Positions 1 to 41,858 of a DNA stretch of 41,858 nucleotides are shown piece by piece. Numbering within the stretch: position 1 is the stretch's first letter; each line of letters starts with the position of its first letter. Made by a program: the position numbers and the translations under genes. The stretch comes from Candidatus Puniceispirillum sp. GTDB lineage: Bacteria > Pseudomonadota > Alphaproteobacteria > Puniceispirillales > Puniceispirillaceae. The DNA lies in the NCBI GenBank assembly GCA_028383305.1, contig JAOEVD010000020.1, positions 1 through 41,858 on the forward strand. Reading direction: 5' to 3'. The notes beneath the pieces were generated by a model. The model had not been told where the DNA came from, made no database searches, and saw only the letters and a list, made by a program, of their open reading frames with translations.

Positions 1-686
1 GACAAAAGGCGCTGAACCGACGGGTGATCGATGCAGAGGGTGGCAAAGCCGTAAAAGGGGATCGAGGCAACGAAATTCAAAAAGGCGGTTTCCAGCGCTT
101 CAAAACTGCCATGATGATCAAGATGTTCGGGGTCAATATTGGTGACCACGGCAACGGTTGGTTTCAGCTTGGCGAAAGATCCGTCGCTTTCATCGGCTTC
201 GACCACCATCCAGCTCCCTTTGCCAAGACGCGCATTGCTGCCCCATCCGGTGATGATGCCACCATTGATAACGGTCGGGTCAATCTCGGCGCTGTTTAAC
301 AGGGTAGCAACAAGGCTGGTCGTTGTGGTTTTGCCATGCGTTCCGGCAACGGCGATAGACCAGCGAAGCCGCATCAATTCACCAAGCATTTCGGCGCGAT
401 GCACGATTGGCAGGAATTTGGCACGGGCGGCAACAACTTCAGGATTGTCAGGTTTGATCGCGGTTGAAATCACCACCAAGGCCGCATTATCAATATTTTC
501 CGCAGCTTGGCCGTTAATAACCGGAATGCCCTTGTCGCGCAGCCGTCTGACATTGGCGTTATCTGACATGTCACTTCCCTGAACAGCATAGCCAAGCTCG
601 AACAGAATCTCGGCGATCCCGCTCATGCCGATGCCGCCAATGCCGGTGAAATGCATAGTGCCTATGGATAGCGGCAATTCACTCAT
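1..686 (-). CDS. murC: UDP-N-acetylmuramate--L-alanine ligase MurC (N-terminal part, cut by window edge)
   Basis: MurC adds L-alanine to UDP-MurNAc in the cytoplasm, the first peptide step of peptidoglycan precursor synthesis. About 228 codons are visible. The N-terminus carries a Rossmann-type [12 protein letters not shown] glycine motif, and around residue 115 there is the Mur-ligase ATP loop [10 protein letters not shown]. The segment leaving the window ([13 protein letters not shown]) matches the end of the MurC central domain, so only the first half or so is present. The ATG at 686 overlaps the murG stop in an ATGA junction, which indicates translational coupling at the end of the dcw operon. 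No damage is seen. The downstream half lies outside the window. Confidence 0.95.
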
Positions 687-1798
687 GCGACAGCCCCTAA
701 ATGTGGTGCGTTGCGTTTGGTGATCAGCCCTTCGGCAAGATCGGCGATGTCACTGGCGGCTTGTGGGCTTGCCAAGCTGGTGGCATTGGCGGCCATTTTG
801 CCAAGCTTGGCAGGGGCTTCAAAAAGCTGCATGATGCGGGTTGCCAAAAAGGCAGGGCTGATCGTGGCTTCGTCAAGGCAATAGCCACCGCCTGCCTGTT
901 CCATTTGCAGGGCGTTGGCTTTTTGGTGGTCATCCATCGCGCTTGGCAAAGGCAGCATCAATGAGGCGCGGCCGGTTGCGGCAAGTTCGGCAATTGATGA
1001 TGCCCCTGATCGGCTGATCACAAGATCACTTTTGGCCAAAAGATCAGGCATATTGGTGAAAAATGGTTTGATCGATGCGGTGATTCCCAAGGCACGATAA
1101 CGCGCTTTTAGATTATCAATCTGTTCGGGGCGGGCTTGCTGATAGATTTTGATATTATCGCGCAATGGCGGGTCAATCATTTCCAGCGCATCCGGCACAA
1201 GCGTGCCAAGAATGGTTGCGCCTTGTGATCCACCAAGAACGCTAAGAACCAGCTTATCACCAGCACAGCTTGGCCGTCGTTTGGCGAAAAAGGCGGTACG
1301 AACCGGCATGCCAGTAATATGGGTTGCCACACCATCAGGTAGATTTTTTGTTTGTGGCCAGCTAAGCGCGATGAGTCGCGCCTGGGCGGCAAGGGCGTGA
1401 TTGGCGCGTCCAAGAAAGGCATTTTGTTCATGCACCATTACCGGTATGCCGAAAAGACGCGCAACCAAAAGCGGTGCAAAAGATGGATAGCCGCCAAAGC
1501 CGATCATCACCACCGGCTGGCGAAGCCCAATATGCCATAGGCAGGATACCGCTCCCATGCCAAGTTTGGTAAGCGCCATGATCCGGCGGAAAATGCCCGA
1601 TTGAAACGGTGAGGCGGCGCTGATCACATGAAGACGAACTGGCATTTTTTCGATATCGGCCAAAAGTGCCGCGCCGCGTTTGTCGGTAAACAGACAGGTT
1701 TGATAGCCCTTGGTTTTCATCGCTTCGGCAACGGCAAGTGCCGGAAAAATATGGCCGCCTGTGCCCCCTGCGGCAAGATAGATGATGCCCGCGCTCAT
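683..1798 (-). CDS. murG: Undecaprenyl-PP-MurNAc-pentapeptide-UDPGlcNAc GlcNAc transferase MurG
   Basis: MurG converts lipid I to lipid II at the inner face of the cytoplasmic membrane using UDP-GlcNAc. The 371-residue product has the usual family length. It shows the N-terminal [12 protein letters not shown] loop (about residues 12-21), the IGFGGYPSF motif, [11 protein letters not shown], and the second-domain loop GGSQGA, followed by a [11 protein letters not shown] sugar-nucleotide binding region: a GT-B fold in family order. The start ATG overlaps the ftsW stop by 4 nt, and the stop overlaps murC by 4 nt, so it sits inside a coupled string. Confidence 0.96.
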
Positions 1799-2919
1799 GA
1801 CCGGCCTCCATCGGCAAAGTGATCAATCGTGGTGCGTTTGCGGGTCAGGGCAAGGATCAGCCCCATGGTCAGACTGCTGGCCAGCAAGGATGAGCCGCCA
1901 TAGCTGATAAAAGGTAAGGTCATGCCTTTGGTGGGGATCAGATTGACCGATGATGCCATATGAATGCTGGCCTGAACGCCAAATTGCATGACCAGACTGG
2001 CCGTGGCGATCAGACAGAAAAGCCCTTCACCCGACAAGGCGCGGGCAAAACCGCGAATGATCACAAATCCATATAGCCCCAAAAGCGCTAGACAAGCGAT
2101 GGCGCCATATTCCTCGGCAGCAACGGCAAAGATGAAATCGGAATGGGCGTCAGGTAGATGCAGCTTGACAACACCATCACCCGGTCCAACGCCAAAATAG
2201 CCGCCTTCGGCAAAGCTCTCTTTGGCGCGTTCAACTTGCCATGACCCGCCTTCAAAGAATTTATCAACACGAAGCTGAACATGCGACAGGTTCAAATAGG
2301 CAAGATAGAACCCAACGGGTGCCAGCCCGGTAGCACCAATGACAAACAGCATTGGCATGCCGGCAAGGAACATCTGAAAGCCCCATGTCATCAAGATCAA
2401 AGCTGTCATGCCGATATCGGGCTGAGCGACAAGAATGCCAACAATGATTGCGGCCAGACCTGACGCATAGGCCCAGCCCGGGAAATCCTGCCCCTCACGC
2501 CAAAGCGTCAGCAACCATGCCGAAACAATGGCAAACAAAGGTTTCGCCAATTCAGATGGCTGCAAGGTAAAGCCTGCAACCGATATCCATCTTGTGGCGC
2601 CCTTGATTTCACTGCCAGCAACAATGGCAAGGATCATCAACCCAACCACCAGAACAAGCCCGACGAGTGACAAGGCGCGAATGGGGCGCGGTTCAAGCAT
2701 TGAAACCAACAGCATGATCAGCAATGCCGGTGCAAGATAGATAAGCTGGCGCACAATGAAATGCTGGGATGATAGATTGATCAGGCTAGCAACCGCAGGG
2801 CTGGCGGCCATTACCAAAATCACGCCAAGGGTCATTAAAAGCAAAGCGCTGGCCAAAAGCCATTTATCAACAGTCCACCACCAGATGCCGACAAGCGAAC
2901 GATCGGTACGATCAAGCAT
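1795..2919 (-). CDS. ftsW: SEDS peptidoglycan polymerase / division protein FtsW
   Basis: FtsW is the septal SEDS glycosyltransferase that polymerises lipid II with FtsI. It is a polytopic inner-membrane protein; the 374-residue product has about ten hydrophobic segments. The conserved stretch GGYFGVGPGDGVVK followed by LPDAHSDFIFAV and EEYG is diagnostic, as is the C-terminal GMTLPFISYGGSS. The open frame extends further upstream into murD, but the ATG at 2919 is preceded by an excellent AGGAGG and starts a normal cytoplasmic N-terminus (MLDRTDRS). It therefore overlaps murD by 8 nt. FtsW rather than RodA is inferred from its place between murD and murG. Confidence 0.95.
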   Translation of the reverse strand: MLDRTDRSLVGIWWWTVDKWLLASALLLMTLGVILVMAASPAVASLINLSSQHFIVRQLIYLAPALLIMLLVSMLEPRPIRALSLVGLVLVVGLMILAIVAGSEIKGATRWISVAGFTLQPSELAKPLFAIVSAWLLTLWREGQDFPGWAYASGLAAIIVGILVAQPDIGMTALILMTWGFQMFLAGMPMLFVIGATGLAPVGFYLAYLNLSHVQLRVDKFFEGGSWQVERAKESFAEGGYFGVGPGDGVVKLHLPDAHSDFIFAVAAEEYGAIACLALLGLYGFVIIRGFARALSGEGLFCLIATASLVMQFGVQASIHMASSVNLIPTKGMTLPFISYGGSSLLASSLTMGLILALTRKRTTIDHFADGGRS

Positions 2920-4231
2920 GATTGCCTCCTGCGGTGGTGGCACAAAGATTTTGGGCAAGCGCGGCAAAGGCATCGCCGCGCGCGCCAAAGCTGGTAAATT
3001 GATCAAATGACGCTGCCGCCGGTGCCAAAAGAATGGTGCCGCCATCAATTGCCGCGCTGGCATCATCAAATGCGGCGCGTGTGGCTTTTTCCAGATCACC
3101 ACAAATCGCGGCTGGGCATTGTCCATCAAGGCTTTTGGCAAATTCGGCGGCAGCCGTGCCAATCAGATAGGCTTTTTTGACAGCGCCAAGATATTGCATC
3201 GCTGGTGCCAGCCCGTCCTGTTTGGCAAGACCGCCAGCCACCCAATAAATATCATCAAAGGCCGACAATGCCTTTGCCGCGGCAACGCCGTTGGTGGCTT
3301 TTGAGTCATTCACAAACTGGATTTTACCACAGCGGGCAACGGTTTGCAGACGATGCGGCAGGCTGGAATAGCTTTTGACGCCGCGATTGATCATCGCCAT
3401 ATCAAGTCCAAGCGCGGCAAGCGCAAAGGCTGCGGCAGCGGCGTTTTCGGCATTATGCAATCCGGCAAGCGATGCTGAATGACGCTGTGCATCCGGGGCG
3501 TCATCGGGGCTGGCAATCATGGTTTTGATTCCGCGCTTGCGGGTTGCGGCGGCAAGCGCTTTCACATGCTCATCACCATCGCCGATAATCGCTAGGCAAT
3601 CTGTCCCAAGCCGGTCAAGAACCACGGCCTTTGCCGCGATATAACCATTCATGCCGCGATGCCGGTCAAGGTGATCGGGGCTGATATTCAGCAGGATCGA
3701 AATATCGGGTGCCAATGATGGGGTGGTTTCCAACTGATAAGAGGATAGTTCGAGAACAAGAACGCCACCTTTGTCCGGATCATCAAGCGAACAGGCTGGT
3801 TCACCAAGATTACCGCCAATCGCATGGGCGCGTCCGGCGGTTGCAAGGCAATGGCCGATCAGCGCCGTTGTTGTTGATTTACCGTTGGTGCCAGTGACCA
3901 CAACAAGCTGGGCTTTTGGTTTTGCCCACAAGGCGAGTTCGACTTCGCTGATCACGTCAATTTGGAGGCTGTTGGCATGGGCTGCTGCAGGATGCGGCTT
4001 TGGATGAAGATGCGGGATGCCCGGGCTGATCACCATTGCCGCCATATCCTGCCACGGCCAGTCGCGCCAATCGGTTATTTGAATTGCCGGAAGATCTTGC
4101 TGGTATTTTCCATCATCAAAGGCAACGACATGCGCGCCGGCTGCCCTCAATGCGGCAACTGCGGCAACACCGGATCCGCCAAGGCCTAAGACCCCGACTG
4201 TCTGTCCGTTCATGTCATGTGGAACCAGCAT
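2912..4231 (-). CDS. murD: UDP-N-acetylmuramoyl-L-alanine--D-glutamate ligase MurD
   Basis: MurD adds D-glutamate to UDP-MurNAc-L-Ala. The 439-residue protein begins with a Rossmann-like segment (VGVLGLGGSGVA), has the ATP loop TGTNGKSTTTALIGH near residue 115, then LNISPDHLDRH and a late FVNDSKATN motif that contacts the ligands in Mur ligases. Length and motif order fit MurD. A downstream ATG (MNGQTVG) six codons in is an alternative start. It is separated from mraY by 13 nt and overlaps ftsW, so it is part of the same minus-strand transcript. Confidence 0.95.
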   Translation of the reverse strand: MLVPHDMNGQTVGVLGLGGSGVAAVAALRAAGAHVVAFDDGKYQQDLPAIQITDWRDWPWQDMAAMVISPGIPHLHPKPHPAAAHANSLQIDVISEVELALWAKPKAQLVVVTGTNGKSTTTALIGHCLATAGRAHAIGGNLGEPACSLDDPDKGGVLVLELSSYQLETTPSLAPDISILLNISPDHLDRHRGMNGYIAAKAVVLDRLGTDCLAIIGDGDEHVKALAAATRKRGIKTMIASPDDAPDAQRHSASLAGLHNAENAAAAAFALAALGLDMAMINRGVKSYSSLPHRLQTVARCGKIQFVNDSKATNGVAAAKALSAFDDIYWVAGGLAKQDGLAPAMQYLGAVKKAYLIGTAAAEFAKSLDGQCPAAICGDLEKATRAAFDDASAAIDGGTILLAPAAASFDQFTSFGARGDAFAALAQNLCATTAGGNHA

Positions 4232-4244
4232 TCAGACCATTCCC

Positions 4245-5333
4245 CTAACGCAGCTTTAGCGATGATAAGCCAGCCACAGCCAATACCACCGCAATGATCC
4301 AGAAGCGAATGACGATTGTTGGCTCGGCCCAGCCCTTTTTCTCAAAATGATGATGCAGCGGTGCCATCAGGAAAATCCGCTTGCCGGTCAATTTGAACGA
4401 GGTCACCTGCATGATAACCGACAGGGTTTCAACAACGAAAAGGCCGCCCGTAATGGCCAGCACCAACTCGTGACGGGTCGCTACCGCAATCGCACCCAAC
4501 GTGCCACCAAGCGCAAGCGATCCGGTATCGCCCATAAATACCCGCGCCGGCGGGGCGTTAAACCATAAAAAGCCAAGACCGGCACCGATCAAGGCACCGC
4601 ACATCACCGCCAGATCACCCGTACCGGGAACAAAATTGATCTGAAGATAGGTGGCGAAATTATAATTTCCGGCAAGATAGGCGATCAGGGCAAAACAGCC
4701 CGCAACGATCATCACCGGCACAATGGCAAGCCCGTCCAAACCATCGGTGAGATTCACCGCATTTGACGCGCCAACGATAACCATCATTGCAAAAGGCACA
4801 TAAAACATCCCCATGGTGAGCAACGTGTCTTTGAAAAATGGAACGGCAACGCCATAACGAAGCTGTTCTGGGGATAATTCGATGAAAATCAAAGTGGCGA
4901 AAAAGGCGATCACAAGCTGTAACAGCATTTTCACGCGTGCCGACATGCCATTATGCGACCGTTTGCGCAGTTTCATCCAATCATCAAGGCTGCCAATCGC
5001 ACCAAAGCTAAGCGCGATTAGAAGAACTGGCCATAAATAGGGGTTGGATAGCGGCATCCATAAAAGTGTCGAAACGGCAAAGGCAATTAGGATCAGCAAC
5101 CCGCCCATTGTTGGCGTGCCAATTTTGGTAAGAAGATGCGATTGTGGCCCATCATCACGGATTGGCTGACCCTCGGCCTGATGCGTTTTAAGCCAGCGTA
5201 TAAAGGCAGGCCCGCAGATCAGGGCAATTAACAGGGCTGTGATTGTTGCCCCACCTGTCCGGAAGGTAATATAGCGGAACAGGTTAAAGGGCTGAAAATG
5301 ATCAGATAGAGGAACAAGCAGGTCAGGCAGCAT
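4245..5333 (-). CDS. mraY: Phospho-N-acetylmuramoyl-pentapeptide transferase MraY
   Basis: MraY transfers phospho-MurNAc-pentapeptide to undecaprenyl phosphate, giving lipid I. The 362-residue integral membrane enzyme shows the catalytic SLDDWMKLR motif, [21 protein letters not shown] and the C-terminal [13 protein letters not shown] histidine cluster, all in family order. An ATG at 5348 is possible, but the ATG at 5333 has GGAGGGA seven bases upstream and gives the usual N-terminus (MLPDLLVPL), so I prefer 5333. It overlaps the end of murF by 11 nt. Confidence 0.95.
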
Positions 5334-6765
5334 GGCTGTTCCCTCCATTCTTGGATGATGTATCGGGTGATAATGCGGTTTCGAAATTTGCTAGAATGGC
5401 ATCGCGAACGCGCCATGACCCCGACCCAAGTGATCCTTTGATAAAGATGATGTCACCATCTTCAACGGTATCTTCGAGACTCTGCACCGCGGATTTGGTA
5501 TCGGGTGCGGCGATGGCGGCGATGGCGTCATCCAACCCGCCAAGCGCATCATGCATGGCCGATCCCAAGGCAATGACAAGCCGTGGCGACAGATCATTGA
5601 TTTGCGGCATCAGCGCAGCATGTTCGGTGGCTGTGTTATCGCCCAATTCGCGCATTTCGCTGAGAATCATGATTGTTGGCGCTGTTGCTGTCATGCTGAC
5701 AAAGGCAGCGGCCATCGATGCTGGGCTGGCATTATAGCTGTCATCAATCAGCGTGATCCTGCAATCTTGATAGCGGCCAGATAAACGCCCGCCGCGCCCC
5801 TTTGGTGTTGGACAACTGGCAAGCCGTGCCGCCGCGTCATCAACCGACAAGCCAAGCGCGTCGATACAAGCCAGAACGCCAAGCGCATTTTGCGCCCAAT
5901 GGATGCCGTGCATTTGCATTTCAAGGCGCAATTCACGCCCCGCAATTTCGGCCTGGACTGTCATGCCATCTTCATGCTGGCGTGCCTCAAGAAGACAAAA
6001 TTCGGCATCATCCTTGCGGCCAAAACTGATAATGCGCCCTGCGCCTGCTGTGGTTGCCGCGCTGGCAAGCTGGCCATAGAACGGATCGTCAATATTCAAG
6101 ATGGCTGTTCCGCCAGCCTGCAAGCCTTGGAAAATTTCGGCCTTGGCTTTGGCGATATCATCAACGCCGTCAAAAAAGCCGCCATGCGTGCTGGCTATCC
6201 GCGTAATCAAGGCAATGTCGGGACGCGTCAGCGCGGTCAAGGCGGCAATTTCGCCGGCTGCATTCATGCCCATTTCCTGAACGGCAAAATCGCAATCAGC
6301 GGCAAGTGTGGCAAGGGTGATTGGCACGCCAATATGGTTGTTAAAGCTGCGCTGGCTAGCATGGGTTTTTCCAAAAGCGGCAAGAGCATGTGCCAACATA
6401 TCTTTGCTGCCGGTTTTGCCAACCGAACCAGTGATGCCAACCATTTTGCCGGCAAAGCGGTTTCGGCCAGCCCGCCCAAGACGCGCCAGAGCGTCAAGCG
6501 GATCATCGACAATGATCTGCGCAATCGGGGCACCAGCGTTTGGACGGCTAACAAGACACGCCGCCGCGCCAGCATCGGCGGCCTTGGCGATGAAATCATG
6601 CCCATCTTGCGTATCACCAACAAGCGCGACGAACAAATCACCCGATTTGCAATTACGGCTATCAATTTCAATGCCTGAAATCGAACGGCAAGCAAGAGCT
6701 GGGTCAAATAATGCGCCGCCGCATCCGGCAAGCAAATCGTCAAAAATCCACAACGGTGCCGTCAT
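5323..6765 (-). CDS. murF: UDP-N-acetylmuramoyl-tripeptide--D-alanyl-D-alanine ligase MurF
   Basis: MurF adds D-Ala-D-Ala to the UDP-MurNAc-tripeptide. The 480-residue product has the short MurE/F-type N-terminal domain with [18 protein letters not shown], a Mur-ligase ATP loop written [12 protein letters not shown] (GKT retained), the SFNNHIGVP motif typical of MurF, and a late [13 protein letters not shown] motif. Start and stop overlap murE by 4 nt and mraY by 11 nt. The C-terminal tail after DAILANFE is low in complexity and probably unstructured. Confidence 0.95.
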
Positions 6766-8270
6766 TGCAAGGCCTCCCGCATGTTTCGGATTTTGTTATT
6801 GGCAACTGACGCATCGTCAAATGGCAAGGTTTCACTGCCAATCAATTGGCCAGTTTCATGGCCTTTGCCAGCAATCAGCAGAACATCGCCAGCAACAAGA
6901 TTGCTAAGCGCGCTAGCAATGGCTTTGTCGCGCGGCACAATTTCGGTGGCCTTATCACAAGATTGCAAAATGGCACTGCGAATGCTGGCAGGATCTTCGC
7001 TTCGTGGGTTGTCATCGGTGATGATGATCTCATCAGCAATTTTACAGGCAACCTTGCCCATCATTGCGCGCTTGCCCGGATCACGGTTGCCGCCACAGCC
7101 AAAAAGCACAACAAGCTTGCCACTGGCCTCGGGACGCAAAGCGCCAAGTGCTGCGGCAAGCGCATCAGGCGTATGCGCATAATCAACCACGACACGCGCC
7201 CCTGCGGGATGACTATAAATTGTTTGCATGCGGCCCGGTGCGGCTTTTAGATATGGCAAAGCACCAAGCGCATCATGAAGCGGCAAACCGCCAAGATGCG
7301 CCATAACCGCGGCAGTCAGGGCATTGATCGCCTGAAATGTACCGGAAAGTGCCAGCGGAATATCCCATGTCTGATCTTGATAGACGACCTTCATATCAAG
7401 ACCGTCACCCGATGGGGTGATAGATAGGATGCGGAAATCAGCATCTTCAGCATAGCCAAATGTTTTGATAACAATGGAACGGTCTTGCAAACTGTCGATG
7501 ATTGCCGCGCTATAATGATCGTCAAGATTGATGATGGCCGCGCCGCCTTCGCTAAGAAGATCGGTAAATAGCCGGTGTTTGGCGGCAAAATAACAATCCA
7601 TATCAATATGATGGTCAAGATGGTCACGGCTAAGATTGGTAAAGGCGGCAATATGGATATTCAGCCCATCCAGACGATGCTGTTCAAGGCCATGACTGCT
7701 TGCCTCAAGCGCGAGATGCGTGACACCGGCCTTGGTTAGGGGTGCCAATGTTGTATGAAGGCTGATGCTGTCCGGTGTGGTCAGGGGCGGCAGGCTTAAC
7801 AGCGCCCCATCCGATTTGATCATATCGGTGCCGGTGATGCCAAGCGTGCCAACCGCAATGGCTTGCCATGTGGCGCGCTGCCATAGCTGGCGCAAAAATT
7901 CGGTGGTCGATGTTTTGCCATTTGTGCCGGTAACAGCGGCAACCATGCCAGGTTGAGACGGCCAGTGAATGGCGGCCATTTTGGCCATGATGCGGCGTGG
8001 GTTTTTGCATTGCAGGATTGGGATTGCCGCCTGTTGCGCCAGCGTGGCAATGTCATTTGCCAGTGGTGCCATGCCGGTTACAATCGCCGCCGCGCCAGCC
8101 CTGATTGCATCACCAATAAAGTCACGACCATCACGATGGCTGCCAGCAAGCGCAAAAAACAGATTGCCAGCAGCAACGCGCTTTGAATCAACCGCAAGAC
8201 CGGTCACCATAATGGCACCGGTTTGATCGGGGATGTCAATCAGATCATGACCTAGATCAGTAAGATGCAA
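6762..8270 (-). CDS. murE: UDP-MurNAc-L-Ala-D-Glu:meso-diaminopimelate ligase MurE
   Basis: MurE adds the third amino acid. The product shows GLAVDSKRVAAGNLFFAL near the N-terminus, ATP loop GTNGKTSTTEFL, LSRDHLDHH and the motif DNPRSEDP. The DNPR form is the established signature of meso-diaminopimelate-adding MurE, so the organism should have Gram-negative-type peptidoglycan. The frame is open to ATGs at 8303 and 8285, but the codons after 8285 themselves form AGGAGG, which sits six bases ahead of an in-frame TTG at 8270. I therefore choose the TTG, giving 502 residues and a 14-nt overlap with ftsI. It overlaps murF by 4 nt. Confidence 0.93.
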   Translation of the reverse strand: MHLTDLGHDLIDIPDQTGAIMVTGLAVDSKRVAAGNLFFALAGSHRDGRDFIGDAIRAGAAAIVTGMAPLANDIATLAQQAAIPILQCKNPRRIMAKMAAIHWPSQPGMVAAVTGTNGKTSTTEFLRQLWQRATWQAIAVGTLGITGTDMIKSDGALLSLPPLTTPDSISLHTTLAPLTKAGVTHLALEASSHGLEQHRLDGLNIHIAAFTNLSRDHLDHHIDMDCYFAAKHRLFTDLLSEGGAAIINLDDHYSAAIIDSLQDRSIVIKTFGYAEDADFRILSITPSGDGLDMKVVYQDQTWDIPLALSGTFQAINALTAAVMAHLGGLPLHDALGALPYLKAAPGRMQTIYSHPAGARVVVDYAHTPDALAAALGALRPEASGKLVVLFGCGGNRDPGKRAMMGKVACKIADEIIITDDNPRSEDPASIRSAILQSCDKATEIVPRDKAIASALSNLVAGDVLLIAGKGHETGQLIGSETLPFDDASVANNKIRNMREALQ

Positions 8271-9966
8271 GTGTTGCCTCCTCATTACCAATCGTGAAGT
8301 CAAGCAACAGTTTTTGGCGAATTAGCGGCGATTTTTCGTCAACAGGAAGAACCCCAAGCATTGGTGCAATCTGTTCGACAATTCGGCGAATGGCTGGTGC
8401 GACAACCCAACCAGCGGTTGCATAACCGTGCGAATGTTTCTGTCCTTTGGGTTCGTCAACGAGAATGACAATCACATAGCGCGGGTCATGCACTGGGAAG
8501 GTGGCAACAAATGTGGCAAGATTGGCCTTTTTATTATAGCCGCCAATCTGAATTTTTTCGGCTGTACCGGTTTTGCCGCCAACCATATACCCGCGAGCCT
8601 CGGCAAAATTGCCGGTGCCATCTTCATGCGAGATAACCAGCCGCATAATTGACCGCACGGCACGCGCTGTTTGTTCGGAAAAGACGCGCAGGCGCAAGGG
8701 GCTGTCACCGGTCTGCCGTTTTAGTAAGGTTGGCTGAATCCAGTGACCATTGCCTGATGCGGCGGCAACCGCGCTGGCAAGATGGGCTGGTGAAATCGAA
8801 ATGCCATGCCCATAGGAAACGGTAACTGTCGTTGTGCGGTGCCAGCGTTTTGGCGAAAGCGGACGTGATGTTTCGGGCAGTTCAAGCTCTAGCCGATCAA
8901 GCAGCCCAAGCTTGTTCATAAAGGCACGCTGGGTTTCGGCGCCAATGGCTTCGGCCATTCTCGCTGATCCGATATTTGACGAATAGATCAGAATTTCAGG
9001 CACGTTCAATGGTTTGTTATGCGGGTGGTAATCGGTGATGGTAAAGCGCGAGACCCGCATTGGTTTTGACACTTCAAAACGCTGGTTGGTTGTCGCCGCG
9101 CCAGACTCGAGCGCGATGGCCGTGTTCAGCACTTTGAAGGTAGACCCCATTTCATAAAGGCCTTTGGTGGCGCGATTGAAACGCATATCATCGCTGGCAA
9201 GCGCAAATTGGTTAGGATTGAAATCGGGAAGTGATGCGACCGCCAGCATTTCACCGCTTTTGATATCAAGCAAAATACCAGCCCCGCCAATGGCTTCGAA
9301 CTTGTCAATCTGCTGTTGAATTTCGCGCCGGATCACCGCCTGCAAGCCAAGATCAATTGACAAGGTGACATCTTCGCCTGCCGCCAGCTTGGCGTTCAGT
9401 GACTTTTCGATTCCGGCAATGCCACTGTTGTCAGTATCGACATGACCAAGAATATGCGCCGCAGCATGTTCGCGCGGATAGACGCGAACCGCGCCCTTGG
9501 CGAAATAAACCCCCGGAATCCCCAGTTGTAGAATTTGCGCATGACGCTTTGGCGGCAATTGCCGGTCAAGCTCGACATAGCGCGTTTTCTTGGTCAGTAA
9601 TTTGATCAGGCTGGCATGGTCATGTTGGTTTAAGAAGGGTGCCAATTTGGCAGCCGCATCGCGCGCATCCATAATTTCGCTAGGGTCAGCGTGAAGAACG
9701 GTAATTGGCAGATTGCCAGCCAGTAACCGGCCCTTGCGGTCAAGGATGCGGCCGCGTTCGGTGGTGATGGCGGCGGCGCTTTGGGCAAGACGGGTGCTGG
9801 CACTGGCATCGGCAAGACCAACGATCCGCACGCCAATGGTGATGAAAATCCCAAAGGCAACAAGACAGCCAATCATCAAACGCCCTTCAGCGATACGGCG
9901 CGAACGCGCTGGATCGGGGCGTGGCGGCAAAATCAGCTGCCGTAATTTCTGCAGCGGCGCATTCAT
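8257..9966 (-). CDS. ftsI: Septal peptidoglycan transpeptidase FtsI (PBP3)
   Basis: FtsI crosslinks septal peptidoglycan and works with FtsW. The 569-residue protein has a short basic cytoplasmic tail, one membrane segment (about residues 30-50), the non-catalytic PBP dimer domain (ITTERGRILDRKGRLLA), then a transpeptidase domain with all three active-site motifs: S275-TFK278, SSN at 329-331 and KTG at 465-467. Its ATG overlaps the ftsL stop by 4 nt. It is complete and beta-lactam-sensitive in type. Confidence 0.96.
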   Translation of the reverse strand: MNAPLQKLRQLILPPRPDPARSRRIAEGRLMIGCLVAFGIFITIGVRIVGLADASASTRLAQSAAAITTERGRILDRKGRLLAGNLPITVLHADPSEIMDARDAAAKLAPFLNQHDHASLIKLLTKKTRYVELDRQLPPKRHAQILQLGIPGVYFAKGAVRVYPREHAAAHILGHVDTDNSGIAGIEKSLNAKLAAGEDVTLSIDLGLQAVIRREIQQQIDKFEAIGGAGILLDIKSGEMLAVASLPDFNPNQFALASDDMRFNRATKGLYEMGSTFKVLNTAIALESGAATTNQRFEVSKPMRVSRFTITDYHPHNKPLNVPEILIYSSNIGSARMAEAIGAETQRAFMNKLGLLDRLELELPETSRPLSPKRWHRTTTVTVSYGHGISISPAHLASAVAAASGNGHWIQPTLLKRQTGDSPLRLRVFSEQTARAVRSIMRLVISHEDGTGNFAEARGYMVGGKTGTAEKIQIGGYNKKANLATFVATFPVHDPRYVIVILVDEPKGQKHSHGYATAGWVVAPAIRRIVEQIAPMLGVLPVDEKSPLIRQKLLLDFTIGNEEATLASY

Positions 9967-10310
9967 TCGGCCTGATCTTTCTTTTGAAATTGAATTGCAG
10001 GGTTAAAAACGATTTTCTTGAGGCCGGCTTGGTCAAATTCAATGCGCATCGGAATGGCATCAAGCGGCAAAATCCGGTCTTGTCCGATGGGCGTCATCTG
10101 CAACAGATCGCCCGAAAGCGTCATCACCCGCTCGGGGCGTGACAGATAGGCCCATTCAACCTCGAGAACGGCGATATCGCGTTTGGTGTTGGCAATGCGA
10201 AGCTCAAGCTGCTGCAACCGATCCTGACGTTCGTCAATGCCGGTTTTGACCTGATAGAGGGTGGTTCCCAATCCAACCAAGATTAGCGCGCTTAGCAGAA
10301 TTAGCCGCAT
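9963..10310 (-). CDS. ftsL: Cell division protein FtsL
   Basis: This is a 115-residue bitopic protein: a very short N-terminus, one hydrophobic segment (LILLSALILVGLGTTLY, residues 2-20), then a heptad-like periplasmic stretch (RLQQLELRIANTKRDIAVLEVEW) of the kind that pairs FtsL with FtsB. Sequence conservation of FtsL is weak, so the call rests on size, topology and its fixed place between rsmH and ftsI. It overlaps rsmH by 10 nt and ftsI by 4 nt. Confidence 0.88.
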   Translation of the reverse strand: MRLILLSALILVGLGTTLYQVKTGIDERQDRLQQLELRIANTKRDIAVLEVEWAYLSRPERVMTLSGDLLQMTPIGQDRILPLDAIPMRIEFDQAGLKKIVFNPAIQFQKKDQAE

Positions 10311-11323
10311 TGCTTTGTCTCCTTTTGGGATCTGATGGCTTGGTTTGCAGTCGAAGTGGGCGCGGCGGCCATGCCAAGAGGTGGCGCGTCGGTGCGGCGC
10401 GCAATGCGTAATTTGGCTGACCGTGCGCGGCTGTTTTGATTGCGTTCAACTTCAATTGGCAGAATGGCCTTGCGGCTTAGAATTTCAAAGCTGGGTGCAG
10501 GGCCGTCAATCACCGGCCGGTGCCGTGATGGCCGTGATGCGTGTTGGCCGCGGCTTGCCAAAAAGCGTTTAACGATACGGTCTTCAAGCGAATGAAAAGA
10601 AACCACCGCCAAAACACCGCCCGGGCGCAGAAGGCGTTCAACCGCCTCAAGCCCAGCCGTCAATTCGTCAAGTTCGCGATTGACGAAAATCCGCAAGGCC
10701 TGAAAACTGCGCGTTGCCGGATCAATCTGGCCGGGTCGTTTGGCTGGCATAACGCTATGGATAATGGTGGCCAATTGGCTGGTGCTGGTAATGTCGGTTT
10801 CTTCGCGGACGCGGCAAATGGCCTTGGCGATGCGGCGCGATGCTTTTTCTTCGCCATATTCCCAGAAGATGCGTGCCAGATCGGCTTCGTCGGTTTGCAT
10901 GACAATATCGGCGGCACTTTGCCCTGATTTTGACATACGCATGTCAAGTGGGCCATCGGTGCGAAATGAAAAGCCGCGCTCGGGCTGGTCAAGCTGGGTT
11001 GAACAAACGCCAAGATCAAAGGCAGCACCATCCAGCCCGTCAAAGTCGGTTAATTGCGCCTGCAACAGTGCGGTCATATCCGAAAAACAACCTTCGGCAA
11101 GATGAAACCGGCCGTCATATTCGGCAAGCATCGGCGCGCCGCGGGCAATCGCATCGGGATCACGATCAATGGCAAGAAGGGTGCAGCTAGCAGTATCAAG
11201 AATGGTGCGGCTATAGCCGCCATTGCCAAAGGTTGCATCAAGGTAGCAACCGCCATTTTTTGGGCCAAGCGCATCCACAACCTCGTTTAACAGAACAGAT
11301 TGGTGAAGCATCTGTCCAGACAT
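10301..11323 (-). CDS. rsmH: 16S rRNA m4C1402 N4-methyltransferase RsmH (MraW)
   Basis: RsmH methylates N4 of C1402 in 16S rRNA. The 340-residue product has the family N-terminus HQSVLLNEVVDAL, the SAM loop DATFGNGGYSRTIL, DLGVCSTQLDQPERGFSF, and the C-terminal VVSFHSLEDRIVKRF motif. The ATG at 11323 forms a TGATG junction with the mraZ stop. An in-frame ATG at 11311 would give a start closer to many homologues and cannot be excluded. The C-terminal 60 residues are Ala/Thr/Ser-rich and look disordered. Confidence 0.95.
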   Translation of the reverse strand: MSGQMLHQSVLLNEVVDALGPKNGGCYLDATFGNGGYSRTILDTASCTLLAIDRDPDAIARGAPMLAEYDGRFHLAEGCFSDMTALLQAQLTDFDGLDGAAFDLGVCSTQLDQPERGFSFRTDGPLDMRMSKSGQSAADIVMQTDEADLARIFWEYGEEKASRRIAKAICRVREETDITSTSQLATIIHSVMPAKRPGQIDPATRSFQALRIFVNRELDELTAGLEAVERLLRPGGVLAVVSFHSLEDRIVKRFLASRGQHASRPSRHRPVIDGPAPSFEILSRKAILPIEVERNQNSRARSAKLRIARRTDAPPLGMAAAPTSTANQAIRSQKETKQCG

Positions 11324-11802
11324 CAGCTACCCCCGTTGTCAGAGGAGGTTGAGTTGGTTCGGCCGAGGCGAAGGCTTGGCAAGCCATTGGTTTTGGCGCG
11401 GGCGCGCGCTTCGGCTTCACGGCCGCGATAGCGATCAGGTAGCCAAATTTGAAAAGACCGGCCAATACCGGCATAAAGCGCGGCATCATTCAATTCGGCA
11501 AAGGCCATGAAATCAGCGTTCAGCATGATGCGGCCTTCGGAGTCAAGCTTCATTTCCTGCGCGCTTGACAGCATGGTTTGCAATGTGGCGACTTCGGCTG
11601 ACAGGCTGTCCATTGAATCGATCGCGTCAACGATCTGGCCAATGCGCTCGGGGCCACAACCCTCAAGACATGGTTCGGTGAGTGACTTGAACAGATAAAG
11701 TGGGTCACGGCGGCGCTCAAGCACAGACCGAAAAGGAGCCGGCACGGACAGGCGCCCCTTCTTATCTACGCGATGCTCAAATGTGGATAGAAATAAATCC
11801 AC
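11323..11802 (-). CDS. mraZ: Transcriptional regulator MraZ
   Basis: MraZ is a two-repeat AbrB-like DNA-binding protein that in other bacteria autoregulates the dcw cluster. The first repeat opens with FLSTFEHRVDKKGRLSVPAPFR and the second contains MKLDSEGRIMLNADFMAFA, the two SpoVT/AbrB beta-hairpin signatures. It has 159 residues, normal for the family, with an Arg-rich C-terminus after the second repeat. The start is GTG with AGGAG ten bases upstream. It heads the operon, and a candidate operator lies at 11941-11985. Confidence 0.94.
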   Translation of the reverse strand: MDLFLSTFEHRVDKKGRLSVPAPFRSVLERRRDPLYLFKSLTEPCLEGCGPERIGQIVDAIDSMDSLSAEVATLQTMLSSAQEMKLDSEGRIMLNADFMAFAELNDAALYAGIGRSFQIWLPDRYRGREAEARARAKTNGLPSLRLGRTNSTSSDNGGS

Positions 11803-11940
11803 GATACCGAAAGCTCCTATTCATTCCCGTGCCGACCAATCCGGGATCAAGGTTGCCAAAACCGCCCGGCCCAGTTTTTTTGAGAGTTTCAGCGGGTTTG
11901 GCTAGGGAGAGATGCCAAAATCCGCAAGGAAACCCAAAGC

Positions 11941-11985
11941 TGGGATAATATGGGATATCATGGGAATTGATGGACGTCAATGGGT
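11941..11985 (-). promoter_or_regulatory. Candidate MraZ operator: five 10-bp-spaced TGGGA-like words over a sigma70-like promoter
   Basis: On the + strand TGGGA occurs at 11941, 11951 and 11961, TGGAC at 11971 and TGGGT at 11981, an exact 10-bp period, so all words face the same side of the helix. TGGG direct repeats with about 10-bp period upstream of mraZ are the known MraZ recognition pattern in E. coli. On the minus strand a TTGACG (11975-11980) with a 17-bp spacer to TATCCC (11952-11957) falls within the repeats and could be the dcw promoter. That would leave a leader of about 140 nt before mraZ. The rest of 11803-12193 is AT-rich and shows nothing else I can name. Confidence 0.7.
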
Positions 11986-12193
11986 TTTGGCCTGTTCTTT
12001 ATGGGAAAAGCTAATCTTTTCAGTGAGTTAATATTAAAAATAAGGAATATTCAGCAACCCACTGAATCATAACAATATATATCATTTTGATATTATTATG
12101 TTCTGTTTTTGTTCTATTTTCTGGAAAGCATGTCTCAACCGGATGGCTGTAGGGTGATTTTGGGAATCACACGCTAAATCACACATGAAAAAA

Positions 12194-12580
12194 CTGTCAG
12201 ATGGTCTGTAAGCCGGGTTCTGTAATGCTGTTACCAGCATTGGCGACTATTCATCTAGAACGGCTGTTACCAGCCGCTTCAAGCAACCTACCCGGACATG
12301 ATGCAGGACCGCATCTGAACGAACAAGCCGTTCCCATGTCCCTATCTGGTTTTGCTCCGGATGGGGTTTACCATGCCCGTTCTGTTGCCAGACCGGCGGT
12401 GCGCTCTTACCGCACCATTTCACCCTTACCATGGCACGCCATGGCGGTATCTTTTCTGTGGCACTTTCCCTAGGGTTACCCCCGCCGGGCGTTACCCGGC
12501 ATCCTGATCCTGTGGAGCCCGGACTTTCCTCTCCCCCCTCTTTTGCGAACTGGGGCAGCAGTCACCCGACCATCTGACAG
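12194..12580 (-). ncRNA. rnpB: RNase P RNA (class A)
   Basis: The catalytic RNA of RNase P matures tRNA 5' ends. Read on the minus strand, it contains the conserved CRI-type GAGGAAAGTCCGGGCTCC near the 5' end, GGTAAGGGTGAAATGGTGCG, GGTAAACCCC, GGGTAGG, AGATGAATAG and the 3' ACAGAACCCGGCTTA. The ends are set by a perfect 13-bp P1 helix: 12568-12580 pairs with 12194-12206. A run of six T follows P1 directly (12193-12188). The length of about 387 nt is normal for alphaproteobacteria. Confidence 0.97.
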
Positions 12581-12586
12581 CGCCGG

Positions 12587-12616
12587 ACTATAGGGCGCGG
12601 CGGGGCATGACGTCAA
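12587..12616 (-). promoter_or_regulatory. sigma70 promoter of rnpB
   Basis: On the minus strand TTGACG (12611-12616) and TATAGT (12587-12592) are separated by 18 bp. The -10 box lies six bases before the first base of the P1 helix, which is the right distance for transcription to begin at the mature 5' end. Confidence 0.8.
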
Positions 12617-12739
12617 TATGGGGCTTGGCGTGAATATAGGACGCAGAATATCGCTTGCCGCACCGGCTGTGCCATTTCGCCTTTGTCAGCATGATTAATG
12701 ATATTTGTTTTGAAACAGTAAATTGGGGAAAAGGCAAAT

Positions 12740-12922
12740 ATGAACTCAGCGGCGCGCGTATCATCTTTGCAATATTTCGTGCCGCCAGTTACGATGCTGA
12801 TCGCATGGCCAGTCTTTGGCGATGTGCTTAGCCTCCTTGGATTTGTAGGACTATTCATCACCGCCAGCGGTTTTTTCCTGATCCATCGTGGCGAGCAGGC
12901 TTTGGTGCAGCAAAATGGCTAG
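12740..12922 (+). pseudogene. C-terminal remnant of an EamA/DMT permease
   Basis: A 60-codon open frame encodes a sequence very like the last two membrane segments of EamA transporters: LQYFVPPVTMLIAW, FGDVLSLLGFVGLFITASGFFLIHR. Full EamA proteins have about 280-300 residues, so four fifths are missing; the upstream 140 bases show no matching sequence. An ATG with a GGGGAAAAGG stretch upstream could still allow translation as a small membrane protein. Decayed gene is the simpler reading. It is unrelated in position to the two complete EamA genes at 21176 and 35566. Confidence 0.5.
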
Positions 12923-13013
12923 ACCCTATCGAGTTTTGCAGGGCATTTGATTGGCGGTTTCGGCGAGAATCATCACATGGCAAAAACTGCTTCTCGTGCT
13001 GCCCTGCTGATCA

Positions 13014-13076
13014 TGATGGCCTAGTCTTGATGGCCTAGTCTTGATGGCCTAGTCTTGATGGCCTAGTCTTGATGGC
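13014..13076. repeat. 14-bp tandem repeat, 4.5 copies, overlapping the 3' end of the ABC-F gene
   Basis: The unit TGATGGCCTAGTCT begins at 13014, 13028, 13042 and 13056, with a half copy ending at 13076. All copies are identical. The ABC-F stop codon (13063-13065) lies inside the array; on the minus strand each unit carries TAG, and because 14 is not a multiple of 3 the array places a stop in every frame. Confidence 0.95.
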
Positions 13077-14937
13077 CGCCTTGTTCCAAGGCTTCGGCCT
13101 TTTCGGCTGCTTCCAGCCATTCCATTTCCTTTTGATCCTTGCTGTCTTTTTGCGCGGCAAGCATATCTACCAGCCGGTTAAACAGGTCGGGATCATTTTG
13201 AAACAAGTCAGGCACCGCCAGTTTGGTTTCAATCGAGGCGATTTCGGCATCAATTGTGGCAATTTCATCAGGCAAAGTATCAAGCCGGTGCTTGTCGCGG
13301 AAACTCAGGCGGGCAGGCCGGTTGGTTTTGGGGTTTTCGGATACTGATTTTTTTGGTTTCTTGCTGTCTGATTTTTCTGTCTGGCGTGCTTCAGTGGCTT
13401 TTTTGCGCGCCAGATAATCGGAATGGCCGCCGGCATGGGCAACAATCTTTGCGTCGCCTTCAAAAGCCAGAATGCCGGTGACGGTGCGATCCAGAAAATC
13501 GCGGTCATGGCTGACGATCAAAACCGTGCCGTCATAATCGGCAATCACTTCTTGCAGCAATTCCAGCGTTTCAATATCCAGATCATTCGTTGGCTCATCA
13601 AGAACCAGAAAATTATGGGTTTGGGCAAATAGCTTGGCAAGCAACAGCCGGTTTTGCTCGCCGCCCGACAGGGTGGAAACGCGCTGGGTCATTTTCACAT
13701 CATCAAACATGAAATCACGAAGATAGCTGGTGACATGTTTGCTTTGACCGGCAACCTCGATCATATCGCTTCCGCCTTCACTAAGGATTGTCCATGGCGA
13801 TTGATCGCGGTCGAGCGCTTCGCGGCGTTGATCAAAATAGGCAGGTATCAGGCCAAACCCTTGGCGCACGCGCCCGCTATCGGGTTTGGTGATATCCAGC
13901 AGCAACCGCACCAGCGTTGATTTGCCAACGCCGTTCGGCCCGACAATGCCAATCCGGTCGGTTCGCCGTACCAGCAAATTGAAATGTTGCAGCAATTGTC
14001 GGCGTTGTTCGGGTGCGGTACTGGTTTCATCTTCGTTGGCACTATGCTGGGTGATTGGCACGCTGGCGCAAAGGTCAATCGCTTCTAGGACCAAGTGACC
14101 GCCACCATCAGCAGGGCCGGTTTCCATGCGCATGCTGCGTTGCGTAAGCCCGCCAGCCTTGGCGCGTTCAGCTCGCATGCCAGCAAGTTCGCGAAGCCGC
14201 CCTTGATTGCGTTTGCGTCTTGCCGAAATGCCTTCGCTCGACCATTTGGTTTCGCTGGCGATGCGGCGATCCATCTTGTGAAGCACCACCGCCTCATCCG
14301 CAAGAATACCATCTGACCATGCCTCAAATTCGTCAAAATGCCCATCACGGCGGCGCAGCTTGCTGCCATGAAGCCAGATGATGCCAGTGCCAAGATTACG
14401 CAAAAAGGCGCGGTCGTGACTGACTACCAAAAGCGCCCCGCGATGCTGGCGAAGCATATCTTCCATCCATTCAATGGTTGGCAAATCCATATGGTTGGTC
14501 GGCTCATCAAGAAGCAGGATATCGGGCTTGGTGTAAAGCGCGCGTGCCAGAGATACGCGCCGCGTCTCGCCGCCCGACAGCCCGTCACTCATCCGCAGCG
14601 GATCAAGCCCCATGCGCATTAACATGGCATCGGCCTTATGACCAATTTTGGCATCTTCCATGCCGGCGGTGACAAGCGCGCGAAGGCTCATACCTGGCGG
14701 AATTTGCGGGGCTTGAGGCAAATAGGCAATTTCGGCACCAGGCGACATCCATAGCGTGCCTTCATCCATCTCGCCTTGGCCGGCAAGAAGTTTCATCAAG
14801 GTTGATTTTCCGGCGCCATTCGGCCCAACAAGCGCCAGCCGGTCGCCAGCATGAAGTGATAGATCGGCACCGCGAAGCAGCCATCGGTCGCCAAGATTGA
14901 CGCCAGCATCGGCAATGGTCAAAAGAGGGAGTGCCAT
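13063..14937 (-). CDS. uup: ABC-F ATPase, Uup-like
   Basis: This is a soluble ABC protein with two nucleotide-binding domains and no membrane segments; ABC-F proteins act on ribosomes or, for Uup, influence transposon excision and branched DNA. Domain 1 has Walker A GPNGAGKST (about 38-46), signature LSGGETRR (about 120) and Walker B LLLDEPTNHMD. Domain 2 has GPNGVGKST, LSGGEQNR and LVLDEPTNDLD. A Lys-rich linker (SDSKKPKKS) leads to a C-terminal coiled coil, the feature that favours Uup over EttA. It has 624 residues. The stop sits in a tandem repeat array. Confidence 0.85.
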   Translation of the reverse strand: MALPLLTIADAGVNLGDRWLLRGADLSLHAGDRLALVGPNGAGKSTLMKLLAGQGEMDEGTLWMSPGAEIAYLPQAPQIPPGMSLRALVTAGMEDAKIGHKADAMLMRMGLDPLRMSDGLSGGETRRVSLARALYTKPDILLLDEPTNHMDLPTIEWMEDMLRQHRGALLVVSHDRAFLRNLGTGIIWLHGSKLRRRDGHFDEFEAWSDGILADEAVVLHKMDRRIASETKWSSEGISARRKRNQGRLRELAGMRAERAKAGGLTQRSMRMETGPADGGGHLVLEAIDLCASVPITQHSANEDETSTAPEQRRQLLQHFNLLVRRTDRIGIVGPNGVGKSTLVRLLLDITKPDSGRVRQGFGLIPAYFDQRREALDRDQSPWTILSEGGSDMIEVAGQSKHVTSYLRDFMFDDVKMTQRVSTLSGGEQNRLLLAKLFAQTHNFLVLDEPTNDLDIETLELLQEVIADYDGTVLIVSHDRDFLDRTVTGILAFEGDAKIVAHAGGHSDYLARKKATEARQTEKSDSKKPKKSVSENPKTNRPARLSFRDKHRLDTLPDEIATIDAEIASIETKLAVPDLFQNDPDLFNRLVDMLAAQKDSKDQKEMEWLEAAEKAEALEQGGHQD

Positions 14938-14955
14938 AATAATAATCCTGACCGG

Positions 14956-15678
14956 TTACAGGCCGCGCTGGCGGGCAATGGCATCATAGGCCGCATTGAT
15001 CTTGGCCAGCCGGTCATTTGCGGCGGCAATGAATTCTTCGGGCATGCCATCGGCGGTTAATGTGTCGGGGTGATGCGTTCTTGCCAGATGTTTCCAATGT
15101 TGGCGAAGCGCCTGATCATCAATGTCACTTGTTACCCCTAAAATTTCATAGGGCGAGGGGCCATTTGACTGATGCAGTGCCAAAAGCCGGTCAAAATCGG
15201 CCTCATCAAAGCCGAAAATCCCAGCAACCGTTGCTAGATAGGATAATTCGGGGCCGGTGATGTCACCATCTGACTTGGCAATGTGAAACAATAGATCAAG
15301 TAATTGTTCCAGCACTGGCGCGCGCGGCAAAAACAGCCGCGCCACCTGTTTGGCGTAATCTTCAAAACCGTCAGGTGTCTGGCGCGCCAAATCCCAAAAA
15401 CGGCCAACCTGTTTTACTTCGGATGGCGGGATATGGACACGCGCGCGAAAAGCGGCAATTTCATCACGCGTCACAATGCCATCGGCCTTGGCCATTTTTG
15501 CCGAAAGCGCGATCACCGCAACGGTAAAGGCAACACGCTTTGTGGCTTGCGGGTCAGGGCGCGATGGCACAAATTTGGACTCGACCGCATGACCAGCCGC
15601 CGCGCCAAGCAATCCGCCAATCGGCCCGCCAAGGGCAAACCCTGCAGTGCCGCCAATAATGATGCCCCAAATGCTCAT
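14956..15678 (-). CDS. TerB-like / J-domain protein (DjlA-like co-chaperone)
   Basis: The N-terminus is a glycine-rich hydrophobic segment (GIIIGGTAGFALGGPIGGLLGAAAG) that could anchor it in the membrane, as in DjlA. The middle (about 50-165) is an alpha-helical TerB-like domain with two KADG/KSDGD-type acidic motifs. The C-terminal 60 residues form a J domain with SPYEILGV and the essential HPD (THHPDTL, about residues 203-205), which stimulates DnaK. It has 240 residues. It lies 18 nt upstream of the ABC-F gene and probably shares its transcript. Confidence 0.85.
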   Translation of the reverse strand: MSIWGIIIGGTAGFALGGPIGGLLGAAAGHAVESKFVPSRPDPQATKRVAFTVAVIALSAKMAKADGIVTRDEIAAFRARVHIPPSEVKQVGRFWDLARQTPDGFEDYAKQVARLFLPRAPVLEQLLDLLFHIAKSDGDITGPELSYLATVAGIFGFDEADFDRLLALHQSNGPSPYEILGVTSDIDDQALRQHWKHLARTHHPDTLTADGMPEEFIAAANDRLAKINAAYDAIARQRGL

Positions 15679-15805
15679 GCCCTATCTAGCTGGCAACGGG
15701 TGCGAAAGGCAAGATTTATCACGTGGTTCTGCTGGGAAAACCCAACAAGGCGAATTCGCAAAAATGGGGCTGGCAATTCGCTTCGGCTGGATTTATGGTG
15801 CGCAT

Positions 15806-16084
15806 ATGGATGACACAAAAGATACTCAAGCATTGTCGGTTGACGGTGATGATGCCGGATTGATCACCATGGATCTGACTGGCCTGAAATGTCCGTTGCC
15901 GGTGCTAAAGGCGCGTCGTCAAATCGGCCAGATGCCTGCCGGTGGTATTTTGGTGGTGATTGCCGATGATCCAGCTGCGCCATTGGATTTTGATCATTTT
16001 TGCCAAACTGGCGGGCATGACCTGCTGGAAAGCGCGGCAAAGGACGGTGTTTTTACCATGCGTATCGCCAAGGCGCTTGCCTAA
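15806..16084 (+). CDS. TusA-like sulfur carrier protein
   Basis: This is a 92-residue member of the TusA/SirA family, two-layer alpha/beta proteins that carry persulfide sulfur. The defining CPxP motif with the sulfur-accepting cysteine is present in LTGLKCPLPVLKARR (around residue 28), followed by the usual GGILVVIADDPAAPLDF and HDLLE. An open frame extends upstream but the similarity begins only after the ATG at 15806, so I start there. Whether it serves tRNA thiolation or another sulfur route cannot be told. Confidence 0.88.
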   Translation: MDDTKDTQALSVDGDDAGLITMDLTGLKCPLPVLKARRQIGQMPAGGILVVIADDPAAPLDFDHFCQTGGHDLLESAAKDGVFTMRIAKALA

Positions 16085-16096
16085 CAGCCGATCAAC

Positions 16097-16453
16097 CTAG
16101 CGTGGCATCAGCGCGGCAAGCATGGTTTGATGAAACTGCGCCGCATCAGCGCCGGTTTCGGCGCCTTGATAAATCCCAAGTTCCTGACAAAGCAGAAAAA
16201 ACCCGGGTGCGGGAAGTCCGTTTCGGTTGCGTGATATGACCAATGCCGCCCGCAGTGGCTGGCCAGCGGCATGATCTTGCCGCATGGTTGCCTCAAGCCA
16301 TAGGGTCAATTTATGAATACGTTGTGGTGCCGGAATATCAGCCGCATCGGCCATTTCGGCATAGTTTACAATCCGGCCTAGGCTTGTGGCTGAGGCTAGC
16401 GCCATTTCGGCGCGGTTTTGCCAGACATGGTCCTGATTTGTTGGCGGCGACAT
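16097..16453 (-). CDS. Conserved-looking protein of unknown function, possible winged helix
   Basis: This is a 118-residue protein I cannot assign. It has a regular alpha-rich N-terminal half (RAEMALASATSLGRIVNYAEMADAADIPAPQRIHKLTLWLEATM) that would suit a helix-turn-helix, followed by RAALVISRNRNGLPAPGFFLLCQELGIY. No membrane segment or catalytic motif is evident. The ATG at 16453 has AAGGA nine bases upstream and is preferred over the TTG before it. It converges with the TusA-like gene, 12 nt away. Codon use resembles its neighbours, so it is probably a real host gene. Confidence 0.65.
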   Translation of the reverse strand: MSPPTNQDHVWQNRAEMALASATSLGRIVNYAEMADAADIPAPQRIHKLTLWLEATMRQDHAAGQPLRAALVISRNRNGLPAPGFFLLCQELGIYQGAETGADAAQFHQTMLAALMPR

Positions 16454-16598
16454 CAAATGCGTTCCTTCTTGGCAGGTCGGCCTCCTATGCGGCCAAATCC
16501 ATGATCAATCAAAACCAGCAGTTCAGGCTGGATTATTTTGCGGTTTTTTCGGTGTTTTGGCTATTGAAGCCAGACCGGTTTCTGCCTAACATCCGCCC

Positions 16599-17324
16599 AT
16601 GGTTTATCTGAAATCTCTCGTTTTTAACAGCTTGTTCTATGTTGGCACCGGTATTTTGGTGATTGTCATGGGGCCGGTGCTGTTGTTGCCATCGCGCTTT
16701 GCGCGGGCTGTTGCCCGTTTTTGGGGCTATATGACTTACTTGTTGCTGGCGATGATTGGCATCAAACAATCGGTTCATGGCAACCGCCATCTTGATCGGC
16801 AGGTTCTTTATGCCGTCAAGCATCAATCGGCATGGGAAACGATCATTCTAAGCTGGCTGTTATCAGCACCAGCCTTTGTGCTAAAGCGGGAATTGCTGCG
16901 CTTGCCGATTATTGGCTGGTTCTTTTTGGAAACTGGCTGTATTCCGGTTGATCGTTCGGCTGGCATGAAGGCACTTCGCGATATGCGCCTTGCCGGTAAG
17001 ACGCTTGCCGCAAAAGGCCGGTCAATGCTGATTTTCCCGCAAGGAACCCGCATTGCACCCGGTGTTGATCATCCTTACGAGATTGGTGTTTTCGCGCTAT
17101 ATGAGGCAACCGGATTGCCGGTTGTGCCAGTGGCCTTGAATTCGGGGCATGTTTGGCCGCGCAATAGCTGGATGAAATATCCGGGGCTTGTAACGGTTGA
17201 ATTTCTCGATCCAATTGACCCCGGGCTTGACCGAAAAAGCTTCATGGCAACCCTTAAACAGCGTATTGAGGATCGTATGGAAATTCTTGATGCGCCATTT
17301 ATAAAAAATCAGGAAAAGGCATAA
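16599..17324 (+). CDS. 1-acyl-sn-glycerol-3-phosphate acyltransferase (PlsC-like)
   Basis: PlsC makes phosphatidic acid from lysophosphatidate at the inner membrane. There are two N-terminal hydrophobic segments (residues about 5-30 and 35-50), then the acyltransferase motif KHQSAWET (H-x4-E in place of the common H-x4-D, a variant familiar in alphaproteobacterial PlsC), the second motif GCIPVDR, FPQGTR and a late PVVPVALNSG. It has 241 residues. It starts 2 nt upstream of a DUF2237 gene and looks co-transcribed with it. Confidence 0.88.
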   Translation: MVYLKSLVFNSLFYVGTGILVIVMGPVLLLPSRFARAVARFWGYMTYLLLAMIGIKQSVHGNRHLDRQVLYAVKHQSAWETIILSWLLSAPAFVLKRELLRLPIIGWFFLETGCIPVDRSAGMKALRDMRLAGKTLAAKGRSMLIFPQGTRIAPGVDHPYEIGVFALYEATGLPVVPVALNSGHVWPRNSWMKYPGLVTVEFLDPIDPGLDRKSFMATLKQRIEDRMEILDAPFIKNQEKA

Positions 17325-17326
17325 AA

Positions 17327-17719
17327 ATGGATGGATCAGCCGGTCGCCCGCAAGGGCAAATGAATGTTCTTGGCAGCCCTCTTACCAGTTGCTCGCATGA
17401 TCCGGTTACCGGATATTTCCGCGATGGCTGTTGCAATACAGGCTCATCTGACCGCGGGCTACATACCGTATGCGCAATTATGACCGATGCGTTTCTTGAA
17501 TATAGCAAAGCCGCTGGCAATGATCTTTCAACGCCGCATCCCGAATTCGGGTTCCCCGGTTTGAAAGCGGGTGATCAATGGTGTTTGTGCGCGGCGCGGT
17601 GGGAACAGGCGCGGGCTGATGGCAAGGCACCAAAGGTTCGGCTTGCCGCCACCAATCAGGTAACACTTGCCGTGTGCCAGCTTGATGATTTGAAAGCGCA
17701 TGCAATTGACCTGAATTAA
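17327..17719 (+). CDS. DUF2237 family protein
   Basis: This 130-residue protein of the DUF2237 family shows the recognisable run NVLGSPLTSCSHDPVTGYF, RDGCCNTGSSDRGLHTVC, STPHPEFGFPGLKAGDQWCLCA and RW. Many conserved cysteines (about six) and a histidine suggest metal binding, but the function of the family is not established. It starts 2 nt after the acyltransferase stop. Confidence 0.88.
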   Translation: MDGSAGRPQGQMNVLGSPLTSCSHDPVTGYFRDGCCNTGSSDRGLHTVCAIMTDAFLEYSKAAGNDLSTPHPEFGFPGLKAGDQWCLCAARWEQARADGKAPKVRLAATNQVTLAVCQLDDLKAHAIDLN

Positions 17720-17769
17720 TCGGGAATTCCGGCGGGTCAGATTTCACAAATGGAAAAGGATAACAGCCC

Positions 17770-17967
17770 ATGTTAAGCTTAGACAAACAAGTGGATTTGA
17801 CCTGTATCGAAACCGATAAGGTGGCCAAGGGCAAAATTGTGCGGATTCAGGGCAACCGTGTCGATGTTGCGCTTGATCAAGGCGGTTTGCTGATCTCGCT
17901 TTATATGAAAAAACCGGGCCTTTATGTTGGCAGCCAATCAGGCCTTGAATTTGTCATGCAAAGCTAG
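17770..17967 (+). CDS. Small protein of unknown function (65 aa)
   Basis: A short predicted beta-rich soluble protein (CIETDKVAKGKIVRIQGNRVDVALDQGG...). The alternating hydrophobic pattern and glycine turns suggest a small beta-barrel of the SH3/OB or PilZ kind, but I do not recognise a family. AAGGA lies upstream of the ATG. It follows the DUF2237 gene by 50 nt on the same strand. Confidence 0.6.
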   Translation: MLSLDKQVDLTCIETDKVAKGKIVRIQGNRVDVALDQGGLLISLYMKKPGLYVGSQSGLEFVMQS

Positions 17968-17991
17968 CAATCAGCCGAGATAAGGATTTTG

Positions 17992-18168
17992 ATGACCCAA
18001 ATCGATCAGCAGAATAATGACCAAAAGCTGGTTCGCCCTGCCGATCGTTCGGTATGGTTGATTTGGCTTGGCATGGTGCTGTTGGCGGTGGCGATTTTGC
18101 CTTTTGCGGTTCGCAATAGCGAGATTGTTCGCCAGATTGCGGCAATGTGCGGGTTTACCTTGAATTAA
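17992..18168 (+). CDS. Small single-pass membrane protein (58 aa)
   Basis: The frame encodes a polar N-terminus (MTQIDQQNNDQKLVRPADRS), one strong hydrophobic segment (VWLIWLGMVLLAVAILPFAV) and a short tail. An AAGGA sits seven bases ahead of the ATG. It starts 24 nt after the 65-aa gene and converges with the TfoX-domain gene, overlapping its stop by 4 nt. Function unknown. Confidence 0.6.
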   Translation: MTQIDQQNNDQKLVRPADRSVWLIWLGMVLLAVAILPFAVRNSEIVRQIAAMCGFTLN

Positions 18169-18536
18169 TCAGCTTTGCGCCGCGTTCTTTTTGGTGTCTG
18201 TTTTGCGGTTTTTGGTGGCAATGTGCAGGTTAATAACATCGCCATATCGATATAATTCTGTAAATCTTCATCTTCACCAAGCGCATCAGTGGCAAGCATC
18301 ACCCACCCCTTCATGGTTTTGCCATTCAGATCAAACAGGCGCGCATTGGGATCACCCTCGACAAGCTTGCTGGCGCTTTCATTGCCAATACGGATGACCG
18401 GATAATCATCCCATAAGGCAAAGCAAATATGATCATTCATCATATAGGCCAACCCGCCAAACATTCGGGTTTCTTCAAGGTCGAAAAGCGTCGCTGTCAA
18501 TTCATGTAATCGGGCGGCTAGGCCGCGGTCATACAT
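18165..18536 (-). CDS. TfoX/Sxy N-terminal domain protein
   Basis: A 123-residue protein with the TfoX-N pattern: RMFGGLAYMMNDHICFALWDDYPVIRIG, then GDPNARLFDLNGKTMKGWVML. In gammaproteobacteria TfoX/Sxy controls competence with CRP; stand-alone N-terminal-domain proteins like this are common in alphaproteobacteria and their role is unknown. A basic tail (KTAKQTPKRTRRK) ends the protein. The frame is open further upstream, but similarity starts with the ATG at 18536. Confidence 0.82.
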   Translation of the reverse strand: MYDRGLAARLHELTATLFDLEETRMFGGLAYMMNDHICFALWDDYPVIRIGNESASKLVEGDPNARLFDLNGKTMKGWVMLATDALGEDEDLQNYIDMAMLLTCTLPPKTAKQTPKRTRRKAD

Positions 18537-18728
18537 AGTAATCCCGCGATAATTTGGGTTGCTGCGAAACAAATTGGCGATCATTATTCCGATATGATGT
18601 AACGGCCAGCAGTGGCACGAAAACACATGACGGATCGATCGATTAGCGTTAGGTTATTCTTATCGATCACTTGTTATAGCAAAGATCGCGTTGTGGCTAG
18701 CCTATCATTGTTAAGAAAAGGTACGCAT

Positions 18729-19622
18729 ATGATTATTCTTGATGGGGGGCTTGGTCGCCAACTAAAGGCAATGGGCGCGCCGTTTCGCCAGCCGGAATGG
18801 TCGGCGTTGGCGCTGATGGAGGGACCGGAATTTGTGCGCGCCGCGCATGATGCCTTTATTGAGTCCGGTGCCACAATCATCACCACCAACAGCTATGCTG
18901 TTGTGCCATTTCATATTGGCGAGGATTTGTTTCGCGATCAGGCTGGTGCCTTGCTGGATTTGGCTGGCCAATTGGCGCGTGATGCCGCCGATGCCGCACC
19001 GCATCCGGTAAAGGTCGCCGCCGGTGTGCCGCCAATGTTTGGATCATATCAGCCCGATAAATTTGACGCTGGCCGCGCCACCGAGATGATTGGACTGTTT
19101 CGCCAAAAGCTTGCCCCCTATGCCGATTTTTTTATGGCTGAAACCCATAGCTCGATTGCCGAAGCTTTATGTTTTCTGACGGTATTTGCTGATTGTGACA
19201 AGCCTGTTTGGTTGTCGCTCACATTGGAGGATGCCAACCCGGTTGCTGGAACGCCGCAATTGCGGTCAGGCGAGCCATTGACCAATTTATTAACAGCGAT
19301 TGATGACGCGCCGCCATCGGCTGTTTTGTTTAATTGCAGCCAGCCTGAAGTGATGGATGATGCAATACGGACCGTGGTTACGCATTTTGCTAGTAAGGCC
19401 ATGCCGCCGCTTGTCGGAGTTTTGGCCAATACCTTTCCTTTGATCGAAAAAACATATAGCGGGGCAAATGCCAGCCTGCATGATCTTCGCGGTGATATAA
19501 CGCCGTCTTCCTATGCTGATTATGCGGTGAAATGGGTGGCATCGGGCGCTGATATTATTGGCGGCTGTTGCGGTATCTCGCCCGATCATTTGCGCGAGGT
19601 GAAAACCCGTCTAATTGGCTAG
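18729..19622 (+). CDS. Homocysteine S-methyltransferase family protein
   Basis: This 297-residue TIM-barrel protein belongs to the family that methylates homocysteine (from S-methylmethionine, betaine or similar donors) to methionine. It opens with ILDGGLGRQL, has ATIITTNSYAV and FMAETHSS, and bears the three zinc-binding cysteines: one in LFNCSQPE and the pair in IGGCCGISPDHL. The start at 18729 has AAAAGG just upstream; the longer frame lacks similarity. No cobalamin domain is present, so it is a cobalamin-independent, MmuM/BHMT-like enzyme. The methyl donor is not deducible. Confidence 0.86.
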   Translation: MIILDGGLGRQLKAMGAPFRQPEWSALALMEGPEFVRAAHDAFIESGATIITTNSYAVVPFHIGEDLFRDQAGALLDLAGQLARDAADAAPHPVKVAAGVPPMFGSYQPDKFDAGRATEMIGLFRQKLAPYADFFMAETHSSIAEALCFLTVFADCDKPVWLSLTLEDANPVAGTPQLRSGEPLTNLLTAIDDAPPSAVLFNCSQPEVMDDAIRTVVTHFASKAMPPLVGVLANTFPLIEKTYSGANASLHDLRGDITPSSYADYAVKWVASGADIIGGCCGISPDHLREVKTRLIG

Positions 19623-19729
19623 CATATTGCCATTGGCAGTGCTTTTTTGCGATTTGCCAGACCAGCCAGACAAAGTTTATAATTTTGCGAGAAACAAACC
19701 TGAAACAATTGAAACTGAAAGGCCGACCC

Positions 19730-20104
19730 ATGAAAGATGCCAAACAATTCCTCCAAGAAGCCAATGCCATCGTTCCGCGTATCTCCGCCGCTGATGGCAT
19801 TGCCAAACATGGTGCTGGTAACAGCCTGTTCATTGATGTTCGCGATAGTGGCGATATTGCCAAAAGCGGCACGATCGCTGGTGCGCTTCGGATTCCACGC
19901 GGATTTCTGGAATTTGCGGCTGATGAAAACCTGCATTATTTCAATGCAAGCCTCAGCAAAGATGCCGATATCGTTCTTGTTTGCGGTGCTGGTGGACAGG
20001 CCGCGCTGGCTGGCAAGACGCTAAAGGAAATGGGATATCAGAATGTGTGTAATGTTGGCGGCATTTCCGATTGGATTGCCGCTGGTGGCAAGTCTGAAGC
20101 CTAA
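19730..20104 (+). CDS. Rhodanese-like domain protein
   Basis: A 124-residue single rhodanese domain: LFIDVRDSGDIAKSGTIAGALRIPRG, then the active-site loop V-C-G-A-G-G-Q-A-A with the catalytic cysteine, and NVCNVGGISDWIAAGG. Such proteins move sulfane sulfur. The start at 19730 is chosen because the rhodanese fold begins soon after. It follows the homocysteine methyltransferase by about 110 nt. Confidence 0.88.
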   Translation: MKDAKQFLQEANAIVPRISAADGIAKHGAGNSLFIDVRDSGDIAKSGTIAGALRIPRGFLEFAADENLHYFNASLSKDADIVLVCGAGGQAALAGKTLKEMGYQNVCNVGGISDWIAAGGKSEA

Positions 20105-20165
20105 GGCTTTGGGCGAGCGTCCGAAAAGCCAATAATCAAAATCTGTTGCCACAAGGCGAAGGCAG

Positions 20166-20194
20166 AAAAAAAGGGGGGTTTTGGCCCCCCTTTT
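20166..20194 (-). terminator. Rho-independent terminator, bidirectional
   Basis: Ten-base stem AAAAGGGGGG / CCCCCCTTTT with a six-base loop. On the + strand it can end rhodanese transcripts, with only four T. On the minus strand the stem is followed by seven T (20172-20166), so it is stronger there and fits as the end of the 26-codon gene at 20250-20330. Confidence 0.85.
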
Positions 20195-20249
20195 CGTGAT
20201 CGGTCATCAAAAGACCTGTTTTACGGGGAAATGCCCGTCAATTTCTGAT

Positions 20250-20330
20250 CTAGGCGCACCCAGAAGGCTGCTCCTCAGCCCGCCAAACAGAAACCAAGTC
20301 CTTCGAACCAAACCGTTTATCACTAGACAT
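20250..20330 (-). CDS. 26-codon orphan gene with an exceptionally strong ribosome binding site
   Basis: ATG at 20330 starts MSSDKRFGSKDLVSVWRAEE and ends ...PSGCA at a TAG. It is preceded by AAAGGAGGTGATC (20333-20346 region), complementary over about 13 nt to the 3' end of 16S rRNA, with the AGGAGG core seven bases before the ATG. A strong intrinsic terminator follows 56 nt after the stop on the same strand. This layout of RBS, short frame and terminator is what a monocistronic small-protein gene looks like. The peptide is hydrophilic, with no membrane segment. I do not recognise it. It could also be a regulatory peptide. Confidence 0.6.
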   Translation of the reverse strand: MSSDKRFGSKDLVSVWRAEEQPSGCA

Positions 20331-20446
20331 CAGATCACCTCCTTTTCAATTTGTTGCAACGATGGGAATGAGCCTAGGAACAAAATCATCGCCTGTCACT
20401 AGGTTTTTGCGGGATGATGATGCCGAGGGGCTTGCACTTGGGAAAT

Positions 20447-21028
20447 ATGATCACCATTTCTCCTTTCATGATACGCAAACTTACCCATCGTTTTTTATTG
20501 CTTCTTGCCCTATTTATGCTGAAAGGGGGCATCATGCCTGCCGCTGCTGCTACAGCCCATGATTTTAGTTTTACCAGCATTGATGGTGGTGATCTGCCAT
20601 TGGCAACATATCGTGGCAAAGTGGTTTTGCTGGTCAATACCGCGTCGATGTGTGGCTTTACCGGCCAATATGAAGGACTGCAAAGCCTGTGGACGGAATA
20701 TAAGGATAACGGGCTTGTCGTTCTTGGTGTGCCAAGCGATGATTTTGGTGGCCAAGAGTTGGATGATGCCAAACAGGTCAAGGAATTCTGCACGTTGAAT
20801 TACGGTATTGACTTCCCAATGGCTGATATTGTTCATGTTAAAGGCCCAAACGCACATCCCTATTATAAATGGATTGCCGATGCGCATGGCGGCCTTGCCG
20901 TGCCGCGCTGGAATTTCCACAAACATGTGATTGATGGTAATGGCGATTTGGTTGATTGGTTTGCCTCGGCTACTGGCCCAAAAAGTGCCCGTCTTCGCAA
21001 GGCCATTGAAACTGCGCTTGCCAAGTGA
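20447..21028 (+). CDS. Exported glutathione-peroxidase-family protein
   Basis: The core (about residues 40-190) is a thioredoxin-fold peroxidase: KVVLLVNTASMCGFTGQYEGL with the catalytic cysteine (Cys, not Sec), VPSDDFGGQE with the tetrad Gln, and VPRWNFHKHVID with Trp-Asn. The N-terminus (RKLTHRFLLLLALFML...PAAAATA) is a signal peptide, placing the enzyme in the periplasm. It probably reduces peroxides with thioredoxin-like donors. ATGs at 20414 and 20468 are alternatives; none has a strong RBS, so the start is uncertain. Confidence 0.87.
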   Translation: MITISPFMIRKLTHRFLLLLALFMLKGGIMPAAAATAHDFSFTSIDGGDLPLATYRGKVVLLVNTASMCGFTGQYEGLQSLWTEYKDNGLVVLGVPSDDFGGQELDDAKQVKEFCTLNYGIDFPMADIVHVKGPNAHPYYKWIADAHGGLAVPRWNFHKHVIDGNGDLVDWFASATGPKSARLRKAIETALAK

Positions 21029-21175
21029 TTATCTGACCGGCCTATTTCGCTTTTCCCGGTGACTTTATGTGCTAGATTTACGCTGATATTTCCGGCGTGC
21101 TGGTGTTTGACGCGTTGTTATTCCAATAATGGGCGCGGGCGCAAAAGCCGCAAAAGACAAAGGGTTGGGCTGTTT

Positions 21176-22018
21176 ATGGACATCAGCATTGTTCTTGTGG
21201 TGCTTGGCGCGGCCTTTTTGCACGCCTTTTGGAATTTTCTGGTTCGTGGTACGCATGACAAGGCGCTTGGCATGGCGGCGGTTATGTTTGGCCATCTGCC
21301 GCTGGCTTTTATTGGCCTTTTCTATGCTGGCATGCCGCCTGAAGGCGCATGGCCTTATGTGATGGCAAGTGCGGTGTTGCATCTTGGCTATCAGGTATTT
21401 TTGTTAAATGCTTATCGTTTTGGCGAGCTGACGCAGATTTATCCGGTTGCTCGCGGGGCATCGCCGCTGTTGATTACCCTGTTTACCATGATCACTGTTC
21501 CGGGTGTTTTAAAGCCAATGGAGGTGATTGGCGTGATCATGGTGTCGGGGGCGATCATGACCTTTGGCATTGTTCAATATCGCAACAAAGCGGTTGGCGT
21601 TACCGGAATTGTTTTGGCGGTAATCACAGGCTGTTTTATTGCCAGCTATTCGATTGTTGATGCAGCTGGCACGCGCTTGACGCAAAGTGCGATCAGCTAT
21701 TATGGCGCATCGACCACGTCCAATGCGGTTTTATTAGGATTGTATCTGGCACGGTTTCATCCAACGGTTTTGACGCGCATGTATCGCGATGCGCCACGCA
21801 CTTTTGTGATTGGCGGGGCGGCGTCTTATTTTGCTTATGTTGCGGTGCTTTGGGCCTGTCTGTCGGCGCCTGTTGCCGTGGTGTCATCGCTTCGCGAGAC
21901 CTCGGTTCTGTTTGCGGTGGCACTTGGAGTTCTGTTCTTGAAAGAAAAAATGACATGGTTTAAAGCCGGCATCATCTTGATGATTTTCAGCGGGGTCATT
22001 GTTTTGCGGATGGCCTGA
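21176..22018 (+). CDS. EamA/DMT-family permease
   Basis: A 280-residue integral membrane protein with about ten hydrophobic helices in two EamA repeats (AAFLHAFWNFLVRGTHDK; SLRETSVLFAVALGVLFLKEKM). The substrate cannot be predicted; DMT members export metabolites or amino acids. The frame is open back to 21059, but the first hydrophobic helix follows the ATG at 21176. Confidence 0.85.
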   Translation: MDISIVLVVLGAAFLHAFWNFLVRGTHDKALGMAAVMFGHLPLAFIGLFYAGMPPEGAWPYVMASAVLHLGYQVFLLNAYRFGELTQIYPVARGASPLLITLFTMITVPGVLKPMEVIGVIMVSGAIMTFGIVQYRNKAVGVTGIVLAVITGCFIASYSIVDAAGTRLTQSAISYYGASTTSNAVLLGLYLARFHPTVLTRMYRDAPRTFVIGGAASYFAYVAVLWACLSAPVAVVSSLRETSVLFAVALGVLFLKEKMTWFKAGIILMIFSGVIVLRMA

Positions 22019-22121
22019 TAACGTTGGCGCATTTCGCCGCAGGTTCGGGCTTTGGGGCTGGACAGTTTGCGCCGAAAAACGCAGTCTGGGACAGGTGCGT
22101 TAGTTTTTAGGATTTTTTCGT

Positions 22122-23432
22122 ATGCAGGAATATGCCCTTCGCCGCGTTTTATCAGACGAATTACATGCGCGTGCCTTTCACGATTTTGATGGTGCAGGCC
22201 GATTTATCCGCTTTGTTTTTCTGGTTGGCGGTGATGACAGCAAAATTCTTGCCTATATCAATAAATTCCTATCTGCCGAGGGCCTAGCCCCGATTGATGC
22301 AGGCGAAAAATTCCGTCGCCATAACATGGCTGGCTATGCACTTCGCATTGAACGCCACACTGAATTTCTGTCAATCAGTTTTGTCGAAAAAAGCTTGCGG
22401 GCGAAAAATGGCCTCGCCGCCAATGCGTTTGATGAAACAGCGCTTGAACATATGCCTTTTTCTTGGGCGCGGAATGCGCCAGCCTCGTTGTTTCATGCAA
22501 TCTGGGTCGAGGTCGGCGGCAAGCCACTGCGCGGTCTGGATCAGGCACGCATGCTGGAGATTCTGCAAAGCCGTGTGGTGGCGGCAAACCAATTCAGTGA
22601 TGATGCAGCACAGGTGCATTTTGCGTTTGATATTGATGATGCCGGTTTTTCGCGGGTGGTGATTTTTAACCATGCGATTGAGGCGACCCGGATGGGGCGC
22701 GTTGTGCAACGCGTTGTCGAGGTTGAAACCTACCGGTTGTTGGCATTGCTGGGCTTGGCAACGGTCAAGGAATATTCGGGTCGTCTTGGCCTAATCGAAG
22801 ATGTTGTCAGCACATTGACCAATGACCTTGCCGAGCAGATCAAGCTTCCCGATGGCAAGGTTCAGGCCTTATTGTCGGTATTGTCGTCTCAGGCCGCCGA
22901 AGTGGAAGACATCTATTCCAAAACCTCTTACCGATTGGCGGCGACAACGGCCTATCTGAATATTCTGACGTCGCGTCTTGACCGAATGCAGATGACGCGC
23001 CTATCGGGTTTTCAGGGTGTTCGCGGCTTTCTTGATCGGCGGATGGCACCCGCGATGCAAAGCTGTTCGGCATTTTCTGAACGGCTTGCAAGCCTGTCAC
23101 GGCGGATCAGCCGCGCTGGTGAATTGCTGCGCACCCAAACCGAACTGGTCATTCAACGCCAAAATCGGGATTTGCTGAAATCAATGGATGAACGTGCCAA
23201 GCATCAGCTTCGGCTTCAGCAGATGGTTGAGCGCCTGTCGATTGCTGCGGTTACCTATTATGGGGTTGGGCTTGTTGGCTATGTTGCTGTCAGCCTGCCA
23301 ATTGCCAAATGGGGATTTTCATTGACCTATATCAAGGCCGTTTCGGTGCCGGTGATTGCCTTTTTAGTTTGGGCCGCCATCCGGCGGGTCAAAGAAGTTA
23401 CTACTGGCGCGGCCGATCGTTCGGCCAGCTAG
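22122..23432 (+). CDS. DUF3422 family membrane protein
   Basis: A 436-residue protein of the DUF3422 family, which begins with a (S)DELHARxF motif, here LSDELHARAFHDF. The first 230 residues are an alpha/beta region, residues about 240-370 are helical with coiled-coil character (RLASLSRRISRAGELLRTQTEL), and two hydrophobic segments close the protein (ITYYGVGLVGYVAVSL; AVSVPVIAFLVWAAI). The family is widespread in alphaproteobacteria, with unknown function. Confidence 0.85.
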   Translation: MQEYALRRVLSDELHARAFHDFDGAGRFIRFVFLVGGDDSKILAYINKFLSAEGLAPIDAGEKFRRHNMAGYALRIERHTEFLSISFVEKSLRAKNGLAANAFDETALEHMPFSWARNAPASLFHAIWVEVGGKPLRGLDQARMLEILQSRVVAANQFSDDAAQVHFAFDIDDAGFSRVVIFNHAIEATRMGRVVQRVVEVETYRLLALLGLATVKEYSGRLGLIEDVVSTLTNDLAEQIKLPDGKVQALLSVLSSQAAEVEDIYSKTSYRLAATTAYLNILTSRLDRMQMTRLSGFQGVRGFLDRRMAPAMQSCSAFSERLASLSRRISRAGELLRTQTELVIQRQNRDLLKSMDERAKHQLRLQQMVERLSIAAVTYYGVGLVGYVAVSLPIAKWGFSLTYIKAVSVPVIAFLVWAAIRRVKEVTTGAADRSAS

Positions 23433-23467
23433 GCGCGAACTTGTTGGCAGATGTTAGTTAGTGAGTG

Positions 23468-24097
23468 CTAGTTGGCAGGGGAAAAAGCCAATAATGACAA
23501 TTCGCGTGCATAGCCTGTGGCAAGATCAAACAGCACAGCACCGCCTGACGGTACCCCGATATTGGTGATGGCCTGAATGGTTACATAATGCGTCACCATA
23601 ATGACCGGTGAGCCATCATGGGGTAGGCTGTTCAACTTGGCCTGAAGCTTGGCCAAGGTTGCATCGCGCGGGGCATGGTTCTCATAAAATGAATTCAGCC
23701 CGCTAAACGGTGTGACTGGGCCTAAATCCAGCAAAAGCGCGGTTTCAAGGCAGCGGCACCATTCGCTGGAATAAACACCTGCAAGATCAAGATTGGCCGC
23801 GGCGATGCGTTTGCCAATGCCGCGTGCCTGCATACGTCCGGTTTCGTCAAGATTGCGCTGGGTCTGGCAATCTTTCAGATTGAAATTGGCTGGATCACCA
23901 TTGCCAGGTGCCAAGGCATGACGCAGGAAAATGACCGTGCCGTCAAACCGGCCATCATCAGCCCGCACTGGCAGATTGACCGCCAAAAGCAAAATAGATA
24001 AAAGCGCCGCCAGCTTTCCAAACCGCAAAACCACCATGAAACATTGGCGCAAAGACAGCTTTGATTGGCATTTTATGCTGGCGGGCTGACCGGTCAT
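23468..24097 (-). CDS. Exported histidine-phosphatase-superfamily protein
   Basis: The histidine phosphatase core carries VIFLRHALAPGNGDP with the catalytic RH(A) motif, YSSEWCRCLETA, and a late MVTHYVTIQAI with the second histidine. A signal peptide (FGKLAALLSILLLAVNLPVRADD) suggests periplasmic location. The ATG at 24097 lies 2 nt after the upstream stop, which suggests coupling; the ATG at 24037 would give a more standard signal peptide. Substrate unknown. Confidence 0.82.
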   Translation of the reverse strand: MTGQPASIKCQSKLSLRQCFMVVLRFGKLAALLSILLLAVNLPVRADDGRFDGTVIFLRHALAPGNGDPANFNLKDCQTQRNLDETGRMQARGIGKRIAAANLDLAGVYSSEWCRCLETALLLDLGPVTPFSGLNSFYENHAPRDATLAKLQAKLNSLPHDGSPVIMVTHYVTIQAITNIGVPSGGAVLFDLATGYARELSLLAFSPAN

Positions 24098-24099
24098 AT

Positions 24100-24663
24100 T
24101 TATGCGTTACGCCGGCTGACTTCGGCCATAAAGCGATGGCGGATAACCGGTGCATCCATGTCAATGACAGGTACCTTGATATTGCCTGACTCGCATTTGC
24201 TGACAATGATGGTCATCTTGTCACCGTCAAGCGCCGCTTGAACCGCCGCTGCGGTATCTTCGGCCGAACATTCAACGACATTGTCACAACCGCAAGCCTC
24301 GGCAACTTTGGCAAGCGATGTTTTCATGCCAGCATAGGTTGGCTGATCACCGGTTGAGCCATAGCTGCCATTATCGATAATCAGCAGGATGAAATTATCA
24401 GCCGGGTTATTGGCAATTGTTGGCAATGTCCCAAAATTGGTCAGAACCGAACCATCGCCATCAATCGCAATCACCTTAGCTCTTTGCGCGAGGGCAAGGC
24501 CAAGGCCGATTGATGAGGAAAGACCCATTGTGCCAAGCATGTAGAAATTGGTTGGCTGGTCATCAAGCAGATGCAATTCTTGGGATGGCAAGCCGATGTT
24601 AGAGACAACCAATTGATCAGAAATCATCGGGATCAGTGTTTTTAGAACGTCGCTTCTAATCAT
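24100..24663 (-). CDS. comE: Sulfopyruvate decarboxylase-like, beta (TPP-binding) subunit
   Basis: A 187-residue ThDP-binding domain with the GDG motif (IDGDGSVLTNFGTL, residues 67-80) and the matching IIDNGSYGSTG about 27 residues later, which together bind Mg-ThDP. It is half of a two-subunit 2-oxoacid decarboxylase whose other half is the next gene upstream, 3 nt away. Such split enzymes are sulfopyruvate decarboxylases (ComDE, giving sulfoacetaldehyde) or phosphonopyruvate decarboxylases. The split favours the first but the substrate is not proven here. Confidence 0.75.
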   Translation of the reverse strand: MIRSDVLKTLIPMISDQLVVSNIGLPSQELHLLDDQPTNFYMLGTMGLSSSIGLGLALAQRAKVIAIDGDGSVLTNFGTLPTIANNPADNFILLIIDNGSYGSTGDQPTYAGMKTSLAKVAEACGCDNVVECSAEDTAAAVQAALDGDKMTIIVSKCESGNIKVPVIDMDAPVIRHRFMAEVSRRNA

Positions 24664-24666
24664 CGG

Positions 24667-25164
24667 TTATGCTCCCTGCCAAAAGCTGGCATCGGTAAGA
24701 ATGGCAACAGGCTTTTTCGCCATAAAGCTGTGGTTTAAAATAGCGTCCAGCTCGGCAGCGTCGCTTTGTGTATGGAAATGGTAGGTTGGAATATTCAACT
24801 GGTTCAACAATGCCTTTGTATGAACCGCCATTTCGACCTGACAGGCAACCGGCTCGCCAATTTCACCGCGATAGCTGATCAGCATCGGCAGCGGAATATT
24901 GTAATATTGGATCAAAGTCACAAGCGTGTTAATGGTGACACCAATCGCTGTATTCTGCATGATGATCGCCGAGCGCTTGCCGCCCATATAGGCACCAGCG
25001 CAAAGCCCCATCCCTTCATCTTCCTTGTTTGACGGAATATGATAAATGACTTTCGAAGCTTCGATCTCGTCAATGACGCCAGCGAGCTGTTTACATGGCA
25101 CAGTGGTCACAAATTCGATTTTATTCTTAATAAAATCATTAACAATTTTTTGGTTTATCGACAT
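24667..25164 (-). CDS. comD: Sulfopyruvate decarboxylase-like, alpha subunit
   Basis: A 165-residue ThDP-enzyme pyrimidine-binding domain (IEFVTTVPCKQLAGVIDEI, then IPSNKEDEGMGLCAGAYMGGK with the Glu that activates ThDP at about 48-50, then AIIMQNTAIGVTINTLVTL and SYRGEIGE). It has no GDG motif, which is supplied by the next gene. It probably forms a heteromeric decarboxylase. It leads a three-gene unit ending with an exported phosphatase. Confidence 0.75.
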   Translation of the reverse strand: MSINQKIVNDFIKNKIEFVTTVPCKQLAGVIDEIEASKVIYHIPSNKEDEGMGLCAGAYMGGKRSAIIMQNTAIGVTINTLVTLIQYYNIPLPMLISYRGEIGEPVACQVEMAVHTKALLNQLNIPTYHFHTQSDAAELDAILNHSFMAKKPVAILTDASFWQGA

Positions 25165-25417
25165 GGGAGCAGCACTCTTTCTGGCTCATTTTCACTAAGA
25201 TGTTGCGGTAGGGGCATCGCAAATTGAATTTTTAGGACTGGAGAAATCTTCTTGTTAGGCGGAGTAAAACATAAAGTTTCGGCAATACAAAGCGCAAATT
25301 TTTGCTTTGCGACAGGCGGTCTAAAAAGATGTATTTCTTGAGACTTTGCGCTAGTTTTGACCAACCATAGGGCAGGTTTCTGCCACCACATATCTAACCC
25401 GAAAGGGATATGCCGAC

Positions 25418-26347
25418 ATGACATCACTGATCCTGCATCATTACCTGCAATCGCCGGTTGCCCATAAGGTGCGAATGGCGCTTGGCATTGCCGGTGCAAG
25501 CTGGCAGTCGGTAGAAATTCCACGTTTGCCGCCAAAGCCGCTTTTGGTGCCGCTGACCGCCGGTTATCGGCGTACGCCAGTGTTGCAGATTGGAGCTGAT
25601 ATTTATTGTGACAGCCAGAATATTGCGCATGCCATTGATCAATCAGGCTCGCCGCGTCGTCTGTTTCCCGATCAAACTTATGGCATGGCCATGATGATCA
25701 GCAATTGGGCTGAAACCACACTTTTTGATTTGTCGGTTCGGCTTGTCTTAACGCATGCGCTTGGCAAAGTGCCTGAAGAATTTATCCGTGATCGCGGATC
25801 GCTGTATTTTGAGCCAAACTGGACCGAAGCCAGCCTGCGGGCAGCTCTGCCATCGGTGATGCATGAATTGCGGGCGTCACTTGGCTTTGTTGAGGCGCAT
25901 CTTGGCGCAACCGATGGTGTTTATCTAACGGGGCATCAGCCTTGTTATGGCGATGCGGCGATTGGCTATATTTGCTGGTTCCTGCGTGGACGATGGGATG
26001 GCGGTGCGGCGTTGCTGGCAAATTACCCGGCTTTGTGCGCGCTTGAGGCTGCGTTTGACCAGCTTGGTGATGGCCAGCCGCAAGATTTGGACGCCGAGGC
26101 CGCGCTTGCCATTGCCAAGGCCGCCAAGCCGCAATCGCCAATCGGCATTATTGACAGTGCCAGCAGCCTTGCCATTGGCCAGAGAGTGATGATCCGGCCA
26201 AAGGGTGAAACCGCCGATCCTGATGTTGTTGGCACGCTTCGCTATTGTGATGGCATGCGCATTTCGATTGATCATAACCATGAACAGGTTGTTGATATTG
26301 CTGTGCATTTTCCGGTTGTCGGTTATGTCATGACGCCAATTTACTGA
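25418..26347 (+). CDS. Glutathione S-transferase family protein with C-terminal extension
   Basis: The N-terminal 80 residues are a thioredoxin-fold GST domain (LILHHYLQSPVAHKVRMALGIAG, RRTPVLQIGADIYCDSQNIAHAID with the cis-Pro and the Ser of the glutathione site). The helical GST C-terminal domain runs to about residue 215 (YLTGHQPCYGDAAIGY). A further 90 residues (ASSLAIGQRVMIRPKGETADPDVVGTL...) form a beta-rich extension absent from ordinary GSTs. It has 309 residues. The intergenic region to comD (25165-25417) shows only A/T-rich inverted words. Confidence 0.82.
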   Translation: MTSLILHHYLQSPVAHKVRMALGIAGASWQSVEIPRLPPKPLLVPLTAGYRRTPVLQIGADIYCDSQNIAHAIDQSGSPRRLFPDQTYGMAMMISNWAETTLFDLSVRLVLTHALGKVPEEFIRDRGSLYFEPNWTEASLRAALPSVMHELRASLGFVEAHLGATDGVYLTGHQPCYGDAAIGYICWFLRGRWDGGAALLANYPALCALEAAFDQLGDGQPQDLDAEAALAIAKAAKPQSPIGIIDSASSLAIGQRVMIRPKGETADPDVVGTLRYCDGMRISIDHNHEQVVDIAVHFPVVGYVMTPIY

Positions 26348-26453
26348 TCTATCCGATGTTCAATCCCGGATAGAAACGCAAGGTCAAGATAGAATTTCAC
26401 GGCGCACTTATCTGGCAATCATACTGCACTGATTTGGAAAAAAGAATTAACCG

Positions 26454-26479
26454 GCCCCATTCTGCAAATTGAATGGGGC
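26454..26479. other. RNA hairpin, 9-bp perfect stem
   Basis: GCCCCATTC (26454-26462) pairs with GAATGGGGC (26471-26479) around an 8-base loop, between the GST gene and the 57-aa gene. No T-run follows on the + strand, so it is not a classical terminator for the GST gene. Confidence 0.55.
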
Positions 26480-26522
26480 GGAAAGCACCCTATCGGCCAT
26501 ATGATGCTCATGGGGATATTTG

Positions 26523-26696
26523 ATGCGACAATCAACATCGCTGAATGAAGTCGAAATTAAGGCTTTTGCCGATCAGGCATTATTTACCAAGTCGCCGACC
26601 CTAAAGGGAAGGATGCCATTGATCGCGATGTGGATCATGGCGGGTGCGATTATGGGTGCTGTTTTAACAATTGGCATTTTTGTGATTTTGACGTGA
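26523..26696 (+). CDS. Small single-pass membrane protein (57 aa)
   Basis: ATG at 26523 with GGGGA eight bases upstream starts a frame with a polar N-terminal half (MRQSTSLNEVEIKAFADQAL) and a C-terminal membrane helix (LIAMWIMAGAIMGAVLTIGIFVIL). Composition and RBS suggest a genuine small gene. Function unknown. Confidence 0.55.
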   Translation: MRQSTSLNEVEIKAFADQALFTKSPTLKGRMPLIAMWIMAGAIMGAVLTIGIFVILT

Positions 26697-26758
26697 TCAT
26701 CCAATGACCAAATGATGGTCTATTTGGGACATGACCCGATAAAAGCTGTTAAATACCG

Positions 26759-27046
26759 CTAGGCGGTAACGGCATAAAGCCCTGACCGCTCGCCACCAAT
26801 ATGGGTGATCTTTTCCGCGCTAATCAGCCGGTTGAATGACCGGTAAACTGTTGGCATGGGAATGTTGCGAACCAGATAATGCGATCGGATATCATGGATT
26901 GATACTGGTTCGTTAGTATCATTTGATAGTAGTACAACAGCTGCATAGACTTGCTGTTCATTTGCGGTAAAATCAGCCAAGCCAACGTCTTTTTCCATGT
27001 CGGTAATGGTTTCGAGCAGTCGTGCAAACACAAGACGGCTAGACAC
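26759..27046 (-). CDS. Winged-helix DNA-binding protein
   Basis: A 95-residue MarR/Fur-size winged-helix protein: TANEQQVYAAVVLLSNDTNEPVSIHDIRS, then NIPMPTVYRSFNRLISAEKITHIGGERSGLYAV, a helix-turn-helix plus wing. A TTG at 27052 is possible, but the GTG at 27046 stands at the right distance from AGGAGA. It overlaps the membrane protein gene upstream by 8 nt, so the two are translationally coupled and probably act together. Confidence 0.72.
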   Translation of the reverse strand: MSSRLVFARLLETITDMEKDVGLADFTANEQQVYAAVVLLSNDTNEPVSIHDIRSHYLVRNIPMPTVYRSFNRLISAEKITHIGGERSGLYAVTA

Positions 27047-27653
27047 TTGCAAATCTCCTAAACACTTTTAACAATCCAACTAATATTAACAAAACTACCA
27101 CAAGTCCCATAACATCGCCAATAATGAAACGCGTTAGCACATTAAAAGTATCCTCAATCGGAAACCGCCCCTCAAGAAACAGTGTTGAGAAAAAGGAGTT
27201 GATAATCGAACTTAAAAGTCCGGCAAAAACTAGCGTTCGCCAGCTGATCACGCCAGTTGATTTCGGGTAAACATCAATCCGGACAACGCGCATCAATTCG
27301 AACGCAACCGGTGCACATAATGCGCCAACCATCGGAATGATGAAATCAGCTTGCGTCAATGAGCCAGTGTCGGGGCGTGTCACAAAATAGACGCAGATCG
27401 AGGCGGGAATAAGCCCCAAAATCGATTTAGGCCCAACCATCCACGCCCCCAACACCCTTACCGCATGGGGTAGATACAAAAGGCTGACCAAAGCAACATT
27501 GCGTTCCACCATCATCGTTTCAATCGGCATAATTACCAGATGTTGAACCGCAATCAAGCCAAGATAAGCAAGAAAAATAAGCACAAACCAATGCGAGGCA
27601 AATTTTGAAAAATGCTGGTTCATAGGGTTTTTGTAAGTCTCAAAGTGAATCAA
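27039..27653 (-). CDS. Integral membrane protein, possibly MASE1-like
   Basis: A 204-residue protein with about five hydrophobic helices (WFVLIFLAYLGLIAVQHLVI; LVFAGLLSSIINSFFSTLF; VMGLVVVLLILVGLLKVF). The segment LYLPHAVRVLGAWMVGPKSILGLIPA recalls the MASE1 sensory membrane domain (LP...R.L.AW..G), but no output domain is attached. The downstream overlapping winged-helix gene could be the output partner. An in-frame ATG at 27623 is an alternative start; neither has a clear RBS. Confidence 0.68.
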   Translation of the reverse strand: MIHFETYKNPMNQHFSKFASHWFVLIFLAYLGLIAVQHLVIMPIETMMVERNVALVSLLYLPHAVRVLGAWMVGPKSILGLIPASICVYFVTRPDTGSLTQADFIIPMVGALCAPVAFELMRVVRIDVYPKSTGVISWRTLVFAGLLSSIINSFFSTLFLEGRFPIEDTFNVLTRFIIGDVMGLVVVLLILVGLLKVFRRFASV

Positions 27654-27773
27654 AATTAGATAAAAAGACGGAAAACATACATGACATCACCGGCCAACCT
27701 TCGGTTAGTAATATTAGGCAATAGTAATATTTTGATCGCGGCAAGCCAAGGGTGCCTGGCCTGATTTATTCAA

Positions 27774-27998
27774 TTAAAACCAACGAAACATGCCAATTAG
27801 CCCTGCTGTAGCGTAAAATAGTTGAAGAAGCATGATGCCACGGTGCTTGCCGAAATGAGCCCATAGGCCAATCAGGCCTGCCGACAGAAACAAAAGCAGG
27901 AAGCCGATAAATTCCGCGCCGATGTTTAACGCAATCAGCATTGAATATAGAATAGCTGTTCCAACACCCGTCCATTCAAGCCATTTTTGTCGATCCAT
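27774..27998 (-). CDS. Small membrane protein (74 aa)
   Basis: Three closely packed hydrophobic segments (TGVGTAILYSMLIALNI; FIGFLLLFLSAGLIGLWAHFG; MLLQLFYATAGLIGMF) in 74 residues, with AGAGG nine bases ahead of the ATG. It lies 66 nt downstream of the SDR gene on the same strand. It resembles small uncharacterised alphaproteobacterial membrane proteins; function unknown. Confidence 0.68.
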   Translation of the reverse strand: MDRQKWLEWTGVGTAILYSMLIALNIGAEFIGFLLLFLSAGLIGLWAHFGKHRGIMLLQLFYATAGLIGMFRWF

Positions 27999-28064
27999 GA
28001 TGAATGACCTCTTTTCTCGAATGGGGTGCGGTGTTGGAACAATGTTTGTTCGGTTTGTGCTGGC

Positions 28065-28772
28065 CTATTGGGCGACGAGCCAGCCACCATCGACGTCAAT
28101 TGTGGTGCCAGTGATAAAATCATTCTCAATCGCAAAGATAATGGCTTGTGCCACTTCGGCAGGATGTCCAGCGCGGTCTACCAAATGGGTTTTTGTGACA
28201 TTCTGGTAATGTTTGGTGCGATCCTCACCACTTAACGCCACCATTGGCGTGTCGATAATGCCTGGTGAAACCACATTCACCCGCTTGGGTGCGATTTCGG
28301 CGGCAATGGCGCGCGCCAAGGCTTCAACAGCGCCACCAACAGCCGATAGGGCAATCTGCCCAGGCTTTGGTTTGCGGGCAGGGCTGCCGCTAACTAGAAC
28401 AATGCTCCCATGATCGCGAACATGCGATGTGCCATAGCGCAGAACATTGGCATAGCCCCATAGCTTGTCAAACGAGCCTTGAAAGCCTTTCATATCCATT
28501 TCCATGAACGGGCCAATTGCGCGTGAACCTCCGGTGGCTGAATTGACAAGAATGTCTATATCACCTTCAGCATTGAAAAAGGCTTCGACCGCCTCACTGT
28601 CACGGCTGTCTAGCGCGGCAAGGCGAATGCCAGCCGGAACATCGCCAGCTTTGCTTGGGTCACGGCTTACCGCAACAACATCTGCGCCTTTTTCAACAAG
28701 TATAAGACTTGTCGCAAGGCCAATACCTGATGTGCCGCCAAGAACGATGGCTTTTTTACCTGCAATATCCAT
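28065..28772 (-). CDS. SDR-family protein lacking the YxxxK catalytic pair
   Basis: The Rossmann nucleotide loop is intact (LGGTSGIGLA, residues 11-20), NSATGG follows near 77-82, and the C-terminus is typical (RVNVVSPGIIDTP; ITGTTIDVDGGW). Where the catalytic Tyr-x3-Lys should be, the sequence reads IALSAVGGAVEAL: by alignment Tyr becomes Leu142 and Lys becomes Gly146, while a Ser around 128-130 remains. A known SDR subgroup shares this divergent form, so it is likely functional in a different way or only binds nucleotide. It has 235 residues. Confidence 0.83.
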   Translation of the reverse strand: MDIAGKKAIVLGGTSGIGLATSLILVEKGADVVAVSRDPSKAGDVPAGIRLAALDSRDSEAVEAFFNAEGDIDILVNSATGGSRAIGPFMEMDMKGFQGSFDKLWGYANVLRYGTSHVRDHGSIVLVSGSPARKPKPGQIALSAVGGAVEALARAIAAEIAPKRVNVVSPGIIDTPMVALSGEDRTKHYQNVTKTHLVDRAGHPAEVAQAIIFAIENDFITGTTIDVDGGWLVAQ

Positions 28773-28971
28773 AATGTCTTTTGATCCTTTTTAATCAACA
28801 GTAAATCCGAAGACGTCAAGCTAGAGCATTTTGCCCGTCACCAGCAATATGATAATGCCGCCTATCAGTGTTTTTGACAAATTTTTCGCGCCAATTTACC
28901 AGTAATATCGCGGCTTTCATTTGAAATTGGCGGATCTATCATTGCTGCTGCGCGCAATCATGGCAAAATGG

Positions 28972-29346
28972 TTATCTCATTTTGCTAATCGTTTTTTTGA
29001 TCTGGCGCAGACTGGCGGTTGTGGCTTTCAGGCTTTGTTCCAGCTGTTCAACCTGCGCTTTTAACTTGGTGGTCTGGCGTTCAGCCAAGGCTGATTGCGG
29101 TGGTTGTTTGCCAAGCCCGCTCAATAAATAAGGTGGTGAAATATTCAAAATACCGGCAAGCGCAACAAGCTTGTTTGCCCGTGGTTCAGACCGGTCTGCC
29201 TCCCAGGCTTCATAGGTGTTTGCTCGCACGCCAAGGCGTTTGACAACATCGGCAACGCTTAATCCCGATGCCTCGCGTGCCATTGAGATGCGCCCGCCAA
29301 GGGTGGTGTCTTCCTCATTTGCGTGAAAAATCGTTCTATGTGGCAT
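28972..29346 (-). CDS. XRE-family transcriptional regulator with C-terminal coiled coil
   Basis: A 124-residue protein with an HTH_3 domain at about residues 15-70 (LGGRISMAREASGLSVADVVKRLGV, NTYEAWEADRSEPRANKLVALAGIL) followed by a coiled coil (TTKLKAQVEQLEQSLKATTASLRQIKKTI) that would dimerise it. Start at the ATG at 29346; the longer frame upstream has no similarity. Target genes unknown. Confidence 0.82.
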   Translation of the reverse strand: MPHRTIFHANEEDTTLGGRISMAREASGLSVADVVKRLGVRANTYEAWEADRSEPRANKLVALAGILNISPPYLLSGLGKQPPQSALAERQTTKLKAQVEQLEQSLKATTASLRQIKKTISKMR

Positions 29347-29463
29347 GGTAATGAGCCTCGGTGCGATGAAAAGGGCAAAGCGACTTACGAAAAGCGACTT
29401 GCCAAATGAAAAGCTATAACCGAAGCCTACCCCGAGCCAAGGATGTCGATCAACCCTTCGCAA

Positions 29464-29519
29464 TGGATTTGTGGCAATGGATTTGCGGCAGTGGATTTGT
29501 GGCAGAGGATTTGTGCGGC
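29464..29519. repeat. 14-bp tandem repeat, about four imperfect copies
   Basis: Copies of TGGATTTGTGGCAA start at 29464, 29478, 29492 and 29506, with 1-4 differences among them. It lies in the 297-bp gap between the XRE gene and the DUF2938 gene; the rest of this gap shows nothing further. Confidence 0.85.
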
Positions 29520-29643
29520 CGCGATGATGATTGATCAGCGATTGACGAAAGCCATATTCTGGACAAACATAAATTCCTTATCGTGTTCTGGCCGGTCTGG
29601 CGATAGCGCGATTAATTGATTTCGCCAGTGAGTTATATCTGAA

Positions 29644-30120
29644 ATGCTTGGTGTTCAAATTCTAATTGTTGGCGTTTCTGCCTGTGCCATTTTCGATCTC
29701 TGGCAGCGTCTGTTTCAAAAGCTGACAGGGATCCCGCCAAGTAACTGGGCGATAGTAGGGCGATGGAGTCTTGGTTTAATGACTGGCGGTCAATTAATCG
29801 CCAATGAACTTGAATCTCAAGCTGAACGGAAAAATGAACTAGCCGTTGGCTGGCTTGTTCATTATGGCGTCGCGATTGGGTATGCGGCCGTTTATGCGTG
29901 GCTTATTCATGCCACTATTTTGCAGACAGGGTTGGTTGATGGCTTGATTTTTGGCGTGATAAGCGTGGTGGTGCCTTGGTTCTTTTTTCTGCCTTGTCTT
30001 GGCAAAGGCATTTTGGCGCGTTTAACCCCAAACCCGCCACTGGTTTGCGCATTGACCTTGATGATGCATTCGCTTTTTGGCGTGTCGATCGGGCTTGGCT
30101 TTGTGGTTTTCGCTGGCTAG
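29644..30120 (+). CDS. DUF2938 family membrane protein
   Basis: A 158-residue protein with four hydrophobic helices. The segment FDLWQRLFQKLTGIPPSNWAIVGRW matches the DUF2938 pattern, and NELAVGWLVHYGVAIGYAAVYAW, VPWFFFLPCLGKGILA and LMMHSLFGVSIGLGF follow. Function of the family is unknown. Confidence 0.8.
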   Translation: MLGVQILIVGVSACAIFDLWQRLFQKLTGIPPSNWAIVGRWSLGLMTGGQLIANELESQAERKNELAVGWLVHYGVAIGYAAVYAWLIHATILQTGLVDGLIFGVISVVVPWFFFLPCLGKGILARLTPNPPLVCALTLMMHSLFGVSIGLGFVVFAG

Positions 30121-30158
30121 GGGCGCTAGGCGTAAATTTCCCTCACAATCGTTCATCA

Positions 30159-30623
30159 TCAATCGGTTTGATTTTTTTTCACCAGATAGCGATGCGTTCC
30201 ATCCATGATAAGCTGGTCATGCTGGTTCAACACAATTGCTCGTATTTCGATAATGCCGGTGGTGCGCTGCGGCGCTAATTTGACGATTTTCAGCCCCGGA
30301 TAGGCGGTATCACCAGCATAAAGCGGGTGATGCATTTCGCCGGAAAAAGGTAGAAGCGCCACAAGGCTATCGGCTGTTTGCTGGGGAAAATTACCGGCAC
30401 TGGCCGCGGTCTATATAAAAACCTGCAGGCCATGCGCCAACATTGCTGGATGGCCACGTTCCTTGCAGAATTCGACATCATAATGGATTGGGTCATTGTC
30501 GCCCGATGCCAATTGGAATGTCGCAAACAGCGCATCCGTCATTGTCCGCGATGGGATATAGAAAGTCTCGCCCATGGCAAAATCGTCAAACCATCTTGTT
30601 TTGGGGGCGTGAAGGCGGGGCAT
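30159..30623 (-). pseudogene. MaoC-like dehydratase interrupted by one in-frame amber codon
   Basis: The gene reads through as a normal-length (about 153-residue) hot-dog dehydratase except for a TAG at 30411-30413. The first part holds the MaoC motif GDNDPIHYD and ERGHPAMLAHGLQVFI; after the stop the same frame continues TAASAGNFPQQTADSLVALLPF and SGEMHHPLYAGDTAYPGL, exactly the expected C-terminal half. A single C-to-T change (CAG to TAG) explains it. The ATG at 30623 has AAGGAG six bases upstream. It follows the VOC gene by 34 nt. A recent pseudogene, a polymorphism, a sequencing error or amber readthrough are all possible. Confidence 0.85.
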
Positions 30624-30657
30624 GATCATCTCCTTTCAACGGTGCTGCATTGTGCCT

Positions 30658-31065
30658 TTAGCGCGTGATTTCATGCACTTCAATAATGTTACCATCAGGG
30701 TCATAAAAGAAGATCTGCTGCCAGCCCGCAACCGCGGTTTCGTCCCAATCAGAATAGGCAATACCCTTTTCCTCGAGATGCGCTTTGAAAGCGGCTAAAT
30801 CATCGGTGCGATAGGCAATGTGACCGCGTTCAAGCGGGTTGACGATATGGCCGGTGCGAAATCCGACTTGCAAATCCTTTTGCGCCAGATGGGTTTGGAT
30901 ATGGCCGTCTGAAACAAAGGCAACATCACCATCATAGCCCTTTTTCTTTTCAAGAACCGGCAATCCTTCGGTTTCGGTTTTCAGCCCCAAAACATCGCGG
31001 TAGAAATGATCCATACCAGCAACATTATTGGTCGATAGATTTATATGATGCAGCTTTAACTTCAT
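30658..31065 (-). CDS. VOC (glyoxalase/bleomycin-resistance) family protein
   Basis: A 135-residue vicinal-oxygen-chelate protein: LKLHHINLSTNNVAGMDHFYRDVLGL opens the first beta-alpha-beta module with the first metal histidine; RGHIAYRTDDLAAFKAHLEEKGI and FFYDPDGNIIEVHEI give the second histidine and the glutamate. Substrate unknown. GAGGG lies before the ATG. It probably shares a transcript with the MaoC gene. Confidence 0.85.
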   Translation of the reverse strand: MKLKLHHINLSTNNVAGMDHFYRDVLGLKTETEGLPVLEKKKGYDGDVAFVSDGHIQTHLAQKDLQVGFRTGHIVNPLERGHIAYRTDDLAAFKAHLEEKGIAYSDWDETAVAGWQQIFFYDPDGNIIEVHEITR

Positions 31066-31103
31066 TTTACCCTCGTTTTGCGCTTTGCCGGTTCTCTATC
31101 AAT

Positions 31104-31120
31104 CCAGCTTGTCAAGCTGG
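31104..31120. promoter_or_regulatory. 17-bp perfect palindrome between divergent genes
   Basis: CCAGCTTG-T-CAAGCTGG, eight-base arms around one base, in the intergenic region between the VOC/MaoC operon (minus) and the SDR gene (plus). Size and symmetry suit a dimeric repressor operator, but the regulator is not known. Confidence 0.5.
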
Positions 31121-31242
31121 CGTCAATCAGAGACAGTGAATTGGCAGATATTTTTACCGATAATTCGCCGCCATTGGCCTTTGGTAAAACTAATTTTTCG
31201 GAGATCGCTAACTGGCCAACATAATCTATGGGGATAGAGCTG

Positions 31243-31989
31243 ATGAAAATGGCAATTGTAACTGGCGCAGCCCGCGGCATTGGACTTGCCACAGCGCGGC
31301 TTTTTGTCGATCAGGGCTACCAGGTGGCGATGGTTGATCGCGATAAAGACGCGCTTGATGCCGCGGCGGCGTCACTTGCTAGCGGCACGGCCTTTGTTTG
31401 TGATGTGTCTGACCCTGCGGCTGTTGATGAAATGGTTGCTGCGGTTCTGGCGGTTTCAGGGCGGATTGACTGTCTTGTCAATAATGCTGGCGTTGCTGAT
31501 TTCTGCTCGATTGAGGATACCAGCTTTGCGCGTTGGCGCACTGTTATGGCAACCAATCTTGACGGTGTTTATCTATGTTCGCGGGCGGTCCTTGCCGCGC
31601 TGAAGCAAAGCCGTGGCAGCATTGTCAATGTTGCTTCGATTTCCGGATTGCGCGCATCAACATTGCGCGTTGCCTATGGCACGTCAAAGGCTGGCGTAAT
31701 CCATCTAACCCAGCAATTTGCCGCCGAAATGGGTGAATTTGGCATTCGGGTGAATTGCGTGGCACCCGGCCCGGTGCGCACGAAATTGGCAATTGCGGTT
31801 CATAGTCAGGCAATTATCGATGCCTATCATGATGCGATCCCGCTGAACCGCTATGGCAGTGAGGCCGAAATTGCCGAGGCGATTGTGTTTCTTGGTTCGG
31901 AAAAGGCAAGCTATATTACGGGCCAGACATTGGCGGTTGATGGCGGCTTTGACACAACCGGTGTTGGCCTGCCTGCCTTGCGTGATTGA
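31243..31989 (+). CDS. Short-chain dehydrogenase/reductase, classical
   Basis: A 248-residue oxidoreductase with the full classical set: AIVTGAARGIGLATA (cofactor loop), CLVNNAGVADF (NNAG), VNVASISGL (catalytic Ser), YGTSK (catalytic Tyr and Lys), VNCVAPGPVRT, and a C-terminal TGQTLAVDGGF. Asp after VAMV suggests NAD preference. The ATG at 31243 has GGGGATAGAG upstream and is preferred over the ATG at 31228. Substrate unknown. Confidence 0.87.
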   Translation: MKMAIVTGAARGIGLATARLFVDQGYQVAMVDRDKDALDAAAASLASGTAFVCDVSDPAAVDEMVAAVLAVSGRIDCLVNNAGVADFCSIEDTSFARWRTVMATNLDGVYLCSRAVLAALKQSRGSIVNVASISGLRASTLRVAYGTSKAGVIHLTQQFAAEMGEFGIRVNCVAPGPVRTKLAIAVHSQAIIDAYHDAIPLNRYGSEAEIAEAIVFLGSEKASYITGQTLAVDGGFDTTGVGLPALRD

Positions 31990-32046
31990 GTGGCGCGTCT
32001 AATTGGCGTGTCTGATCGGCGTGAGAATTTGACTTAAATTATGTGG

Positions 32047-32853
32047 CTAGCCATTGCGTTCAAGCATGACATTGCCACGGGTGCGCGTCGCGGCATGATA
32101 GCCATTGGCCAATAGCCAGCTCAGAATATCGCGTTCCCATTGTTCGTTAATGCCATCTTCCATCACAATTAATTTCGGATATTGCGCTTTGGCAATATTT
32201 TCGAAATAGGGAAAAAGGGCGCGATCTTCCATACCTTCAATATCAATCTTGATCACATCGGCGCGGGCAATATCATTTATTTCCAAGATTTCAACAAGCG
32301 GTAAAACCTCAACATCAATATGCGTTTTGCCAACGCGCTGATTGACGATTGAGCTGCTGCCAAAATCATTATCTGAAATGGTCAGATGCGCGATGCCTTT
32401 TGTGGCTCCGATGGCAACATCATGAACGGTAATTTTTGACTGCAAATCATTGAGCGCAATATTGTCGCGCAGCCGCGCCAGAACGGGTGGATTTGGTTCA
32501 ATTGCGATGACCTTGCCAGCACTCATCAGCGCAACATTCAACGCGTAATATCCAATATTGGATCCAATATCGACAAAAACGCCGCCATTGGTCAAATGAC
32601 GCTTGATCAGCGCTAATTCGGCGCCTTCACGCTGTTTTGCACTAAACATGATTTTGGATTCGATGGTGTTTTGGCGCGGTTGAAGCCGCAATTTCAAATT
32701 CTGGTAAATCAGATCAACAGGCTTGTCGCCATTGATCCGGTTCCAAAGCTGCGAGAACATCAATTTTAACCGGCCGCGCCCAAGCCCCATTTTTGCCAGC
32801 CCAAGGATAAAGCGGCGCACACCTGTCGGCGCGAAAGTTCCAAATTGTTGCAA
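32047..32853 (-). CDS. FkbM-family methyltransferase
   Basis: A 268-residue class I SAM methyltransferase with GGVFVDIGSNIGYYALNVAL (motif I), VIAIEPNPPVLARLRDNIALN, and ADVIKIDIEGMEDRALF typical of FkbM. These often methylate sugars or other glycan parts. It is the last clearly host-like gene before the AT-rich region begins. Confidence 0.85.
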   Translation of the reverse strand: MQQFGTFAPTGVRRFILGLAKMGLGRGRLKLMFSQLWNRINGDKPVDLIYQNLKLRLQPRQNTIESKIMFSAKQREGAELALIKRHLTNGGVFVDIGSNIGYYALNVALMSAGKVIAIEPNPPVLARLRDNIALNDLQSKITVHDVAIGATKGIAHLTISDNDFGSSSIVNQRVGKTHIDVEVLPLVEILEINDIARADVIKIDIEGMEDRALFPYFENIAKAQYPKLIVMEDGINEQWERDILSWLLANGYHAATRTRGNVMLERNG

Positions 32854-32884
32854 TGATTCTTAACCTTGCTGAAAATGATGATCT

Positions 32885-33106
32885 TTGAAATCCTTTAAAC
32901 CTAACCTGATCATCTGTTTGATCCAAGAAGATTATGATGCCGCAAAGCCTGCCCGCGAAATGGGCGAGGCGCATGCTGTCCTATGCAATGATCTTACTAG
33001 TGATGACTGGTCTGACCCACGCTCGACTTCATCGGGAGTCACCGCGGGTCACAAAGCATTGTTGTGTGAATTGTTTTTTGGGGATAACGGTGCTGGCGGA
33101 GGGTGA
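32885..33106 (+). other. Possible truncated gene at the left edge of the acquired segment
   Basis: A 73-codon frame from a TTG (MKSFKPNLIICLIQEDYDAA...) has host-like codon use and a protein-like composition for about 60 codons and ends in NGAGGG and a stop formed by the 13-bp direct repeat at 33090. It may be the 5' part of a host gene cut by integration. No family recognised and no good RBS, so it may equally be chance. Confidence 0.3.
33090..33102 (+). repeat. Direct repeat, left copy (possible attachment site)
   Basis: GTGCTGGCGGAGG, identical to 37021-37033. Read on the minus strand it is CCTCCGCCAGCAC, which resembles the 3' end of a serine-type tRNA (acceptor, G, CCA), a common integration target; no tRNA gene is present here. 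Confidence 0.6.
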
Positions 33107-33133
33107 TATTTCTCCGTGTAAGCACCGTATTCG

Positions 33134-33244
33134 TCACATAATCGAAGCTATGCCTAGAATCACATTCGTAACTTTACTCGTCAATGCACTGTTTTGGTCT
33201 ACCCTGTGGTCTACCCAATAGAAATTTTCTGGTAATGGAAAGAA
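33134..33244 (+). repeat. Left inverted repeat (111 bp)
   Basis: Its reverse complement matches 36899-37009 with about 9-10 differences; bases 33169-33216 match perfectly over 48 bp. It contains GGTCTACCC twice (33196 and 33208), 12 bp apart, like paired protein-binding sites. Confidence 0.9.
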
Positions 33245-33280
33245 AGGGAAAACAAAGGGTGGATAAAATAGTAATGTGAT

Positions 33281-34792
33281 GTGCCAGAATTATCCTGTAA
33301 TGTTTGGATTGTTATGACCGTTAGAGATTACCAACATTCAAGGCCTTTAGATGTTCATCGATGGTCAGATCACCCCGAAGTTAATAGCTTCGTTAATGCA
33401 GTGTTTGATCAGTTCTTAAAGAAAAAAATCAAAGAAAACACAACGATCAAAAAGAAGCATCTCAAGCTGGTTCTTCTTGATCTTTACGTTACTTGGTTGA
33501 ATGACCCAGATTTGAACATTGCAGTTCATATGACACAGTCTGCCTACAGTGATGGAACTGTCTTTAACAAAGGTAAATCCAGATACAATGAATTGAATAT
33601 CAAGTTAAGTTTGATAGACATCGTTCATCGACTTCGAGATGTGCGCTTGATTGGCTATAAAGAGGGTTGGCAAGATGCTGGCGGTCGGGGCTTTGTTACT
33701 CGTATCTGGCCCACTGAAAAATTGATAACGATGTTTGAGAATGCCGCATTTGGCGATTTTGACATCGGCTATTCTGATGACAGGGAAACCATCATCCTTC
33801 GTGATGAAAACAAAAATGATGTCGAGTATGAAGATAAGACCCACATCAAACAGATGCGTTTGCTCGTTCAGGCTTATAACAAGCTTTTAGAAAAGACTTT
33901 CATAGACATCCAGTCTGTCGATAAGCCAGCACGTATCGAACTTCCAGCAAAGAAAGAGCGGCGATTTAAAAACAAGCCTGTCTTTGTGAATATCACACAC
34001 CATGACAAGTTCGTCAGACGCATCTTCAATAATAAGACATTTTCAGATGGTGGCAGGTTCTATGGTGGCTGGTGGCAGCGCATAGACAGCAAGTTCCGTA
34101 AACACATCCGGATGAATAATTCACCAACAGTAGAAATAGACTACTCCGCACTGCACGTCATTCTTGCTTACTCGGAAGCTGGCATTGATTACTGGAAGAT
34201 AACTAACAAGGATCCGTATGACTTGCCTGTCGAGGGTGTGAATAATCCAGAACATTACCGTGACATCACAAAGCTATTCTTTTTGCTGTCCTTCAATGCC
34301 TCAGATGAACAAGCCTTATACAAAGCATTTCGGTCTGAACTAAACTACAGGGAATATCCATATAGTTTTCCAGATGATGTGCTGTCAGAACTGCTTGATA
34401 CCGTAAAAGAACATCACCCAGACATCAGCCACACGATATGCAGTGGTGCTGGGTTAAGGCTTATGAATATTGATAGCCGTATATGTGATTATATCATTGC
34501 TGATTTTGTCAGAACAAGCACACCTATCCTGACTGTGCATGACAGCTTCATCGTGCCTTTTGGTGAGGAAGATAGGCTTAATCAGCTGATGAAAGAAGCC
34601 TTTGAAGATGTAACCAACAAAGTTGGTATCGAAGTAAAGTTCAATCAGAACTTAACCAAGACACAGCTATATGTTCATGGCGCGCAGGATAGAGATTGGC
34701 TTATGGATATGTTCCAATCACTTTTTAAAGGTAATCCCACGAATGGGTATCAAAGACGGCTAACCAGACATCGGGAATATTTTGGGCAATGA
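33281..34792 (+). CDS. Compact family A / T7-like single-subunit polymerase-fold protein
   Basis: A 503-residue protein (GTG at 33281; ATG at 33314 is an alternative). The N-terminal 240 residues are charged and unassigned. Then the polymerase motifs occur in order: T/DxxGR-like S255-D-G-G-R259 in SDGGRFYGGWW; motif A VEIDYSALH with Asp287; motif B R327-DIT-K331-LFFLLSFNASDE, which matches the spacing of T7 RNA polymerase R-x3-K-x7-YG but with Asn339 for Tyr; motif C ILTVHDSFIVP with His420-Asp421, like HDSF of T7 polymerase and VHDE of DNA polymerase I. It is far shorter than either and lacks an exonuclease domain. RNA or DNA product, and template, cannot be told. The fold call is inference from motifs. 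Confidence 0.7.
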   Translation: MPELSCNVWIVMTVRDYQHSRPLDVHRWSDHPEVNSFVNAVFDQFLKKKIKENTTIKKKHLKLVLLDLYVTWLNDPDLNIAVHMTQSAYSDGTVFNKGKSRYNELNIKLSLIDIVHRLRDVRLIGYKEGWQDAGGRGFVTRIWPTEKLITMFENAAFGDFDIGYSDDRETIILRDENKNDVEYEDKTHIKQMRLLVQAYNKLLEKTFIDIQSVDKPARIELPAKKERRFKNKPVFVNITHHDKFVRRIFNNKTFSDGGRFYGGWWQRIDSKFRKHIRMNNSPTVEIDYSALHVILAYSEAGIDYWKITNKDPYDLPVEGVNNPEHYRDITKLFFLLSFNASDEQALYKAFRSELNYREYPYSFPDDVLSELLDTVKEHHPDISHTICSGAGLRLMNIDSRICDYIIADFVRTSTPILTVHDSFIVPFGEEDRLNQLMKEAFEDVTNKVGIEVKFNQNLTKTQLYVHGAQDRDWLMDMFQSLFKGNPTNGYQRRLTRHREYFGQ

Positions 34793-34962
34793 TTAAGATA
34801 ATCATTATATCCATATTTGCTGTTGCACTAGTAATGTTCGCAATGCGCTTAATGCCAAAGCTGCGTTTCTTTACTCAACGGCTATTGCAAAACCCATTCA
34901 TACGAGCAATCCTGTTTAGAGGATTATGGCGTTTGATTAAGCTGCTGATATTTAGAAGATAA
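34789..34962 (+). CDS. 57-aa basic membrane peptide coupled to the polymerase-fold gene
   Basis: The ATG at 34789 overlaps the polymerase-fold gene's TGA (ATGA), so translation is coupled. The peptide has an N-terminal hydrophobic helix (IIIISIFAVALVMFAMRLM) and a strongly basic, partly hydrophobic C-terminus (ILFRGLWRLIKLLIFRR), which would lie against the membrane or bind nucleic acid. No family recognised. Confidence 0.65.
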   Translation: MIKIIIISIFAVALVMFAMRLMPKLRFFTQRLLQNPFIRAILFRGLWRLIKLLIFRR

Positions 34963-35052
34963 AAACCCTCAAAACGGTTAGCGTGTATGGGTTATCATCA
35001 TTTATGGCGCTTACCTTTTCTTTGCGCTTATAGAAAACGGAGGGTAATGAGC

Positions 35053-35460
35053 ATGCAATCACAATTAAAGCGAGTTGTTTATGTTTCCGAGAAGACTGAT
35101 GCCTCTGACACCACTTTGAAAGGTATTATTACTTCCTCACAAAAGAACAATCCAGAAGAAGGTGTAACTGGATGCTTAATATCTGGAAGTAACTCTTTTC
35201 TTCAACTTCTAGAGGGACCCTCAGATTTTATAGATACACTGTATTCAAAAATTAGCAAAGACAACAGGCATGAGAATGTTATGACGCTTTGTGAAGAAAA
35301 AATTGATGAGCGTCTCTTCTTTTCGTGGTCAATGAAATTGGCTCCATTTGAGAATATGGAGTGGTCCAAAGAGGATTTTAACTCCGGAAATTTTTTAAAT
35401 ATCACCAGTGAAGAAGCCTTAAATGTGTTTGTTAGATTAAATGAGTACACACGAAAATAG
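35053..35460 (+). CDS. BLUF-domain blue-light photoreceptor (single domain)
   Basis: The 135-residue protein is a complete BLUF flavin-binding domain with a short helical tail. Residues matching the AppA photocycle set are present: Tyr10 in VVYVS, Asn33 in KNNPEEGVTG, Gln51 in SFLQLLEG, and Trp92/Met94 in SWSM; DNRHENV is also typical. It binds FAD and senses blue light; the output partner is not attached, so it must act by protein-protein contact. The ATG at 35053 has GGAGGG eight bases upstream; ATGs at 35047 and 34987 are less likely. Confidence 0.9.
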   Translation: MQSQLKRVVYVSEKTDASDTTLKGIITSSQKNNPEEGVTGCLISGSNSFLQLLEGPSDFIDTLYSKISKDNRHENVMTLCEEKIDERLFFSWSMKLAPFENMEWSKEDFNSGNFLNITSEEALNVFVRLNEYTRK

Positions 35461-35565
35461 CACTTTTACCGATGCTTTTTTAATTTTCCCGTTGGAGCCG
35501 TTGCGCTAGTTAATTGTAAAAATAAAGCATCTGATTTTGCTTTGATGTTGGAAAGATAATCAAAC

Positions 35566-36477
35566 TTGTCGTCACGTTCTTGGTCTCTGCTTCTAAGCCT
35601 TGCTTTTATATGGGGTGCATCATTTTACTTTATTGAGATTGGGTTAATCTATCTGGACCCCTTTTGGCTTGTAAGTGTTCGGCTTTTATTTGGCGCTTTG
35701 CCATTAGCTTTGTGGCTATTATTTCAAGAAAAAACTCTTCCAATTAAATTACGTTTTTGGACTTCTGTTATGATAATGGGTGTCCTCAACAACTTTTTAC
35801 CTTTCAACTTTATAGCCTTTGGCCAGTTGTATGTAACTGGGGGAATGGCTTCTATTGTTAATGCCAACACCGCATTCATGGGTGTAATTGTTTCTGGTCT
35901 TTTTTTGTCTGGAGAGCCAGCAACGTGGAACAGGATTGTTGGTGTGATGATTGGGATCACAGGAGTTGCTATAGCAATTGGAGTTGCACCTATGTTACCT
36001 GCGGCGGATGCCAACGATTTATTATTAGGCAGTTTGGCAATTATTGTAGCTACAGTAGCTTATGCGTTTGCGGGTGTTTGGGGGAAAATAAAATTAGCTG
36101 AATACTCACCAACTCAAAGTGCAGTAGGCATGCTTATATGTTCCTCAGTTATTTCAGTTTTATGCAGCTTTTATATCTCTGGGACACCAAGTCTAACGAT
36201 TACAAATCACCCGTTTGACCTGATAAAGGTGGTTTTCGGATTAGGTGTATTAGGAACTGCACTGGCTTACCCGTTGTATTTCAAAATACTAGAAGTAGCT
36301 GGGTCATCCAATTTGATGCTTGTTACAATAATAGTTCCGGTATTTGCGATAATTCTTGACGCCATACTTTTGGATCAATTTGTTACGGGGTATGATTTAT
36401 TTGGCTTCGCCTTAGTGGCTATCGGTCTATTTATTATGGATGGGCGATTAAATCATAATCTCTTGAGAAAGGAATGA
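35566..36477 (+). CDS. EamA/DMT-family permease (AT-rich, acquired)
   Basis: A 303-residue membrane protein with ten helices in two EamA repeats: LLLSLAFIWGASFYFIEIGL at the start, NANTAFMGVIVSGLFLSGE, and NLMLVTIIVPVFAIILDAILL near the end. The start is TTG at 35566 with GGAAAG upstream. Its codon use is AT-rich, unlike the EamA gene at 21176, which supports transfer. Export substrate unknown. Confidence 0.85.
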   Translation: MSSRSWSLLLSLAFIWGASFYFIEIGLIYLDPFWLVSVRLLFGALPLALWLLFQEKTLPIKLRFWTSVMIMGVLNNFLPFNFIAFGQLYVTGGMASIVNANTAFMGVIVSGLFLSGEPATWNRIVGVMIGITGVAIAIGVAPMLPAADANDLLLGSLAIIVATVAYAFAGVWGKIKLAEYSPTQSAVGMLICSSVISVLCSFYISGTPSLTITNHPFDLIKVVFGLGVLGTALAYPLYFKILEVAGSSNLMLVTIIVPVFAIILDAILLDQFVTGYDLFGFALVAIGLFIMDGRLNHNLLRKE

Positions 36478-36898
36478 CATTCTCAGACAATCAAAAGCCC
36501 CCGAAAAACACATAACCTACCCACCCCAACTAACTCACACAGAGCCCATAGTAATGCATAGGTATCCCCCCCTCCCATGGACTCACTAAAACCCGAAACC
36601 CTATCAGTGACTCTGTATGGCTCATTAAAATGGTTAACAGCTTTTCCACCTAATCTGTTCAACACCCCATGAACATATAACCTTCACACCCTCTATGGCT
36701 CATGCCTGTGGGGCAGGTAAGTGATGATAGATACATGTCTTATGAAGATTGTTAAGGCAGTCTAGGTGATACAGATAAGTGTTATTCAGGGTTTGGATGA
36801 ATATCACCTACATACCCACTTACCCTGTACTCAATAGAAACTCAGATATCACTTAGCTGGTCACTTACTCTTTATTGATAACGATAAGCATATGAACC

Positions 36899-37009
36899 TT
36901 CTTTCCATTACCCGAAGATTTCTAGTGGGTAGACCACAGGGTAGACCAAAACAGTGCATTGACGAGTAAAGTTAGGTATGTGATTCTAGTCATAGCTCTG
37001 GTTATGTGA
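36899..37009 (-). repeat. Right inverted repeat (111 bp)
   Basis: Reverse complement of 33134-33244 with a perfect 48-bp core (36927-36974). It contains GGGTAGACC twice (36927 and 36939), 12 bp apart. Confidence 0.9.
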
Positions 37010-37020
37010 TGGGGAGAATT

Positions 37021-37033
37021 GTGCTGGCGGAGG
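37021..37033 (+). repeat. Direct repeat, right copy (possible attachment site)
   Basis: GTGCTGGCGGAGG, identical to 33090-33102. It is followed by ACTCGAATAG; on the minus strand TTCGAGTCCTCCGCCA looks like a shortened tRNA T-loop and acceptor end, but the stems do not fold. Confidence 0.6.
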
Positions 37034-37193
37034 ACTCGAATAGTCTTCTTAGGTGACATAATTGTCAATTAAACCAGCAGTATCATACAATTAGTAAGCT
37101 CAGCTGGTACAAAGTTTGGTACGAATATTTAGTGAATTATCACCATTCCGTTGAGTATGAGACGTTTAAAACTAGCAAAATGTTTGCCAAAAG

Positions 37194-37880
37194 CTAGAGC
37201 ACTTCGACAAGCACAGTGCCTCCATTGGCCGTGAACCCAGCGTACCTGTATTTTACCTTATTTGATTCACAAAACTCTTGCCATGCTTTCCACTCATGCT
37301 GTCGCCAAGCAGGATAATTAAAGTATTCATCAAAAAGAACGTAAGAACCTGCGGTTAACTTATCGCCAACTGTATCTAAAATTGTTTTAGTTGAACTGTA
37401 CAAATCGCAATCAATGTGGCAAAAGCTAATATTTTCAAGCATTTGCTCCCGAAAGCTTGGCAGTGTATTCTCAAAAAGCCCCTTGATAAGAACTACATTA
37501 TTTAACACCTTTGGTAACCGAGCCTGCTTAAAGGTGCCCGAAACTGCATTATGCCCCGCCCAGTCTTCAGGCAAACCCTCGAAAGTGTCAAAGCCGTAAA
37601 CTTTTGTGCCATTAGGGGTAAAAGATGCAATTGTGTTTATTGATCGGCCTGTTGCAACGCCAAACTCCAAATAATCCCCTTGCTGACGACAGTTCTTAAT
37701 TGCGTATTCAATAATCTCTTTCTGGCTTTCAAAAATAACTGCATCATTCATGTTATTTTGAACGTAATCAACAGCTTCATTTCTTGCCCGAATTTGCAAT
37801 TCATAGAGAATATTTTGTGAAAAGTATTTGTAATAAAGCCGTCTAACAAAGGCTTCCCAAACGTTTCGCTTTTTTGCCAT
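37194..37880 (-). CDS. TylF/MycF-like SAM methyltransferase
   Basis: A 228-residue protein with DYLEFGVATGRSINTIASF (SAM motif), VYGFDTFEGLPEDW and FCHIDCDLYSSTKTIL with the metal-binding acidic residues seen in macrocin O-methyltransferase (TylF) relatives, then YVLFDEYFNYPAW. It probably methylates a sugar or polar small molecule. Codon use is AT-richer than genes left of 33 kb. Confidence 0.82.
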   Translation of the reverse strand: MAKKRNVWEAFVRRLYYKYFSQNILYELQIRARNEAVDYVQNNMNDAVIFESQKEIIEYAIKNCRQQGDYLEFGVATGRSINTIASFTPNGTKVYGFDTFEGLPEDWAGHNAVSGTFKQARLPKVLNNVVLIKGLFENTLPSFREQMLENISFCHIDCDLYSSTKTILDTVGDKLTAGSYVLFDEYFNYPAWRQHEWKAWQEFCESNKVKYRYAGFTANGGTVLVEVL

Positions 37881-38174
37881 TATCTACCTGTGGTGAATGA
37901 GTCGAGAATAGGATTGATATTCAATGAAGCTGTGATTTTACGGTCAACAAGAAAATAATTCCTCTCAACCTGCACTGTTCTGAATGTGGTTAGTTTAAAA
38001 TAGCTGTTTGTCACACATCCGTCCAATTGATTATCTCTATGCAGTTTAAAGCAACAGTTTTACAGGTTTCATGCTCCAACAAATCATCCCCCGTACCCAT
38101 CGCAATTTCACGACTTTAAAAAAGGGGCTAAAGGGTCGGTTGTTGTTCTTGTTGATTTCAACACCCATAATACC

Positions 38175-39062
38175 CTAGTTCAACCGGTCATAGAGCAAAT
38201 CAATAAATTTTCTGACTTTCAGCGGCAGAAACCTTTTATCAGGATAAATTGCGTAAATAGCGTGTTCTGGCAAACACTCATATTCACAAAGCAATCGGTT
38301 TAACGCCCCACTCTCTATATGTTTTTCCACTGCAAAAGCTGGAAGCCTCGCAAAACCAATGCCTTGTAATGTGCTCTCTACCAACATTGCGAGACTGTTC
38401 GTATAAATAGCGGGGGCAAGACTAACTGAACCTTCCTGTCCGCTAGTCGCTCTATAGTTCAAAGTGTTTCCAAGTGGGCTATTTGTGTATTGAACGAACG
38501 GCAGCTGTCGAAGGCCATCGGGGCTTGATGGTTCCCCGTATTGGTTAATGAAATCTTTGCTTGCACATATGCGGGACGGAAAATCACAGAGCCGCTTTGC
38601 GACAAGCCCGGAGTCTTCAAGAGCACCAATGCGAATAACAAGATCATAACCCTCTTCGATCAAGTGCACTCGTTTATCATCAAACTCGATATCAAGAATG
38701 ACATCTGGATAAAGTCTTGCGTATTCAGCAATTGGAGAAACAAGAAACTTTTCCCCAAAGGCCATTGGCGCGTTGATCTTTAGTTTTCCTGATGGCTTTT
38801 CGTTCCCCCTCCCTAATTGGGTCAAGCAACTTGAAACCTCACTCTCACTTCGGTTGAGAGCGTCGACTAAATTCCTTCCTGCTTCTGTCAAAGCAACGGA
38901 ACGGGTGGTCCGATGAAGTAGCAACAAACCCAAACGCTGTTCTAAAGATTTTACCTGTCGGCTTACAGCTGCGCTTGAAACGTCAAGCGCATTAGCTGCC
39001 TTAGTAAAACTCTGATGTTTTGCAACTTCACGAAACATCTCAAATCCATTGGAATAAATCAT
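38175..39062 (-). CDS. LysR-family transcriptional regulator
   Basis: A 295-residue LTTR. Residues 1-60 form the winged helix (FREVAKHQSFTKAANALDVSSAAVSRQVKSLEQRLGLLLLHRTTRSVALTEAG, split over the family pattern), followed by the periplasmic-binding-like effector domain (GKLKINAPMAFGEKFLVSPI...). It is divergent from a small Cys-rich gene and doxX-like gene and most likely controls them. The 294-bp gap to the methyltransferase gene (37881-38174) shows nothing else. Confidence 0.9.
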   Translation of the reverse strand: MIYSNGFEMFREVAKHQSFTKAANALDVSSAAVSRQVKSLEQRLGLLLLHRTTRSVALTEAGRNLVDALNRSESEVSSCLTQLGRGNEKPSGKLKINAPMAFGEKFLVSPIAEYARLYPDVILDIEFDDKRVHLIEEGYDLVIRIGALEDSGLVAKRLCDFPSRICASKDFINQYGEPSSPDGLRQLPFVQYTNSPLGNTLNYRATSGQEGSVSLAPAIYTNSLAMLVESTLQGIGFARLPAFAVEKHIESGALNRLLCEYECLPEHAIYAIYPDKRFLPLKVRKFIDLLYDRLN

Positions 39063-39079
39063 AAATTGATAACCTGAAG

Positions 39080-39109
39080 TTAATAGTTTTATTACATCTC
39101 AACTATTAA
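39080..39109. promoter_or_regulatory. Candidate LysR operator
   Basis: TTAATAGTT (39080-39088) and its exact complement AACTATTAA (39101-39109) form a perfect 9-bp inverted repeat with a 12-bp gap, just upstream of the LysR start and 70 bp before the divergent gene: the expected place and size for an LTTR site. Confidence 0.6.
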
Positions 39110-39180
39110 TTCATTTTTGTAAACAGTTTATATCGGTAATTACTGAAATTAATCAGATCGGAAACAAAGGAACCAAAACA

Positions 39181-39309
39181 ATGAGTGAAGCACCTAAATG
39201 CGGATGTGGACGGTCACCAACAGGAAATTGTATTGGCTGGCACGCCCTCTCCGAAGAGGAATATCGGAAGAAAGAAACTGAATATAACGCAAAAAAAGCT
39301 AGCAAGTAA
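39181..39309 (+). CDS. Small Cys-rich protein (42 aa)
   Basis: The frame encodes MSEAPKCGCGRSPTGNCIGW and goes on HALSEEEYRKKE to a Lys-rich tail. Three cysteines and one histidine (CxCGRSPTGxCxGWH) could bind a metal or iron-sulfur centre; this motif recurs in small bacterial proteins I recall but cannot name. It stands directly before a doxX-like gene. Confidence 0.65.
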   Translation: MSEAPKCGCGRSPTGNCIGWHALSEEEYRKKETEYNAKKASK

Positions 39310-39316
39310 TTTAACC

Positions 39317-39343
39317 CGGGCGGTAGAGACGCACTATCGCCCG
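39317..39343. other. Intercistronic hairpin
   Basis: CGGGCGGTAG (39317-39326) pairs with CTATCGCCCG (39334-39343), one G-U, with a 7-base loop, between the Cys-rich gene and the doxX-like gene. No T-run follows, so partial termination or RNA processing is more likely than a full terminator. Confidence 0.6.
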
Positions 39344-39367
39344 TGACCCCAAATAAAGGTGCCAATA

Positions 39368-39775
39368 ATGAAAACCATCAATCAATTAATTATAAATAAC
39401 TCAAATTATGTTGCTCCTGCCGGACGAGTTTTAATCGCTTTCATGTTTGTCATGTCTGGATTGAACAAAATTAATAATTACGGCAATACCGCGGGATGGA
39501 TGGACGCTATGGGTGTTCCTGGAAGCCTACTACCTATCGTCATCGTATTAGAAGTGCTTGGTGGGGCAGCGATAATGATTGGCTGGCAAACTCGAATTGC
39601 TGCCATTCTCTTTGCTGCCTTTAGTGTTATGTCTGCAGCCATATTTCATGCTGATTTCTCAGATCAAAACCAAATGATCCACTTTATGAAAAATGTTTCA
39701 ATTGCGGGAGGCTTCCTATTTCTCATTGTCCATGGTGCCGGAACCTACTCAATGGACAACCGAGGAAAAGGCTGA
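39368..39775 (+). CDS. DoxX-family membrane protein
   Basis: A 135-residue protein with four membrane helices: YVAPAGRVLIAFMFVMSGLNKI, LLPIVIVLEVLGGAAIMIGW, IAAILFAAFSVMSAAIFHADF, VSIAGGFLFLIVHGAGTYS. The pattern GRxLIAxxFxxSGxxKI is the DoxX signature. DoxX relatives take part in redox and quinone-linked processes. The ATG at 39368 has AAGGTG upstream and is preferred over the GTG at 39359. Confidence 0.87.
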   Translation: MKTINQLIINNSNYVAPAGRVLIAFMFVMSGLNKINNYGNTAGWMDAMGVPGSLLPIVIVLEVLGGAAIMIGWQTRIAAILFAAFSVMSAAIFHADFSDQNQMIHFMKNVSIAGGFLFLIVHGAGTYSMDNRGKG

Positions 39776-40837
39776 GGCAAAGTCTTACCCCGAAACAATA
39801 GATGGCCAAGCAAGTTTCCTATTGAAAAAACCCCAGCACCAAAGCCACACCTTTTTAAGACAACAAACAAATCTATACTTGTTAACTTCGGGCTTCCTTG
39901 GACTAGGATTTACTTAGATTTTAGTGGCCTTTGGTTACTCTGGTCTTGTCTGTTTGATAATGGGGTAGGAGGTGTAGGTTCAAAACCTTCATTCTACATA
40001 ACCATTGTTCTATTGAACCTATAGTGTACTCCTACACCCCATACACCTTTGGCTAATGACTCTGATGGCCTATAAAATCTCGAGCCTTAGGTGCAGTCTT
40101 GATTGTTAATCATGGTTGTTATCAACTACGACACCTTCTCCTTACTGCCTATAGTCAGGCAGGGGTGAGCCGGGGTACACTAGTACGCATAAGAACACCT
40201 TCTTAAAGTTACCTTAGGTTCCCTTTAAGACGACCCTTATGTGTTTGCTATGAGTAATAATCATAATGGTTACCACCTAAGACCACCATCGAAGCTGAAG
40301 GTGACCCGGGTGTACTAGAAACCGTAAGAGGAGACTAAGGTACTAAGGTACTAAGGTACTAAGATACTAAAATACTAAGATACTAAGATACTCAGATACT
40401 AAAATACTTAGATACTAAGGTACTAAAGGTTACCGCAGTAACTAACATGACTAACACCTTAGTAAGAACCTTAACTAAGGACATTATAGTTACCTATAGT
40501 TACTATAGGGGGGAGATGATGATGATGATGTCGTCTTTTTCGTCTTAATCGAGGTCGTCTGACACTGGTTAACCAAAGGTGCTGAGGTCAGTGTTTTCTA
40601 AATCGCGATTCAAGACTCACTGAAGCCTCTTTAGGGGGTGTTTGCTAGGCAAGTATGTCTCGACCATTTAACCCCGCTCAGTGACTCTCAAATCGCCATT
40701 AAACGGCATCCTGGATTGTGGGATTGGGTGTATTGTCGCTGACGTCTAATCATCCAAGTCGACTAAGGAATAAGAACCACATTTTCGTATAAAAGTCAAA
40801 CTCTTATTACAATAATCATCTGACTATTTAGTCAGGC
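39776..40837. other. 1.06-kb non-coding, repeat-rich region
   Basis: No gene is apparent. The stretch is dense in related short words (CTAAGGT, ACCTTAG, GGTTACC, TATAGTTAC) and holds the 8-bp array at 40337-40424 and an imperfect copy pair of about 35 bp (near 40163 and 40299, both GGTGA.CCGGG..CTAG...TAAGA). Such a region next to a recombinase gene could be an attachment or replication-control region; this is inference. Confidence 0.55.
40337..40424. repeat. 8-bp tandem repeat, 11 copies
   Basis: AAGGTACT and close variants (AAGATACT, AAAATACT, CAGATACT, TAGATACT) follow one another without gaps for 88 bp, in the non-coding region. Confidence 0.95.
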
Positions 40838-41858
40838 TCAGTAGTTGATTTTACTGATGGCTTCCATCTTTTGCGCCATAGAAGTTCCACCTGAGTAAAG
40901 ACCATAGGTTATGGTCTGCTTTTCGTGCCCTAGAATGTCTGCAGCAATGCCTTCAGGCACACCAGCCTGTTCCAGCTTTGTCGTGACTGTCTTTCGAAGG
41001 CTGTGGAAGACCAACTCAGGGCCATAGCCAAGCGATGACTTAAGTCGACCAAAGCGTCTGCTCAAACCTGTCGATCTCTCGTCATACTGGTTCTTGGATT
41101 TGGAGAAGACCAGATAACCATCCTTGCTGTCTGCAGCTAGCCTGTCGACAAGGACAGTAATTGCTGGATGTAGTGGGACAGTTCTTGTTCCTGCTTGCGT
41201 CTTTGACTTGTCGATACGAAGGGCACGATGGTTATCTTCAGTGATAATATCATCCACCTTCAACCGACACAGTTCCTCAATTCTTGCACCAGTGTAGAGA
41301 CCAAGGTTTATTAGGTCAGCCAGCGCAGTGTCGTTGCTTAAGGAAACTTTGGCCAAAAGGGCAAGACACTCATCATTGCTAAAGGCTCTTCTCATTGGTT
41401 TGGTCTTGGCTGTGTCTCTTGGTAGCTTGTGGCCTGAGAAGGGCGATAAGTCCGTTACCACCCCCTCCACCAGCAAATACTCCCAGAACGAGCCAAGGGA
41501 GCCTAGCTTGCGCTTGATAGACTTAGCCCCGGAGGATTTAGACGCCCTAATCCAAGCAGCTATGGTCTCTCTGGTGGGAATGTGGATTGTCTCTTCTTTG
41601 TGGAAGGACACAACGTCCCGCTGCATCTGGTTTATGGTTCTTGGCTTGAGGTGGGAGATAGACGTTAACCATCCATCGACATAGTCATCCAAGGTGACCA
41701 CTTGGCCTGAGGCAATGTCATAGAAGGCTTTAGCAGCCGCCCTTTCACTTTTGGTGTCGATGCTGTTGATGTCTCTGCCGCCAAGGATGGTCTTCTCGAT
41801 GGCTTCCTCAATGATGATGCCCCGAACCACCTCCATCGCACCATCCTCATCCAGCTTG
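40838..41858 (-). CDS. Tyrosine recombinase / phage-type integrase (N-terminus outside window)
   Basis: The frame is open to the right edge; at least 339 residues are seen. A SAM-like core-binding domain (about 45-130, counted from the methionine at 41836) precedes the catalytic domain with Arg185 (TGARIEELCRL), HSLRK with His278/Arg281, LGHEKQ with His304, and the nucleophile Tyr314 (in TYGLYSGG; Tyr311 less likely). It is expected to move the acquired segment. Codon use is foreign to the dcw side. Confidence 0.9.
   Translation of the reverse strand, partial: KLDEDGAMEVVRGIIIEEAIEKTILGGRDINSIDTKSERAAAKAFYDIASGQVVTLDDYVDGWLTSISHLKPRTINQMQRDVVSFHKEETIHIPTRETIAAWIRASKSSGAKSIKRKLGSLGSFWEYLLVEGVVTDLSPFSGHKLPRDTAKTKPMRRAFSNDECLALLAKVSLSNDTALADLINLGLYTGARIEELCRLKVDDIITEDNHRALRIDKSKTQAGTRTVPLHPAITVLVDRLAADSKDGYLVFSKSKNQYDERSTGLSRRFGRLKSSLGYGPELVFHSLRKTVTTKLEQAGVPEGIAADILGHEKQTITYGLYSGGTSMAQKMEAISKINY

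Follow-up and report, generated by a model that had tools for sequence, protein, structure and literature searches.

A compact, divergent relative of family A polymerases as a candidate replication gene of small tRNA-targeting integrative elements

We describe a compact, divergent protein of the polymerase superfamily which, on balance, we believe to be the replication gene of small elements that insert at the 3' ends of tRNA genes by means of a tyrosine integrase. The gene lies in a stretch of DNA of 41,858 bases, called the window below, which is an entire contig (C13) of a genome that is 84% complete, and in which the GC content drops from ~53% to ~40% around the part with the polymerase gene. 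The gene was found in a single copy in this genome, and its many relatives beside integrases suggest small elements equipped with a DNA-copying enzyme of their own.

Results

Reading frame and selection

The closest relatives of the gene come from a Proteobacteria MAG (91% identity), a Candidatus Puniceispirillum MAG (86%) and a SAR116 single-cell genome (82%). The original prediction took the coding sequence to be 33281-34792 on the forward strand, with a GTG start and 503 residues. The frame is indeed open and encodes all of the residues named there, but the length probably did not hold. Because the open frame of the 91% relative (L002) begins two codons ahead of the ATG that matches M12, and that of the 82% relative (L003) does likewise, the GTG start is probably wrong and the ATG at 33314, which gives 492 residues, is probably the best start. 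Counted from this ATG, dN/dS was 0.15 against L002 and 0.08 against both L003 and L004, with dS exceeding 1 in the latter two comparisons. The ORF is therefore a real protein under purifying selection, and a spurious ORF is ruled out by these ratios. A plain chromosomal PolA was likewise rejected, as the genome's own PolA sits on contig C15. The features of the locus are collected in Table 1.

Table 1. Features of the polymerase gene and its surroundings (positions in the window unless a locus is named)
Feature	Position	Strand	Remarks
24-nt direct repeat, candidate att core, left	33079..33102	.	88% to 37010-37033
111-nt inverted repeat, left arm, att-like, with GGTCTACCC repeats	33134..33244	+	
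Divergent family A-like polymerase (predicted)	33314..34792	+	492 aa from ATG; PHROG 4756, E 1.8e-51
G258-R259, putative counterpart of the DNA polymerase I TGR motif	34052..34057	+	R 57/59 rows; aligned to GRLSS of PolA
Motif A, Asp287 (E-x-D-Y/F-S)	34139..34141	+	D 59/59
Motif B, R327-x3-K331	34259..34273	+	R 56/58, K 56/58; aligned to PolA R-x3-K
Motif C, His420-Asp421 (VHDSF)	34538..34543	+	H 53/58, D 57/58
57-aa membrane peptide	34789..34962	+	start overlaps polymerase stop (ATGA)
Cargo, BLUF blue-light sensor	34987..35460	+	PF04940, E 7.8e-28
Cargo, EamA transporter	35566..36477	+	PF00892, E 4.2e-32
Conserved non-coding region, candidate cis-acting (origin or att)	36480..36900	.	74% to L004 over 483 nt
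111-nt inverted repeat, right arm	36899..37009	-	92% complementary
24-nt direct repeat, candidate att core, right	37010..37033	.	adjoins right arm
Tyrosine integrase, 5' end lost at contig end	40838..41857	-	PF00589, E 1.8e-19
Degraded copies	L025:1330-2694, L027:973-2337, L028:1468-2832, L029:1468-2832		

Conserved motifs

Conservation was read from an alignment of 59 rows, made up of 48 homologue rows (from 58 homologue ORFs, after removal of the window's copy and of 10 near-duplicates or fragments) and 11 rows from phages or viral contigs. Seven of the 358 columns filled in at least 50 of the 59 rows are at least 95% invariant, namely N200, R259, R273, D287, R327, K331 and D421, and five of these (R259, D287, R327, K331 and D421) are among the seven residues picked out beforehand, a hypergeometric probability of ~9e-9 that, with the conservation itself, rules out chance motifs. 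Asp287 and Asp421, on whose conservation the original prediction had been staked, are kept across the family (Table 1).

Other parts of the motifs needed revision or could be extended. The serine at position 255, which had been counted as a motif residue, is not conserved (D in 19, E in 8 and S in 7 of the 48 homologue rows), and the actual motif is G257-G258-R259, the G258-R259 site of which we take to be that of Arg668 in E. coli DNA polymerase I. Downstream of GGR, Q266 (44/59) and P269 (34/59) recur at a spacing shorter than that from GR to Q-N-I-P in PolA. The residue after the motif A Asp, at position 288, is Y in 37 and F in 16 of the 59 rows, and position 292, the site of the steric-gate Glu in DNA polymerase I, is H in 35 and N in 16. 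The Asn reported in place of the motif B Tyr turned out to be a family-wide feature (N339 in 43 of 58 rows, Q in 11), and position 335, an aromatic site of family A motif B, is N in 25 and L in 24 of 58. With S422 in 50 and F423 in 44 of 58 rows, the motif C region is HDSF-like. The mixed family A/T7 label given to the protein was thus apt, as the protein resembles DNA polymerase I on its motif A side and comes nearer to T7 RNA polymerase at motif C.

Profile comparisons and database searches

In profile-profile comparisons, whose E-values refer to one comparison each, the whole family scored 33.1 against 20 PolA proteins (E 0.0032, 204 columns), 28.9 against 50 PolA proteins (E 0.013), 38.8 against these 50 with four phage DNA polymerases added (E 7.6e-4, 202 columns), and 25.4 against the four phage enzymes alone (E 0.045, 37 columns). 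Against single-subunit RNA polymerases (ssRNAPs) the scores were 38.6 for a set of four (E 0.001) and 41.5 for a set of eight (E 5.3e-4, 59 columns). Among the controls, integrases scored 16.9, and 40 column shuffles for each set reached maxima of 25.1 for the 50-PolA set, taken without the phage enzymes, and 23.0 for the eight-ssRNAP set. The palm half alone matched the ssRNAPs at motif C (E 1.6e-4, 58 columns), PolA (E 0.0032) and the phage DNA polymerases (E 0.0071, 20 columns); the N-terminal half alone matched none of the four polymerase sets (scores of 11.5-15.9, none below E 0.17). GR, QNIP, D-Y-S, motif B and VHD fell in order and in register with DNA polymerase I, and in motif B the match to PolA was exact, R-to-R and K-to-K, in one alignment and had a one-residue slip at the Arg in another. 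Since the scores are modest yet above the controls, the relation to the polymerase superfamily appears visible but modest; together with the conservation of the catalytic residues, the excess over the shuffles supports the family A/ssRNAP relation that had been proposed.

Among established families, PHROG 4756 ('unknown function') was matched by all 35 members of a diverse alignment. The window protein had no match in Pfam, and no Pfam or NCBIfam model describes the family; for the 35 members, Pfam/NCBIfam gave stray single-member matches (best E 0.0094 and 0.045), and with a cut-off of E 1 neither PF00476 nor PF00940 was matched. Searches of the PDB by sequence and by profile gave no polymerase match. 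Two weak matches were to annotated polymerases, one of the window protein to PHROG 2573 'DNA polymerase' (E 0.047) and one of a single member of the 35 to PHROG 2051 'RNA polymerase' (E 0.0064). Literature searches on tycheposons, pipolins, phage satellites, VEIMEs, SAR116 islands, the PHROG itself, polymerases in mobile elements and family A polymerases in integrative elements listed no paper whose title or abstract opening names the family.

Distribution and phage copies

By tblastn, relatives were present in 183 of 50,697 phage records, at 209 places, and in 2 of 72,556 plasmid records. The phage records comprise 115 from Rheinheimera (all with host strain BAL341), 44 from Vibrio, 14 from Aeromonas and 10 others; a scan of viral contigs with one phage protein as query gave no relative. 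Among bacteria, and with the window's genome included throughout, the gene is carried by 28 of 385 genomes of the class (26 of the 314 of good quality) and by 22 of 61 genomes of the bacterial family, partly as fragments only. A profile search of a phylum sample found it in 24 of 398 genomes, 23 of them in the window's class.

According to their annotation, Vibrio phages 1.121.O and qdvp001 carry the gene among small genes on the strand opposite to the structural genes, and eugene 12A10 has, by similarity, the same opposite-strand setting as 1.121.O. When five phage loci were clustered, an antitoxin-like HTH gene lay just upstream in three and a related helicase downstream in three; two of the phage HTH genes are annotated 'plasmid antitoxin with HTH domain'. 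As the qdvp001 record, read on either side of 50,001-76,088, also annotates a DNA polymerase, a primase-helicase and an RNase H, the gene is not the sole replicase of that phage. In Rheinheimera phage Barba19A, the record annotates a macro-domain protein near the polymerase gene (L075:8403-8906).

Setting in integrative elements

When 9-15 kb was read at each of 20 bacterial polymerase loci, 11 of them proved to have a tyrosine integrase; among 20 control windows of 14 kb, taken from 16 of the loci's 18 genomes, one did (Fisher p 0.0012). The integrase model for this count had been built from the integrases of the tested loci, the window's included. The independent Pfam model PF00589 provides a fairer control: by this count at least 13 of 23 genomes have an integrase no more than 9 kb from the polymerase gene, where 1.28 were expected, with distances read by hand. 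Nine of the 20 loci showed no integrase over the stretch read, and three of these belong to genomes that have one 6-8 kb away. Ten of the 11 integrase-bearing loci have a tRNA gene no more than 150 bp upstream of the integrase, and the integrase and polymerase gene are together enclosed by a repeat of the tRNA 3' end (17 to at least 40 nt) in 8 of 12 cases, as read from coordinates. Repeats of at least 40 nt occurred at distances of 6.6, 10.4 and 13.2 kb, one of 31 nt at 14.3 kb, and shorter ones of 17-20 nt at 6.9, 7.2, 9.2 and 10.1 kb; of the four cases with no such repeat, three offered less than 8 kb to search. Since integrase, adjoining tRNA gene and repeated tRNA end recur, the gene is often part of tRNA-targeting integrative elements.

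Neighbouring genes otherwise differ between loci. The trees of polymerase and integrase agree only weakly over 13 pairs (Mantel r 0.23, p 0.039), so the two have often been re-paired, and co-evolution was dropped as proof of one fixed polymerase-integrase unit. Several single loci held further genes of note. At L066:3087-8835 a DNA methyltransferase, recognised by eye, lies between two polymerase genes with an integrase adjoining, and a bacterial element encodes a macro-domain protein (PF01661) near the polymerase gene (L097:3940-4482). Two tRNA-Gly polymerase elements have in common an OGFr_N-domain protein (PF04664; L078:9652-10098 and L095:10293-10742). At L097:1189-9383 an 18-nt tRNA-end repeat lies between two integrases, perhaps marking tandem elements at tRNA-Thr.

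In two genomes, G265 and G079, an RNase HI gene within 250 bp adjoins the polymerase gene in the same orientation, giving the genome two RNase HI genes in all. These are the genomes in which RNase HI had already been noticed by BLAST clustering (2 of 20 bacterial loci); the four others that we asked have one RNase HI gene each. This extra RNase HI favours RNA-primed DNA synthesis. Apart from these two, no other replication families were found among 13 scanned proteins of the relatives' loci.

The window's own copy

The terminal repeats that had been noticed around the window's gene are confirmed as a 111-nt inverted repeat (Table 1), each arm of which carries two GGTCTACC sites. The 24-nt direct repeats seem, from their sequence, to resemble a tRNA 3' end; ARAGORN found no tRNA genes in the window. 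The window's integrase clusters by BLAST (links at E 1e-4) with the integrases of the homologue loci. The polymerase gene lies between the att-like inverted repeats with the integrase 6 kb off, at the contig end, and since the order at L078 (the closest relative) is tRNA-Gly, integrase, polymerase gene, the window's copy of the element looks rearranged. The setting first described for the gene was refined, in that its relatives place it in tRNA-targeting integrative elements with a tyrosine integrase, which points to element replication.

The conserved non-coding region that precedes the right arm has seven more matches on five other contigs of the same genome (C52, C53, C39, C18 and C3); no polymerase gene was found on these contigs, which possibly hold non-autonomous elements. 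The match on C18 lies beyond a tRNA-Thr gene and an integrase-like ORF. Ahead of the integrase, at 40331-40434, about ten tandem 8-bp units (ACTAAGGT/ACTAAGAT) form a non-coding array of candidate iterons.

The membrane peptide to which the polymerase had been said to be coupled is cationic, has a single TM segment and is common to two distant polymerase clades in one bacterial family. Among 13 loci of the window's bacterial family, six, with the window's counted, have a like peptide after the polymerase gene, and the same simple ORF search found none at other loci. The coupling was seen in this one family and is not supported as a general part of the system. Partial copies of the peptide occur on C39 and C52. 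A 95-aa ORF upstream (32934-33221) was discarded as a partner, its C-terminal part being the att-like repeat read as protein.

A degraded chromosomal clade

Four genomes of one alphaproteobacterial family (f9, genomes of 1.4 Mb) carry a 455-aa copy at one fixed locus (Table 1), next to what by eye are a folD-like and a cyclic-nucleotide-binding gene; no integrase was present in the one such locus read widely. K331 and H420 are lost in all four of these copies and R327 in three, and D287 and D421 are kept. In the tree, the two f9 copies sampled group beside an ordinary copy (L013) at moderate support (85/77), with a warning about their unusual composition. The f9 copies are an apparent domestication, and since the residues were lost where mobility was lost, they fit a catalytic role on the elements.

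Discussion

Proposed role

Taken together, these observations lead us to favour, with some confidence though far from complete, a compact and divergent superfamily polymerase that serves as the replication gene of small integrative elements, which use a tyrosine integrase and target tRNA 3' ends. We infer the protein's fold, its activity, its choice of dNTPs, the source of its primer, its recognition of an origin and its replication role. The predicted architecture is an N-terminal half peculiar to the family, perhaps DNA-binding, followed by a C-terminal palm and fingers, in which D287 and D421 would be the metal ligands and R327 and K331 would bind the incoming nucleotide. In such a cycle the integrase would excise the element as a circle, the polymerase would recognise an element-borne region and extend an RNA primer or transcript, RNase H (element-encoded in some cases) would remove the RNA, and the copies would re-integrate or move with a helper. 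Against this reading weigh the modest profile scores, the replaced steric-gate Glu and motif B aromatics, the weak agreement of the two trees, the nine loci that showed no integrase over the stretch read, and the annotated replication genes that qdvp001 has besides this one.

More tentatively, and with doubts outweighing confidence, one may imagine a new class of self-synthesizing elements with a family A-like replicase, in which a protein of ~490 residues recognises the origin with its N-terminal half and copies DNA with its C-terminal half, RNase HI helping. Islands that have the cis region but no polymerase may then be driven by autonomous copies, the gene in large marine phages may be a passenger replicon, and a streamlined bacterial lineage may have domesticated a catalytically dead copy.

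If the replication role is correct, a family labelled 'hypothetical' under phage matches (183 records) would gain a name and a testable activity, a replication route for small marine genomic islands would suggest itself, and a compact natural polymerase would stand between DNA polymerase I and T7 RNA polymerase. A family A branch would also join the polymerase-encoding integrative elements, of which family B ones have been described (PMC7385651).

Alternatives

It was not unreasonable to consider that the gene is protective cargo, acting against phages or incoming DNA and merely riding on integrative elements and phages. Its neighbours in L007 and L068 include restriction-type methyltransferase and helicase genes, and in L066 what looks by eye like a DNA cytosine methyltransferase; antitoxin-like HTH genes precede it in three of the five phage loci described above, and some phages have it at more than one place. 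Furthermore, loss of the primase-polymerase of an ICE is reported to have had no effect on replication of the element (PMC7693054). On the other hand, the neighbours vary where integrase and tRNA recur, and PADLOC gave no match to the window protein, to which that search refers, so that a known defence gene was rejected and the defence role raised in the original prediction was not borne out. PADLOC did match an FkbM-type methyltransferase gene of the window (32047-32853) to mad2 (E 1.2e-7) and a LysR gene weakly to CARF/Csa3, which we take for shared methyltransferase and HTH domains. Protective cargo is, in our estimate, unlikely.

An element- or phage-specific ssRNAP that transcribes the element's genes is a poor prospect too. 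In its motif C region the family comes closest to T7 RNA polymerase, it lacks the steric-gate Glu of family A, and there is the lone match to PHROG 2051; set against these, motif A reads D-Y/F after a Glu and not D-G-S as in ssRNAPs, the Q-x-x-P that follows GGR resembles that of DNA polymerase I, none of the 35 members matched PF00940, and the extra RNase HI gene of two genomes speaks for DNA synthesis.

We give little credence to a polymerase fold kept for a non-catalytic job such as DNA binding or recombination directionality; the f9 clade stays at one locus despite having lost K331, H420 and mostly R327, but elsewhere in the family catalytic residues are rarely lost, and some of the exceptions are fragments. 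Least credible is a reverse transcriptase-like enzyme of an element with an RNA stage and an RNase H partner, for although an extra RNase HI adjoins the gene in two genomes and relatives of DNA polymerase I can copy RNA, BLAST clustering showed RNase HI at just 2 of the 20 bacterial loci, and an integrase acting at tRNA sites, with the repeated tRNA ends, already accounts for movement as DNA.

Comparison with known systems

With family A DNA polymerases (DNA polymerase I, PF00476) the family shares GR, D-Y-S, R-x3-K and V-H-D and, less clearly, Q-x-I-P, and the catalytic Asp of motifs A and C is present. It differs in having no PF00476 match, in a motif C that reads HDS where DNA polymerase I has HDE, in His or Asn for the steric-gate Glu (position 292, which we take to be Glu710 of DNA polymerase I), in Leu/Asn and Asn/Gln at the aromatic positions of motif B (335 and 339, presumably Phe762 and Tyr766), and in a length of ~490 residues, of which the N-terminal half is without a match in any polymerase set. 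Because these are defining features, family A membership should not be assigned, family A-like though the motifs look. With T7-like ssRNAPs (PF00940) it shares the motif C HDSF region and the preceding helix. It lacks a PF00940 match, the motif A D-G-S and the motif B Tyr of ssRNAPs, and it is shorter (T7 RNA polymerase has 883 residues); a plain T7-like RNA polymerase was rejected, as motifs A and B do not fit in the 59-row alignment.

PHROG 4756, which gathers proteins of Rheinheimera, Vibrio, Aeromonas and other phages, is one and the same protein family, as all 35 members match it, and differs in its label, which makes no polymerase assignment.

Tycheposons, said to have been originally described by Hackl et al. 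in 2023, resemble the elements of the relatives, which span 6.6-14.3 kb by their tRNA-end repeats. Both have a tRNA gene followed by a tyrosine recombinase, an order seen here at nearly all integrase-bearing loci, and transporter-type cargo (PMC10872708). PMC10872708 does not use the word polymerase.

Pipolins, as described in PMC7385651, are elements with a piPolB polymerase, a tyrosine recombinase, att direct repeats at tRNA genes and variable cargo. An element-borne polymerase, a tyrosine recombinase, tRNA att repeats and variable cargo are likewise found here, the tRNA repeats in relatives, and the window itself shows only att-like repeats and a cut integrase. The differences lie in the polymerase, which is family A-like and not a primer-independent PolB (PMC7385651), and in the span of 6.6-14.3 kb noted above. 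By this analogy, the best reading of the family would be as a family A counterpart of the pipolins.
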